From assembly GCA_945881915.1 (NCBI GenBank), contig CAMCVW010000023.1:1-53173 (forward strand): 53,173 nucleotides of DNA, written 5' to 3'. Positions 1-53,173 of this stretch are shown one piece after another. The position numbers and the translations under genes were made by a program. This DNA comes from Thermoflexus hugenholtzii JAD2. GTDB lineage: Bacteria > Chloroflexota > Chloroflexia > Chloroflexales > Roseiflexaceae. Position 1 is the first letter of the stretch; each line of letters begins with the position of its first letter. The notes below the pieces were generated by a model, which was not told the origin of the DNA, ran no database searches, and was given only the letters and a program-made list of their open reading frames with translations.

Positions 1-28
1 CAACTCATTCATATCCAACTCTGAACCA

Positions 29-145
29 TTGGCGTGCACGAAGCGGAGTGGACCCACCCCGTCCCATCCCGAACCGGGTCGTGAAACATTCCAGCGCTGA
101 AGGTACTGCAAGGTTGCCTTGTGGGAGACTAGGTCTGTGCGCCAT
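29..145 (+). rRNA. rrf: 5S ribosomal RNA
   Basis: The segment has the conserved 5S core GGACCCACCCCGTCCCATCC followed by CGAACCGGGTCGTGAAAC, as in bacterial 5S rRNA. The ends pair to form helix I: TGGCGTGCAC near 29-39 faces GTGCGCCA at 137-144, with one bulged base. Length of about 117 nt is normal. A strong terminator follows directly, so this is the last gene of an rRNA operon whose 16S and 23S genes lie to the left of the window. Exact ends are uncertain by a few bases. Confidence 0.93.
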
Positions 146-151
146 CCATTG

Positions 152-190
152 AACCACCCCCTGATTCGAAAGAATCAGGGGGTGGTTTGT
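152..190 (+). terminator. Intrinsic terminator of the rRNA operon
   Basis: A perfect 16-bp stem (AACCACCCCCTGATTC at 152-167, complement at 172-187) closes on a GAAA tetraloop and is followed by a short T-rich tail. It lies seven bases past the 5S gene and ends the rRNA transcript. Confidence 0.92.
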
Positions 191-215
191 TGTGTGCGTT
201 GGGGGGTGAACCTAC

Positions 216-318
216 GGGCGAGGTCGTCATGCCCCGCGAAGCGGGGTACTCGCCTCTTGATAACTCCCATCTTGAAAATGGCGCTATTGAGCGGGGCTTA
301 TTGCAATAAGCCCCGCTC
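216..318. repeat. REP-like compound hairpin repeat, copy 1
   Basis: Two palindromic modules lie about 35 bases apart. The first (216-254) runs GGGCGAGGTCGTCATGCCCC and folds around the inner hairpin GCCCCGC-GAA-GCGGGG, with outer GGCGAG/CTCGCC arms. The second (289-318) is a perfect palindrome with arms GAGCGGGGCTTA and TAAGCCCCGCTC. Both modules return, diverged, at 456-603. No open reading frame fits the region. With only two copies visible it is an interspersed repeat of unknown type, possibly REP or MITE-like. Confidence 0.6.
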
Positions 319-455
319 GTCGTCCCTCCTCCGTCATCGCATGCCGAAATGAGAACCGTTCCTCCGCGCGACTGACCACCGTCGGCGTGCGATCTTTATC
401 TGCTTCCCTATGAACGTAATACACCGAGCAGGCAATCATGACTGCTGCCGATCAT

Positions 456-603
456 GGGCGAGATCGTCATGCCCGCGAAGTGGGGTAATCGCCCTTGAAC
501 GTCGTTAGATAACGTGGCCGATCAGGGGCGACGTACACGTCGCCCGTCATTGAATTTCGAATCAATAATGAGGTTATAGAGCGGGGCTTATAGCAATAAG
601 CCC
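456..603. repeat. REP-like compound hairpin repeat, copy 2
   Basis: This is the diverged second copy of the element at 216-318. It begins GGGCGAGATCGTCATGCCCG and ends with GCGGGGCTTATAGCAATAAG. It is about 45 bases longer because an extra palindrome, GGGCGACGT-AC-ACGTCGCCC (526-545), sits between the two modules. The last hairpin lies 26 bases beyond the cytochrome stop codon and could act as a weak terminator for the minus-strand operon, although no T-run follows it. Confidence 0.55.
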
Positions 604-628
604 AGATTGGATGGTTTAGATAAAAGAG

Positions 629-1048
629 TCAGTGCCCGTTTTTTTGCATTTCGCGGATTTCATCCGACCAGGTGCTTTTGATGTAATCAATGATGGCTGT
701 TGTGTCCTCCGCGCTGAGCACGTTGCTAAACGCAGGCATCCGATTAAGCGGGTTTCCGGTTGTCGCAGCGCCGCCATAGAGAATAACCCCAAGCAGGTAG
801 TCGTCGCGGTGATGCCACGTGTGACCACTCGCATCGTGAGGTGGCGCAGGCCAACTGCCATCGGGATTTTGGGTCTGCCAGTTGGCTTGCCCTTCGAGGT
901 TGATGCCGTGGCAAGACGCACAGTTGCGCGCGTAGAGAACCTCGCCAGATACTGCGTCTTGTGGTGCAGCAGCGCGATTGGAAGTCATTGCAACACCCAA
1001 TACACCGACGATAATCAACGCAGCGATGAGTAACACTTTCGCGTTCAT
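629..1048 (-). CDS. Membrane-anchored class I cytochrome c
   Basis: The 139-residue protein has an uncleaved N-terminal hydrophobic helix (residues 4-22) and one haem-attachment motif C43-A-S-C46-H47; M104 in NRMPAF is the likely sixth iron ligand. The C-terminal helix (SAEDTTAIIDYIKSTW) is typical of small c-type cytochromes, so it should carry electrons on the outer face of the membrane. The start at 1048 is preferred over an upstream ATG because it forms an ATGA overlap with the LysE-type gene and has a GGGAG site before it. It is the last gene of the response regulator-kinase-exporter-cytochrome unit. Its redox partners are not identified; the redox genes transcribed divergently from 3851 are candidates. 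Confidence 0.88.
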   Translation of the reverse strand: MNAKVLLIAALIIVGVLGVAMTSNRAAAPQDAVSGEVLYARNCASCHGINLEGQANWQTQNPDGSWPAPPHDASGHTWHHRDDYLLGVILYGGAATTGNPLNRMPAFSNVLSAEDTTAIIDYIKSTWSDEIREMQKNGH

Positions 1049-1695
1049 AGAATCTCCCATACGGTGTTGATGCCGTCCCGTACCAGGATGCCACCGAGAA
1101 TACACAGCAGTGTACCACTGCTGATCAAAATGATTTGATACAGTTTAGGTGAGAACGCAGTTCTATTGCGACCGATGATGTACGCCAACGTGGCTCGTAT
1201 GCCCACCAGCATCAGGTAAAACCCAAACACGAACATCCCAGCGCCTGGGAGGCCGTACGTGGTCCACGCTTTGACCAGGTTTGGTCCTCCGGCAGTCCCC
1301 CAAAAGAGGTATGGATTCGGATTGAGGAAGTTGATGAGCATGGCACTCAATAACGATTTCATACTGCCATCATCAGCGGCATTGCGATTGGTACTCAGTG
1401 CGGCCAGATCAATGGTGCGTGCCCATGCGTCACGGACGCCGCGAATGCCCAACCACATAATATAACCGCCGCCGATGATGCCCAGCCAACCGAACAGTGT
1501 TCCGGGGAGACTTCCGACGAGAAGCGTCGCAATCGCGATAATCGGTGCGTCGGTGAGCAGAGGGGCAATGGTGACCAACATCCCGGCACGCGCACCGTCG
1601 CGCAGAGAACGGGCAACTGCGAGTGTCAAAGACGGCCCGGGATTCACACTCGCTTGGAGCCCAAAGGACATTCCCAATAGCAGAAAACCCCACAT
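1045..1695 (-). CDS. LysE/RhtB-family amino-acid exporter
   Basis: This 216-residue protein has about six membrane helices and begins with the family signature SVNPGPSLTLAVARSLRDG, close to the GPS/NPGP pattern of LysE/RhtB translocators. Family members export amino acids or related metabolites; the substrate cannot be read from sequence. A GAGGAAG site precedes the ATG. It starts 26 bases after the histidine kinase and overlaps the cytochrome c gene by four bases, so it is probably cotranscribed and translationally coupled. It is a different protein from the second LysE-family gene at 37809-38393. Confidence 0.87.
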   Translation of the reverse strand: MWGFLLLGMSFGLQASVNPGPSLTLAVARSLRDGARAGMLVTIAPLLTDAPIIAIATLLVGSLPGTLFGWLGIIGGGYIMWLGIRGVRDAWARTIDLAALSTNRNAADDGSMKSLLSAMLINFLNPNPYLFWGTAGGPNLVKAWTTYGLPGAGMFVFGFYLMLVGIRATLAYIIGRNRTAFSPKLYQIILISSGTLLCILGGILVRDGINTVWEIL

Positions 1696-1721
1696 GATAT
1701 GCTTCCTCTATGCCCAGCGTG

Positions 1722-3080
1722 CTACTTAATCGGTAACTGCAGTACAAAACATGCGCCATGGGGCTTGTTGTCTTCGTACCGTAACTGTGCGTTCATCGCC
1801 CGAGCGAAGGTGAGTGCGATGTTGAGTCCGATACCACTGCCGCGATGTGTCGTGCCCCGCGAGAAGGTAACAAAGGGTTCGAAGATGGAAGCGATGTGCT
1901 CGGGGGGGACACCACTGCCAGAATCGCGTACTTGGATTTCGACAAATGTAGGCGTTTGGACGAGGTGAATTGCGATTTGTACCGGTATGGTGGTATGGGC
2001 GATCGCATTGTCGAGCAAAATACGTACAATATGGCTGACATAGTGTGGATCGCTCTGCACCAAAATGGGAACGTTATCATAGAACAACGAAAACGCTCTG
2101 TCTGTTGTCACGCGTTGGACCGCAGCCAGGCTTTCGTGGAGTAACGGAATCACATCATAGCTGGCCACGTTGGGAATGCGCTCCTCGGTGCGAGCAATGG
2201 TGAGCAGATTTTCGATCATGTTGGTCATGTGGCGGTTTTCGGCGACGATACTGTGTAGCAGCTCTGTGGTGGGGTGATTCGTTGGTGTATCGAGAAGTGC
2301 GATTTGGGCAGAGGCGCGCACGATACTCAGCGGGGTACGCAACTCGTGGCTGGCATTGGTAATGAAGCGTTTTTGTAATTCATATGCACGAGCGGTCGGT
2401 CCGACGAAGTACCCAGACAAAAACCAAGAGGCGATCGTCAGTACGACCATGCCCAGAAATCCAACGAGGAGTAATATGTAGCGCAGTTGATCTTGGAGGG
2501 CTAAGTAATCTGCCATCGGTCGACCGACTTGAATATACCGAGTTGGATGTTCGGGCAAATGATACGACAAAATACGGATCGACTTCCCATCGGCAACTAC
2601 CACCGTCCGTATATCAAATTGGTCTGGCGCGTCGAGTGCTGCAACGAGACTTTCGTATTGGACGGGGAACGGTGGAATTGTCCCGGTGTTGCGAATGGGG
2701 ATGCCATCATTGTTGATGTTTATGATGTATGTACTGACGGTGTTGGGGTTGGATAGCATGGCAGCCATAAACGTCGGTGTGTCGCTCGGCAGATATGCAC
2801 CGACGGCATTGAGTTGGCTCGCGTATGCCGTCTGTTTTTCATCGAAGTTCTGTGAAAACGCAGACAAACGTTGCGGCAATGGCAATGTGTTTTGCACAAG
2901 CTCTGTACTGAGGCGTTCATAGAGCGTTGCATCTGCTGCCATGGTGAATTGTTCCGTCAACCACGAGATGGTCATGATGCGTAACAAAAAGATAAGCACC
3001 ACGGCCGTGCTGGCATTGAGAATCGTCATACGAAAGCGTAGACTGCGGAACATTGGAGATTTTGCAGTGGTCGTCGTCAT
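1722..3080 (-). CDS. Two-component sensor histidine kinase
   Basis: The 452-residue protein has a membrane helix at 19-40, an extracytoplasmic sensor of about 155 residues, a second helix near 201-226 and a cytoplasmic kinase core. The H-box is NASHELRTPL with phospho-accepting H245. The N-box has N358 in LLDNAIAHT, the G1 box is DSGSG (386-390), and the G2 box is GSGIGLNIA. A HAMP linker is short or unrecognisable. The start at 3080 makes an ATGA overlap with the response regulator stop; an ATG nine bases upstream is less likely. The sensor domain matches nothing I recognise, so the signal is unknown. The obvious target is its partner regulator and the divergent redox operon. Confidence 0.92.
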   Translation of the reverse strand: MTTTTAKSPMFRSLRFRMTILNASTAVVLIFLLRIMTISWLTEQFTMAADATLYERLSTELVQNTLPLPQRLSAFSQNFDEKQTAYASQLNAVGAYLPSDTPTFMAAMLSNPNTVSTYIININNDGIPIRNTGTIPPFPVQYESLVAALDAPDQFDIRTVVVADGKSIRILSYHLPEHPTRYIQVGRPMADYLALQDQLRYILLLVGFLGMVVLTIASWFLSGYFVGPTARAYELQKRFITNASHELRTPLSIVRASAQIALLDTPTNHPTTELLHSIVAENRHMTNMIENLLTIARTEERIPNVASYDVIPLLHESLAAVQRVTTDRAFSLFYDNVPILVQSDPHYVSHIVRILLDNAIAHTTIPVQIAIHLVQTPTFVEIQVRDSGSGVPPEHIASIFEPFVTFSRGTTHRGSGIGLNIALTFARAMNAQLRYEDNKPHGACFVLQLPIK

Positions 3081-3742
3081 GCGCTCCACCGATACCCGAG
3101 CCCACGAACCGTTTCGACATGCATATCGGCGTGGGGATGGAGTTTTCGCCGTAGATACGATATATAGACATCCACTGCGGTCAGTTGTACGCTCTCGTGG
3201 GTATCCCAGACCGCCTGCAGGATTTGTTCACGACTCAGGACATGACCACGGTTGCGGACAAGTAATTCAAGTAACACAAATTCGGTATTCGTCAGTGCAA
3301 TTGGCTGATGTGCAGCCAGTACGAGGTGCGCCTTCAGATCGATGATCACGTTGTGGGCGCGTAATTGAGACGTGTTGGCGTTGCCACTCCGGCGTGCGAC
3401 TGCTTCGAGGCGAGCCATCAGTTCACCCAGATCAAAGGGTTTGGTCAGGTAGTCGTCTGCCCCGGTTCGTAACGCAGAGATTTTGTCGTCGATATCGCCG
3501 CGTGCGGTCAGCATCAGCATACCAGTCTTGGTAGCAGCAGCCCGGGCAATTGTACATATTTCTTGTCCAGAGCGACTCGGTAGCATCCAATCAATGATTG
3601 CAACGTCGTACATTCGGTGTAACAACCAATCGAGCCCTTCGTTGCCGTCGGCAGTGTGTTCGACAATGTGTTGATGTCGCTTGAGGTAATTATTCAGGAG
3701 CGATGCTATTTTGGTATCGTCTTCGATGAGCAGGATGCGCAT
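3077..3742 (-). CDS. OmpR/PhoB-family response regulator
   Basis: The 221-residue protein has a receiver domain with acidic pocket EDD at 7-9, phospho-acceptor D51 (in AIIDWMLP) and the conserved TKPF lysine. A C-terminal winged helix follows (about 125-221), ending in the usual VRGLGYRW hairpin. A GAGAGGG site lies just upstream of the ATG. It is the first gene of the minus-strand unit and is translationally coupled to its kinase. It sits back to back with the plus-strand redox operon; a 10-bp-spaced direct repeat at 3803-3818 in the shared intergenic region is the natural candidate binding site. Confidence 0.94.
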   Translation of the reverse strand: MRILLIEDDTKIASLLNNYLKRHQHIVEHTADGNEGLDWLLHRMYDVAIIDWMLPSRSGQEICTIARAAATKTGMLMLTARGDIDDKISALRTGADDYLTKPFDLGELMARLEAVARRSGNANTSQLRAHNVIIDLKAHLVLAAHQPIALTNTEFVLLELLVRNRGHVLSREQILQAVWDTHESVQLTAVDVYISYLRRKLHPHADMHVETVRGLGYRWSA

Positions 3743-3802
3743 TTACCCTCTCGAACAGAATGACACAATGGACAACGAACGATGTTAATACACTTCTTTA
3801 GT

Positions 3803-3818
3803 ATATGCGAAAATATGC
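3803..3818. promoter_or_regulatory. Candidate response-regulator binding site (direct repeat)
   Basis: ATATGC occurs at 3803-3808 and again at 3813-3818, one helical turn apart, in the A+T-rich divergent region between the regulator and the first PepSY-like gene. OmpR/PhoB-family proteins bind tandem half-sites with roughly this spacing. No good -35/-10 pair could be fixed for either gene. Assignment is inference. Confidence 0.35.
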
Positions 3819-3850
3819 TGGTACAGATTTTTTAAATAATGAGGTCACAG

Positions 3851-4210
3851 ATGCGCAAAGTGTTTGCAATTGGATTGATGATACTGGTGGTAGTGTCGCT
3901 CGTGGTGTCGATGTTGCCGCCGCCAGCACCAGTCACCCAATCGACCATCGTATTTTTGAGCCCTGTCCAAGCCACCGAAGCCGGCTATCGTATCATCGCT
4001 GACGTCGAGATTACACCCGTAGCCGAGCAGTACTTCGTCAATGATGTACTCGCGTATAAGTTCGTCATTGGCGACGTCGCGACGAGTGCTGAGTTCCTGT
4101 ATGTCAATGCACAGACCGGCGCTTACCTCCAGACGTTGGCTGCAACCATCACTGAGGCGCCGGGCAGAATTATCTGCGAAGAGGGGACCTGTCTGTACCG
4201 GTTGCCCTAA
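3851..4210 (+). CDS. Membrane-anchored PepSY-like protein A
   Basis: The 119-residue protein has one N-terminal hydrophobic helix (4-21) and a small outer domain. The segment around LAYKFVIGD (68-74) and LYVNAQTGAYL (83-93) resembles the last two strands of a PepSY domain, where the pattern is a Y-x-[FV] strand and a D/N-A-x-T-G-x-x-L turn. The C-terminus carries C109 and C114, which could form a disulfide. The start at 3851 follows GAGG at 3841-3844 with normal spacing; an ATG twelve bases upstream lies before that site. It leads a series of four paralogue-like genes ahead of apbE. Function unknown; the PepSY link is by eye and needs profile comparison. Confidence 0.7.
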   Translation: MRKVFAIGLMILVVVSLVVSMLPPPAPVTQSTIVFLSPVQATEAGYRIIADVEITPVAEQYFVNDVLAYKFVIGDVATSAEFLYVNAQTGAYLQTLAATITEAPGRIICEEGTCLYRLP

Positions 4211-4327
4211 CCAATCCTCTTTCGCCAAACATTGGAAGAAGATTGGAAAACTGCCTAGTATTTCATATGTCCGTGTAATTCCGCGTTCGTATCCTACATA
4301 TAGGGTAATCGAACGAAAGGAACGGCA

Positions 4328-5380
4328 ATGCACCGCAAACGGATGATGGAATTGGCAACAGCACTCGCGTTCACCACATTACTGACACTGGCAACTCCCA
4401 ATGCGACACATGCGCAGAACCCAATTCTCGACGCTGCGTCGACCGCACAGGGATTACATATGGATGTGAGCTCACTGCCGTGGGTTGATGCCGTGTCAGT
4501 AGTCGCTGTTTTGGAAGTAGCGCAGGCAAAGGAAGTGGTATACACGCTGTACCCAACGAGCGTATTTTCACGAGAACCAGAATTCCTTCTGCATGGTGAT
4601 GTGTGGGTATATGCGTTTGTCGGGACCGAAGGAACCGTTCTGCTCGACGCTGTGACAGGTGCCGTTCTGGATTATGCGTCGCGTGTTCCTGTGAATCAGC
4701 AAGATGTGTTGCATTGCAGTGATGCAGAGGATGCGTGTAACACCGATCCACAAATCGATTGGCTCACCATAGACTGCCACAATGACAAATTCATGTGTGC
4801 ATTCACCATCGCCCCTGAGTGCCCGCAGACGGAGTGCATGATTGCCGATCCGGCGGTTCATCCTTGTCCGTCAGATGCGTGTGATGTAGTGGATCCAATC
4901 CCCAGCGAATTGTCGCCGGAGTGTACTTCTGTTGGGGCGCCAGACTTCACATGCGTCGTGCCGGTTGATTGTACGGTCATCGGCTGTGACGCACGCCCTG
5001 CCTACCCAGTAGACGAATCGACGCCGTTCCTCTGCGGCATGCTGCGTGGGGATGGTACCGTCGGGTGTCCTGATTCAAATGATCCATCCCTCCCTGCGAT
5101 TGATCCTTGTGCATCGGATAATTGCCACGCACTGCCTGAGCCAGAAAAACTCGATTCTCAATCTGAGCGTACTCCTGATGGTTATGATATGTCCGTCGTA
5201 CCTAGCGACTGTTCCCTCGTCTTTTCAGATGCGACGGATTCGGTACCGGTAGACGAAGTTGCATTCCCTCGCGACATACCATCGGCAGACAGCAGTCCCC
5301 TTGTGCCAGAACCACCCACCCACGCAGTTGGACCGACAGGCAGCGACGGGACGTTCCCCGATGACGCATCGGCCGATTAG
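4328..5380 (+). CDS. Secreted cysteine-rich acidic protein with PepSY-like region (B)
   Basis: The 350-residue protein begins with a signal peptide, apparently cleaved after THA (about residue 29). Residues 40-125 contain the PepSY-like pair DVWVYAFVG and LLDAVTGAVLDY. The remaining 220 residues are strongly acidic, rich in Pro and Asp, and contain 17 cysteines in loosely repeated pieces such as PCPSDACD, PECTSVG and PCASDNC. No CxxCH haem motif is present. An AAAGGA site lies seven bases before the ATG. The tail could be disulfide-linked, bind metal, or hold a cofactor; nothing in the sequence decides. I recognise no family for the tail. Confidence 0.72.
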   Translation: MHRKRMMELATALAFTTLLTLATPNATHAQNPILDAASTAQGLHMDVSSLPWVDAVSVVAVLEVAQAKEVVYTLYPTSVFSREPEFLLHGDVWVYAFVGTEGTVLLDAVTGAVLDYASRVPVNQQDVLHCSDAEDACNTDPQIDWLTIDCHNDKFMCAFTIAPECPQTECMIADPAVHPCPSDACDVVDPIPSELSPECTSVGAPDFTCVVPVDCTVIGCDARPAYPVDESTPFLCGMLRGDGTVGCPDSNDPSLPAIDPCASDNCHALPEPEKLDSQSERTPDGYDMSVVPSDCSLVFSDATDSVPVDEVAFPRDIPSADSSPLVPEPPTHAVGPTGSDGTFPDDASAD

Positions 5381-5471
5381 CCGAAAGCAGCAATTGATGA
5401 GGATTGCGTCTCGACCACTGCTTCAATACAGGCACACTCCTCTGTGTGGTTGACTGCAATAAACGGAGAAC

Positions 5472-5502
5472 AGAACGCAGGGCTTCTGATACCCTGCGTT
5501 CT
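5472..5502 (+). terminator. Hairpin between protein B and protein C genes
   Basis: A perfect 11-bp stem (AGAACGCAGGG at 5472-5482, complement at 5492-5502) closes a nine-base loop, 92 bases after the gene B stop. No T-run follows, so it may be a partial terminator or an mRNA-stabilising hairpin that sets expression of the genes on either side. Confidence 0.5.
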
Positions 5503-5539
5503 CAATCTATGCGTTTCGGCGAAGATTCGGGTAAAATGC

Positions 5540-6439
5540 ATGTATGAAGAGTGCCGTGTGGTGAAAAAACGTAACAAAACAATCGTGGTCATCTGTGCGT
5601 CGTTTGGCGTCTGCGCACTGATTGCAGGATTGGTTATTTGGGATGGCACGCAGATGTCTGATCAAGGACACACCTTGCGTAATAGCGCCGCTGCGACACG
5701 CCTGCGCCTGCGCACGACACTGACGCCCGATCAAATGGTGCTCCCCACCACGACTGTGGCCAGTACACAGGCACCCGCCCATACGCAAGACACACTCACG
5801 ATGACGCAAACCTCCATGCCAGCGGTGACTCAAATCAGCGTGCCAACCGCCGACGCGACTGCGAGTGGTGTGACCGAAAGTCGCTCACTCGTCCGTGTTG
5901 AGCCCGCGCCTGCCAGCGATACACAAGTCGCCCAAATACAGACCGGGCTGACCGTCGCAGCGGCACAAATGCTGGTGAATGACATTGCCCCAGAGGCACA
6001 AGCCCTCCGACCGGTCGAGCTCGTGATTTTTCGCGATGTACCGTGCTATGAGTTTGTTCTCGACCAAGGCACGCTCTACATCGCGCAATCCGATGGTACG
6101 GTACTCTACAACGGTATCGAAGCCATGTCGCGTGCCCAGCAACTGGCTGCGTTGGCTCCGACCAGTGCTTTGATGGCCGCACCTGTGGTCGGAGCGGATG
6201 AAGTCAGCGTCGATCCTGCTGCGGATGGCATAACACCGACATTCACTGCTACCCTGCGGCCCACCGTACCGACAACGACGAATGCAGCGACCATTGCGTC
6301 GTCTGTTTTGACCCCTGTTTCGACCCCTATCGCAGTGCCTACCTCAGCAACGACGATAACACCATGCGCGACTGATGCAAACGGGAACGCAGTCTATTGT
6401 GGTGCTATCCCTCCCGCGGATGGACCACGCGTTCCATAG
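5540..6439 (+). CDS. Membrane-anchored PepSY-like protein with Thr/Pro-rich linkers (C)
   Basis: A basic N-terminus (KKRNK) is followed by one hydrophobic helix, a Thr/Pro/Ala-rich linker of roughly 100 residues, then a PepSY-like domain whose end reads CYEFVLDQGTLYIAQSDGTV. A second Thr-rich stretch and a C-terminal piece with two cysteines (TPCATDANGNAVYCG) follow. Start choice is uncertain: ATG 5540 lacks a good ribosome site, while GTG 5558 or 5561 lies six to nine bases after GAAGAG. The domain end is nearly the same as in protein D, so the two are paralogues. The low-complexity linkers suggest spacing across the cell wall. Function unknown. Confidence 0.7.
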   Translation: MYEECRVVKKRNKTIVVICASFGVCALIAGLVIWDGTQMSDQGHTLRNSAAATRLRLRTTLTPDQMVLPTTTVASTQAPAHTQDTLTMTQTSMPAVTQISVPTADATASGVTESRSLVRVEPAPASDTQVAQIQTGLTVAAAQMLVNDIAPEAQALRPVELVIFRDVPCYEFVLDQGTLYIAQSDGTVLYNGIEAMSRAQQLAALAPTSALMAAPVVGADEVSVDPAADGITPTFTATLRPTVPTTTNAATIASSVLTPVSTPIAVPTSATTITPCATDANGNAVYCGAIPPADGPRVP

Positions 6440-6546
6440 TCACAAATACAGAGAATAATCAGGGTCCACTTTTAATATTCAATGTGTTCTGAACTATTTG
6501 GCCGTGGTGTGCGTCTATACCCCAAGCGCATATATCGGAGGTTCCC

Positions 6547-7386
6547 ATGACTCTCAAACTGAAGCTCGTAATCACTGCATGTCTGACAGCATTTTTGGCA
6601 GTTGTCGTCGGAGCAGTCGTCAATAGAGTATCCACCATGCAACAAGAGCAAGTGGTCACGATAGCAACCGAGACACTCGTCCCAACGGAAGAAATGCTAC
6701 CCACCGAAACCATTGAACCGCCCACCGCCACAGCAATTGCAGTGGTAGATTTGGTTGTCGTCCAGCAACGGGAAGCCGCGTATCAAGCGCAATTGGCTCA
6801 AGCAAATCTCCTTCTCGCCGAAGCCGCTGCACGACTTGCCGAAGCACAGGGTCAAGCCAACACTGTCTCACAGAAGTACAACGACATCGTCAGCACACAG
6901 TCGATTGCCCCGACGGCGATTCCAATCCCGACGGAAGCCTCATTGGTGTACTGGCCCGTCGAGTCGGTGACAGCAATTGCACGGGCACTCGATGCAGATG
7001 CGGTACTCCAGAAGGGCCCGGAGTTAGTGTTGTATGAGGACCGTGCCGCATATGAACTCGTCTTTGATCGTGGAACGGTCTACATCGCTGCAGACGATGG
7101 CTCGGTGTTGTCCAATGGGATGGCCGGATTCCAGACGGTCAGCGCCTCGACAGGGAGCACTAGCGACGTAGACAATAATCCTGCAGCCCCTGCCAAGCCC
7201 GCCCCCACGAGTGTACCTGCTCCCACGGAAGATCCCGCACCAAATCCTGACGACGACGACGATAAAGACGACGATAAAGACGACGATAACGACGACGATA
7301 AAGACGACGATAACGACGACGATAACGACGACGATAAAGACGACGATAAAGACGACGATAAAGACGACGACAAAAGTCATGACTAA
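6547..7386 (+). CDS. Membrane-anchored PepSY-like protein with Asp-rich repeat tail (D)
   Basis: The 279-residue protein has an N-terminal membrane helix (5-25), an Ala/Gln-rich helical segment likely to be a coiled coil (about 75-115), and a PepSY-like domain ending AYELVFDRGTVYIAADDGSV. A Pro-rich linker leads to a tail of ten DDD(K/N) units encoded by a 12-bp tandem repeat. GGAGG lies before the ATG. The tail is extremely acidic and might bind Ca2+ or other cations or act as a polyelectrolyte brush; this is inference. The gene overlaps the next one by eight bases. Repeat number is likely to vary between strains. Confidence 0.75.
   Translation: MTLKLKLVITACLTAFLAVVVGAVVNRVSTMQQEQVVTIATETLVPTEEMLPTETIEPPTATAIAVVDLVVVQQREAAYQAQLAQANLLLAEAAARLAEAQGQANTVSQKYNDIVSTQSIAPTAIPIPTEASLVYWPVESVTAIARALDADAVLQKGPELVLYEDRAAYELVFDRGTVYIAADDGSVLSNGMAGFQTVSASTGSTSDVDNNPAAPAKPAPTSVPAPTEDPAPNPDDDDDKDDDKDDDNDDDKDDDNDDDNDDDKDDDKDDDKDDDKSHD
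7255..7374 (+). repeat. Ten tandem 12-bp units coding DDD(K/N)
   Basis: Units read GACGACGATAAA or GACGACGATAAC, in the order K,K,N,K,N,N,K,K,K,K, with a last unit GACGACGACAAA. All are in frame within the gene at 6547-7386. The arrangement is a coding minisatellite prone to slippage in whole-codon steps. Other frames and the opposite strand also stay open across it, which is a by-product of the 12-bp period. Confidence 0.95.
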
Positions 7387-7978
7387 TCAGGCACCCAACA
7401 CCCGCAAAGTGGTCCAGCAGATCAAGAGTGCGGGTGAACAAAACGAACGCATGCTGGTTCGCAGTATTACGACGATTTTGGCAAGTGTGGGCACGTTGGT
7501 CGGTTGGATGGCTCTCTCTGCGCAAGCACCGGTAGCGGTCGTCGCGGTCGTTGTCGAAGCGACACCGGCTCCGACCGAAGTCCCTGCGGCACCGGTCGTC
7601 ATCGATGCGCTGATTCCGACCGCAACCGTCGCTTTTGCACCCATTCCGACGTTGCGGGCTATCCCCGGCCGGCAGATCCTGCCGACCCTGATGCCGACCC
7701 AGAGTGGTGCAGCCGTAGCGGGAGGAGCGGTCGACGCTCTTGTAGATCCCAATGTGCTTGCGCCGACGGTAGCTGCGCAGACGCTCCGAGTGGTAGTGGT
7801 TCCCACCGCTGCAGCAGTCGAAGCCTCAGGGAGTGGTTCCTCGGGCGGGACAAACCAGCCGATTCCTACGGCGGCTGCCAATCAACCACCGCCAACCGCA
7901 GTCCCCAATGCCCCCAAGCCAACTGCGGTGCCCAAACCCAAACCCACCCCCGCAGGGAACAGCAAAGGCTCCAAATAG
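7379..7978 (+). CDS. Membrane-anchored Pro/Ala/Thr-rich protein (E)
   Basis: The 199-residue protein has a short cytoplasmic head, one membrane helix (about residues 29-50) and a long extracytoplasmic tail of Pro, Ala, Thr and Val ending in a basic PKPTPAGNSKGSK. No PepSY-like piece is visible. The start at 7379 overlaps the stop region of the preceding gene by eight bases and has no clear ribosome site, so translation is probably coupled. The next gene, apbE, begins at the base right after its stop. Low-complexity tails like this often serve as wall spacers or glycosylation sites. No family recognised. Confidence 0.7.
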   Translation: MTNQAPNTRKVVQQIKSAGEQNERMLVRSITTILASVGTLVGWMALSAQAPVAVVAVVVEATPAPTEVPAAPVVIDALIPTATVAFAPIPTLRAIPGRQILPTLMPTQSGAAVAGGAVDALVDPNVLAPTVAAQTLRVVVVPTAAAVEASGSGSSGGTNQPIPTAAANQPPPTAVPNAPKPTAVPKPKPTPAGNSKGSK

Positions 7979-8860
7979 ATGGAGTGGGTACATCGCTGGC
8001 GCGCCATGGGTGTCGACTGCAAAGTCGTGGCACCGCGCGACCTCGATGCGAACTGGTGCGAAGCAACAGTAGCCAGCTATGAGCGCACACTGAGTCGCTT
8101 CGACCCACACAGTGAACTCAACGAGGTGTGTCGGATTGGCAGTGGTACAGTCAGCGCAGATTTGCAGCAGGTCGTTTTGGCCGCCATCGATGTCGCTCGT
8201 TGGACCAATGGTTTGGTAATCCCACACCTCGGGGCGACCATGGCAGCAATCGGCTATGATCGAACGTTTGCCGCCATTCGACCTTCACAACAGGCGCTTG
8301 ATCTGCCCGTTCTTCCTGATTGGCGTGACATCGAAGTCCGCGGTCGACACATTCTTCTGCCGTCAGGCACGCGCCTCGATGTCAATGGGATCGCCAAGGG
8401 CTGGATTTCACAGCGCATGACCGAACGCTGTGCGACTCCACGGGTGCTCGTCGAATTGGGCGGTGAAGTATCCGTCATCGCCCCGCCTGATGACCCATGG
8501 TGTGTCGCCATCGATCATCCGACCGCTGCCGAGCCGCTGGCGCTGCTGGCGCTCGCACACGGCACCGTCGCGACGTCGAGTATCATTGAGCGGCGTTGGC
8601 AGCGTGCAGGTATCAACGTCCATCACATCATTGATCCGCGGACGGGGATGTCAGCCGTGACCGATGTACTGACGGCGAGTGTCATCGCCCGCGAGGGGAT
8701 CTACGCAGAAGCAGCAGCAAAGGTGTGTATTCTGCTTGGTGCAGAGCGCGGTATCATGTGGCTGACCGAGCGCGGATTGGCGGGACTGGTCTATACCGCT
8801 GATGGACAAGTGTTGACGACGCCATTTTTGGCGGAATATCTATGGGAATACGACCAATGA
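7979..8860 (+). CDS. apbE: ApbE-like FAD:protein FMN transferase
   Basis: The 293-residue protein has ApbE family blocks: a conserved N-terminal FDPHSELNEV (41-50), D134-V-N-G-I-A-K140-G, a glycine-rich E159-L-G-G and HHIIDPRTG (216-223). ApbE moves FMN from FAD to a Ser/Thr in extracytoplasmic redox proteins. Two deviations stand out: the usual metal-binding ADALxT block reads A243-E-A-A-A-K248, so Asp is Glu and Thr is Lys. No signal peptide or lipobox is visible, unlike many ApbE proteins. It overlaps the ferric-reductase-like gene by ATGA. No protein in the window shows a clean Dxx(S/T)GA(S/T) acceptor site, so the substrate is unknown. Confidence 0.82.
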   Translation: MEWVHRWRAMGVDCKVVAPRDLDANWCEATVASYERTLSRFDPHSELNEVCRIGSGTVSADLQQVVLAAIDVARWTNGLVIPHLGATMAAIGYDRTFAAIRPSQQALDLPVLPDWRDIEVRGRHILLPSGTRLDVNGIAKGWISQRMTERCATPRVLVELGGEVSVIAPPDDPWCVAIDHPTAAEPLALLALAHGTVATSSIIERRWQRAGINVHHIIDPRTGMSAVTDVLTASVIAREGIYAEAAAKVCILLGAERGIMWLTERGLAGLVYTADGQVLTTPFLAEYLWEYDQ

Positions 8861-9603
8861 CGACAGAACCACGACCCAAAAAAACAGCTGAGCCAGATGA
8901 TCTTTCGCTCCTGCTCGATACCATGCAAGCGCAGTATGCGTGGGGCAGTGTCTTGCCCGTTCTGCTCCTCGGCGGGGTGGCCGGCATTGCAATTGCCTAT
9001 GCCATCGTACCGTTGTACGTGGATGCATTAGTATTGAGCCTCGTCGGCGACGCTCCGAAGGCCTACTGGTATCTGGCACGATCAGCCGGTGTCGTCGCCT
9101 ATGCGATGGTCTGGCTGAGTGTCGTCTGGGGGCTCTTGTTGTCGACGTCGTTGGGTAAGGCAGTGGGGAAGGTAGCGAGTTTTGTTGATGTCCATCGTCA
9201 CGTTTCCGTTTTGGCGGTGGTATTCACGCTGGCGCATGCACTCGTGCTGCTCGGAGACAAGTACATCGGCTACACCCTCGGCAGTATTTTTGTACCATAT
9301 GCAAGCACCACCTATCGCCCATTCGAGGTGGCCCTGGGTCAGATCGGCACGTACCTGTTGGTCATTGTGACCGCGAGTTTCTGGGTACGGCAGTGGACTG
9401 GCCAAAAAATTTGGCGAGCCATTCACTACCTGAGTTTCGTGGTCTGTGTGCTCGTTGGAGTGCATGCGATCTGGTCGGGAACCGACGTCGAGGCGCTTTG
9501 GTATGCGTATCTGGGTTCGATTGTGGTGGTCGGCTTCTTGACGATCTTCCGCATAATCACGGTCTTCGACAAGAAGCCAAGTCCTCCTGCCGTCGCAGAG
9601 TAG
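8857..9603 (+). CDS. Ferric-reductase-like haem-b membrane protein
   Basis: The 248-residue protein has about six membrane helices after a polar N-terminus. Histidines suited to haem b lie in VHRHVSVLAVVFTLAHALVL and in IHYLSFVVCVLVGVHAIWSG, the arrangement of ferric reductase-like (MsrQ/NOX-type) membrane domains. No FAD or NAD(P)H domain follows, so it should pass electrons across the membrane between separate partners. The start at 8857 forms an ATGA overlap with apbE; an ATG at 8842 is possible. It ends the operon, followed by a strong hairpin. With apbE next door it suggests an envelope electron-transfer chain involving flavin. Confidence 0.83.
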   Translation: MTTEPRPKKTAEPDDLSLLLDTMQAQYAWGSVLPVLLLGGVAGIAIAYAIVPLYVDALVLSLVGDAPKAYWYLARSAGVVAYAMVWLSVVWGLLLSTSLGKAVGKVASFVDVHRHVSVLAVVFTLAHALVLLGDKYIGYTLGSIFVPYASTTYRPFEVALGQIGTYLLVIVTASFWVRQWTGQKIWRAIHYLSFVVCVLVGVHAIWSGTDVEALWYAYLGSIVVVGFLTIFRIITVFDKKPSPPAVAE

Positions 9604-9609
9604 GATGAT

Positions 9610-9646
9610 GAAAAAGCCCCCGTGGTGCAACGCACCGCGGGGGTTG
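9610..9646. terminator. Bidirectional intrinsic terminator
   Basis: An 11-bp stem with one G-T pair (CCCCCGTGGTG at 9617-9627 against CACCGCGGGGG at 9633-9643) is flanked by AAAAA on the left and TT on the right. On the plus strand it ends the redox operon. On the minus strand it has the better T-run and could end transcripts coming from the MFS gene or the possible RNA at 9699-9820. Confidence 0.85.
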
Positions 9647-9698
9647 TGGCATAAGAGTAACGGCACTGTCGGGTACATGATGTGCTGATTTGTCTGCA

Positions 9699-9820
9699 GG
9701 GGCACAGAAAAACGAAACCGCCCGGTTTGTTGCTCGTTACCCGGGTGCAGGGTGTGCGGTGGCGCGCACGAGGTGTGTCGCGGCGGTGCAAAGAACAGTG
9801 CGCTCTGGTTTTCTGTGCCT
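9699..9820. ncRNA. Possible structured RNA of unknown family
   Basis: In this 308-base gene-free stretch (9604-9911), GGCACAGAAAAAC at 9701-9713 can pair with GTTTTCTGTGCC at 9808-9819, enclosing about 95 bases. Inside are the hairpins AAACC-GCCC-GGTTT (9715-9728) and GTGTGC/GCGCAC. The outer stem, the inner hairpins and the lack of a credible protein frame suggest a multibranched RNA. On the minus strand it would be followed by the T-rich terminator at 9610-9646. I could not match it to SRP RNA, 6S RNA, RNase P, tmRNA or a known riboswitch. It may also be a structured 3' UTR of the MFS gene. Confidence 0.35.
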
Positions 9821-9911
9821 GCCGACCAACGTCTGGGCCACGGGGAATCACGTCAGCAAAAAAATGTAGGTGGGCGCTTTTTCGCCATATCAATACGCCG
9901 AAACCCGCTGC

Positions 9912-11165
9912 TTACGGAGTCGCCGTCGGTGATTCGACCCGCAGTGGGATGTGCACCAACAGGAACAACAGCGCGACCGTGACTGCCCCAACCAGGAGCG
10001 CTACGGGAGCCCCACTAGCGTTGACGGTGCGCGTGTCGATTCCGTGCCCGAACAACGTGGTCAACGACGTGACCAATAATCCACCCACCGAGGGTACCCC
10101 GATGAGCGTGATGGCATGCAAACTCATCACACGACCGCGCAAATGGCCGGGCACCTCGAGTTGTAGCATCGTGGCAATCATGGTCGTCGCCACCGTACTG
10201 ATTATCCCGATGCACACGAGCAGAACGGCGCCCACCCACCAGATGCTCGTCCAGGCGAAACACGCCAACAGGACGGCAAACACCGTGCCAGCGAGCTTGA
10301 GATTTTTTCCATTGGGCGTTATCCGTGGGAGGGATGCCATGCCCAGTGCGCCAATCATGGCGCCAGCACCTGCTGCCGACAGCAGGATGCCGTATCCTTG
10401 GGCGGCGATGTGCCAGATGTCGTCAGCATAGATGGGCAGTACCTGCTGATACGATCGACCAAAAAGCGACAGCACTGCCGATGTCGCAAGCAGCACTCCC
10501 GTCAACGCGTGCCCCTGGGCATAACGAATGCCGCCGAGTAATGCATCAGCGAGAGGAGTTGGAACAGGTGCTTCTTCACTGCGCAAGGGCATCTGACTGA
10601 CCGCATAGATGACTGCCAGATAGCTGACGGCGTTGACTGCAAAGAGCCAGCCTGCACCCACCATTCCCATCAAGAAGCCCGCGATTGCAGGTCCGAGGAG
10701 GGCAGCGCCATTATAGGTAGCGGAGTTGAGGGCAAGTGCGTTCATCAAATCGTGGCGCGGCACGAGGGTCGGAATGAGCGCTTGGCGGGTCGGGTTATCA
10801 ATAGCCAACAGCGTTGCCCCGACGGCGGTCGCGATGAGGATGAAGGTCGGTGTATTGAGATTGGTCAGCGTCAACGCAGCCTGAACCAGCGCGACCAGCG
10901 CCATACTCCACTGTGTGATGCGAAGAATACGTGGCCGCGAGTAGCGGTCAGCCAACATCCCGCCCACTGCAGGGAGGGCAATCATGGGGATGGCGAAGGC
11001 CAAACCGAGCCAGCCCAGGTACCGTGCATCGTTGTTGGTCATTTTGTAGATGAGCCAACTCTGGGCGACGTTCTGCATCCACGTGCCCATGTTCGATATG
11101 ATGAGCCCGCTCCACAACAACCGATACGCGCGATGCTGCAGAGCGGGATATTGACGTATCAACAT
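9912..11165 (-). CDS. MFS exporter, EntS-like
   Basis: The 417-residue protein has about twelve membrane helices. Its N-terminal pattern LWSGLIISNMGTWMQNVAQS and the loop GGMLADRYSRPRIL match the MFS_3 group that includes the enterobactin exporter EntS and many drug or metabolite exporters. The start at 11165 overlaps the stop of the dehydrogenase gene by seven bases, and both follow a LacI regulator on the same strand, so the three form one unit. In this setting it may move a sugar or sugar acid, but the family is mainly one of exporters, so direction and substrate are open. Confidence 0.85.
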   Translation of the reverse strand: MLIRQYPALQHRAYRLLWSGLIISNMGTWMQNVAQSWLIYKMTNNDARYLGWLGLAFAIPMIALPAVGGMLADRYSRPRILRITQWSMALVALVQAALTLTNLNTPTFILIATAVGATLLAIDNPTRQALIPTLVPRHDLMNALALNSATYNGAALLGPAIAGFLMGMVGAGWLFAVNAVSYLAVIYAVSQMPLRSEEAPVPTPLADALLGGIRYAQGHALTGVLLATSAVLSLFGRSYQQVLPIYADDIWHIAAQGYGILLSAAGAGAMIGALGMASLPRITPNGKNLKLAGTVFAVLLACFAWTSIWWVGAVLLVCIGIISTVATTMIATMLQLEVPGHLRGRVMSLHAITLIGVPSVGGLLVTSLTTLFGHGIDTRTVNASGAPVALLVGAVTVALLFLLVHIPLRVESPTATP

Positions 11166-12193
11166 GCTGCAGACTGCGCATCGTCCAGGTCAAGCATGCC
11201 TTTGATGACCCCGTGCTGCGGGTCTCGCCAGAGCGGTAACACACTGGCGAGTTCATTCGGACGCGTCCGATGTGTCACCCAAGCGGCGATGTCGATAGAC
11301 GGCAACGCGGCAATGACGGCATCGAAGTCGATTGCAGTGGCATTGCGACTGGCCAGCAGCGTCAATTCACGCCGGTGAAACTCAGGGTCGACAAAGCGCA
11401 ATTCGCCCTGCACAAGCCCGACCAACACCAGGCTGCCACCGTTGCCGGGCAGAGAAAAAGATGCTTCCATGGCCGCTGGGTGTCCGGTTGCGTCAAAGAC
11501 GACATCGGGAAGTGTGCCGCCACACGCGCTACGGACGGAACTGACGACGTCCGTGCCAGGGTCGATTGCTTGCGCGACGAGTCTTTGCATGCTCGCGAAG
11601 GTGCGCCGATTGACACTTGGGTCGACGGCGATAACGGATAACCCGCGCGCACGGGCAGCCAAGCAGACACCCAGCCCAATGGGGCCCAGCCCGACGACGA
11701 CAATCTGGTCGTCTGGTTGCGGATTGGCACGCCGCACGGCATGGAAGCCAATCGACAGCATCTCTACCAGGGCCAATCCTTCGAGCGATACCCCGTGGGC
11801 GTGATGCAGATGACTAGCGGGGAGGTTGATATACATACGCATCCCGCCATCCATGTGGACGCCGAGAACTTTGAGGTCTGAGCAGCAGTTTGTCCGGCCG
11901 CGCCGACAGGCGCGACAGACCCCACACTCCAAATACGGACGCACCGCTACGTCGTCCCCTTCTGCGAGGCCGCTGACACCCGCTCCGAGTTGATGGACGG
12001 TGACGGCGAGTTCGTGCCCGAGGACACGGGGATAGCTGAAAAATGGTTGTTTGCCGGCGAATGCATGCAAATCGGTGCCGCATATGCCGACACGACGCAC
12101 ACGTACCTGCACCCAGCCAGGTTGCGGAGCATCGGGCATTGGCACGTCGCTGAGACGTATGTCAGCGACCTCGTGTAAGGTGATTTGGAGCAC
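11159..12193 (-). CDS. Zinc alcohol dehydrogenase, L-galactonate dehydrogenase-like
   Basis: The 344-residue medium-chain dehydrogenase has catalytic zinc ligands C38 and H60-E61, four structural-zinc cysteines (C90, C93, C96, C104) and a Rossmann motif VVGLGPIGLG. Its blocks GKQPFFSYPRVLGHE, GVHMDGG and DPEFHRRELTLLASRNAT closely resemble E. coli LgoD/YjjN, which oxidises L-galactonate to D-tagaturonate. The start is GTG at 12193, five bases after AAAGAGG. Placement between a LacI regulator and an MFS gene fits sugar-acid or polyol oxidation. The exact substrate is not proven; sorbitol or threonine dehydrogenase-type activity is the alternative. Confidence 0.86.
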   Translation of the reverse strand: MLQITLHEVADIRLSDVPMPDAPQPGWVQVRVRRVGICGTDLHAFAGKQPFFSYPRVLGHELAVTVHQLGAGVSGLAEGDDVAVRPYLECGVCRACRRGRTNCCSDLKVLGVHMDGGMRMYINLPASHLHHAHGVSLEGLALVEMLSIGFHAVRRANPQPDDQIVVVGLGPIGLGVCLAARARGLSVIAVDPSVNRRTFASMQRLVAQAIDPGTDVVSSVRSACGGTLPDVVFDATGHPAAMEASFSLPGNGGSLVLVGLVQGELRFVDPEFHRRELTLLASRNATAIDFDAVIAALPSIDIAAWVTHRTRPNELASVLPLWRDPQHGVIKGMLDLDDAQSAAC

Positions 12194-12254
12194 ATTGGCC
12201 TCTTTTCTGCGTCAGGGAGGTAGGGAGCACAGGATGTCTTGCGATGACGTCTGC

Positions 12255-13259
12255 TTATTGACGCCTGCAAGAGGAGCGCAGAATCAATGTGCCAGGCAGC
12301 ATGTGGTGCATGATGCCGTCGACATGGGTGATACACCGCGCGTGCAACCGTTCTACTGCTAGCTGGCCCATGCGTTGTGTCTGTTGTTCCATCACGGTGA
12401 GGAGTGGGAAGATCGTGTCTGCGTGTTCGAGGTCATCGAAGCTGACGAGGCCAATGTCTTCGGGGATGCGTTGGCGAAACTCGCGACATGCTCGGACAAC
12501 CCCGATCGCAGTGTCACTATTCGTGGCGAAGATTGCCGTCGGCTGGTCGGGATGGCGTAACAGGGCACAGGTGGAATGATAGCCGAAGAGCATGCTATTG
12601 CCGTTATCTTCGAATACTATCGACGAATCGTACCGTATGCCGGCGGTATCCAGCGCCATACGATACCCATACAGTCGGTCACGGATTGCCGATACACGGC
12701 TGTCGCCGCTGATGTATGCAATGCGTGTGTGCCCCTGTGTGATGAGATGTTTGGTCAGTTCTGCGGCGCTTGCAACATTGTCAGTCTGCATGATGTCTGC
12801 GTCGAAGTCGGGAATTGCCCGGTCGATGAGCACAAACGGCGTCTGTTGTGTACAGAGATGTGCCACATTCGCCCGCGACATGTCGCTGACCGGCGCCAAA
12901 ATCACGCCATCTACACGGCGTACCAGGAGGTCGTTCACGTAGCGCTGCTCGCGTGTGATGTCTTGATTCGTATTGCAAATAATCACTCGGTACCCGGCGT
13001 TGTCGGCTGCTCGTTCCACGCTCGTGATGATTTTTTGAAAAAACGATGAACCGATGTCGGGCAATACTAACGCGATGGTATGCAGACTTCGCCGTGTGGG
13101 TGCCCGTTGTGGTACAGCGGCAATGTACCCCAAGGTGCGGATAGAATCTTCGACTTTTTTGCGTGTTTCAGGGTGCACAGAAGGCGCTCCATTGATAACG
13201 CGCGAAACAGTCATCGGCGATACATCGCAATGACTCGCGACGTCACGGATGGTTGCCAT
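12255..13259 (-). CDS. LacI-family transcriptional regulator
   Basis: The 334-residue protein starts with a classic LacI headpiece (TIRDVASHCDVSPMTVSRVI, then a hinge around TRKKVEDSIRTLGY) followed by a periplasmic-binding-like effector domain beginning TIALVLPDIGSSFF. TTGGAGG lies before the ATG. It leads the minus-strand lacI-dehydrogenase-MFS unit and is divergent from the DeoR-type gene, so it probably controls one or both directions from the shared 253-bp region, where inverted repeats are present. Effector unknown, probably a sugar. Confidence 0.93.
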   Translation of the reverse strand: MATIRDVASHCDVSPMTVSRVINGAPSVHPETRKKVEDSIRTLGYIAAVPQRAPTRRSLHTIALVLPDIGSSFFQKIITSVERAADNAGYRVIICNTNQDITREQRYVNDLLVRRVDGVILAPVSDMSRANVAHLCTQQTPFVLIDRAIPDFDADIMQTDNVASAAELTKHLITQGHTRIAYISGDSRVSAIRDRLYGYRMALDTAGIRYDSSIVFEDNGNSMLFGYHSTCALLRHPDQPTAIFATNSDTAIGVVRACREFRQRIPEDIGLVSFDDLEHADTIFPLLTVMEQQTQRMGQLAVERLHARCITHVDGIMHHMLPGTLILRSSCRRQ

Positions 13260-13339
13260 GGAACCTCCAAGGTGAACAGCAAGGAGAAGTCTAAACTAAA
13301 AATCTATCATAGCACAAATGTCCGGTAAAATTGAAACAA

Positions 13340-13377
13340 ATGCGTCAAAAACACGCATGAACCGACAAAAAAAGTCG
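13340..13377. promoter_or_regulatory. Candidate operators in the LacI/DeoR divergent region
   Basis: Two inverted repeats with the same seven-base A-rich centre lie side by side: ATGCGT-CAAAAAC-ACGCAT (13340-13358) and CGAC-AAAAAAA-GTCG (13363-13377). They lie in the A+T-rich region between the two divergent regulator genes. Either could be a site for the LacI-type or the DeoR-type protein. The assignment rests on symmetry and position only. Confidence 0.4.
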
Positions 13378-13452
13378 TAAAACATCAAAATAAATGCATG
13401 AATGCAGCTTGAGCGCACATATACGTCAAAATATTTGAGAAAACGCAATACA

Positions 13453-13481
13453 TTGACAATATCGAAAGAACCCCATAGGAT
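13453..13481 (+). promoter_or_regulatory. Sigma-70-type promoter of the DeoR-fusion gene
   Basis: A perfect -35 TTGACA (13453-13458) is followed after 17 bases by TAGGAT (13476-13481), a four-of-six -10. Transcription would start near 13488, about 25 bases before the ATG at 13513. It probably drives the regulator and the isomerase gene behind it. Confidence 0.65.
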
Positions 13482-13512
13482 TACTGTATCCTCACAACGT
13501 AGCGGAGCATGC

Positions 13513-15222
13513 ATGAGCGCACGAACCAAAGAGCGCCGCGAACGCATCATGGTGCTTGCAAAACAAGAAGGTTTTGTGAGTGTTGTGGCGTTATCGCAAC
13601 TTTTTTCGGTGTCTGAAGTGACCATTCGTGGTGACCTCGATATGCTCGAATCGCAAAATGTAGTCACGCGAACGCATGGCGGTGCCTTTTGTAGTGACCA
13701 ACGACGCCAAGTCCTCAAAAACGGCCTGCCGGGTCGGAGCGATCGCGTCGCAGCGGGAGCGTATGCGCAAATCGACGACTATGATGCCATCATGATCGAA
13801 GGTGGTGATACGGGCATTGCCCTGGCCAGCCGGCTCGCGGATCGGCGCGGATTAATGATCTACACCGATAGTATCTCGATTGTGACGCAACTCAACAACA
13901 CTGCGCACACCGTGGCCTTGATGGGCGGGGTTATCGCCGACGGGCGGAGCATCGGCTGGCCTGATGCAAACCAATTCTTGCCAGCCGGTGTGCGGGCACG
14001 CTGTCTGTTTTTGTCTGGGCTCCCCGTTGAAGATATCGGCCGTGACATTGCGGTGCGCCGCGACACATTACGAAAACGCATGTTGGATGTCTGTGATCAG
14101 GTCGTTCTCATGGTCGAGAGTAGCGAGCTGGCACAATGGGTCAAGCGCGACCAGCAACTGGACCTTGAACGCATCAGTCGCATCATCACAGATGACGCCA
14201 TCGACAGTGCGACGATTATTCGCATCGCCGGTGCCGGCATTCCGATGACCATCTGTAGTGCCGTCGGCCGCCGCCACGTCGAGAACACGCCCGTCAAACG
14301 CTGGAAGATTGGTTTTGCCAATCAAGACGAGCGACTACCGTTCGCCTCCGCTGTGCGTACCGGTATGACCACTGCCGCAGAATCTGCAGGGGTCGACTTG
14401 TTGCTCGCCGATAACAAAAGTGACGGCAACGTCGCAATCAGTAACGTCGATCAGTTCATCGCTGCCCAGGTCGACTTGGCGGTCATATTCAACACAGACG
14501 CACGTGCCAACAACATGATTGTCGAAGCACTGCGGCAGGTGAGTATACCCGTGATTGCCATCGACATACCCATTCCCGGTGCGACGTTTTTCGGGTTCGA
14601 CAATTATCGCGCTGGCTTGATGACCGGCCGCTTATTGGGCCAGTATGTCCGCCGCCAATGGCATGGTGTCGTCGATGCGGTGTTTATGCTCGAATTGCCG
14701 ATTTCGGGTCCGGTACCAGCAGCCCGCATGCAGGGCCAAATCGACGGGCTGCGCGAACAGGTGACCATACCAGACACACGGGTGGTGCGGCTCGATAGCC
14801 GCAATACCAGCGTCGATTCGTGTGCTGCTGCACGCAATGCCATCAAGAAAATCCGTCGAAACGACCGTGTCGTGATTTTGGGCATCAACGACGAGGCGGT
14901 CTTGGGCGCATTGTCCGCCTTTGCCGAAGACGGCACGTTGTCGCGTTGTGTGACCGCAGGCCAAGGGGCAGACAACGACGCACTGCGCGAGCTACGGCGA
15001 CCGGGGAGTCGGATGATTGGCGCAGTTGCGAGCTTCCCCGAACGCTATGGCGAACGCGTGATTGAACTCGCCTGTGCCATTTTGCAGCGGCGCGCAACTC
15101 CGCCTGCACGCTACACCAACCACTGCTACGTGTTATCGGACGAGACAATGCGCCAAATCGATTTGACTGCACTCCGTGGGAGCGTCGTGTCGGTCAGTGA
15201 GTACGGAACCCAACGGCGCTAA
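13513..15222 (+). CDS. DeoR-type regulator fused to a periplasmic-binding-like sugar domain
   Basis: The 569-residue protein has three parts. Residues 1-58 are a DeoR winged helix (ERRERIMVLAKQEGFVSV, SVSEVTIRGDLDML, ending in the family's RTHGGA). Residues 60-235 are a DeoR C-terminal sensor-like domain (IEGGDTGIALASRL, a GG-I-DGRSIG loop, and a final RIITDDAID). Residues 255-545 resemble a type I periplasmic-binding protein of the RbsB kind (KWKIGFANQDERLPFASAVR, VILGINDEAVLGALSAF). The start at 13513 follows GGAG with five-base spacing; the frame is open far upstream but lacks a site there. Having two ligand-sensing modules on one repressor is unusual. It probably controls the downstream sugar genes. 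Confidence 0.85.
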   Translation: MSARTKERRERIMVLAKQEGFVSVVALSQLFSVSEVTIRGDLDMLESQNVVTRTHGGAFCSDQRRQVLKNGLPGRSDRVAAGAYAQIDDYDAIMIEGGDTGIALASRLADRRGLMIYTDSISIVTQLNNTAHTVALMGGVIADGRSIGWPDANQFLPAGVRARCLFLSGLPVEDIGRDIAVRRDTLRKRMLDVCDQVVLMVESSELAQWVKRDQQLDLERISRIITDDAIDSATIIRIAGAGIPMTICSAVGRRHVENTPVKRWKIGFANQDERLPFASAVRTGMTTAAESAGVDLLLADNKSDGNVAISNVDQFIAAQVDLAVIFNTDARANNMIVEALRQVSIPVIAIDIPIPGATFFGFDNYRAGLMTGRLLGQYVRRQWHGVVDAVFMLELPISGPVPAARMQGQIDGLREQVTIPDTRVVRLDSRNTSVDSCAAARNAIKKIRRNDRVVILGINDEAVLGALSAFAEDGTLSRCVTAGQGADNDALRELRRPGSRMIGAVASFPERYGERVIELACAILQRRATPPARYTNHCYVLSDETMRQIDLTALRGSVVSVSEYGTQRR

Positions 15223-15252
15223 GCGTTGCGCCGCAGACAAAGGAGTCAAAAT

Positions 15253-16494
15253 ATGACCGAAATTCGTGGCTATGCAGCACTCGCCGAAGACATCACCGCC
15301 AAAGGCCTGGATGTCGCCGCAATCAAGACCGCACTCAAGGCACAACACATCGAAACACCTAGCTGGGGATATGCCAACAGCGGGACGCGCTTCAAGGCAT
15401 TCGCTTGGCCGGGCGCAGCCCGCACCACCCGTGAAAAACTGGACGACGCAGCAATGGTCCACGCAATGACGGGAATTGCTCCGTCCGTCGCCGTCCATAT
15501 TCCGTGGGACAAGCCAGAGGATGGCGACTACGCAGGCATGTGTCAGTACGCCGAATCAAAGGGCATCGCCATTGGTGCCGTCAACCCCAATGTATTCCAA
15601 GACGATCAATATCGCCTCGGTTCGCTCGGGAATCCCGACCCTAACGTCCAAGAAGAAGCGCTCGATCACATGCTCGAGTGCTGCGAAATCATGGGCAAAC
15701 TCAAGAGCAACGCACTCAGCCTGTGGTTTGCGGACGGGACGAACTATGCCGGCCAAGACAGCCTGCGCGGCCGTAAACGACGCTTCGAGGAAGGGCTCAA
15801 GCAGGTCTACAAAGAGCTCCCCAAGAACGGTCGCATGCTCATCGAGTACAAATTCTTCGAGCCTGCCTTCTACAGCACCGACATCCCCGATTGGGGGACT
15901 GCCTATGCCTGGGCACTCAAACTCGGACCGCAGGCCGAAGTGCTGGTCGATCTGGGGCATCATGCCCAAGGGGTCAACATCGAGCAGATCGTTGCGTTTT
16001 TGTTGGACGAAAACCGCCTGGGAGGATTCCACTTCAACAATCGAAAATACGCCGACGATGATCTCATCGTGGGCAGCACCAATCCCTACGAATTGTTTTT
16101 GATCTACAACGAATTGACGGGCGCCGCGTTCGGGAGTGAAGAACCGGCCCGGAGCAGCGCGCGCAACGTCGCCTATATGTTGGATCAGTGTCACAACATC
16201 GAAGGCAAATTGGCTGCAGTTATCTATTCGGTGCTGAACTGCCAGGAAGCCTACGCCAAGTCGCTGTTGGTGCCACGTGCTGCCCTTACTGATGCGCAGC
16301 GTCGTGGGGACGTGTTGGGCGCGCATCGCCTGCTCAGCGATGCCTATCGGACAGATGTACGCCCGTTATTGGCGCAGGTGCGTGTCGAACAGGGCATCGC
16401 CCCTGACCCGATTGTCGCCTACCTCGCCAGCGGCTACGAGCAGAAAATCGCTCGCGAGCGGGGAGTCGCTGACGCGTCGGGTGGATTTCAGTAG
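15253..16494 (+). CDS. L-rhamnose isomerase-like sugar isomerase (RhaI type)
   Basis: The 413-residue TIM-barrel protein resembles the Pseudomonas stutzeri-type L-rhamnose isomerase: [20 protein letters not shown] near the N-terminus, then metal-site strands with conserved acids and histidines in [24 protein letters not shown] and [14 protein letters not shown]. It would interconvert an aldose and a ketose such as L-rhamnose/L-rhamnulose, and this family is broad in substrate. AGGAG lies seven bases before the ATG. It is 30 bases behind the DeoR-fusion gene and ends at a strong terminator, so the two form one unit. No rhamnulokinase or aldolase is in the window. Confidence 0.9.
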
Positions 16495-16510
16495 GCCGCG
16501 TACCTTTTTG

Positions 16511-16561
16511 CCCGCTTGTGACGGTATGTCTGGTAGACATTCTTCACAAGCGGGGATTTTT
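16511..16561 (+). terminator. Intrinsic terminator after the isomerase gene
   Basis: CCCGCTTGTGA (16511-16521) pairs perfectly with TCACAAGCGGG (16544-16554), with an inner ATGTCT-GGT-AGACAT helix stacked above it, then GATTTTTC. It starts 16 bases after the isomerase stop. The next gene begins two to three bases past its T-run, so that gene needs read-through or its own start of transcription. Confidence 0.92.
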
Positions 16562-16563
16562 CT

Positions 16564-16953
16564 ATGGAACGTCGTGTATTGAGTGTGCATTGGCCCGAAG
16601 GATTCGGTTTGTTGCCACGCGGGCATGATTACGCGACGGTTGCAGCTGAAGCGTTGCGGCTGAGTGTGTGGCGAGTGGGATGCGTGGCACTGGGGTGTCG
16701 TGTCAGTAGCGCCGAGGTGCGCATGGTCATTCAGTGTGACGACCGACACGAACCACAGGCACTGATTGACTGGGTGCGCGCTGCTGCTGCATTTGCAATA
16801 AGCTGTTATACCGGCTATGCACCAGAGTGGGATGCGCCGTACCAGTACGAGTGGGTCACACCCGAGTGCGCAGGCATCCACATCATGCAGTGTATGGCCG
16901 ATCCACACAGTCCCACTGCGGAGCGATATTCTGCCGATACAACAGTGCTATGA
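16564..16953 (+). CDS. Small protein of unknown function
   Basis: This 129-residue frame has ordinary codon use for the region, and no competing frame explains the stretch. Its start lies right behind the terminator T-run; the only GGGG that could serve as ribosome site belongs to the terminator stem. I recognise no family with confidence. The middle (CRVSSAEVRMVIQ, then a long helix ALIDWVRAAAAFAIS and a Trp/Tyr-rich end) faintly recalls the fold order of Y1 (TnpA-REP) transposases, but the HxH motif would be E-V-R, so it could not be active. It may equally be an unrelated small enzyme. It lies 34 bases before the GH127 gene. Confidence 0.5.
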   Translation: MERRVLSVHWPEGFGLLPRGHDYATVAAEALRLSVWRVGCVALGCRVSSAEVRMVIQCDDRHEPQALIDWVRAAAAFAISCYTGYAPEWDAPYQYEWVTPECAGIHIMQCMADPHSPTAERYSADTTVL

Positions 16954-16987
16954 TGGCTTTATCCAAAATCTAGTTCGGAGGTACGCA

Positions 16988-18850
16988 ATGCCGCGTCAGT
17001 CTTTTGTGGTCGACACCAGTACGAGCCCGCACGCTTTGTTGCGTCCGTTACCGCTCCAGGGCGTAACGATTCGCGACCGCTTTTGGGCACCTCGCATTGC
17101 CACCAACACACAGGTGACACTGCCGTCACAATACACGCACTGCGAAGAAACTGAGCGGATAGCAAACTTCCGGCGGGCAGCGGGCAGCGAGCAGGGCGAA
17201 TTCGTCGGGTTGTTTTTTAATGACTCAGACGTCTATAAATGGCTCGAAGCGGTCGGCTGGAACGACGCCATCAGCGAATCACCCGCGCTGAACGTCATTC
17301 GTGAGGCTGTTGTGCGCGATATCGTCTCTGCTCAGCGCGAAGACGGCTACCTCAACAGTTATTTCACCAAGGAACGCGCGGACGAGCGGTGGACGAACTT
17401 CGATCTGCACGAAATGTACTGCGCCGGCCACTTCTTTCAAGCAGCCATTGCCATCTACCGCACGAGTGGGGATCGGTTCGCACTCGATGCAGCCTGCAAG
17501 ATGGCAGACCACATCGATGCCTCATTTGGCCCTGCCAGTGAGGGCAAACGACCGATTACTGATGGCCACCCCGAAATAGAGCTCGCCCTGGTTGAACTCT
17601 ACCGACTGACCAAAGAGCAGCGCTATCTGACCCTCGCAGACTTCATGGTCTCGGTCCGCGGTGCGAACCAACTCGGTAACCAGAAGTTCGACAACCTCTA
17701 TTACCAAGACCACAAACCGTACCGCGACCTGCACGACGTGGTTGGTCATGCAGTGCGGATGCTCTACTTGGCCGCCGGAGCGACTGACCTCTGGCTCGAG
17801 ACCGGTGAACCGGCACTCAAACAGGCTATCGATGCGCAGTGGCACAACATGACCCAAAAGCGGATGTATGTCAGTGGTGGCGTCGGCTCGCGTTGGCATG
17901 GCGAAGCAATCGGCGATGACTACGAATTGCCCAATGCAACCGCATACACCGAGACCTGCGCGGCCATTGCATCGGTGATGTGGAACTGGCGTCTGCTCCA
18001 GGGTACCGGTGATGCCAAGTACGCAGATTTGATGGAATGGACCTTGTATAACGGCGTCATGCCGGGGTTGTCGGTCAGCGGGAATGAGTATTTTTATCAG
18101 AATCCATTAGAAAATGACGGTACACACCGCCGCTCGGCCTGGTTCGGCTGCGCGTGCTGTCCACCCAACGTCGCGCGGTTGCTCGCCCAGTTGGGGAGCT
18201 ATGTCGCCAGTGTCGATAGTCAGTCGCTCTGGCTCCATACCTATATCCAAGGCGACATCGATGCTGCAGGGAGTGGCTTGGATGCAGCAGTCTCCGTGAC
18301 CACCGAATACCCGTGGGACAACACTGTACGCGTGACCGTGACCCGTGGTGGTCAATGGACGCTGCGCGCCCGCATCCCGAGTTGGGCAAGTGGGGCAACG
18401 GTCATGGTGGGGGGTGTGCGGCAGAATGCCGAGCCCAATACCTATATTGCATTGCAACGTGCGTGGCAGGTCGGTGACGAGGTGGTGTTGGTCTTCCCCA
18501 TGCAGCCACGCCTCATCATGGCGCACCCTGCGGTGACCAATAACAATGGCCGCGTCGCCGTGGCCCGTGGACCAATGTTGTACTGTATCGAACAAGCCGA
18601 CCAGACGGTGCCGGTATCGTCCATGCGGCTCGACCCACGCACCGCGTGGACGGAAGCTACAGGCCCGACCGTATTGGGAACCCACACAGTGCTCACAGCA
18701 AAGGGATACAGCGTGTCTACTGCCGACGACGCATTGTATGCGCCTTGGCGTCACGATGCCAGCCAGCCAGTGCGACTGACGTTGATTCCGTACCATCTCT
18801 GGGCGAATCGTGCTGCCGGTGCGATGACGGTCTGGATCCCGATCGCGTAA
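16988..18850 (+). CDS. GH127-family beta-L-arabinofuranosidase-like glycoside hydrolase
   Basis: The 620-residue protein fits GH127 (former DUF1680): RFWAPRIATNTQVTLP at the start, an (alpha/alpha)6 barrel, the zinc-site stretch E322-T-C324 and a cysteine cluster in WFGCACCPPNVAR with C390-C391. In this family a zinc-bound cysteine acts as nucleophile and removes beta-L-arabinofuranose. The C-terminal half forms beta-sandwich domains. There is no signal peptide, so it acts inside the cell on imported oligosaccharides. The start at 16988 follows GGAGGT; the frame is open upstream but lacks a site. It starts the gene run that continues to the UlaG-like gene. Confidence 0.92.
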   Translation: MPRQSFVVDTSTSPHALLRPLPLQGVTIRDRFWAPRIATNTQVTLPSQYTHCEETERIANFRRAAGSEQGEFVGLFFNDSDVYKWLEAVGWNDAISESPALNVIREAVVRDIVSAQREDGYLNSYFTKERADERWTNFDLHEMYCAGHFFQAAIAIYRTSGDRFALDAACKMADHIDASFGPASEGKRPITDGHPEIELALVELYRLTKEQRYLTLADFMVSVRGANQLGNQKFDNLYYQDHKPYRDLHDVVGHAVRMLYLAAGATDLWLETGEPALKQAIDAQWHNMTQKRMYVSGGVGSRWHGEAIGDDYELPNATAYTETCAAIASVMWNWRLLQGTGDAKYADLMEWTLYNGVMPGLSVSGNEYFYQNPLENDGTHRRSAWFGCACCPPNVARLLAQLGSYVASVDSQSLWLHTYIQGDIDAAGSGLDAAVSVTTEYPWDNTVRVTVTRGGQWTLRARIPSWASGATVMVGGVRQNAEPNTYIALQRAWQVGDEVVLVFPMQPRLIMAHPAVTNNNGRVAVARGPMLYCIEQADQTVPVSSMRLDPRTAWTEATGPTVLGTHTVLTAKGYSVSTADDALYAPWRHDASQPVRLTLIPYHLWANRAAGAMTVWIPIA

Positions 18851-18893
18851 CTCCTTCACCCGTTCGACGCAGCGTTGCGGAGGATGCTTGCCT

Positions 18894-19853
18894 ATGATTC
18901 TCGGGATCGATTTGGGTGGCACCAAAATAGCCTACGCAGTGGTCGCGCCAGGGAGTGCGACCATTGTGGCACGTCTTCAGACCGAGACGCGTTCCAGCGA
19001 TGGAGCCGCGGCAGTGTTGGCGCGGATGATTCATGATTGTCTGCAGGTGTGTGCATCGGCAGGCATACATCCAGCGGATTTGACGGGGATCGGTATTGGT
19101 GTGCCTGGCGTGTTCGACGACGCGACGGGGCGCACGCTTTTTTTGCCGAATTTGCATGGTACGTGGCCTGACGTTCCGGTGGCAGAAACGTTGAATGCTG
19201 CATTGGGATGCCCTGTTTGGCTCATCAACGACGCTCGTGCATTTGTTTTGGCTGAGGCAATTCATGGTGCAGGTCGCGGTTTTGACAACATCGTGGGCTT
19301 TACCCTTGGGACTGGCATAGGTGGCGGTGTCGTCATCGATCGCGAGTTGTACCTCGGAATCGATGGCACCGCTGGTGAATTCGGCCATCAGACCCTGGCA
19401 CTCGACGGACCGCGATGCGGCTGCGGCAATCACGGCTGCCTCGAAGCGTTCGCCAGTGGCCCTGCCATCATCGCGCGCGCGCAAGCCATTTTGGGAACAG
19501 GCGCTGCTCCACGACTCGCACAGTCAATTGCAGATGGCCATGTCTTCACTCCTGCGCTGGTCGCAGATGCTGCACAGGCAGGAGACGACGCCTTAGTAAC
19601 GCTGATGGACGATGTCTACGCCGCTATTGGCGCTGGCGTTGCCAATGTCGTCACGTTATTTAGTCCGCAAGTCGTCGTGCTGGGTGGGAGTGTGAGTAAC
19701 CTCGGCGAACCACTCTATGCGGCCGTGCGTACCGTTGTCCAGCAACGCTGTCGGGCTACCCCAGTCAATCGGATTGCCATCGTGCCTGCGTTGCTCGGTG
19801 CAGACGCAGGTGTGCTCGGGGCGGCCCAATGGGCTTTTCATCGGCAGCCATAG
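18894..19853 (+). CDS. ROK-family sugar kinase
   Basis: The 319-residue protein has the ATP phosphate loop GIDLGGTKIAYAVV, the catalytic strand LINDARAFVLAEA with its Asp, the glycine loop GFTLGTGIGGGVV, and the ROK zinc motif CGCGNHGCLE preceded by GEFGHQ. ROK kinases phosphorylate glucose, fructose, N-acetylmannosamine and similar sugars. GGAGG lies ten bases before the ATG at 18894; a TTG at 18888 is a less likely start. It has no DNA-binding head, so it is an enzyme and not a ROK repressor. It would phosphorylate the sugar released or modified by its neighbours. Confidence 0.92.
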   Translation: MILGIDLGGTKIAYAVVAPGSATIVARLQTETRSSDGAAAVLARMIHDCLQVCASAGIHPADLTGIGIGVPGVFDDATGRTLFLPNLHGTWPDVPVAETLNAALGCPVWLINDARAFVLAEAIHGAGRGFDNIVGFTLGTGIGGGVVIDRELYLGIDGTAGEFGHQTLALDGPRCGCGNHGCLEAFASGPAIIARAQAILGTGAAPRLAQSIADGHVFTPALVADAAQAGDDALVTLMDDVYAAIGAGVANVVTLFSPQVVVLGGSVSNLGEPLYAAVRTVVQQRCRATPVNRIAIVPALLGADAGVLGAAQWAFHRQP

Positions 19854-19866
19854 AGGAGAATCAACG

Positions 19867-20910
19867 ATGACCATCCCATACCAACCGCGCGATCCAGGGA
19901 ACTATCGGCCACGTATCGCCCTCATCGGCTGTGGCGGCATCACCATGCACCATTTGACCGCATATCGGGCCGCCGGATACGACGTCGTAGCTCTGTGTGA
20001 TGTCGATGCGACGCGCGCCGAAGCCCGGCGTGCGCAGTTTTTTCCGGATGCGCTGGTCACGAATGATGCATCGGTCATCCTCCGCGACCCGACCATTGCG
20101 GTTGTCGACATTGCCACGCACCCCGCAGACCGTGTCCCGCTGATTGAAGCTGCGTTGCGTGCCGGCAAGCATGTTCTCAGTCAGAAGCCGTTCGTGCTCG
20201 ACCTTGTAGACGGTGAGAGACTGGTGGCACTGGCACAGGCTAATCATGTCCAGCTGGCCGTCAACCAAAACGGGCGCTGGGCACCGCATGTGGCATACAT
20301 GCGTGGGGCAATTGCCGCAGGTCTGGTCGGGACGGTCAGTAGTGTCGATCTGGCGGTGCACTGGGACCACAATTGGGTGGTCGGTACGCCGTTCGACGAC
20401 ATCGATGATTTGTTGCTGTACGATTTTGCCATCCACTGGTTCGATATGTTGACGTGTTACTTCCCAGGGCAGACTCCCCTCGGTGTGTCGGCACGCGTCA
20501 CGACGAGTGCGCAGCAGCGCGCCCGTCCGCCACTGCTTGGTCACGTGATGGTCGAATACCCGTCCGCATTGGCGACCATGTCGTTCAATGCCGATACCCG
20601 CTATGGCGGCAGCGACCGCACGCTCATCGTGGGGGATATGGGCACATTGTCGAGCAGTGGCCCCGGTTTGAGTGAGCAACACGTCACACTGACGACTGCT
20701 GCGGGGAGCACATCCCCAGTACTCAAGGGCTCCTGGTTCCCCGACGGGTTTCATGGCACAATGGCAGAATTACTATGCGCCATCGCAGAACAGCGAGCGC
20801 CGACACACAGTGCAGCCAATAATCTGACAAGTCTCGCGCTGTGTTTTGCGGCAATTGCCAGTAGTCGCAGCGGCACACGCATTGTCCCCGGGATGGTCCG
20901 GAGTCTCTAA
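19867..20910 (+). CDS. Gfo/Idh/MocA-family oxidoreductase (1)
   Basis: The 347-residue protein has an N-terminal Rossmann fold (RIALIGCGGITMHHL) and the family's lysine block, here SQKPFVLD instead of the usual EKP. A C-terminal alpha/beta domain follows with DLLLYDFAIHWFDML in the position of the substrate histidine. Such enzymes oxidise or reduce sugars, inositols or sugar acids with NAD(P). A GAGGAG site precedes the ATG 13 bases after the kinase gene. It is one of three such genes in the run, which points to stepwise oxidation of a modified sugar. Substrate unknown. Confidence 0.9.
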   Translation: MTIPYQPRDPGNYRPRIALIGCGGITMHHLTAYRAAGYDVVALCDVDATRAEARRAQFFPDALVTNDASVILRDPTIAVVDIATHPADRVPLIEAALRAGKHVLSQKPFVLDLVDGERLVALAQANHVQLAVNQNGRWAPHVAYMRGAIAAGLVGTVSSVDLAVHWDHNWVVGTPFDDIDDLLLYDFAIHWFDMLTCYFPGQTPLGVSARVTTSAQQRARPPLLGHVMVEYPSALATMSFNADTRYGGSDRTLIVGDMGTLSSSGPGLSEQHVTLTTAAGSTSPVLKGSWFPDGFHGTMAELLCAIAEQRAPTHSAANNLTSLALCFAAIASSRSGTRIVPGMVRSL

Positions 20911-20936
20911 CGTATGTATGGAAAGAGGAGCGAATC

Positions 20937-22013
20937 ATGAAAACATGGAAAATCGTCGGAATCAACTTCGATCATATGCACATGGGCGATTTGTTGCGCA
21001 AGGTGGCAGAACATCCCAATGCCGAAATTAGTGCCATCTGTGACGAAGACCCGGCCCGCATGCAGGCTGCGATTGCGAATTTTTCGATTCCCGCGGAAAG
21101 GGTATTCACGGACTACCGCACCTGCCTCGAACACATCAAACCCGATATCGTTATTTTGTGCGCCGCTACCGCCACGCACGGCGAATGGGTCGAAAAAGTC
21201 GCTCCATACGGGGTACATGTATTGGTCGAAAAACCCTTCGCAGCAACCTTGGCCGAGGCCGATCAGATGATTGCTGCGATGCAACGCACCGGCAAAACGA
21301 TGATTGTGAACTGGCCATTGGCATGGTATCCGCCCCATCTGACCGCCAAGCGCATCATCGACGAAGGGACCATTGGCACCGTCATGGAGGTGCATTACTA
21401 CGACGGTAACCGCGGGCCACTGCATCATGTGGCAGATAAACTCGAGGTTTCGGCCGAAGAAGTCGCCCGCCGCAAAAACGAAGCCTGGTGGTACAAAAAA
21501 GCTGCCGGCGGTGGCTCGATGCTCGATTACCTGGGCTATGGTGTCACCCTCGGTACCTGGTACCACAACGGTGACAAGCCCATTGAAGTCACTGCAGTGG
21601 TCGATCAGCCGCTTGGCCTCGAAGTCGACGAGCATAGTATCACGGTAGCGCGCTACGCCAAAGGTTTGTCCAAGTTCGAGACGCGTTGGGGAGCATTCAC
21701 CGATCCGTGGACGCATCAACCACACCCAAAGTGCGGTTTTGTGATTGTCGGCACTGATGGCACCATTGCGTCGTATGACTACGAGCAAACCATCCGCGTG
21801 CAGACACGCGCGGTGCCCGAAGGCTACATCCTCCCCGTCGATGTCATACAAGCACCGATGCAAGACCCTATCCAAAATCTCATCCACCATTTGGTGACCG
21901 GCGCGGCCATTCACGGCCCGCTGTCTGTGGCAACGTGCCGCATTGGTCAGCAGATTGTCGAAACAGCAGCCCTCAGCGCCAAGACCAAACAGACCCAGAC
22001 CCTCGTTCCATAG
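20937..22013 (+). CDS. Gfo/Idh/MocA-family oxidoreductase (2)
   Basis: The 358-residue protein begins TWKIVGINFDHMHMGDLLRK, a somewhat altered dinucleotide fold, and has the standard EKPF lysine motif (VLVEKPFAATLAEA). The catalytic domain has GGGSMLDYLGYGVTLGTWY. AGAGGAG precedes the ATG. It is clearly diverged from the other two copies in the cluster, so these are different activities and not a recent duplication. Substrate unknown; sugar or sugar-acid dehydrogenase by family. Confidence 0.9.
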   Translation: MKTWKIVGINFDHMHMGDLLRKVAEHPNAEISAICDEDPARMQAAIANFSIPAERVFTDYRTCLEHIKPDIVILCAATATHGEWVEKVAPYGVHVLVEKPFAATLAEADQMIAAMQRTGKTMIVNWPLAWYPPHLTAKRIIDEGTIGTVMEVHYYDGNRGPLHHVADKLEVSAEEVARRKNEAWWYKKAAGGGSMLDYLGYGVTLGTWYHNGDKPIEVTAVVDQPLGLEVDEHSITVARYAKGLSKFETRWGAFTDPWTHQPHPKCGFVIVGTDGTIASYDYEQTIRVQTRAVPEGYILPVDVIQAPMQDPIQNLIHHLVTGAAIHGPLSVATCRIGQQIVETAALSAKTKQTQTLVP

Positions 22014-22033
22014 CTGAAAAAAGGACCACTTCC

Positions 22034-22837
22034 ATGCACGCACCAGATCCTGCGGAGCGCTTCCTGACTGCTGCCGAACAGATTTTGCGCGATATCCGGA
22101 CCACGCAACTCCCTGCCATACGGCATGCAGCCACCATCTGCAGCGACGCAATTGCTGCGGGTGGATTGGCGCATATGTTCGGTACCGGGCATTCGCGTAT
22201 TCCTGTAGAAGAAATATACCCCCGGCACGGCAGCTTCCCGGGTTTTCATCCCATCATCGAACTTTCATTGACGAATCACACCCAAGTCGTGGGTAATAAT
22301 GGGCAACGCCAAGCCATGTACCTCGAAAAGCTCGAAGGCTTCGGGGAAGTCATTCTGCGCAACTTTACCTTTGGCGCCCACGACTGCATGCTCGTTTTCT
22401 CGAACAGTGGGGTAAACGGTGTGGTCATCGATGTGGCCCTCGGCGCCAAAGTACGTGGCATGAAGGTCATCGCAGTGGTCTCGAAGGCCCACTGCGATGG
22501 CTCGCCCATCAAACACAGCAGCGGGAAGCGGCTGACGGATATCGCCGATGTGACCATCGATAACTGCTCTCCGCTGGGCGATGCAATGGTACAGGTGGAA
22601 GGGTTGGCTGAGCCCGTCGGTCCTGGGTCCTCCATTGGTTACGTCACCATTGTCAATATGCTCAAATGCCTCGTGGCTGAGGATTTGACGGCACGCGGCC
22701 AGCCGCCACTCGTGCTGACGAGTAGTACGCTGATTGGGAGCGCCGCATCAGCCGCGTTATTTGATGCAAGTTATGACGAATTCCGTGCACGGATTGCGCC
22801 TTTGTACGGTATGCAACCCAAAAAGGAGTCACTATGA
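22034..22837 (+). CDS. SIS-domain sugar-phosphate-binding protein (UPF0309-like)
   Basis: The 267-residue protein is a single SIS fold: MFGTGHSRIPVEEIYPRHG is the first phosphosugar loop, MLVFSNSGVNGVVID the Ser-rich loop, and GMKVIAVVS the third strand. It resembles the UPF0309 group of SIS proteins found near sugar catabolic genes; these may isomerise or deaminate phosphosugars or sense them. An AAGGA site lies before the ATG at 22034. It overlaps the MetE-like gene by ATGA, so the two proteins are made together. The reaction is unknown. Confidence 0.85.
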   Translation: MHAPDPAERFLTAAEQILRDIRTTQLPAIRHAATICSDAIAAGGLAHMFGTGHSRIPVEEIYPRHGSFPGFHPIIELSLTNHTQVVGNNGQRQAMYLEKLEGFGEVILRNFTFGAHDCMLVFSNSGVNGVVIDVALGAKVRGMKVIAVVSKAHCDGSPIKHSSGKRLTDIADVTIDNCSPLGDAMVQVEGLAEPVGPGSSIGYVTIVNMLKCLVAEDLTARGQPPLVLTSSTLIGSAASAALFDASYDEFRARIAPLYGMQPKKESL

Positions 22838-23871
22838 AAACGAATCCCCTGCGTACTACCGTCGTCGGCAGCTATCCGTTCCCTGCATGGCTCGAGCATG
22901 CGGCAGAGCACCTAACGGATTTCGGCCGAGATGATCTCGCGGAATTACAGCGCGACGCCGCCATGATTGCCATCCAAGACCAACTCGCCGCCGGGCTTGA
23001 TGTCATCACCGACGGTGAACAGACGCGATTCGACTTCAATTTGTCGTTCTATGGCTACATCAACGGGATTGCCCGTGAAGATGCCGGCGCGCGCCGATAC
23101 GGCCCACCCGCCCACGATCAGCGCGGCAAACACCAAATCACCGGTCAATTGGTCGCCCCACGTGGTCTGGGCGTCGTCGAAGAATATCAGCGACTGGCGA
23201 CTTTGGCTCCTGCAGGGCCGACACTCAAAGCGAGTGTCCCCGGCCCGTACACGCTGAGCGGGCGTTTGCTGCCCAATGCGGACTATCCCGATCGCTATGC
23301 ACTCACCGAAGCGCTCTTGCCGCTGGTGCGGGCTGAACTCGAAGCACTCGTCGCCGCAGGGTGCACGGAACTGACCGTCGACGAGCCTTCGATGAGCTGC
23401 TATGCATTCAAAGAAGACACCGCTCGTTTGGTCGATATCTTCAACCGCACGGTTGCACCAGTGGTCGGCAAGACGCGGCTGTCGACGCATCTGTGCTTCG
23501 GGAACTTCAAAGGACGGGCAGTCGGTCCGCGCCAGTATGCGCCGATGTTCCCGGCATTCTATGCAATGACGGTCGACGAAATGCACCTCGAGATGGCGAG
23601 TCGCGAATTCGCAGAACTCGAGACCATCGCAAACCTCGCCGAGCACTATGATGTCGCCGTGGGAATCGTCGATGTCAAAAGTTACTACATCGAATCACCC
23701 GAAGACATCGCCCACCGTGTCCGCGAATGTCTGCGCTACGCACCTGCCGATCGATTAGCATTTGCGCCCGATTGTGGCTTGAGTCAGACCGCGCGTTGGG
23801 CCGCCAAAAAGAAACTCGTCAACATGGTCGCCGGTGTGCGCCAGGTCAAGCACGACCTCGGTTTGGCCTAA
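22834..23871 (+). CDS. MetE-like cobalamin-independent methyltransferase
   Basis: The 345-residue TIM barrel corresponds to the C-terminal half of MetE only. It keeps the zinc ligands H219-x-C221 (STHLCFGN), E253 (MHLEMA) and C314 (APDCGLSQ), and the entry motif TTVVGSYPFP. Zinc in this family activates a thiol to accept a methyl group. The N-terminal half of MetE is absent, as in archaeal and 'MetE-like' proteins. Its ATGA coupling to a SIS protein inside a sugar operon is odd for methionine synthesis. It might take a methyl group from an O-methylated sugar or related compound; that is inference. Confidence 0.85.
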   Translation: MKTNPLRTTVVGSYPFPAWLEHAAEHLTDFGRDDLAELQRDAAMIAIQDQLAAGLDVITDGEQTRFDFNLSFYGYINGIAREDAGARRYGPPAHDQRGKHQITGQLVAPRGLGVVEEYQRLATLAPAGPTLKASVPGPYTLSGRLLPNADYPDRYALTEALLPLVRAELEALVAAGCTELTVDEPSMSCYAFKEDTARLVDIFNRTVAPVVGKTRLSTHLCFGNFKGRAVGPRQYAPMFPAFYAMTVDEMHLEMASREFAELETIANLAEHYDVAVGIVDVKSYYIESPEDIAHRVRECLRYAPADRLAFAPDCGLSQTARWAAKKKLVNMVAGVRQVKHDLGLA

Positions 23872-23889
23872 CGCAGACAGGAGCAGCGC

Positions 23890-25080
23890 ATGAACATTAC
23901 GATGCTCGGTGCCGGACTCATCGGCCGGAATTATACGACAGCTCTCCACGCAGGGCGCAGCCGCGATCGCGTAACGGCACTCTATTCGCGGACGGATGCG
24001 GCCGTTCAGGAATTTGCGCGTGAGTTTGGGATTGCGCACGCCACCACCGACATGCTTGCTGCCATCGCCGACCCAGCCACCGAGCTCGTCGTCATCGGAT
24101 TACCCAATCATCTGCATGAGGCTGCGGTAATGGCTGCGGTCAAAGCAGGCAAGGGTGTGCTTTGCACCAAACCATTGGGAAGAAATGCCGCTGAAGCATA
24201 CCGTATGCTACAGGCAGTCGAACAGGCTGGGGTGTTTGCGGGCTACCTCGAAGATCTGGTTTACACTCCCAAAACCCTCAAAGCGCTCCGATCGGTCGCC
24301 GCTGGTGCGCTCGGTACCGTGCTGTGGGCGCGCTCGCGTGAAACGCACCCTGGACCACACAGCGACTGGTTTTATGACAAACAATTGTCGGGTGGAGGGG
24401 CTATCATCGACATGGGCAGCCATTGTATCGAAATCGCCCGTAATTTTATCGGCAAACATATCCGCCCTGTTGAAGTGATGTGTTGGGGCGATACCCAAGT
24501 ACACCCAATCGATGCCGAAGATCATGCGGTAGGGATGGTACGCTACGAAAACGGCGCCATGGGACAGTTTGAGTGTAGTTGGTCGTTCCGTGGTGGCATG
24601 GATTTGCGCGATGAAGTAAGTGGTACCGAAGGGACTATCTGGCTCAATCACTGGCAACGCACCGGCTTCGAGGTGTATACCGCTGCCGGCCAGCAGGGCT
24701 ATGTCGCCGAAAAAGCCGAGGCTGATACCGGCTGGCAGTTCCCCGTCGGCGACGAACAATCAGCACTCGGCTTCACTCCCATGTTTGCCGACATGCTCGA
24801 CGCCTATGAGCACTCCCGACCGCCGATAGAGACGTTCTACGACGGCTATGTGGTCAATGCCATCATGGATGCAGCCTATGCCTCGATGCAAACTAAGCGT
24901 TGGGAAGCGGTGCAACTTACCGATTGGCGTGGCGCTAATAATGTGCCCCATGTGTCGGTGCGTCGTGACTTTGATGCGGATTATCATATCATCAAAGAAG
25001 AATTGATGGCCGATGGGAGCACCAAAGTCATTGTGCGGCACAAGCTGACGAGGGCGTTGGAACAGCGTGTGCAGCGATGA
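23890..25080 (+). CDS. Gfo/Idh/MocA-family oxidoreductase (3)
   Basis: The 396-residue protein has the Rossmann start [20 protein letters not shown], the lysine block [14 protein letters not shown] (TKP in place of EKP) and the domain-two motif [19 protein letters not shown], where D and H fit the usual catalytic pair. ACAGGAG precedes the ATG. It is longer than the other two copies and ends in an ATGA overlap with the UlaG-like hydrolase, so a dehydrogenase product may be passed to a lactone hydrolase. This ordering hints at oxidation to a lactone followed by ring opening. Confidence 0.9.
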
Positions 25081-25919
25081 TCGTCCCATTCCAATGCGAT
25101 GCGCAATTTTTGGCAGATGTGACAGCGACAGTGTCGCGACGGCAAGGTGTGTCGTTGTGGTGGATAGGGCAGAGTGGATTTTTGGTGCATTATGACGGAT
25201 TCTGTATCGCCATCGACCCATATTTGTCGGATTCATTAACCCAAAAATATGCTGGAACGAACAAGCCACATGTGCGTATGTCGGCCCAGGTGGTTGACCC
25301 CGCATTGTTGGCCATGGTGGGTGTGGTGACCTCGAGTCACAATCATACCGACCATCTCGATGCCGAGACGATTGGTCCGATGCTCCACACCAATCCGGCT
25401 CTGTCGGTGCTGTGTAGTGCGGCCAATGTCGATTTTGCTCAGCAACGCCTTGGCATTGTGCCGATCGGATTAGGGATTGGCATACCGTATACGCATGGTC
25501 CGTTTGTGATCCACGCGGTGCCGGCGGCGCATAATCTCCGCGAGCAAAACGATGCCGGACACGAGCGATATATTGGGGTTGTCGTAGAGGTTTTTGGCGT
25601 GACCATCTATCATAGTGGTGATACCGTGCGCTACGAAGGTATGGTCGAAATACTCCGTCAATGGACGATTGACGTTGCGTTGTTACCGATAAATGGGAAT
25701 GACCCTGTCCGTGGGGTGGCTGGGAATCTCGATGGTCGAGAGGCGGCAACCTTGGCGAAGCAGGTAGGCATGGGAATGGTCGTGCCGTGTCACTATGACA
25801 TGTTTGCCTTCAACACGGTTTCAACAGCGTATTTTGTGCAGTCTGCTGGTGAAATCGGTCAGGCCTATCGGGTATTGCAATTGGGGGAGCGTCTTGATTT
25901 GCCGGGTAACGCAGAGTGA
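25077..25919 (+). CDS. UlaG-like metallo-beta-lactamase-fold hydrolase
   Basis: The 280-residue protein has the MBL metal motif HNHTDHLD, a later metal aspartate in [12 protein letters not shown], and a C-terminal metal histidine in VVPCHYDMF. The sequence around [14 protein letters not shown] and AIDPYLSDS resembles L-ascorbate-6-phosphate lactonase UlaG. In this locus it would most simply hydrolyse a sugar lactone or its phosphate made by the adjacent dehydrogenase. A decayed relative lies at 27814-28545, so the gene was once present twice. It is the last gene of the carbohydrate run. Confidence 0.88.
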
Positions 25920-25920
25920 C

Positions 25921-25934
25921 CATGGTATATTGAG
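25921..25934 (+). promoter_or_regulatory. Extended -10-like element before the membrane protein gene
   Basis: CATGGTATATTGAG holds a TATATT hexamer (25926-25931). The identical 14 bases occur at 43927-43940 before the methyltransferase gene of the glycan cluster. No -35 is evident. It may be a promoter or shared regulatory site for surface-glycan genes. Confidence 0.4.
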
Positions 25935-25975
25935 AAAGCGTATGCGAGTTTTGTGGTTTTGAAAGTGAACTTCCT

Positions 25976-27598
25976 ATGGTGCGAGTGACTTCCCTTATTT
26001 CGTGGTTACGACAAATCATGGCCTTGTCATGGCAGTTTTGGGTGGCGCTGGTTTGGAGTCTATCCTTAGTCTGGCTGGTATTTCGTTGGTTTGAACCGAT
26101 GTATGGTACCAATGATGATGTGGGCAATGCAATGCGTATACACGGCTTCGGTCAATATGCTCATGCAAGTCCTTTTGTTGTCTACTCCAATGTTATCTGG
26201 GGTTGGATACTGTTTCACTTGCCAACGTTGAACCATTTATATTCGTATGCTTGGGTGACCGTGCTGATTATGCTGGCATATTCCTGGGGATTAACATATT
26301 TTTGTCTGCGTAGTGCCGCGCCGGTGTGGTTGGTATTGCCACTCGTAGCTGCAATGGTTGTTGAACCGTTATTATTCCCGCAATTTACCATACATGCGAT
26401 TTTATTGTCGCTAGTCATGGCACTCGCCATCCGGCAGTACATGGTGCGCCCAGCACCGTGGTTGTTGGTGGTGGTGGTTGGCTTTGGTGTAGCCGGGATG
26501 TTAATACGGACATATGGTTGGTTGGCCGTTGTGATGAGCATGGTGCCATTGATTTCATGGCGCAAATTTTGGGCGGATAGGCGCTTGCGATGGATAGGCA
26601 CCGGTTTGATTGGATTTCTGATTATCTCCGTGCTGATCAACTGGGGTGCCTATCAGTCTACTGCAGAGTTACGGAAATTTGAGTCCTTATATCGTCTGTA
26701 TCAACCTATTTTCAACAACAATGCGACTTTATTTTTTGAACAAAACCCACAATTTCTGGCCACACATGGATGGCATGAAAACGATATTCATTTGATACGA
26801 AGTCGATTTTTGATCCCTGGCCCATTGATGGATGTTGATGCGTTGCGTGACATAATGCAAAATTTGCCACGGCTGAATAGTGAAATCGCCCGAAAAATAA
26901 CGTTTGAGAACTTGAAAAAAGTCGCAGCTGTTGCTCCGTGGTTGTTGTATGTGGGTTTAGTGTTGGTGCTTGTGAGTAAGCAATTACGATTATGGGGGGT
27001 ATTTGCAGCTTTTATCATTGGCGTGATCGGCTTGGGTATACTCGGACGAGTGGCTCCCGATAGAGTGACGTATCCATTATTGGTTGTTTGCATTGTGTTT
27101 GCATTAGTCTCAATTCCAGCTTCAACATGGATCAAACATCGATGGTTAGTATGGGTGGTTGTAGTGTGTACCGCATTCGGATTATGGATTGAAATACCCG
27201 AATTAACGCGGCGTTCTCAAAAATTCACTGCTCACGGTGCGGCATTGTGGTATGACATGCATGAAATTTCAAATCGACCATTGGTAGTTTGGGGCGGATT
27301 CGAGTATGAAATGATGTATCCGGTTCGTCGGTTACGCGACGATGTGTTGCATGTACCCATCTACGCGCTGGCTTTGTCCGCAATTCAACCAACTTCGGTA
27401 GCCTACGATGCAGTTCAGCAAGGATTTGACATAGACACAGTGTTGCGTTCAGCTGCCGGATTAGAGCTGATTACGCAACCGTACATGCTCCCATGGCTGG
27501 AGCTGTACTGCCGTGATCATCATGCGGCCAACCTGGAGGCCAATCCGAGTTGGCGAGGGGCAACTATTGTGATCTATCAGGTGAAATGCGTGCCGTAA
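25976..27598 (+). CDS. Multi-pass membrane protein, GT-C glycosyltransferase-like
   Basis: The 540-residue protein has roughly ten to twelve hydrophobic helices and a C-terminal outer domain of about 130 residues. Just after the first helix the loop reads EPMYGTNDDVGNAMRIHG; an acidic pair at this spot is the hallmark of GT-C enzymes that use polyprenyl-phosphate sugars. No named family is recognised. The base composition is more A+T-rich than the carbohydrate run to its left. The ribosome site is weak (GAAAG, 12 bases before the ATG). It likely acts in surface glycan assembly; confidence in the fold class is moderate. Confidence 0.72.
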   Translation: MVRVTSLISWLRQIMALSWQFWVALVWSLSLVWLVFRWFEPMYGTNDDVGNAMRIHGFGQYAHASPFVVYSNVIWGWILFHLPTLNHLYSYAWVTVLIMLAYSWGLTYFCLRSAAPVWLVLPLVAAMVVEPLLFPQFTIHAILLSLVMALAIRQYMVRPAPWLLVVVVGFGVAGMLIRTYGWLAVVMSMVPLISWRKFWADRRLRWIGTGLIGFLIISVLINWGAYQSTAELRKFESLYRLYQPIFNNNATLFFEQNPQFLATHGWHENDIHLIRSRFLIPGPLMDVDALRDIMQNLPRLNSEIARKITFENLKKVAAVAPWLLYVGLVLVLVSKQLRLWGVFAAFIIGVIGLGILGRVAPDRVTYPLLVVCIVFALVSIPASTWIKHRWLVWVVVVCTAFGLWIEIPELTRRSQKFTAHGAALWYDMHEISNRPLVVWGGFEYEMMYPVRRLRDDVLHVPIYALALSAIQPTSVAYDAVQQGFDIDTVLRSAAGLELITQPYMLPWLELYCRDHHAANLEANPSWRGATIVIYQVKCVP

Positions 27599-27813
27599 TG
27601 GGTGTATGTTGTGATTATGTAAAAAATTATTATGTTCTGAATATCAATGGGATGATGTGTTCTAAAGTGCTGACAATTACCCGGATTTTGTGTATCACGG
27701 CACTTCAGTAGCGCCATCACAAGGTAAGATTCGATACACACTATGTAGACACGAGTATGGCGGGAGGTATTGGGGTGAGTTGTTTGGTTACATGGAACAT
27801 GTTTGTATTCCAG

Positions 27814-28545
27814 CGGAAGTGTGAGTTTTTGGTGCAGTACGAAGGGGTATTCAGTGCCATCGACCCTAATTTATCTGGTTCCGTAAAGCACAAATATACA
27901 TGCACGACCAAGTCTCATGTGCGCTTGACGGCGGAGTCGTTGATCCAGGCATGCTGGGGGTGGTGGGATTCGTGTCAACGAGCCACAATATCACCGATCA
28001 TCTCGACGCAGTAACCGCTCATTCCATCGCTCAGGCGAATCCTGCAGTCAAGCCTGGGTGAAGTGCCGCAAATGTACCGTTTGCGTCAGAGGCATGAATG
28101 TACCTAAGACAACGCTTTTCGCGATGACCGATGACAGACTGCTGGCCAAGAGACCGTTTGTTTTGCATAGTGTGCCAGCTTTGCATAGTGATCTGACCTA
28201 AGACGCAGCTGGTAATTTGGCTGCAATTGGACTCGTGTTGAGGAAGGTGGGCGAGTAATCTACGTTAGTGGCTATACACGCATGTACTCGGTATGAGTAG
28301 TACCTGCGATGATGACGTATCGCTGAGGCACTGATTCCCATCGACTGCAATGCTCCGTTACGCGGCGTGCTCGTGAATGTACATCCTGCAGACGCAGTAG
28401 CTTTTGCCGAGTGAGCGACGCGAGCGTCGTCATACCACCCCTTTGCGAAATGTATTCCTTCATCCTGCATCCACTCTTGATTTTGCGCGGTGCTGGCCGG
28501 ATGAGTCTTGTCCGTGCGTTAGGAGATTGCCTTATTTTCATCTCT
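27814..28545 (+). pseudogene. Decayed UlaG-like MBL hydrolase
   Basis: Pieces of the gene at 25077-25919 can be followed in order across shifting frames: CEFLVQYEGVFSAIDPNLSG, then VDPGMLGVVGFVSTSHNITD, then RPFVLHSVPALHSD, then ALIPIDCNAPLRGV and finally SVVIPPLCEMYSF. The metal motif has become HNITDH, with a histidine lost, and there are at least four stops or frameshifts. Similarity is only moderate, so the copy is old. It shows that the MBL gene was once present twice in this neighbourhood, with the GT-C gene lying between the copies. Confidence 0.8.
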
Positions 28546-28874
28546 TGGCGCATGATGGGATCTCATATCATTTCCAAAGCACAAGCGGCGTAGGGTATTG
28601 TGTAGCTCGCGATGATGGCGAGTGGCTTGTTCACAGCTTATTTCTTGGGATGCAGACCCGACAGGAATGACAGCACAATGCATGGAGGACTGCGAGCTTT
28701 CATTCTAGTGCACCTATTACCGTAACAAATACTCCATTCACACCGCGTGTTATAATTATTCATGAAAAGAACAACTAATCGTACTCCTTAGTTTGTGCAT
28801 GTTCGCTTTGATTGGGCTGAGACAACATTCATCGTGCGTGCTTTGTAGGCGACGACGATAGAGAGCAGACACTG
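28546..28874. other. Gap without a recognisable gene
   Basis: A short plus-strand frame ending at 28670 continues out of the pseudogene region but has no start, no ribosome site and no family likeness. A TATAAT at 28751-28756 could be a -10 for the small transporter pair, although no -35 lies at normal spacing. Nothing else stands out. Confidence 0.5.
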
Positions 28875-29231
28875 ATGCAGACGCTACTCCCTGGCAGGTC
28901 AGTTCGACTCGCAGGGTTAACCTTGATCAACACGGTCATTCAGATTGTCACCATGAGCCTCATGAAGTACTCCACCGCTATCGAACGAACGCAATATGTA
29001 GCGTTGATTGCATTTTATGGGGCAATTTTAGTCTTTAACTTGGTGAGATTTGTGGTGTGGGGCAAGATCCATAGAGAATTCCCTTTGGGAATAGCGTATG
29101 CATCCTCGGCGATTCTCTTCCCGTGTATTGTCCTCCTTTCGATATATTATGGTGAGCCGTTCGCGTGGCACCAACTTCTTGGAGTCGGTTTGGTGATGAC
29201 CGGAGTCGTCGCGTTGATGCGCGACGTCTAG
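28875..29231 (+). CDS. Four-helix DMT/SMR-like membrane protein, subunit 1
   Basis: The 118-residue protein has four predicted membrane helices and ends in GVGLVMTGVVALMRDV, the usual last helix of EamA or small multidrug-resistance proteins. It is followed 12 bases later by a second four-helix protein, so the two probably form a heterodimer like ArnE/ArnF, which flip an undecaprenyl-linked aminosugar, or like paired SMR exporters. The ribosome site is weak. The nearby GT-C-like gene favours a lipid-linked sugar flippase, but this is inference. Confidence 0.75.
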   Translation: MQTLLPGRSVRLAGLTLINTVIQIVTMSLMKYSTAIERTQYVALIAFYGAILVFNLVRFVVWGKIHREFPLGIAYASSAILFPCIVLLSIYYGEPFAWHQLLGVGLVMTGVVALMRDV

Positions 29232-29243
29232 ACGGAGGGTTTG

Positions 29244-29552
29244 ATGCTGGCTTGGATTCTCTTACTGATGGGTGTGTTGGGTGTGGTGCTTGGCCAATTT
29301 TATTACAAACGCTATGGCCAGACGAAAAATCGCCTATGGTTGATTATCGGTGTCGGGTTATTTTGCTTGGCAGTGCCATGTAGTATGATTGCTGCGCGCG
29401 ACTTGGGGATTGGCAAAGTCTATGTGGGCCATTCGCTGTCGTATATTTTGGCACCGGTGCTGGGGATGATGTTTTATGACGAGCCAGTCGCGCGCGCGCA
29501 TTGGAAGTACTTCGTGCTCATCATGATCGGCATTCTCATCTACGCATATTAG
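29244..29552 (+). CDS. Four-helix DMT/SMR-like membrane protein, subunit 2
   Basis: The 102-residue partner of the preceding gene has four helices, with GKVYVGHSLSYILAPVLGMM and an acidic residue in YDEPVARAH before the last helix, as in DMT/SMR halves. GGAGG lies five bases before the ATG at 29244; a TTG three bases earlier is the alternative start. The following 215 bases up to lysK hold small hairpins only and mark a convergent gene boundary. Confidence 0.75.
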   Translation: MLAWILLLMGVLGVVLGQFYYKRYGQTKNRLWLIIGVGLFCLAVPCSMIAARDLGIGKVYVGHSLSYILAPVLGMMFYDEPVARAHWKYFVLIMIGILIYAY

Positions 29553-29767
29553 TCTTTTTGGGAAAAGCCGCCGGACAGGTGCTCCGTGCACCGCGTGTTC
29601 CGCACGCCGGGCTACCCGCACGGCTGCTGGACGCACAGAGAACAGGAGGATGACACACACCGTATCACGGGTCAGAAAACGGCGCTGTATGCATACAATC
29701 TGGGTAATCTCTGCGTGTCAAACGCGTTCTCTGGTACAGCACCATGCAGTGCAACGCACGCATCGTC

Positions 29768-30844
29768 CTATGAACTGCTCCCTAGTCGCTGCGCCAAGCG
29801 CGGTAGCGCGTCGGTCAATATCGCGATTGCTCGGAGATATTCGGGGATAGATATATGTTCGTTGGGGGTGTGATCGAGATTCGCATCGCCCGGTCCATAG
29901 GCGATGATGGGGCACTGCCAGATGGGCCCTACGACGTTCATGTCGGCTGTGCCGGTTTTGACTATCATGCCGGGTGTGCGACCCTGGGCTCGGATGGCTG
30001 CCCCAAACGCAGTCGCCGCCGCGTCGCTGCGAGGGGACTGCCAAGCCGGTGACACATCGCGGAACAACAGCGTCGTATGCTCGTCCCCATTGGTGCCGAT
30101 GTCGGCAATCAATTGCCACGGTGGTCGCGCACTGGGCAATCGTATGCCAATTGTGGCACTCGCCCATTCGTACAACCCATCACTCCCCGATGAGATTTGA
30201 CGCAACGACGGCAGGTATTGGTCGAACAAGCGCGGTTTGTCGTGATTGTAGGCACTGCAATACGCCTGGATGCGCTGCCAAATGGCCATGCATTGCTCCG
30301 GCGCTGACGCCGTCGCCCCCGCACTGTGGGCACTGGGCAGGTGGGTCGTCACCGTCACCATCACGCGCCCTTTGTAGCCGAGTGTGACCCGATCTGCGCC
30401 GCTCGGTTCACCGATGATGCAGGCATCTGGCCGATACTGTTTGGCAGCGTAGTGCGCCCCACGTGAAGTGGCGTATTCTTCTTCGACAGCACCGATAAGC
30501 ATCAGACGGAACGGCAGCTCAGGGACTGTAGCTAACCGCGCTGCAGCAGCGATGAACGCACAAAATGCTCCCTTGGCATCGACACTGCCACGCCCATACA
30601 GCACATCGTCGACGATGCGCACCGGGACCGTCCCTGGCGCGGTATCGATGTGCCCCAACAAGACAATCTGAGGCCCGCGCGTGCCTACCGTCCCAATGAC
30701 ATTGCCCACACGGTCGATGTGACTCGCAATCCCCCGTTCTGTCATCGCCGCAGCCAATACCTGGGCGACGGCACTTTCGCGCGTCGAAAAACTCGGCGTT
30801 GCCACTGCGTCATACAGTAGTTGGACATCGGGCGGTAACGTCAT
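29768..30844 (-). CDS. lysK: LysK-type [LysW]-lysine/ornithine hydrolase (M20 peptidase)
   Basis: The 358-residue metallopeptidase has the M20 metal blocks [21 protein letters not shown] and the catalytic [19 protein letters not shown] and the overall length match LysK, which releases lysine or ornithine from the LysW carrier protein. It is the last gene of the long minus-strand operon and overlaps lysJ by ATGA. The frame is intact. Since lysW, lysX and lysY in this same operon are broken, its substrate must come from a second carrier system elsewhere, or the protein has drifted to another peptide. ArgE/DapE-like activity is the alternative. Confidence 0.84.
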
Positions 30845-32022
30845 GCCAACACCGCACGTAGAACCGTCACCACTTCGGCCAGTTCTGCGTCACTGATGAC
30901 CAGCGGCGGCAACAATCGCAACACATTCGGACCCGCTGGGAGTGCCAACACGCCGCGTTCCATCAGCGCCACCAAGGTTGGTTGGACGCGCTCTTTGAGT
31001 TCGAGGCCGATGAGCAGTCCGGCACCGCGCACTTCGCGTACCTTGCTGAGGTTTGCTGCACGCAGCGTCTGCATCAGCGCTGCTCCTTTGCGGGCAGCGG
31101 CGGCACTCAGGTCGTCGGTCAGGATTGCTGACAGCGCAGCCCGGGCGGCCGCGCAGGCCAACGGGTTGCCACCGAAGGTCGAACCGTGGCTGGCAGGTGC
31201 AAATCCCCCCAAACGTTCGTGGATGGCGAGTGCGCCCATGGGCATGCCGCCTGCCATCGATTTGGCCATGACCAGCAAATCTGGCGTGACACCCGCCTGC
31301 GTTATTGCAAACAGACTACCCGTGCGCCCGAATCCCGTCTGTACTTCGTCCACGATGAGGAGTGCCCCGTGCTGGGCGCACAACGCCGCAACTGCTGCCA
31401 GATACCCCAGCGAGGCAGGCCGTACGCCGCCCTCGCCCTGGACTGGCTCGACGATGACGGCCGCAGTCTGTTCGGTAATGGCGGCTGCTACTGCTTCGAT
31501 GCGGTCGTAGGGTACGTGGCTGACGCCTGCAATCAACGGTTCAAACGGCTCGCGGTATTTGGGTTCGTAGGTGGCCGACAAGGCACCCATGGTCCGGCCA
31601 TGGAATCCGCGCATCATCGCGATGATGTTGGGCCGTCCCGTCGCAAGACGTGCAAATTTGAGCGCAGATTCGACGGCTTCGGTTCCCGAGTTACACAAAA
31701 ACACCCGCCCCATCCCCGCTGGCATGGCAGCGCCGAGCGCATCGAGGTAGGCGGCACGCTGGTCGTTGTGGAATATCTCGGGACAACTGATGAGTTGCGT
31801 CGCTTGGTGTTGAATGGCCGCCACTACCGCCGGATGGGCATGCCCCAGATTGGCCGAACCTTGCCCGCCGACACAGTCGATGTAGCGCTTCCCATCCGCA
31901 TCCCACAAGGTCGCTCCGAACCCGCGTACAATTGCGATGCCGCGCTTAGTGTAGGTGCCACTGGTGCGCAGGTCTTCGCGGTGGATGATCTCGGCATTGG
32001 ACTGGAATGGTGCAGACTGCAT
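30841..32022 (-). CDS. lysJ: LysJ-type class III aminotransferase
   Basis: The 393-residue PLP enzyme has the acetylornithine aminotransferase blocks NSGTEAVESALKFAR, GFHGRTMGALSAT, LLIVDEVQTGFGRTG and the PLP lysine in LLVMAKSMAGG. Similarity to LysJ and ArgD, plus its position between lysZ and lysK, marks it as the aminotransferase of the LysW pathway, acting on LysW-bound semialdehyde. The start at 32022 follows GAGGAG; an ATG 54 bases upstream lacks a site. It is coupled to lysK by ATGA. All catalytic parts look intact. Confidence 0.87.
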   Translation of the reverse strand: MQSAPFQSNAEIIHREDLRTSGTYTKRGIAIVRGFGATLWDADGKRYIDCVGGQGSANLGHAHPAVVAAIQHQATQLISCPEIFHNDQRAAYLDALGAAMPAGMGRVFLCNSGTEAVESALKFARLATGRPNIIAMMRGFHGRTMGALSATYEPKYREPFEPLIAGVSHVPYDRIEAVAAAITEQTAAVIVEPVQGEGGVRPASLGYLAAVAALCAQHGALLIVDEVQTGFGRTGSLFAITQAGVTPDLLVMAKSMAGGMPMGALAIHERLGGFAPASHGSTFGGNPLACAAARAALSAILTDDLSAAAARKGAALMQTLRAANLSKVREVRGAGLLIGLELKERVQPTLVALMERGVLALPAGPNVLRLLPPLVISDAELAEVVTVLRAVLA

Positions 32023-32103
32023 CGCGTTCTCCTCAGGTATCGACGGCTCGGCAAAACACACACCCTGGGATGACAACTGACACGAGTCATGTTGCTTTTT
32101 GGA

Positions 32104-32907
32104 CTATGCTATGGTCGTTCCGTTGCCGTCCAACGCCTGTTTGATGGGGTTGCTGATGCGCGCATCGGCCATGATGACCGTCGCGACACCACCCGTGAGT
32201 GCCTCGGCAGCGCCCATGACCTTTTTCTTCATTCGGCCCTGCGCCACGTCCATGTATGCATTGATGTCACTACGGGGGATACTCCGTATCAACGTCGATT
32301 CATCGGGGAAGGCGCTGAGCAATCCCGGCACGCTCGACAGCAGGAGCAACGTCTCTGCCTTGAGGGCCACTGCGATCTGGGCAGCGGCGCGGTCACCGTC
32401 GACATTCAACGCGTCACCCTGGTGACTGCACGCAATGGGAGCAATCACCGGCAAAACGCCTGCAGCGCACAGGGTGTTGAGGAGTGTGCTATTGACGCCG
32501 TCGATCGTACCCGTGCGGTCGTCGCGGAGCAGAAGTTGTTTGCCGTTTTCGACGATGCGCAACGTCGCCTTGCGCTCTGCCCGCAAGATTTGGCCATCGA
32601 GCCCGCTGCATCCAAACGCATTGATGCCGCGTTGCTGCAGGAGTTCGACGATGCGTTTATTGATTTTGCCGGCATACACCATCAGAAAACTATCCATGGC
32701 AGTCTGGTCGGTATACCGACTGACGTGCCCCGAGGCAGACGTCACAAAGCGTGGCGGAGTTCCCAACGCAGTGGCGATGCGATTCGTCTCGTGCGAGCCA
32801 CCGTGCACCAAGACAATGTCGATTCCGCGGGCAGACACGGCCGCGATGTCGTCGCAGAGCGCTGGATAGTCCAATTCTGCTCCGCCACCCACTCTAATGA
32901 CCAACAT
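32104..32907 (-). CDS. lysZ: LysZ-type [LysW]-aminoadipate/glutamate kinase
   Basis: The 267-residue amino-acid kinase begins VIRVGGGAEL with phosphate loop LVHGGSHETN. It carries the LysZ signatures GHVSRYTDQTAMDSFLM and AGKINKRIVELLQQ, which differ from ordinary ArgB, and DGDRAAAQIA and GRMKKKVMGA near the C-terminus. It phosphorylates the side chain of aminoadipate or glutamate attached to LysW. It follows two EamA transporter genes and overlaps the second by 14 bases. The frame is complete. It lacks a complete LysX/LysY partner in this operon. Confidence 0.88.
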   Translation of the reverse strand: MLVIRVGGGAELDYPALCDDIAAVSARGIDIVLVHGGSHETNRIATALGTPPRFVTSASGHVSRYTDQTAMDSFLMVYAGKINKRIVELLQQRGINAFGCSGLDGQILRAERKATLRIVENGKQLLLRDDRTGTIDGVNSTLLNTLCAAGVLPVIAPIACSHQGDALNVDGDRAAAQIAVALKAETLLLLSSVPGLLSAFPDESTLIRSIPRSDINAYMDVAQGRMKKKVMGAAEALTGGVATVIMADARISNPIKQALDGNGTTIA

Positions 32908-33814
32908 GTGGCGCCTCCGTCGCTTTCGGTGCGCTGTCTGCCAGCGTGGCTACCAACATGGCTACCAAAATCAACCCAGCACCGATATACAATCCGGGGC
33001 TCTGCGGCTCTGCAAGCACATACAATCCAATCAATGACCCCACCACAGGCTGCACAAAGAGACTAATCGCGCCGAGGCTTGCCCCTGCACTCCGAATGAC
33101 CCAAAACCAGAGCAGATAACTCACTACCGATGTGGCAATTGCCATATACACGACCGCTCCCCACGCTTCCCATGGCGCTGTGGCTATCTGGTTTGTGGTA
33201 TATGCCAACCACAATACCGGGGTCCACACAAGCATGCTGCCGGTGTACGTCCAGCGGAGAATCGTCAATGGCTGGAAGCGTTGGACATAATGCGCCCCCA
33301 AAACCGTGAAAATGGATTCGCATAACAGCGCGAGGATGACGAATGTGTTGCCCAGTGCACGATTGGGTGCATAGCTACTGTCTGGGGCACCGCCCAACGT
33401 CAACACGACTACCCCAACAATACCGAGCACCAAGCCAATCTGTTTTTGGGGAGAAACAAACTCACGTGTAACGAGCCATGCCAACACCGTCGTGCTGATG
33501 ACCTCGCCGATAATCATCAACGACGAATCCGTTGCCGTGGTCAACGATAACCCGCGATAATCGAGGAACTGCGCACACGCAACCGTCAAAAGCCCCAAGC
33601 TGCCCAAAACGAGGACATCGCGCCGAGGTACCGATTCGCGTGGGGCAATCCCACTGAAGCGTAACCCCCAGAAGCATGCCGTCGCAATACTGACGCGGAT
33701 ACCCGCAAGAATTAACGGGTCAAATGACTCGATGGCGAGCTTCCCTATCGCATGCGACGACCCCCACAACACATTCGCCAGCACCAGCAATAGCACCGCC
33801 TGTAGTTTGCTCAT
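32894..33814 (-). CDS. EamA/DMT-family transporter (2)
   Basis: The protein of about 306 residues has ten membrane helices in two EamA repeats. It begins LQAVLLLVLANVLWGSSHAIGKLAIESF and includes DSSLMIIGEVISTTVLAWL and a second-half motif ESIFTVLGAHYVQRF. The start at 33814 has GAGG seven bases upstream; ATG 33820 is closer to that site and less likely. EamA proteins usually export amino acids or metabolites. It sits inside the lysine operon, overlaps lysZ by 14 bases, and is one of three tandem EamA copies, the middle of which is decayed. Confidence 0.88.
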   Translation of the reverse strand: MSKLQAVLLLVLANVLWGSSHAIGKLAIESFDPLILAGIRVSIATACFWGLRFSGIAPRESVPRRDVLVLGSLGLLTVACAQFLDYRGLSLTTATDSSLMIIGEVISTTVLAWLVTREFVSPQKQIGLVLGIVGVVVLTLGGAPDSSYAPNRALGNTFVILALLCESIFTVLGAHYVQRFQPLTILRWTYTGSMLVWTPVLWLAYTTNQIATAPWEAWGAVVYMAIATSVVSYLLWFWVIRSAGASLGAISLFVQPVVGSLIGLYVLAEPQSPGLYIGAGLILVAMLVATLADSAPKATEAPHVGH

Positions 33815-33826
33815 TCCCATGCCTCA

Positions 33827-34374
33827 CGTAACGGTGCCCGCAGCGACACCCCAATGAACCCAAAGACGCACACCGCGCCAACGACGTGATTCGGCGTGAT
33901 AGGATACCCCAGGTCAAACACCGAGAATTGCCCCGTGTGATGTCGCCTACCAATCCGAATTTCCAAACAACACGCACCACATTGACGTATGTCATCATAC
34001 TGACCGTCTGATTGCGAGCCAAAAAGACTCCACCGCGCAGTGTCATGTGCGTACGACACAACAAATTCACCAAAGAACATGTCACGAGCACCCGATTGTC
34101 GTAGTTACGGTGTTGTGCCCCAACAAACCAGCAATGAGGATGATTGCTCCCAGCCACCCCAAAAATATTCATCTACCGGACCAGAATGATTTGGTCACGC
34201 AGAATCTATTGCGGCAAAAAGCCGTGAAGTTGACTTCACCAATCACCGCGCAATCCCGCCGTGAACCTGCGGTCCTTCGGCAGAACAGGAGGGCAGTTGC
34301 CGTGCCACCATACCGGCGCCCCAGGCGATAATCGCTCCCAACAAGCAGATGGAGGTACATGTCTGTTTGGTCAT
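33827..34374 (-). pseudogene. Decayed EamA/DMT transporter
   Basis: Reading right to left, fragments match the gene at 34407-35327 in order but in different frames: an N-terminal helix from ATG 34374 (CLLGAIIAWGAGMVARQL), then IGEVNFTAF, then LLCRTHMTLRGGVFLARNQ with VSMMTYVNVV, and finally PITPNHVVGAVCVFGFIG. About 550 of the expected 920 bases remain, with several frameshifts and deletions. It lies between two intact EamA genes, so this was a three-copy tandem array in which the middle copy died. Confidence 0.82.
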
Positions 34375-34406
34375 TGATTTCTTGCTTTTCGTTGCAGGGT
34401 CGGTGG

Positions 34407-35327
34407 CTATGCGGCTTCACCTTCGACCGATTCTGGTGTGCTCGATTGTTCTGGGATGCCGCTAATCAGCAACGCACCGATGACCAAAACACCACCGACG
34501 ATGAATGTCAGGGTGATTGGATCGCCCATCACCTGAATGCCGACAACCGCCCCGACCACCGGTTGGAACAGTAGCGCCACCGCAGCAACCGTCGCACCCA
34601 CGATACGCACGCCGGTGAACCAGAGGAAGTAGCAGAGAATCGATGTCACCAGCGCCATATACACGGACGCCCCCCACGCTGAGGGTGACACTTGGACAAG
34701 TTCGCCCGTGTATGCGTAGTACCCCAACACCGGCACCCATACAATGAGGCTGGCCATATTCACCCACGCGAGCATGCTAATCGAGTCGTTTCGTTCCAGG
34801 AATGCAGCTCCTCGGACGGTGTAGTACGATTCACACGCGAGGCACCCGAGAACGAGGATGTTCCCGAGCAAGCGATTCGGAGCGGTCTCGGTATTGTTGC
34901 CCGCAGCACCAGTAATCAAGATAATCGCCCCTGCAGTACCGACGATTAATCCGATCATGCGATTGCGTGTAATGCGCTCGCGGAGGAGCACATAGGCAAA
35001 AACCGCCGTGAAAATGACTTCACCTACGATGAGCAGCGAACTGTCCGAGGACAGTGTCAGCCTGATTCCCGTGTACGCCAAAACGAAGCTTGCCACAATT
35101 CCAATCATGCTGAGACGCACCAACGGCCAGCGGTCTGCAGTGTGTATCGCAGGCCGTCGCGTCGTCAATTGGATGAGCACCAAGAGTGGTGCGGCCATAC
35201 ACAAGCGGAGCGCAGCAAGGAGGAATGGTGGGGTTTCGTTGAGTGCGGTTTTCATGACCGCATGCGAGCTTCCCCAGAGGATACACGCCAATATCATTCC
35301 GAGCATTGCAAGTGTCGAGCGTTTCAT
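34407..35327 (-). CDS. EamA/DMT-family transporter (1)
   Basis: The 306-residue protein has ten helices in two EamA halves (MKRSTLAMLGMILACILWGS, SDSSLLIVGEVIFTAVFAYV, ESYYTVRGAAFLERNDSISM). The ATG at 35327 overlaps the stop of the truncated lysY as ATGA, which is why that start is chosen over the longer open frame. The tight overlap means the transporter is now translated behind a lysY remnant, so it may have replaced the missing 3' part of lysY by insertion or deletion. Likely a metabolite or amino-acid exporter. Confidence 0.88.
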   Translation of the reverse strand: MKRSTLAMLGMILACILWGSSHAVMKTALNETPPFLLAALRLCMAAPLLVLIQLTTRRPAIHTADRWPLVRLSMIGIVASFVLAYTGIRLTLSSDSSLLIVGEVIFTAVFAYVLLRERITRNRMIGLIVGTAGAIILITGAAGNNTETAPNRLLGNILVLGCLACESYYTVRGAAFLERNDSISMLAWVNMASLIVWVPVLGYYAYTGELVQVSPSAWGASVYMALVTSILCYFLWFTGVRIVGATVAAVALLFQPVVGAVVGIQVMGDPITLTFIVGGVLVIGALLISGIPEQSSTPESVEGEAA

Positions 35328-35656
35328 GCGGTGTGGTGACTTTCTACATACAATAGCGGGTGGAGACAATCATCTTGAGGCTGGGCTGTTCGGTTGAGCC
35401 GTGTATCGTCGATCGGGGCGGCGGCTGATCCATGCGGCAATGCCAATATCAACACATCGTAATTGGTCAGCATCGTCTTGCTGGTAAACACCAAGTCTGT
35501 CACGCCGCGTAGGTGCGGGTGTGGTCCAGTGACCGGTTTGCCGGCCAGTCGTTCCGAGGTGACCTGTTGTATAGACACAGCAGGATGCCGGAGCAGGAGC
35601 CGCAACAATTCCCCGCCAACGCAGCCACTGCCACCGACGATCGACACACTAATCAT
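35324..35656 (-). pseudogene. lysY: Truncated LysY ([LysW]-phosphate reductase)
   Basis: The 110-residue frame starts as a good LysY/ArgC: SIVGGSGCVGGELLRLLLRH is the NADP-binding loop, VTSERLAGKPVTGPHPHLRG the LysY-like stretch, and DVLILALPHGSAA the end of the Rossmann core. Similarity stops near residue 78. The normal protein has about 340 residues, and everything including the active-site cysteine is missing. It overlaps the Nudix gene by eight bases and the EamA gene by four, so the stub is still translated in line. It cannot reduce the acyl-phosphate. Classed as a pseudogene despite an open frame. Confidence 0.82.
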
Positions 35657-36218
35657 GGGCGCTCCCCGTCACCATTCCCCGTAGGTATGCGTCTGCCCAC
35701 AGAAACGCCGTCAGTGTCAATCCATCGCGGATTTCGTTGCGGGCAATCATCTGCCAGATTTCGCTCGGAGTGAACCATCGAATTGACATAATTTCGTTCG
35801 TGTCACTAATGGGGGCAACGACCGCGACGTCGTGGCCGATGTAGGCATAGAACGTCTGGTTGCTACTGCCGTTGGCAGGGTGGTATTGCCCCAGCAATGT
35901 GAGGCGTTGAGCGGTAGCGCCGCATTCTTCGTAGAGTTCGCGTTTGGCAGCTTCTGCATCGGATTCACCTGCGTCGACCCGTCCCGCTGGGACTTCCCAG
36001 TGGGTTCGATCAACGATGAATCGATAGTGCTCCACCAAGAGGATTGCTCCATCTGCCCGCATCGGGACAACCCCAACAGCCGGGCGGGGGTAGTCGACCA
36101 CATGGTGCTGCGGGATGATGGAACCATCCGGCAACTGCACATCGTCTTGGTGCAGGCTGACCCATTCACTCTGATGGATGGTGCGTCTGCTGAGAACACG
36201 CCATGGACGTTCGGTCAT
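35649..36218 (-). CDS. Nudix hydrolase, ADP-ribose pyrophosphatase-like
   Basis: The 189-residue protein has a perfect Nudix box, [20 protein letters not shown] followed by CGA, with all catalytic glutamates. It resembles the ADP-ribose/ADP-sugar pyrophosphatase group ([16 protein letters not shown] before the box, [15 protein letters not shown] after it). It cleaves nucleoside-diphosphate-linked compounds and is a housekeeping activity with no clear part in lysine synthesis. ATGA overlap with the lysX remnant and an eight-base overlap with lysY show it is locked into the operon. Confidence 0.92.
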
Positions 36219-36445
36219 GCGCCACTCCGTTTTCCTTGGGCGACTTCGAGGGTGTAATCGATGCTACTCCCCGGGATGTTGCCCCCCGTCGGGGTTATGC
36301 TATTGCGGTATTCCATGGTGTAGTTGATTTCGTTGATGAGCGCATCGTAGTTGAGGCGCACATACGCGATTCCGCGGGCTTCCATATCAGCGAAGATGAG
36401 TTTTTCTTCGATCTTGATGCGTGTACTGAGAACTCCTATGCGCAT
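36215..36445 (-). pseudogene. lysX: Internally deleted LysX
   Basis: The 76-residue frame joins two ends of LysX. Residues 1-35 ([20 protein letters not shown]...) match the N-terminus, and residues 37-70 ([20 protein letters not shown], then [13 protein letters not shown]) match the C-terminus. The roughly 200 residues of the ATP-grasp core between them are gone, without loss of frame. The junction lies near 36337, beside a short repeat TCAACTAC present on both sides. A good AGGAG site is kept and the stop overlaps the Nudix start. The product cannot ligate aminoadipate or glutamate to LysW. Confidence 0.85.
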
Positions 36446-36464
36446 GACATACTCCTGTTTGGGC

Positions 36465-36640
36465 CTATTCGCCCCAGTCTTCTCCGACCTCAGGGGAGGT
36501 CGAGGCGCGGCGGATCAATCGAGACGACTTCCAATTCGTCAGCGCAATCTGGACAAACGACGATTTTACCGACGACAATCCTGTACCAATGCGAAGTCTG
36601 CATCATATCCTGGACACGGCTGCGTTCGCTCCGACAAGGA
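36465..36640 (-). pseudogene. lysW: Frameshifted LysW carrier-protein gene
   Basis: LysW is a carrier protein of about 54 residues with two CxxC zinc pairs and the C-terminal EDWGE to which the substrate is attached. Here three frames hold the parts: QPCPGYDADFALVQD (first zinc pair reduced to C..Y), [20 protein letters not shown] with PRLDLP and a stop, and then PEVGEDWGE ending at 36465. At least two frameshifts are needed to join them. The conserved tail being out of frame by one base is the decisive break. It lies directly behind the metB-like gene and before lysX, the normal lysW place. Confidence 0.8.
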
Positions 36641-36657
36641 GATGACAATCTGTCACC

Positions 36658-37812
36658 CTACTGACCAATGGTATGGAGGGCCTGACGCAGGTCGTGCATC
36701 AAGTCGTCGCTATGTTCAATACCCATCGAGATCCGCAACAGATTGGGTGGCGTGCTACTCGTCGGCCCTTCGATAGAGTAGCGATGCTCGATCAGACTCT
36801 CGATGCCGCCGAGGCTCGTCGCCCGCGTAAAGAGTTGCACGTGTGCTGCGACTTTGAGCGCTTCAGCGGCGCCGCCTTGGACGCACACCGACAGCATGCC
36901 ACCAAACCCACCATACATTTGGCTCGCCGCGATGCTGTGACCACGATGGCTGGCCAGCCCAGGATAGAACACCTTCTCGACCGCCGGATGATCCGCCAAA
37001 AACTGGGCCAGTGACATGGCGTTGGCAGCCTGTTGGCGGACCCGAAGTGCCAACGTGCGAATCCCGCGCAGAATCAGCCAGCAGTCAAATGGCGAAGGGA
37101 CTGCACCGCCCAGGTACTGCACGAGCTGCGCGCGTGCGCTGACGTCATCGATACGTGCAAAAATCAATGCCCCACCGGTCACATCTGTATGCCCACTGAT
37201 GAACTTTGTGGTCGAGTGCATCACAATGTCTGCCCCCAGTGACAAGGGCCGTTGCATCATCGGCGAGGCGAACGTGTTGTCGACCGCCAAAAGCGCACCA
37301 TGCGCGTGCGCCATTTCTGCTACCGCGCGGATGTCGGTGATGGTCAATGTCGGGTTCGAAGGCGTCTCGACCCACACGAGTTTGGTCTGAGCGGTGAACG
37401 CTGCCCGCACTGCATCGAGATCGCTGGTGTCGACGAAGGCATAGGTGAGGCCGAGGTGCTCGTAGATGTCACGCAGCAACGCACGAGTGCCGAAGTACGA
37501 CTCCGCAGGTGCAATCACGTGATCGCCGGCCTTGAGCATCTGGTAGGCTGCATTGGTCGCTGCTTGTCCTGACGCAAACGCATAGGCGACTTCCCCGCCT
37601 TCGAGTGCGGCCAATGTTTCTTCGAGGGATTTTCGATTGGGATTCTCGCTGCGGCCGTAGATGAATTCAGATGGTGCTGTATAGTCCGGTAGGCGCTCGA
37701 ATGTCGTCGACATAACAATAGAAGGGATCACCGCACCAGTTGTCGGGTCCCCGTGGTTACCCAGGTGGACTGCTTGTGTTTCGATGCGGTGATTGGGTCG
37801 TGCCTTGCTCAT
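36658..37812 (-). CDS. metB: Cystathionine gamma-synthase/lyase-family PLP enzyme
   Basis: The 384-residue protein has the Cys/Met-metabolism blocks YGRSENPNRKSLEETLAALE, AFASGQAATNAAYQ, VWVETPSNPTLTITDI, VDNTFASPMMQRPL and the PLP lysine in HSTTKFISGHTDVTGG. Sequence alone does not separate cystathionine gamma-synthase (MetB) from gamma-lyase or O-acetylhomoserine sulfhydrylase, so the symbol is tentative. It overlaps the LysE-type exporter by ATGA and precedes the lysW remnant. It therefore lies downstream of the lysine-rich leader and should share its control. Confidence 0.85.
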   Translation of the reverse strand: MSKARPNHRIETQAVHLGNHGDPTTGAVIPSIVMSTTFERLPDYTAPSEFIYGRSENPNRKSLEETLAALEGGEVAYAFASGQAATNAAYQMLKAGDHVIAPAESYFGTRALLRDIYEHLGLTYAFVDTSDLDAVRAAFTAQTKLVWVETPSNPTLTITDIRAVAEMAHAHGALLAVDNTFASPMMQRPLSLGADIVMHSTTKFISGHTDVTGGALIFARIDDVSARAQLVQYLGGAVPSPFDCWLILRGIRTLALRVRQQAANAMSLAQFLADHPAVEKVFYPGLASHRGHSIAASQMYGGFGGMLSVCVQGGAAEALKVAAHVQLFTRATSLGGIESLIEHRYSIEGPTSSTPPNLLRISMGIEHSDDLMHDLRQALHTIGQ

Positions 37813-38393
37813 ATGATGCTACTCCATAGTGCGGCGATACCAAATGCCATAATGATGAATCCCGAGGATCGATTAATCCACAACATGCCCTGCGGCGTGA
37901 TGTCGCGTCCCAACCAGGTGGTCAGCTGTGAGAGGGTCAGCCACCACAGTGCTGACCCTGCGCCAACGCCTGCGACGAGCGCAATTGCGTCGTTTTGTGC
38001 CAAATTGCGCACGCCACTGATACCGCTGAACAACCCAATGAACACCAAGATGGTAGCGGGATTGGTAATCGTCAGTGCCAGAGTCGAGAAGTACATGTTG
38101 CCCGGTCTGACCGTGGCGGTCTGTGTCGGGACGCTCCGGGTCGTCTGCCACCCCATAGAGAGCAACAAAAAACCGCCGATGACGGCGGCGGGGCGTTGGA
38201 ATTGGGCGAGGGCGGTCAGGCCAAATGCAGCCAGTACTCCATAGAACGTATCGGCAGTTGCGGCCCCTAAACCGGACGCAAAGCCCGCCCGCCAGCCGTG
38301 TGCCAGGGTGCGGCGGATGCACAGAAGTCCAATCGGGCCGACTGGCGCCGCAATGGTAAGTCCAAGAATTACCCCGCGGAAGAACGCATCCAT
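37809..38393 (-). CDS. LysE-family amino-acid exporter
   Basis: The 194-residue protein has about six membrane helices. It starts FFRGVILGLTIAAPVGPIGL, with the APVGPIG family signature, and has LTITNPATILVFIGLFSGI in the second half. The ATG at 38393 has AAAGG upstream and lies just behind the leader terminator; the same frame runs open to 38669 but that part is the leader. As first structural gene after a lysine-rich attenuator it might move lysine or a related amino acid, but an exporter induced by shortage would be unexpected. An import or efflux role for another metabolite is possible. Confidence 0.86.
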   Translation of the reverse strand: MDAFFRGVILGLTIAAPVGPIGLLCIRRTLAHGWRAGFASGLGAATADTFYGVLAAFGLTALAQFQRPAAVIGGFLLLSMGWQTTRSVPTQTATVRPGNMYFSTLALTITNPATILVFIGLFSGISGVRNLAQNDAIALVAGVGAGSALWWLTLSQLTTWLGRDITPQGMLWINRSSGFIIMAFGIAALWSSII

Positions 38394-38416
38394 GACTGAC
38401 CTTTCATGGTACAAAA

Positions 38417-38447
38417 AGCCCGCCTCACCAGTCTGGTGAGGCGGGCT
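38417..38447 (-). terminator. Attenuator terminator in the lysine operon leader
   Basis: On the minus strand a perfect 14-bp stem (38447-38434 with 38430-38417) closes on three bases and is followed by TTTTT, 24 bases before the first structural gene. Its 5' arm contains CTCACCAG (38440-38433), which can instead pair with CTGGTTGAG (38472-38464) at the leader-peptide stop, with one bulged base. That makes an antiterminator. A third option pairs CCGGAC (38485-38480) with GTCTGG, protecting the terminator. This is the 1:2:3:4 layout of amino-acid attenuators. Confidence 0.85.
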
Positions 38448-38464
38448 TGAAACAACAAGCACTC

Positions 38465-38536
38465 TCAACCAGACACATTGTCCGGCTTCTTCGCGCGCTT
38501 TTGCTGTTTTGCAATAATTGCGTCTGTGATTTGCAT
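38465..38536 (-). CDS. Lysine-rich leader peptide of an attenuator
   Basis: A 23-codon frame starts at ATG 38536 and stops at TGA 38467-38465, just before the terminator. Codons 9-18 encode AKQQKRAKKP, with four lysine codons (10, 13, 16, 17), two of them adjacent. The ATG lies seven bases after the -10 box, so the RNA should start at or one base before it: a leaderless reading frame, which explains the lack of a ribosome site. A ribosome stalled at codons 16-17 would cover CCGGAC and free the next segment to form the antiterminator. Downstream genes include the lysine pathway, which fits lysine control. Translation is inferred. Confidence 0.68.
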   Translation of the reverse strand: MQITDAIIAKQQKRAKKPDNVSG

Positions 38537-38543
38537 GTGGATG

Positions 38544-38572
38544 ATTATATGAGACTGCATTCATCATGTCAA
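38544..38572 (-). promoter_or_regulatory. Consensus sigma-70 promoter of the LysE-metB-lys operon
   Basis: On the minus strand TTGACA (38572-38567) and TATAAT (38549-38544) are both perfect matches, separated by exactly 17 bases. Start of transcription is expected at about 38537, one base before the leader-peptide ATG. It is the strongest promoter in the window by inspection and should feed the whole operon down to lysK. Confidence 0.88.
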
Positions 38573-38667
38573 AAAATTCGATAACACCTATGATATCACG
38601 CAAGAACAAAATTGTCATGACTATGCTAAAATTATGTTGAGAATCTTTTACCCACGAAAGGGATTCC

Positions 38668-40560
38668 ATGATTGAGAATTATGTATTATTTCAAACGGCA
38701 TTTACGGTAAGTTTTGCTGCAATCGCGGCGATCGTCTTTCTAGGACATCGTTTCATCCCGCAATCAGGTACGCTATTGTCTCGCTTTGGAACATTCCTAC
38801 AAACGCGCTCGTTCCCGATTTTTACGCCACACGAACACAATAGACTCGCCGTGCTACGCTTCTTTTTTGGATTGATCATCTTTTTGCGTGCCGTCGACGT
38901 AGCAAGCCTCTTGCTACCGGAAGAATACTTTCTCCCGGTAGGTTATTTCAGTGCTGTTGAACTGATATTCTCGCTCTTCATTATGTTCGGTTTTGCAACA
39001 CAGTTTGCAATCGGATTTTTTATGTTTGTTATGTGGTTAGTGGGCGAAGATATCCAGGGAACAATTACGCTCGGGAACGATATAGCAGCAATGGTCGCGC
39101 TCTTCTTCCTCTTGACCGAGGCGGGACGTACCTTGTCCATCGATGGATATCTTGTCAAGAAATTCCCGTTCATTCGACCACTGTTAGGCTACGGCTCTCA
39201 AATACCCGGGAACGAAAGCATCGCAGTAGCCAAATTTGTCATGTTATTCAGTTTTTGGCTGGTGTGTATGTACTCGTTCGTTATGCATTTGAACGAACCA
39301 GCATGGATGAATGGGGTGACTGGCCCCATGCTGTTTGTCAGTAACTTCATGTTTCGTTTCCACGCACTGGTGGAACCAATCTTTCTCCAAAGCACGCTCG
39401 CGGTACTTGCTGCGCGGGTATCGATTTTTGTGATGTTGGTTTGGTATGTCGTTTTGCTGGGCTTTGTGATGCTCGGTGGGTGGTGGCGTATGTTTGCAAT
39501 TGTTTGGGGGATACTGTTTTTTCTCTTATCTTCTGTTGGGTTACAACTCGGCGGTTCGCTCGCATACTTCGAAATGGTCTTGTGGATTATTTGTTTCTGG
39601 CCACATTGGGGGGTTGATTCGACCAAAAAGCTCCTTCTTTTCTATGATGATACGTGCAACTTGTGCGACCGTACCGTACAGTTTGTTCGGCGTGTGGACT
39701 TCTTTGATCGAGTACAGTTGACCCCAGTCTCGAAGAACCATGAATTGTTGGCAACATACGGAATTTCTGTCGATACCGCACTGAAAGATCTGCACGGTGT
39801 GATTCCAGGTGAAAACAACGTCGCAGCCGGTTATGATTTGTATCTGTTGCTCGCACGCCATGTGTTGGTACTTTGGCTGGCGCTTCCACTCTTGTGGCTG
39901 GGCAAAATCCTCGCTGTCGGTCCTGCCATGTACCGGTTTGTTGCAGCTCGGCGGAAAGCCATGTTTGGGGTCTGCATTCTGCCTCGTCCCAAACAAACGT
40001 GGGTAACAGCAATTCCTGCACAGAAGCCGCCAAACATGTTGTTTCAAATAGTCGTATGGCATGCAATTTTTCTTGGTATCGTCTACAGTGTCACTGCCCC
40101 AGTGCTTTTTTTGGGGCACAAGGGATACAACAATCACCCACTGGCGCAGGCTGCGCGCGTTTATGGTGAACCGCACATCGATGTGTTTAACCGCGTAGAT
40201 TTAAAGATGATGGATAACTGGTTCACCCTTACCGATGTCGAAACGAACACATTGATACCGATTTTGGCTAAAGATGGATCCCGACTCGCACTTCATCGAT
40301 CAGGGAGAGTGTACGGTAACACGTTGAGATTTCGCCGTAGAGAAATTGACCAGACGGACTGTGGGTTCACCCGTAGGGAAATATTCATACGTTACATCAC
40401 ACAGGTGTGGATGCACAACACTGGTTTAAAAGGTACGCGTGAAATTTTGTTTACCCAGTATCACCAGCCACATCCGAATCAATCACTGGTCGCACAAAAT
40501 ATCTACACGAAAAATCCCGTAGAAGTACGATGTGAAGTGACCTTCACCAGTAAGCGATAG
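38668..40560 (+). CDS. HTTM-like membrane protein fused to a DCC thiol-oxidoreductase-like domain
   Basis: The 630-residue protein has several membrane helices at residues 1-310, with a pattern like the horizontally transferred transmembrane (HTTM, vitamin K-dependent carboxylase-like) domain. Next comes a DCC (DUF393) domain with LLLFYDDTCNLCDRTVQFVR, a CxxC redox motif. Two more helices follow (VLVLWLALPLLWLG and a later one), then a C-terminal region of about 120 residues that I do not recognise. HTTM-DCC neighbours are known in bacteria, but their reaction is not established. AAAGGG precedes the ATG. The gene stands alone, divergent from the lysine operon. Confidence 0.8.
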   Translation: MIENYVLFQTAFTVSFAAIAAIVFLGHRFIPQSGTLLSRFGTFLQTRSFPIFTPHEHNRLAVLRFFFGLIIFLRAVDVASLLLPEEYFLPVGYFSAVELIFSLFIMFGFATQFAIGFFMFVMWLVGEDIQGTITLGNDIAAMVALFFLLTEAGRTLSIDGYLVKKFPFIRPLLGYGSQIPGNESIAVAKFVMLFSFWLVCMYSFVMHLNEPAWMNGVTGPMLFVSNFMFRFHALVEPIFLQSTLAVLAARVSIFVMLVWYVVLLGFVMLGGWWRMFAIVWGILFFLLSSVGLQLGGSLAYFEMVLWIICFWPHWGVDSTKKLLLFYDDTCNLCDRTVQFVRRVDFFDRVQLTPVSKNHELLATYGISVDTALKDLHGVIPGENNVAAGYDLYLLLARHVLVLWLALPLLWLGKILAVGPAMYRFVAARRKAMFGVCILPRPKQTWVTAIPAQKPPNMLFQIVVWHAIFLGIVYSVTAPVLFLGHKGYNNHPLAQAARVYGEPHIDVFNRVDLKMMDNWFTLTDVETNTLIPILAKDGSRLALHRSGRVYGNTLRFRRREIDQTDCGFTRREIFIRYITQVWMHNTGLKGTREILFTQYHQPHPNQSLVAQNIYTKNPVEVRCEVTFTSKR

Positions 40561-40637
40561 CTCAGTCACACACGTAGGGAGACGATTCTACAGCGCACAC
40601 AGCATCTGTCGTGGTGCGCTGTGGTATACTATACGCC

Positions 40638-42197
40638 ATGCTACTGGATAAAATATTCTCACAAAATAACAGGCTTCGTGTGCTCTATCCACTGCTTTTT
40701 GTAGTGGGTGTATTCATGTGGCAAGGGATGACGGGCCTTAACCTGCGCGACGAAGGTTACCTGTGGTATGGTGCCAAAGCAATGCTTTCCGGCGATGTCA
40801 CTTTTCGTGATTACAGTGGCTATGATCCTGGGAGATATCTGCTCTCTGCGGCGACCATGATGTTCATGGGCGACACAGGCATCTTGCCCGTTCGGATCGC
40901 AGCCATGCTGTGTCAATTGGTTGCAATAGGCATTTTGATGCACCGTATCATCCGTTCAGGGATGATACGCACCGACCGTGATGAATGGTTCGCAGTCGCG
41001 CTACTGTGTCTTATTTGTCTCTGGATGTTCCCACGGAACAAAATCTTCGACAACAGCACGAGTCTGTTGTTGGTCGCGTTGCTTTCGTGGTTCGCTTCGG
41101 CAGGTACTGAACGACGAGCGTTGCTTGTCGGTATGGGGATTGGCCTCGTTGCTATCATGGGGCGTAACCATGCTGTCTATGGTCTTGTGGCGATTGCGTT
41201 GGTGTTGCCGGTCGTGTTGTACCAGGACTTCTCACGCATGAGAACGCTACGCATCATCGGAGCAGGGCTGCTTGGTGTCGTCATCGGTAGTCTCCCGCTG
41301 TTGTTCATCGAATTCGTGAAACCTGGGTTCATCGGTGCGTTTGTAGATAGTGTGTTGTTCTTGACAGAGATCAAAACGACAAATGCAGCGCTTCCCGTGC
41401 CATGGCCGTGGCTTGTTCCGTTCGACGGTGCGGCCAGCCAAATCCTGCAACGGCTTAGTATTGGGAGTTGGTTCGTTGCAGTACTGCTCGGCGGCTGGGC
41501 AGCGTATATCTACGCGGTCAGCGTGTCGATCCGCACAAAGCAAACACCTGCCTTGTTACTTGCGAGTAGCAGTCTTGCAGTGGTATACACCCATGTAGCG
41601 TTTTCTCGTGCTGATCCAGCCCATTTAGCGCAGTCGATTGCGCCGTTGTTGGTTGCATTGGTCTGCATATCCTGGACGCTGCGCGCATACGTGCGTACCG
41701 GACTCATCGCTGCACTGTTGGTGCTCTCAGTGACGAGCATCGGCCCGCTACACCCTGGGGTACAGTGTGTCGTTTCGATGCAGTGTCAGCCAGTAACAAT
41801 TGCCGGATCCGTGTTATTGGTCCCCAAAAGCAGTGCGACCGAGGTCCAATTCTTCCAACAAGTCCATGCAACCCTCAGCGGTAATGGGGATGGCGGACTG
41901 ATTGTGCCGTTTTGGCCCGGCGCCTATGCACTGCTCGATGTGCGAGCACCCGTGTGGGAGATTTATCCAACGTGGCCGCGGACGCCCGAATTCGAGCGTA
42001 CCGAAATAGCACGTCTGCAAGCACAACGTATAACCTATGTCATCTGGTCTGATGCGCCCATGGATGGGAACGACGCATTGCGATACTCTCAGACTCACCC
42101 TCTGCTGACTGCGTACATTTCCGCTGGGTACGAGGACGTTCCCGCATTGAGCACGCAAACCTTCCGCGTTCTGAAATTAAAGGCGACTCAGCCATGA
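40638..42197 (+). CDS. GT-C-type membrane glycosyltransferase-like protein
   Basis: The 519-residue protein has about ten helices. After helix one the loop [18 protein letters not shown] carries the acidic pair typical of GT-C enzymes, which take sugar from a polyprenyl-phosphate donor. A C-terminal outer domain follows the last helix ([15 protein letters not shown] onward). A TATACT hexamer (40625-40630) lies seven bases before the ATG, so the message may be leaderless; a longer frame from 40611 would begin upstream of that start point. It overlaps the WbqC gene by ATGA and starts the surface-glycan unit. Confidence 0.78.
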
Positions 42198-42889
42198 AGA
42201 AAGTTGCAATCGTCCAATCAAACTATATCCCTTGGAAGGGGTATTTTGACATGATTGCTGCCGTTGACGAGTTTATCCTCTATGACGACATGCAATATAC
42301 CCGCCGGGATTGGCGTAACCGCAACCAAATCAAAACCGCACAAGGGGTACAGTGGTTGACGGTGCCAGTATTGGTCAAAGGCAAATACTTCCAAAAAATT
42401 CGTGACACAGAATTAGACGGCACGGAGTGGCAAGACATTCATTGGAAGGCCTTAATGATCAATTACAAGCGGGCACCATACTATACCGAGGTTGCGAAAC
42501 TCCTCGAACCACTCTATTGTGGTCAGATATATACGCATCTCTCGGCCTTGAATCGGACGTTCTTGCAGTCCATTTGCACCTATATCGGGATCAACACAAC
42601 TATTTCTGCGTCGAGCGACTATACACTCATCGAAGGCAAGACAGAGCGCCTCGCCGACTTGTGTGCCAAGGCAGGCGGGACCGAATACATCTCGGGACCG
42701 GCAGCACGTGACTATGTCGACGAACAGGTTTTTGTTGATTACAACATCAAACTCACCTGGTTCGACTATGCTGGGTATGTCGAGTACCCGCAGTTGTGGG
42801 GCGATTTTGTGCATGGAGTGAGTATCGTCGATCTGCTTTTCAATTGCGGACCCAATGCAGCGGCTTCGATGAGGTATGTACACCGATGA
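42194..42889 (+). CDS. WbqC-family protein
   Basis: The 231-residue protein has the family's start [18 protein letters not shown], the stretch [18 protein letters not shown] and a C-terminal block [11 protein letters not shown]. WbqC-like proteins occur in O-antigen and capsule clusters and are thought to be enzymes of sugar or amino-sugar modification, but the reaction is not settled. It is joined to both neighbours by ATGA overlaps, so it works in step with the GT-C protein and the GT2 transferase. Confidence 0.92.
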
Positions 42890-43836
42890 AACTGTCGATT
42901 GTCGCAACCCTCTATCGATCTGCTTCATACATCGAAGAGTTCCTTACACGCTCAACGACCGTTGCGCGTCAACTCGTCGGTGATTCGTTCGAAATTGTGC
43001 TTGTCAATGACGGCTCTCCGGACAACAGTCTCGAAATTGCCGTTGCACAGATCGCACAGTTTCCGCGTTTGAAAGTTGTCGATTTATCACGCAACTTTGG
43101 TCACCACAAAGCCATGATGACGGGCCTCGCCCACGCGACTGGGGAGCATGTGTATCTCCTTGATAGTGATCTCGAAGAAGAGCCTGAGTGGTTGTTCGAA
43201 TTTTGGCGGACGATGCAAGACGAGCACGCAGATATGGTGTATGGCGTGCAACGAGCGCGCAAGGGCAGTCTCTATGAGCGCATAACGGGGCCGTTGTTTT
43301 ATCGTTTGTTTCGTGCACTCACTGGTATTGTGCAGCCAGACAACATTGTCACCGCTCGAGTGATGTCGCGGCGCTTTGTGGATGCATTGCTGCTTCATCA
43401 AGAACGCGAAATCAACATCGGCGGTTTGTGGATTATCACCGGCTTTCGGCAGGTGAAAGCGGTTGTCAAAAAACATGCCTCGAGTCCAACGACGTACACG
43501 CTCGGCCGTAAACTCGACCATCTCATCAATGCGGTTACCTCGTTTAGCAGTCTGCCGTTGATATTTACCTTTTATGCGGGCTTGTTGATTTCTTTTTCTG
43601 CCGTGCTGTACATCACCTATAGCGTGTTGTTGCGACTATTGCAGCCGACGGTACCGGTCGGGTTCACAGCCCTGATAGCGTCGATATGGTTTTTTTCGGG
43701 GTTGATTGTCTTTTTTCTCGGCGTGCAAGGCATCTATCTCGCAAAAATTTTCACCGAAGTAAAGCAACGCCCATACACAATCATCCGCGAAGTGTATGCG
43801 GCGGAGCAGCGAGTTCAAGACTCTACGGAGCAATAG
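42886..43836 (+). CDS. GT2-family membrane glycosyltransferase (ArnC/GtrB-like)
   Basis: The 316-residue protein has a GT-A domain with [12 protein letters not shown] for nucleotide binding, the [19 protein letters not shown] block and the metal motif [12 protein letters not shown], followed by two C-terminal membrane helices. This is the layout of polyprenyl-phosphate glycosyltransferases such as ArnC, GtrB and DPM synthase. Such an enzyme makes the lipid-linked sugar that GT-C enzymes use, which fits the GT-C gene two places upstream. The start at 42886 is fixed by the ATGA overlap with wbqC. Confidence 0.92.
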
Positions 43837-43926
43837 CAACGGCGTATGTGTGATGCTGCTTCGGGTGCGTTACAGTATGTACACATCAACGTGACGCGTA
43901 TTATTGATGGAGACCCGCAAGACGAG

Positions 43927-43940
43927 CATGGTATATTGAG
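43927..43940 (+). promoter_or_regulatory. Extended -10-like element before the methyltransferase gene
   Basis: CATGGTATATTGAG is identical to 25921-25934 and includes TATATT. It lies 19 bases before the methyltransferase start codon. Its repeat before two surface-glycan genes supports a promoter role; no -35 is obvious. Confidence 0.45.
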
Positions 43941-43959
43941 GGAACTGTGAGGGGGCACC

Positions 43960-44595
43960 ATGTCTGAGCATACCGAGTCTGCGATTTTGCGCGATGTCGC
44001 CCAATACTACACCGAGACACTCCGGCAACATGGTGAGACACCTCGCGGTGTGGATTGGAACGGCGAGGATAGTCAGTTGTTACGCTTTGCACAGCTGACA
44101 AAGGTGATTACTCCTGCACTTGAAATATCAGTCAATGATGTGGGCTGTGGGTATGGTGCACTGTACGACGTCCTCAAGCCTGCGCATCCCGGTATTCGAT
44201 ATATCGGCTGTGATGTGTCGGCTGCGATGATTGAATCGGCACGCGCACGATATGCGCATGAGCCAAATGTCTCATTTGTGGTGACCAGCGAACCAGACGT
44301 TGCGGATTACGGGATTGCCAGTGGCATCCTCAACGTACGCATGAACTATACGGATGACGCTTGGCATGAGTACTTCCGCTCGACACTGGCGTTACTTGAT
44401 CGTACGTCAACCAAAGGATTCGCGTTCAATTGTCTGACATCGTACTCGGATCGCGAAAAGCAGCGTGATTACTTGTATTATGCGAACCCGGGAGAGTGGT
44501 TCGAATACTGCAAACGCAATTTTTCGCGTAATGTAGCGATTCTGCATGATTATGGTCTATACGAATTCACCATTCTTGTGAGGAAGAATGTATGA
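43960..44595 (+). CDS. Class I SAM-dependent methyltransferase
   Basis: The 211-residue protein has motif I in VNDVGCGYGALYDVL, an acidic residue ending the second strand (YIGCDVSAAMIESA) and an overall Rossmann order. The C-terminal half, with SYSDREKQRDYLYYANPGEW, resembles methyltransferases found in polysaccharide and nonribosomal clusters. GAGGGGG precedes the ATG. It is coupled to the acyltransferase gene by ATGA, so it probably methylates a sugar of the surface glycan; the target is not defined. Confidence 0.88.
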   Translation: MSEHTESAILRDVAQYYTETLRQHGETPRGVDWNGEDSQLLRFAQLTKVITPALEISVNDVGCGYGALYDVLKPAHPGIRYIGCDVSAAMIESARARYAHEPNVSFVVTSEPDVADYGIASGILNVRMNYTDDAWHEYFRSTLALLDRTSTKGFAFNCLTSYSDREKQRDYLYYANPGEWFEYCKRNFSRNVAILHDYGLYEFTILVRKNV

Positions 44596-45257
44596 GCAAA
44601 AAGCTTGTTATTTTTGGTAGCGCAGATATCGCTGAGTTAGCATATTTTTATTTTCGCACCGATAGTGCGTATGAGGTCGTGGCGTTCACTGTCGATGCAG
44701 CATTTCTCACAGAGAGCGTGTTTTGTGGACTGCCAGTGGTTTCGTTTGAAGAAGTGGCAGCTCTATACCCTCCCGAATCGTATGACATGTTTGTTGCATT
44801 GAGCTATTCGAAGCTCAACGCAATACGCAAAGAAAAATACCTTGCCGCAAAGGCGTTGGGGTATACGCTGACAAGCTACATAAGCTCGCATGCGACAGTG
44901 TTGAACGAGGGGAGGATCGGCGAAAACTGTTTCATCCTCGAAGACAACACAATCCAGCCATTTGTGATCATTGGGAACAATGTGACATTGTGGTCAGGGA
45001 ATCATATTGGGCATCATTCGACCATTCACGATCATACGTTTATTGCTTCTCACGTCGTGGTGTCTGGTGGGGTTCATATCGGCGAGCAGTGTTTCTTTGG
45101 GGTCAATGTTACCCTGCGAGACCATATTACAATCGGTGATATGTGCGTTGTCGGTGCAGGCACCATGCTCCTCGCAGATGCAGAGCGTGAGGGAGTCTAC
45201 ATCGGGACTGCGACCGAACGTTCTACGTTACCAAGTACAAGGTTACGACGCATATGA
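44592..45257 (+). CDS. NeuD/PglD-like sugar O- or N-acyltransferase
   Basis: The 221-residue protein has an N-terminal nucleotide-like fold (LVIFGSADIAELAYFYF) and a C-terminal left-handed beta helix of hexapeptide repeats (GENCFILEDNTIQPFVIIGN, then IGEQCFFGVNVTLRDHITIG). This is the layout of NeuD and PglD, which acetylate sialic acids or bacillosamine precursors using acetyl-CoA. A histidine-rich turn (GNHIGHHSTIHDH) holds the probable catalytic histidine. ATGA overlaps on both sides tie it to the methyltransferase and the propeller gene. Confidence 0.9.
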   Translation: MSKKLVIFGSADIAELAYFYFRTDSAYEVVAFTVDAAFLTESVFCGLPVVSFEEVAALYPPESYDMFVALSYSKLNAIRKEKYLAAKALGYTLTSYISSHATVLNEGRIGENCFILEDNTIQPFVIIGNNVTLWSGNHIGHHSTIHDHTFIASHVVVSGGVHIGEQCFFGVNVTLRDHITIGDMCVVGAGTMLLADAEREGVYIGTATERSTLPSTRLRRI

Positions 45258-46180
45258 GCACATACTGGCGCAAACTCGGTCTGTTGTACACGCTCCCGCC
45301 CGGGGGCCTGCACCCATTGCTGCAGAGCCATGTGGCCAATCCACTGCCGGTACATCTGCATGGAGATGTGTATCGGATTTTTTATAGTGCGCGTGACCGA
45401 AATAAGCGGTCATCGGTAGGCGCTGTTGATATTGATATCGTGGCTCGACAGGTCGTGCGCACACATACAGAGCCAGTGTTCAGCTTCGGTCCCGCAGGCT
45501 CCTTTTATGCCGATGGAGTGAGTATCGGTAACTGTTACGAGGCGGATGGTGTTGCGTATATGTTGTTTATGGGGTGGCAAAGTCCACCAGATGGGCACTG
45601 GCGTGGTGATGTGGGACGGCTACGCGTTGGCCCGGACTTGGACTTGAGTCTGGATTCAGCTGAGCCATTCCTCAGATCTGATTCTATTGATCCGATCAGC
45701 GTATCGTATCCGTGGGTAGAACGATATGCGGCCGACCAGTATCGCATGTGGTATGGGGCTACACCAACTTGGGATGCGGGGAACGGCGAGATGATTCATT
45801 GCTTCCATGGTGCGACATCTGTGAATGGGCATGTGTGGCAAAAAACGGGCTTGGCTATTCCGTACGAACTGAACAAAGCCCAAGTGTTTTCGCGGCCAAC
45901 TCTGCTACGGTCTGAGTCAGGATTACATGAGATGTGGTTCTCGTATCGGAGTGGCACCGGCGAGTCGTATCGCATCGGTTATGCACACAGTGCTGACGGT
46001 ATTGAGTGGATCTTAGACATAGCAAACGCAGGCATTTCTGTTTCTGTCGAGGGGTGGGATTCGGAGATGATCGAATACCCATTCGTGTTTCGGCATAATG
46101 ATGAAGTGTATATGCTGTATAACGGCAATGGGAATGGGAAGAGCGGGTTTGGGATCGCAGTGCGAGAGGATCTTTTGTGA
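45254..46180 (+). CDS. Five-bladed beta-propeller protein, GH43/GH130-like
   Basis: The 308-residue protein shows repeated propeller blades with aromatic-rich strands (YRIFYSARDRNKRSSVGAVD, YRMWYGATPT, MWFSYRSGTGESYRIGYAHS, VYMLYNGNGNGKSGFG). These are typical of GH43, GH32 and GH130-type folds and of many uncharacterised proteins in polysaccharide clusters. No signal peptide is present, so it acts in the cytoplasm. Catalytic acids cannot be fixed by eye. It is coupled to the acyltransferase gene by ATGA and ends the glycan unit. Confidence 0.82.
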   Translation: MSTYWRKLGLLYTLPPGGLHPLLQSHVANPLPVHLHGDVYRIFYSARDRNKRSSVGAVDIDIVARQVVRTHTEPVFSFGPAGSFYADGVSIGNCYEADGVAYMLFMGWQSPPDGHWRGDVGRLRVGPDLDLSLDSAEPFLRSDSIDPISVSYPWVERYAADQYRMWYGATPTWDAGNGEMIHCFHGATSVNGHVWQKTGLAIPYELNKAQVFSRPTLLRSESGLHEMWFSYRSGTGESYRIGYAHSADGIEWILDIANAGISVSVEGWDSEMIEYPFVFRHNDEVYMLYNGNGNGKSGFGIAVREDLL

Positions 46181-46189
46181 GTTATCTGA

Positions 46190-47890
46190 CCTGAATTGCG
46201 ATTTGCACTGCTTCTTTCAAGACACAATACCCAACGTGATTGACGTACACCCCGCGCTGATGTCTGGTCAGTGGGGGTGTTGGCATTTATCAAGCATGCG
46301 TTGCTGATGACGGCATACCCCAAAACAATTGTGTATTTCGGGTATGTGCTCGGTGGATATACCATTATTGCAAGCATCGAATCATACCGCAGTGATCGCC
46401 GCCGTACGGTGCGTACCCTTGGGCTAGTCGCGGTGGTGATCGTTGTGATGTGCTGAGCGCAATGCCAATCTTTCTCGATATCGCGGTGCTCTCACAAGAA
46501 TCACAACGGCTGAAGGCAGATTTTTCATTTTCAAAATGGGGTGTCGCGTTTGGGCTCAGTCCAATCCTCAAAACCATTATTCGCCTGGCAAATCCTGAGT
46601 TCTATGTGGTTTCGCAGAACCGTGTATACCCATTCGTACATCCGAACTCTCACTGACTTCGGTGCTGAGTGTTTCTGCGTACATCAGCATGTTGACCCAT
46701 TGGAAGAAAACGCGGTTTCGGGTCGGAACAATTACGCTCCTGTTCATCATGGGATTTACTCTAGTGGTGTATTGCACCGCAGTGGAGTACCTTGGATTTA
46801 GGAAATCACGACACACGTCATTTGATATGCTCAAAATCCCGTATCAGGTGTGTATGTTGTGCGGCATTGAAGCGCTGCGTTTTCGCAGATCATGGGACGA
46901 CGTGCGTTGGGCGGTGATTGGTGTAGTGAGCATTGTGTTGATGCAGATAACCGTCCCGTGTACATCGGTGTGCGGGGTGCATACACACTCGATTGGACTA
47001 TGATTGTTTTGGGTCTGATCATGGTCACAGTCATCGCCATCAGTGTGTTCGCTCATCGCCCACATTTCTGATGACGGTCATCTTTCTGACGGTGTGATTG
47101 TACGATTACCCATTGTTGTTGCGTTATCCCATTGAGGCGACGCAAACATGCACCGCGTTGGTTCGCACGCTACAGGATATACTTGCGGATGTCAGTATGA
47201 TGGCGTGGTGCCCAAGGATTTCTATACAATCCCAACAAAATACACAGCCCTGCTCGATTTACCCTCGATTCACTCGACAAGTAGTCTGTCGCCTTTTCGT
47301 TGTGGGAATGCAATTCGTGGGTGAAAGGGTAAAACTGCATCATTCGGACGTGACAATTTCTCGATTAATCCAGACTACCAAAGCACGGTATTTTGGATGA
47401 GCAACATTGTAAGTTAGTGAGTATCAAGCAGATCGACCGTACAGATATCCAGCGGGTGTACACGGTAGCATATGGCGGAAAATCCCGTTACGATGTATAT
47501 CGCAATACCATGCGGATGGGCAAGGTCATCCAAGTCGACACGAACGAAATTCTGGTTGCGGGGGAAATGCAGATTGGCAATCCTCGATTGCGAAACCCTG
47601 TCATTCCCCGACCAAAGGCGACGTGTCGGATGCATGGAGTATGGCAATGCACTCGCTGGACCGAGTATCCTCAAGGTGAGTCAAAAATTTCATCCGTTTT
47701 GGGAAGCCCGTGTCGAAATAAATGGCACCTGGCAAAAAGCCGAAACAACGCAGGTCAATGGAGTCTTTTTGGGCGTCCATGTTCCTGCGGCAGCGACACG
47801 CGTGCAACTGCAGTTCCATCCATATCTGCGTTGGCTCGAACTGGTCGTGGGTTGTGGGGTGTCTTTTGGGTGGTGTACTTGGTTGCACAG
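46190..47890 (+). pseudogene. Decayed membrane glycosyltransferase, YfhO-like
   Basis: Short hydrophobic frames follow one another with stops and shifts: AYPKTIVYFGYVLGGYTIIA, VGTITLLFIMGFTLVVYCTA, MIVLGLIMVTVIAISVFAHR and others, consistent with lost membrane helices. Near the end the frame at 47680-47850 reads FHPFWEARVEINGTWQKAET followed by GVHVPAAATRVQLQFHPYLRW. This matches the outer C-terminal domain of YfhO-type membrane glycosyltransferases, where the pattern is a P-x-W-x-A...G stretch and then V-P-A-G. No continuous frame remains over 1.7 kb. It lies directly after the glycan unit and was probably part of it. The family call is moderate. Confidence 0.65.
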
Positions 47891-48055
47891 GTAGGTTCGT
47901 TGGTCCATGGCCATCGAGTGCAATCGATGGATCGGGTTGGCGAGAGTGATTCGTACATGATTGCACGTGCAACGCTGTGATTGTGGGATGAGCAGCGGTA
48001 ATTGCCTGTACGCATTGGGTATAATCAATACAACCGTCGCGTGAGGAGACTCGTC
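47891..48055 (+). promoter_or_regulatory. Intergenic region with -10 box before phosphomannomutase
   Basis: TATAAT at 48020-48025 is preceded by TTGGG and has no good -35, so it may be an extended -10 promoter. GAGGAG at 48043-48048 is the ribosome site for the ATG at 48056. The first 120 bases hold only the last traces of the pseudogene. Confidence 0.6.
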
Positions 48056-49405
48056 ATGCAGATTAATCCTGGTATCTTCAAAGCCTATGACATTCGAGGT
48101 ATCTATCCCTCCGAGCTCGACGAAGCCGGTGCATACGCCATTGGTCGCGCGTTCGCAACCTATGTCAAAGCGACCGACGTTGTTGTCGGCCACGATATGC
48201 GTCTATCCGGACCATCCCTGTTTGCCGAAGTCACCCGTGGTCTCATTGACCAGGGTGCCAATGTGGTCGAAATAGGCCTCGTCAGCACCGACCAGTTCTA
48301 CTTCGCCTGTGCGCAACTCGGTTTGCCCGGCATGATGGTGACTGCCTCGCACAATCCCAAAGAGTACAACGGTTTCAAAATGGTGCGTAAAATGCCGTAC
48401 CTGTTGTCGGGCAACGAAGGTATCAGCGAGCTACGTACCATCGTACAAAACGATGCATATGCACCGGTGGACCAGAAGGGGTCACGGCGGAGCATCGATT
48501 TGTCGGAGCAGTTCATCGACCATATGCTGTCGCTCATCGACATCGACGTGATTCGGGCTGCGGGTCCGATGACGTTTGTCGCCGATACCGGCAATGGTAC
48601 CGTCGGGCCAATTTTGGAGCGTGTCTACAAAAAACTCCCGGTCAACTTTGTCGGCATGTACCTTACGCCGGATGGGAATTTGCCCAACCACGGGTTGGAC
48701 CCACTGCAACCGGAGAATCGTGCAGAGCTCGAAAAACGTGTTGTCAGCGAAAAAGCCATGGCTGGATTTGCGTTCGACGGCGATGGGGATCGGTTTTTTG
48801 CTGTCGATGATCGCGGACACTTCGTGTCAGGTGACTTTTTTACGGCGTTGATGGCACAGTATTTGCTCAAACGTTCTCCCGGTGCCAACATCGTGTACGA
48901 TGTGCGCGCGTCATGGGCGGTCTCGCAAATGGTTGCGGCAGCCGGCGGCACCGCGCTCGAAGAACGCGTTGGCCATGCATTCATCAAACGCCGTATGGCG
49001 GACGATGACGTCTTGTTTGGCGGTGAGGTGACCGGTCATTACTACTTCAAAGACTTTTTCTTTGCCGATTCGGGATTGTTGCCATCATTGCTCACGGTCG
49101 AAATGCTCGCACGCGAGCGCACGACGTTGTCGGCACTCATCAAGCCGATTGAGGCGAAATACTTCATCTCGGGTGAAATCAATTCGAAGGTTGTTGATTC
49201 TGCCGAAGTATTGGCCGCACTCCGTGCGCGCTACCATGATGCCAAAATCGAAACACGAGATGGGCTGTCAATCATCTACAGTGATTGGCACTTCAATGTG
49301 CGCACATCCAACACCGAGCCGCTCATACGCCTCAATCTCGAGGCCATGGACGAGGCAACAATGATTGCCCGCCGCGACGAGGTGATGGGGATTATCCGTG
49401 GCTAA
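48056..49405 (+). CDS. Phosphomannomutase/phosphoglucomutase
   Basis: The 449-residue protein belongs to the alpha-D-phosphohexomutase superfamily. S98 in VTASHNPKEYNGFK is the phosphoserine, FDGDGDR binds the metal, GEVTGHYYF is the sugar-binding loop, and VRTSNTEPLIRL binds the phosphate. It interconverts hexose 6- and 1-phosphates and so feeds GDP- or UDP-sugars to the glycan genes. The start at 48056 has a strong GAGGAG site; the frame is open 54 bases further upstream across the promoter. A terminator follows. ManB or AlgC-like activity is likely. Confidence 0.93.
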   Translation: MQINPGIFKAYDIRGIYPSELDEAGAYAIGRAFATYVKATDVVVGHDMRLSGPSLFAEVTRGLIDQGANVVEIGLVSTDQFYFACAQLGLPGMMVTASHNPKEYNGFKMVRKMPYLLSGNEGISELRTIVQNDAYAPVDQKGSRRSIDLSEQFIDHMLSLIDIDVIRAAGPMTFVADTGNGTVGPILERVYKKLPVNFVGMYLTPDGNLPNHGLDPLQPENRAELEKRVVSEKAMAGFAFDGDGDRFFAVDDRGHFVSGDFFTALMAQYLLKRSPGANIVYDVRASWAVSQMVAAAGGTALEERVGHAFIKRRMADDDVLFGGEVTGHYYFKDFFFADSGLLPSLLTVEMLARERTTLSALIKPIEAKYFISGEINSKVVDSAEVLAALRARYHDAKIETRDGLSIIYSDWHFNVRTSNTEPLIRLNLEAMDEATMIARRDEVMGIIRG

Positions 49406-49426
49406 TCTGTGGGGCACGACACATGC

Positions 49427-49454
49427 ACCGGGGCAGCACTGCTGCTCCGGTTTT
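49427..49454 (+). terminator. Intrinsic terminator after phosphomannomutase
   Basis: ACCGG and CCGGT (49427-49431 and 49447-49451) pair around a GCAGC/GCTGC helix, followed by TTTT. It lies 21 bases after the stop and just before murJ, whose start codon is at 49463. Confidence 0.78.
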
Positions 49455-49462
49455 GGTGTGTC

Positions 49463-50815
49463 ATGACGGGATTCTTGACTCGTTTTGCCAGCCGGCGCTA
49501 CGGGGTGCGTGATGCAGCTGTGCTGATGGCACTTGCATTTGCTGCATCGGCAATGCTGGGAATTGTTCGTCAAATATTGATTGGGGCGACTTTCGGCGAT
49601 GGGAGCGCTGCTGCTGCGTATTATGCAGCTGCGCGTCTGCCCGAAACACTGATTACCTTGGTGGCAGGCGGGGCCTTGACGGCTGCGCTGGTACCCGTAC
49701 TGGTAGCCGAATCGGCGCAGATGCAACAGCGGATTGTCAATGCGCTCGCTTCGGTCGTTGCGGTGGCGGTTGTCGTGGCTTCACTCATCGGGGTGCTCGG
49801 CGCTGGCTTGCTGGTGCGTGTGTTTATCTTGCCAGGAAGTCCGCTCGCGACCCAAGAACTGACCACCGGGTTAACCCGGCTATTGTTCGTCCAACCACTG
49901 TTGTTGGCTTTGGCTAGCTTGGTATCGGCGACGTTATCGGCCCACACCCGATTTGGCATGATCGCTGTTGCCTATGTATCGCACAACCTGACCATCATTT
50001 TGGGGATATTCGCTGCACGTGCATTCCCTGCACTCTCGGTATATGGTCCAGCGCTGGGGTTGATTGCTGCCGCTGCGATCAAATTGTGTTTCGTTTGGTG
50101 GGGATTCCGTCTCAATGGGATGCATTTGCGTTGGCATTGGGAACCTACCCTGCCGCAGTTGCATACGATATTGCTGCTGGCGTTACCCACCGCGTTGTCG
50201 GTCACCGTCAACTATGCCGGTACCATCGTCGATACGTCATTTGCCTCGCGCATCGGCGTCACCGCTGTGGCAGCACTGTATAGCGGCTGGCTGCTGGCCG
50301 ATATGCCAGCACGCCTGATTGGGTCAGCGATTGGGCAGGCAGTGTTCCCGCATCTTGCACAGGCGGCTGCACGTCGCGACATACAGCACCTCCGCAGGTT
50401 ATTCTTCCGGACTACCGGAATTGCTGTGTTACTATGTGTTCCATTGGTTGCATTGCTCTGGATTGCCGGTCGCTGGGGGATTGCACTCATCTTGGAACGG
50501 GGGGCATTTGATGCCCAAGCAGGGGATCGCACCAATGCGGTCTTGCAGTGGTACGCCATCGGATTACCGGCGTATGTGACTACCGAGCTGCTGTCGCGGT
50601 TGCTCAATGCGACAAAAGACACACGCACGCCGTTGTATACCAATCTCGGCCAGTTACTGACCAAGGCTGGAGTGTTACTGGCCGTTGGCACGTCCGCTGG
50701 GATGCTTGCCGTTCCTGTGGCGCATAGTCTGTCGTGTTTCGCCGAGACATGTGTGCTCGCGGTGGTTGTCTGGCGCCGACTCCGCCGCCTAGAACACGAT
50801 GTCACGCGTGATTGA
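49463..50815 (+). CDS. murJ: MurJ-like lipid II flippase
   Basis: The 450-residue protein has about twelve to fourteen helices and the MurJ/MviN signatures: LGIVRQILIGATFGDGSAAA, YYAAARLPETLITLVAGGAL, and GRWGIALILERGAFDAQAGD. MurJ flips lipid II across the membrane for peptidoglycan synthesis. It is about 60 residues shorter than E. coli MurJ but still covers the fold. The ATG at 49463 lies right behind the terminator and has only a poor ribosome site (GGTGTG), so a different start is possible. Placement after glycan genes suggests that it might flip another lipid-linked sugar. Confidence 0.9.
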   Translation: MTGFLTRFASRRYGVRDAAVLMALAFAASAMLGIVRQILIGATFGDGSAAAAYYAAARLPETLITLVAGGALTAALVPVLVAESAQMQQRIVNALASVVAVAVVVASLIGVLGAGLLVRVFILPGSPLATQELTTGLTRLLFVQPLLLALASLVSATLSAHTRFGMIAVAYVSHNLTIILGIFAARAFPALSVYGPALGLIAAAAIKLCFVWWGFRLNGMHLRWHWEPTLPQLHTILLLALPTALSVTVNYAGTIVDTSFASRIGVTAVAALYSGWLLADMPARLIGSAIGQAVFPHLAQAAARRDIQHLRRLFFRTTGIAVLLCVPLVALLWIAGRWGIALILERGAFDAQAGDRTNAVLQWYAIGLPAYVTTELLSRLLNATKDTRTPLYTNLGQLLTKAGVLLAVGTSAGMLAVPVAHSLSCFAETCVLAVVVWRRLRRLEHDVTRD

Positions 50816-50864
50816 ACACGGTTGTTTGCGCACTCGCGTGCGTCCATAGCGAAAGGTACGCACA

Positions 50865-52073
50865 GTGAAGCAGCGCAGTACAAGAACAATTGTCTTTTGT
50901 GTGGTTGGTGTCATCATCGCGGCTGTGATGGGATTCTGGTACTTCTACGGTCGACCACTGACACAAGCAGAAGCGTTGGCGGAGATCCATGCTACCTTTG
51001 CGAAAAGCCAGGCACAAAACACGCCGTCTACTGGCATCCAACTACGCGTCGTCTCAGCCAGGTTCGGAATAGATGATGCCTATGCAGTGGGGACATTGCA
51101 TGCAGATAGGGAACAGCCCCTCGCACCAAACCAGCCGTTCCACGTCGCCAGTATCGGCAAACTGTTCACTTCGGTGACCGTGATGCAACTTGCCGAAGAA
51201 GGGAAGCTGGCAATCGCAGATCCCATCTCGCAGTATGTTCCTGCCGAGGTACTTGCGGGGTTGTTTGTGGTGGATGGGGTAGACCATGCATCTGCAGTGA
51301 CTGTTGCGCAGTTGATGGACCATACATCGGGTGTTGCGGACTATTTTTCTGATCCCGTTGACAGCGGATTGACTGTTGCACAAGACCTTGTGGCAAACCA
51401 CCAAACCCTATGGACTCCAGCGCTGCTCCTCGATGTCACGCGGACACGTCAGCATGCAGTTGGCCTGCCGGGCAAACAATATCATTATTCTGATACGGGA
51501 TACATTCTGCTCGGGCTGCTCATCGAGTCCGTTGAACAAAAGCAGTTCCACGATGTGTTAGCACATCGTTTTTTTGTGCCGCTGGGCATGGTTGATACGT
51601 ACATGCCGTTCCGCTCCATTCCTACCAATCCCCAGCCGATGCCCATGGCGGATGCCTGGTTGGATGGAGTGAATATTCGCGCTGCGCAGAGCATAACCGC
51701 CGATTGGGCCGGTGGTGGTGTGGTCAGTACTCCCGATGATTTGCTTCGTTTTGCGCAGGCACTCCACACATACAAACTAGTCAATAAAGAATCATATCTC
51801 CGCATGATTACGATGCGAAATCAGTTCCAGACGGGATTGTACTACGGCGTCGGGATGATGGCGGTACGTTTTGGTGAGTTCTCTTGGACGCTCGATTTCT
51901 TGCCAGAGTCGCTCGGTCATCTAGGAATTTTGGCGACACATCTGTGGTACGAGCCGCTGACTGACACGTATATCATCATGAACTATGGGTCGAATGCCCA
52001 GCTCGAGACGAGCTTTCGTGATTTGATTACGCTCGAAACGACGCTCCGGCGCATCAGTCTGCCTCAACCCTGA
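50865..52073 (+). CDS. Membrane-anchored serine hydrolase (class C beta-lactamase/DD-peptidase fold)
   Basis: The 402-residue protein has one N-terminal helix (9-27) and a penicillin-binding-type domain outside the membrane. S96-x-x-K99 (ASIGK) is the nucleophile motif, Y-S-D (HYSDTGY) the second motif, and GHLG near the C-terminus the H-x-G third motif. Members of this group are esterases, D-amino-acid peptidases or lactamases; substrate is not predictable. It begins with GTG at 50865, eight bases after GAAAGG. No ATG fits better. It stands alone after murJ. Confidence 0.9.
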   Translation: MKQRSTRTIVFCVVGVIIAAVMGFWYFYGRPLTQAEALAEIHATFAKSQAQNTPSTGIQLRVVSARFGIDDAYAVGTLHADREQPLAPNQPFHVASIGKLFTSVTVMQLAEEGKLAIADPISQYVPAEVLAGLFVVDGVDHASAVTVAQLMDHTSGVADYFSDPVDSGLTVAQDLVANHQTLWTPALLLDVTRTRQHAVGLPGKQYHYSDTGYILLGLLIESVEQKQFHDVLAHRFFVPLGMVDTYMPFRSIPTNPQPMPMADAWLDGVNIRAAQSITADWAGGGVVSTPDDLLRFAQALHTYKLVNKESYLRMITMRNQFQTGLYYGVGMMAVRFGEFSWTLDFLPESLGHLGILATHLWYEPLTDTYIIMNYGSNAQLETSFRDLITLETTLRRISLPQP

Positions 52074-52098
52074 CGTATTGAGCGGTCAGTGTTACAAT
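52070..52098 (+). promoter_or_regulatory. Promoter of the RNA methyltransferase gene
   Basis: CTGACG (52070-52075, four of six to the -35 consensus, overlapping the upstream stop codon) and TACAAT (52093-52098, five of six) are 17 bases apart. Transcription near 52105 would give a leader of about 100 bases. Confidence 0.6.
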
Positions 52099-52104
52099 AG
52101 AATG

Positions 52105-52205
52105 TCTGAGTCGGAATGAAGGCCGCAGGAACACGGCCGCTGAAGGCAACGAACACACAGAACATCGACGCCGGGACACTACGTGCCGGGTCTGAAGGGG
52201 AATAC
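52105..52205 (+). promoter_or_regulatory. Structured 5' leader of the RNA methyltransferase gene
   Basis: Two hairpins can form: GGCCG/CGGCC (52121-52138) and CCGG-GA-CAC/GTG-CCGG (52171-52189, two bulged bases). CTGAAGG appears at 52140-52146 and again at 52192-52198, where it holds the ribosome site AAGGGG. The leader could control translation by exposing or hiding that site. It matches no riboswitch class that I know. Confidence 0.4.
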
Positions 52206-53173
52206 ATGCAAAAGGGTGCAGAGTGTATCGTGACGCCACACGCGATGGCGCAGGGTGGCGATGCGGTGGGTCGTATCGACGGTTTGGCATGCTTCATCCC
52301 AGGGGCATTGCCCGGTGAACAGGTCAAGGTAAAAATAACACAAGTCAATCCGAATTATGTGCGCGGCGAGATTATCGAGATTATCACGCCGTCGCCGGAT
52401 CGTGTGCCAGTCCTTCATCCGGGTGCGCCCAACATGGAATGGCAACACATCGATCCCGTGGCACAACTCAACTATAAGGTCAAAATACTCCACGACCAGT
52501 TGGTCCACATCGGCAAGCTCGCGGATGTCCCCGAGATTCAAAAAGTCATCGGTTCGCCTGCGTGGCAATACCGCAATAATGCCCGCCTGCACGGCTACGG
52601 GAATTATCTCGGCTACCGCGCAGATGGGAGCAAGCACGTCACCGAAGTCACTGAAGACCCATTACTCCAGCCTGCACTCCAGCATGTCGTCAAGGAATTA
52701 CGCGCTGCAGTGGCTGCGTTCCCTCCGGAACCACGGACGAATTGGAGTGTCGTTCTGCGCCTCAGCGAAACAACCGGCGAAGTCGTCGCTGCGCTCAATG
52801 ACCTGCCCAACCGCATCGCCATTCAGATTCGTGACGCATGGGTGGCAGCGTGCCCCAATGTCGTCGGTGTACGCATGCCTTGGGGCAGTGTCGAAGGTGC
52901 CGAAACCATCAATGAACTCCACTATGGTGTCTCGCTGGATTTGAGTGCCACGACGTTCTTTCAGGTTTCGTTAGGTGCAGCCCGTGCATTGTGCGATACC
53001 GTGTTGGCGGGTCTCGGCGACATCACCGAACAGCGTATCGTTGATGCATACTGTGGCGCAGGAACCTTCACCTTGCCGTTGGCGATGCAATGCGGCCGTG
53101 TCATCGGAATCGAAGAATACGCTCCTGCTGTGGCAAATAGCCAAACAAATGCATGGAACAACAAGCTCGAAAA
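52206..53173 (+). CDS. TrmA/RlmD-family RNA uracil-C5 methyltransferase (partial)
   Basis: The open frame runs off the window end after 322 codons. Residues 1-60 form a TRAM domain (AQGGDAVGRIDGLACFIPGA). A central domain follows, then FFQVSLGAARALCD and the SAM-binding VDAYCGAGTFTLPLAM. The family methylates uracil 54 in tRNA or uracils 747/1939 in 23S rRNA. The N-terminal iron-sulfur cysteines of RlmD are missing: the spot before WQHIDP reads GAPNME. The catalytic cysteine lies beyond the window. AAGGGG precedes the ATG at 52206. Which RNA is the target cannot be told. Confidence 0.88.
   Translation, partial: MQKGAECIVTPHAMAQGGDAVGRIDGLACFIPGALPGEQVKVKITQVNPNYVRGEIIEIITPSPDRVPVLHPGAPNMEWQHIDPVAQLNYKVKILHDQLVHIGKLADVPEIQKVIGSPAWQYRNNARLHGYGNYLGYRADGSKHVTEVTEDPLLQPALQHVVKELRAAVAAFPPEPRTNWSVVLRLSETTGEVVAALNDLPNRIAIQIRDAWVAACPNVVGVRMPWGSVEGAETINELHYGVSLDLSATTFFQVSLGAARALCDTVLAGLGDITEQRIVDAYCGAGTFTLPLAMQCGRVIGIEEYAPAVANSQTNAWNNKLE

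Follow-up and report, generated by a model that had tools for sequence, protein, structure and literature searches.

The window, i.e., the whole 53,173-nucleotide stretch of DNA analysed here, carries on its minus strand (38572-38413) a lysine-codon leader that stands well above chance and that, by descent and design, is very probably a ribosome-mediated attenuator of the trp/his type sensing charged tRNA-Lys. With somewhat less confidence, the attenuator is likely to be still at work in this genome. Its parts, their geometry, their conservation in relatives, and the way in which the sensing codons change with the gene downstream are read directly from the DNA.

Architecture of the leader

The promoter, consisting of TTGACA (38572-38567), a 17-nucleotide spacer, and TATAAT (38549-38544) on the minus strand, matches the sigma-70-type consensus at 12 of 12 positions, as an earlier note on this DNA had claimed, and is the only perfect site in 3 kb, where promoter-like sites number 7 versus 2.2 in shuffled sequences. 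Moreover, TTGAC(A/G/T)-17-TA....T precedes nearly all homologous leaders. Seven nucleotides after the -10 hexamer, at 38536 and not at 38537 as first given, lies the ATG of the 23-codon frame that had been recognized at the predicted transcription start. This leader ORF (38465-38536, minus strand) encodes MQITDAIIAKQQKRAKKPDNVSG followed by a stop codon, and homologous peptides occur in about 60 leaders. Four of its 23 codons specify Lys (38509, 38500, 38491, and 38488), the same number as previously described, and the last two form the critical tandem AAG AAG (K16 and K17, 38486-38491), directly upstream of region 1. The KKP motif is kept in most Lys-type leaders, Arg or Gln runs being found instead ahead of argG or LysE genes.

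Minimum-energy folds reproduce the mutually exclusive hairpins and the run of five T residues proposed in the earlier note, and the pairings 1:2, 2:3, and 3:4 are present where trp-type attenuation needs them. Region 1 (38479-38487) forms with region 2 a predicted pause or anti-antiterminator hairpin (38487-38479 with 38475-38467) that is reached by 4% of shuffles of the same segments. Region 2 (GTCTGGTTGAG, 38464-38475) overlaps the leader stop codon, contains a GTCTGG that is nearly invariant in relatives, and pairs alternatively through GTCTGGT.GAG (38474-38464) with region 3 (CTCACCAGAC, 38440-38431) to form the antiterminator, a pairing reached by 3% of shuffles and accompanied by an inner helix GCTTG/CAAGC that had escaped mention. 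Region 3, in turn, is also the partner of region 4 in an intrinsic terminator (38413-38448) composed of a 15-bp stem (38448-38434 with 38430-38416), a 3-nt loop, and T5, whose arms covary between species.

Footprint-masked folding covered the window leader and 85 relatives. With a ribosome on K16 or K17 of the window leader, the antiterminator 2:3 forms: the expected pairs of 2:3 amount to 11.5 with the ribosome at the last Lys codon, 4.4 in the unoccupied leader, and 0 with the ribosome at the stop codon, the last value being a trivial outcome of masking region 2. The features by which a leader-peptide attenuator is recognized are found in a single element, namely a short ORF of predicted translation in which codons for the regulated amino acid cluster, a mutually exclusive 2:3 antiterminator and 3:4 intrinsic terminator, and, in the masked folds, a region 2 that is free with a ribosome at the sensing codons and covered with one at the stop. 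Since the terminator 3:4 beats 2:3 in equilibrium folds, the switch must be kinetic.

From this arrangement we infer the transcription start, stalling, and read-through, as well as a present function despite the broken LysW pathway. RNA polymerase would start at about 38536, and a ribosome would begin leader translation at the first codon. When Lys-tRNA is plentiful, the ribosome would reach the stop codon and cover region 2, so that 3:4 would form and transcription would terminate. When Lys-tRNA is scarce, the ribosome would wait at K16-K17 and cover region 1 alone, whereupon 2:3 and the inner helix would form before region 4 is made, and the resulting read-through would carry transcription on into the genes for the LysE-type transporter and the PLP enzyme and then into those lys genes that remain.

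The window leader ORF is probably leaderless, judging from its predicted start. In about 15 leaders (the window, Chloroflexus, and some others), the distance from the -10 hexamer to the ATG is 6-10 nt, and in the rest it is about 20-45 nt; the leader of genome G007 has a distant ATG with AAGGAG. Because the ATG-at-start arrangement occurs only in some relatives, a leaderless start is not essential and, on these predicted spacings, is a lineage-specific trait.

Conservation and codon exchange in Chloroflexota

A search with 178 bases of DNA finds the leader in six genus-mates, with shorter matches in other families of the order Chloroflexales. A covariance model built from 13 leaders has matches in 66 of the class's 158 genomes, with every one of the four families of Chloroflexales represented, and this conservation is decisive in establishing that the observation is real and not due to chance. 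Short ORFs and hairpins are common, and the element could be taken for nothing more than an ordinary terminator separating lysE from the divergent gene upstream, with a short ORF there by accident; however, conservation in dozens of genomes from four families and a codon enrichment far above shuffles leave this reading with practically no credibility, and it is rejected by the comparative data. Weak model matches (L145, L149, L150, L153, L155, and L157) are terminator-only and were excluded from the structural set, and the missing leaders of G002 and G010 are uninformative, since the G002 contig starts inside lysE and the lys genes of G010 lie on contig fragments. An exact degenerate pattern scanned against 84,980 species matches 29 records, nearly all of them titled Chloroflexus, Roseiflexus, Oscillochloris, Chloroploca, Kouleothrix, or other Chloroflexota, with one titled Anaerolinea sp. 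(L210); a record titled Candidatus Gracilibacteria (L204) appears to be the match of G070, which genome search places in Chloroflexales.

Eighty matches were read with up to 9 kb downstream. The typical Lys-type leader has the core KQxKRxKKPxxxSG followed by a stop codon, and the genes behind such leaders are homocitrate synthase (Chloroflexaceae and others), homoaconitase (Roseiflexaceae), and LysX or LysW; in another Chloroflexota class, there is one case, G489 (L180), ahead of lysW-homocitrate synthase. Of 60 Lys-operon leaders, 45 have four or more Lys codons in a stretch of nine, versus a shuffle mean of 1.0 (dinucleotide) and 0 in antisense, a count that refers to model-selected leaders and that, like the corresponding Gln count below, overstates the number of events because related genomes are not independent samples. 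As the covariance model itself contains Lys codons, a protein-first search was done in genomes missed by the model. All seven of the seven homocitrate synthase genes of family f3 have a Lys leader (SKKRSAKKPGSESG, SKKRNAKKQTRGSG, or a close variant), and none was seen ahead of homocitrate synthase in f5 genomes. The stretch separating the leader from homocitrate synthase also contains, both in Chloroflexaceae and in family f3, a small conserved ORF (e.g., in L081-L089, L351, and L356) that carries RPELFGSCQVR or a similar motif and whose end coincides with the start of homocitrate synthase or overlaps it. Chloroflexus-type lys clusters (L081-L088) contain two tandem lysW copies, and that of G034 contains three.

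Regarding the pairings, the earlier note had named a lack of conserved Lys codons or pairing in relatives as grounds for abandoning its reading, and both are conserved. It had also looked to compensatory changes in both alternative stems. These are clear in the terminator 3:4, where, in 83 of 86 leaders, swapped stems are on average worse than the native one, whereas covariation of 2:3 is sparse and mixed because region 2 hardly varies, about 5 of 13 non-consensus cases restoring pairing, with few informative changes. Scored against its own shuffles, the 2:3 duplex surpasses 95% of them in 58 of 86 leaders; the same holds for 1:2 in 17 of 86, this pairing being weak in many relatives. With the ribosome at the last sensing codon, 2:3 dominates, with a median of about 10 expected pairs over 60 leaders in footprint-masked folding.

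The same scaffold is found with other sensing codons. Arg runs occur ahead of argG in five genomes (SRRIRSRRQP in L132, PRRLRRTQP in L133, PRRRRTKP in L135, RFRRRTQP in L151, and RQLRRQP in L144) and ahead of argC in one (L183); the 200 bases upstream of argG in the window's own genome, judged by eye, contain no such leader. Arg-rich leaders on this scaffold were also noted ahead of a phosphoglycerate-mutase-like (histidine-phosphatase-like) gene (L137, L147, and L158). Gln leaders, in turn, were found by searching with the window LysE protein and then inspecting the upstream sequences of 84 stand-alone orthologues, 26 of which are preceded by four or more Gln codons in a stretch of nine, versus a shuffle mean of 1.3 (dinucleotide) and 0 in antisense, with no Lys enrichment upstream of the same 84 genes. 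Examples are QQRGQQQPDRRSG, SQRQQPASRSG, QQQSQPYRRSG, QRQRQQTGRSG, and QQRQPPSGRSG, each followed by a stop codon and many Gln leaders then by CCAGACC and a terminator. Gln-rich leaders with terminators are spread over several Chloroflexota classes (L255, L265, L248, L271, L326, L330, L333, L336, L342, and L343).

Since the sensing codons are swapped with the downstream gene, ribosome-mediated attenuation is strongly supported. A metabolite-binding riboswitch or a T-box in place of a leader-peptide attenuator is suggested by G096, from family f9 of the same class, whose homocitrate synthase is preceded by a T-box (103.8 bits; L350:1127-1410) in the place occupied by the Lys leader in Chloroflexales. 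This explanation is, however, very improbable for the window leader, where an Rfam covariance-model search gives no family at gathering score, T-box and lysine riboswitch included, and where the conserved features are the codons and three short segments that pair, with a sensing codon that varies according to the gene behind. For the attenuators as a group, we lean with modest confidence towards one Chloroflexota scaffold, made of sensing codons plus PxxxSG-stop encoding GGUCUGG, in which the amino acid has been exchanged: Lys for LysW-pathway operons, Arg for argG/argC, and Gln for the LysE-family transporter. If this is true, the Gln version is a glutamine-sensing leader-peptide attenuator, which suggests a glutamine-linked role for an unassigned LysE-family transporter, this branch of the LysE family then being a candidate for transport linked to glutamine. 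We know of no glutamine-sensing leader-peptide attenuator, and this apparent glutamine attenuator would be the more novel part of the Lys/Arg/Gln family. The outcome is a conserved, testable attenuator family in Chloroflexota and a natural experiment in which the choice of Lys, Arg, or Gln codons on one RNA scaffold depends on the gene that follows, and in which leaders lose Lys codons where lysine genes appear lost.

Genes behind the leader and its present role

The earlier note placed the leader ahead of a LysW-pathway operon, which is true of the Lys leaders of relatives, whereas the first gene here is a LysE-family transporter of 194 aa (37809-38393, minus strand, as are all genes below; PF01810 at E 5.6e-22, TIGR00948/TIGR00949 only below cutoff). 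It is followed by a Cys/Met-metabolism PLP enzyme resembling cystathionine gamma-synthase (36658-37812), a NUDIX hydrolase (35649-36218), EamA transporters, and then lysZ, lysJ, and lysK. These last three genes had been correctly listed behind the leader but are not first, lying 5.5-8.6 kb further on. Their ORFs are intact: lysZ, for [LysW]-aminoadipate kinase (32104-32907; NF010659, 395 bits, over cutoff), lysJ (30841-32028; best match NF042418, 452 bits, below its cutoff of 700), and lysK, for [LysW]-lysine hydrolase (29768-30844; NF003367, 410 bits, over cutoff). The remainder of the pathway is damaged. Compared with the intact lysW of G007, the lysW remnant (36446-36636) is frameshifted and without its start, the tail PEVGEDWGE and stop lying in another frame; lysX is an N-terminal stub (36334-36445) with about 0.6 kb deleted relative to G007; and lysY is a 110-aa remnant (35324-35656) with about 0.75 kb deleted relative to G007, matching only positions 2-85 of 345 of TIGR01850. 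Neither LysX nor homocitrate synthase over family cutoff is found in the whole genome, which is 98.6% complete, and a complete LysW-pathway operon with intact lysW, lysX, lysY, and homocitrate synthase is lacking. LysA is present and, thus, lysine may come by another route. The pathway appears caught in loss, lysW, lysX, and lysY being eroded while lysZ, lysJ, and lysK stay open. Elsewhere in the window (7250-7390), a low-complexity Asp/Lys repeat (DDDDKDDDKDD) lies at the C-terminal end of an ORF.

In G013, the order is leader-homoaconitase-LysE-PLP enzyme-...-HICDH-lysW-lysX-lysY, and the window arrangement looks like an operon of this type after losing its first genes. The ancestor of the window leader would have been the leader of the family's complete LysW operon (leader-lysT-lysE-metB-...-lysW-lysX-lysY), and loss of lysT, lysU, and others would have brought it directly ahead of the transporter. 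Two CRISPR-DR28 repeat matches lie inside the lys operon region of G013 (L103:8073-8190).

The sensed amino acid fits the genes in relatives, Lys with the LysW pathway and Arg with argG-argC; in the window, the leader precedes a transporter and a broken lys cluster. This eroded pathway counts against the attenuator reading, as does the odd physiology of an exporter induced by lysine shortage. One alternative, possible but rather unlikely, is that the leader has been re-purposed and now controls the LysE-type transporter, like the Gln-codon leaders elsewhere in Chloroflexota, and not lysine synthesis. In favour of this, no gene now stands between the leader and the transporter, and the stand-alone orthologues of the transporter have Gln-codon leaders of the same architecture; nevertheless, the sensing positions in the window are still Lys and not Gln, and the transporter was already in the Lys-leader operon in Roseiflexaceae such as G013.

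Less probable still is that a Lys attenuator working in an ancestor has become a constitutive, terminator-containing leader, drifting after the loss of lysW, lysX, and lysY. The broken state of these three genes agrees with such a relic, and so do the leaders of genus-mates in which lysZ and LysX over cutoff were not found: in G006 (L106), Gln codons stand at all four Lys positions and GTCTGG is altered, two Lys codons are lost in G001 (L090), and the start codon is absent in G008 (L128). That leader damage tracks the loss of lysine genes in genus-mates is suggestive, the genomes being fragmented and related, and G003, also without lysZ and LysX over cutoff, keeps its Lys codons. The Lys-to-Gln change of G006 may represent decay or conversion to Gln, region 2 being damaged as well. 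The window leader, however, keeps its four Lys codons, start, both alternative stems, 15-bp terminator, and perfect promoter, and any loss of function would be recent because lysZ, lysJ, and lysK are also intact. An attenuator that still responds to lysine supply is, on this evidence, the preferred reading.

Relation to known attenuators

The earlier note knew of no leader-peptide attenuator described for a LysW-type operon. Tsubouchi et al. in 2005 (J Biol Chem) reportedly described one in the LysW-type lysine cluster of Thermus thermophilus. That system would likewise combine a lysine-responsive leader peptide with transcription attenuation in the same pathway, but belongs to another phylum, and no homology is claimed. 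Nothing relevant emerged from a literature search directed at the Thermus system and at attenuators with Lys or Gln codons, and a non-exhaustive search found no described leader-peptide attenuator in Chloroflexota.

The mechanism of trp/his-type attenuation is described in Proteobacteria and Firmicutes (PMC9413887). The window leader shares with these attenuators a leader ORF, tandem sensing codons, and one segment serving both antiterminator and terminator, and differs from them in its Lys codons, in the genes and phylum concerned, and in a region 2 that overlaps the leader stop codon. A leaderless leader ORF, presented earlier as a further novelty, has a precedent in the trpL leader ORF of Sinorhizobium meliloti, which starts at the transcript 5' end (PMC7298713), as predicted for the window leader, but contains Trp codons and lies ahead of trpE(G). 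T-box leaders (RF00230) likewise sense tRNA charging via a terminator/antiterminator switch; however, they bind tRNA directly without translation, and the window leader has no T-box match. Compared with these systems, the mechanism of the window leader is known and so, reportedly from Thermus, is the amino acid for this pathway; the phylum and the family are new.
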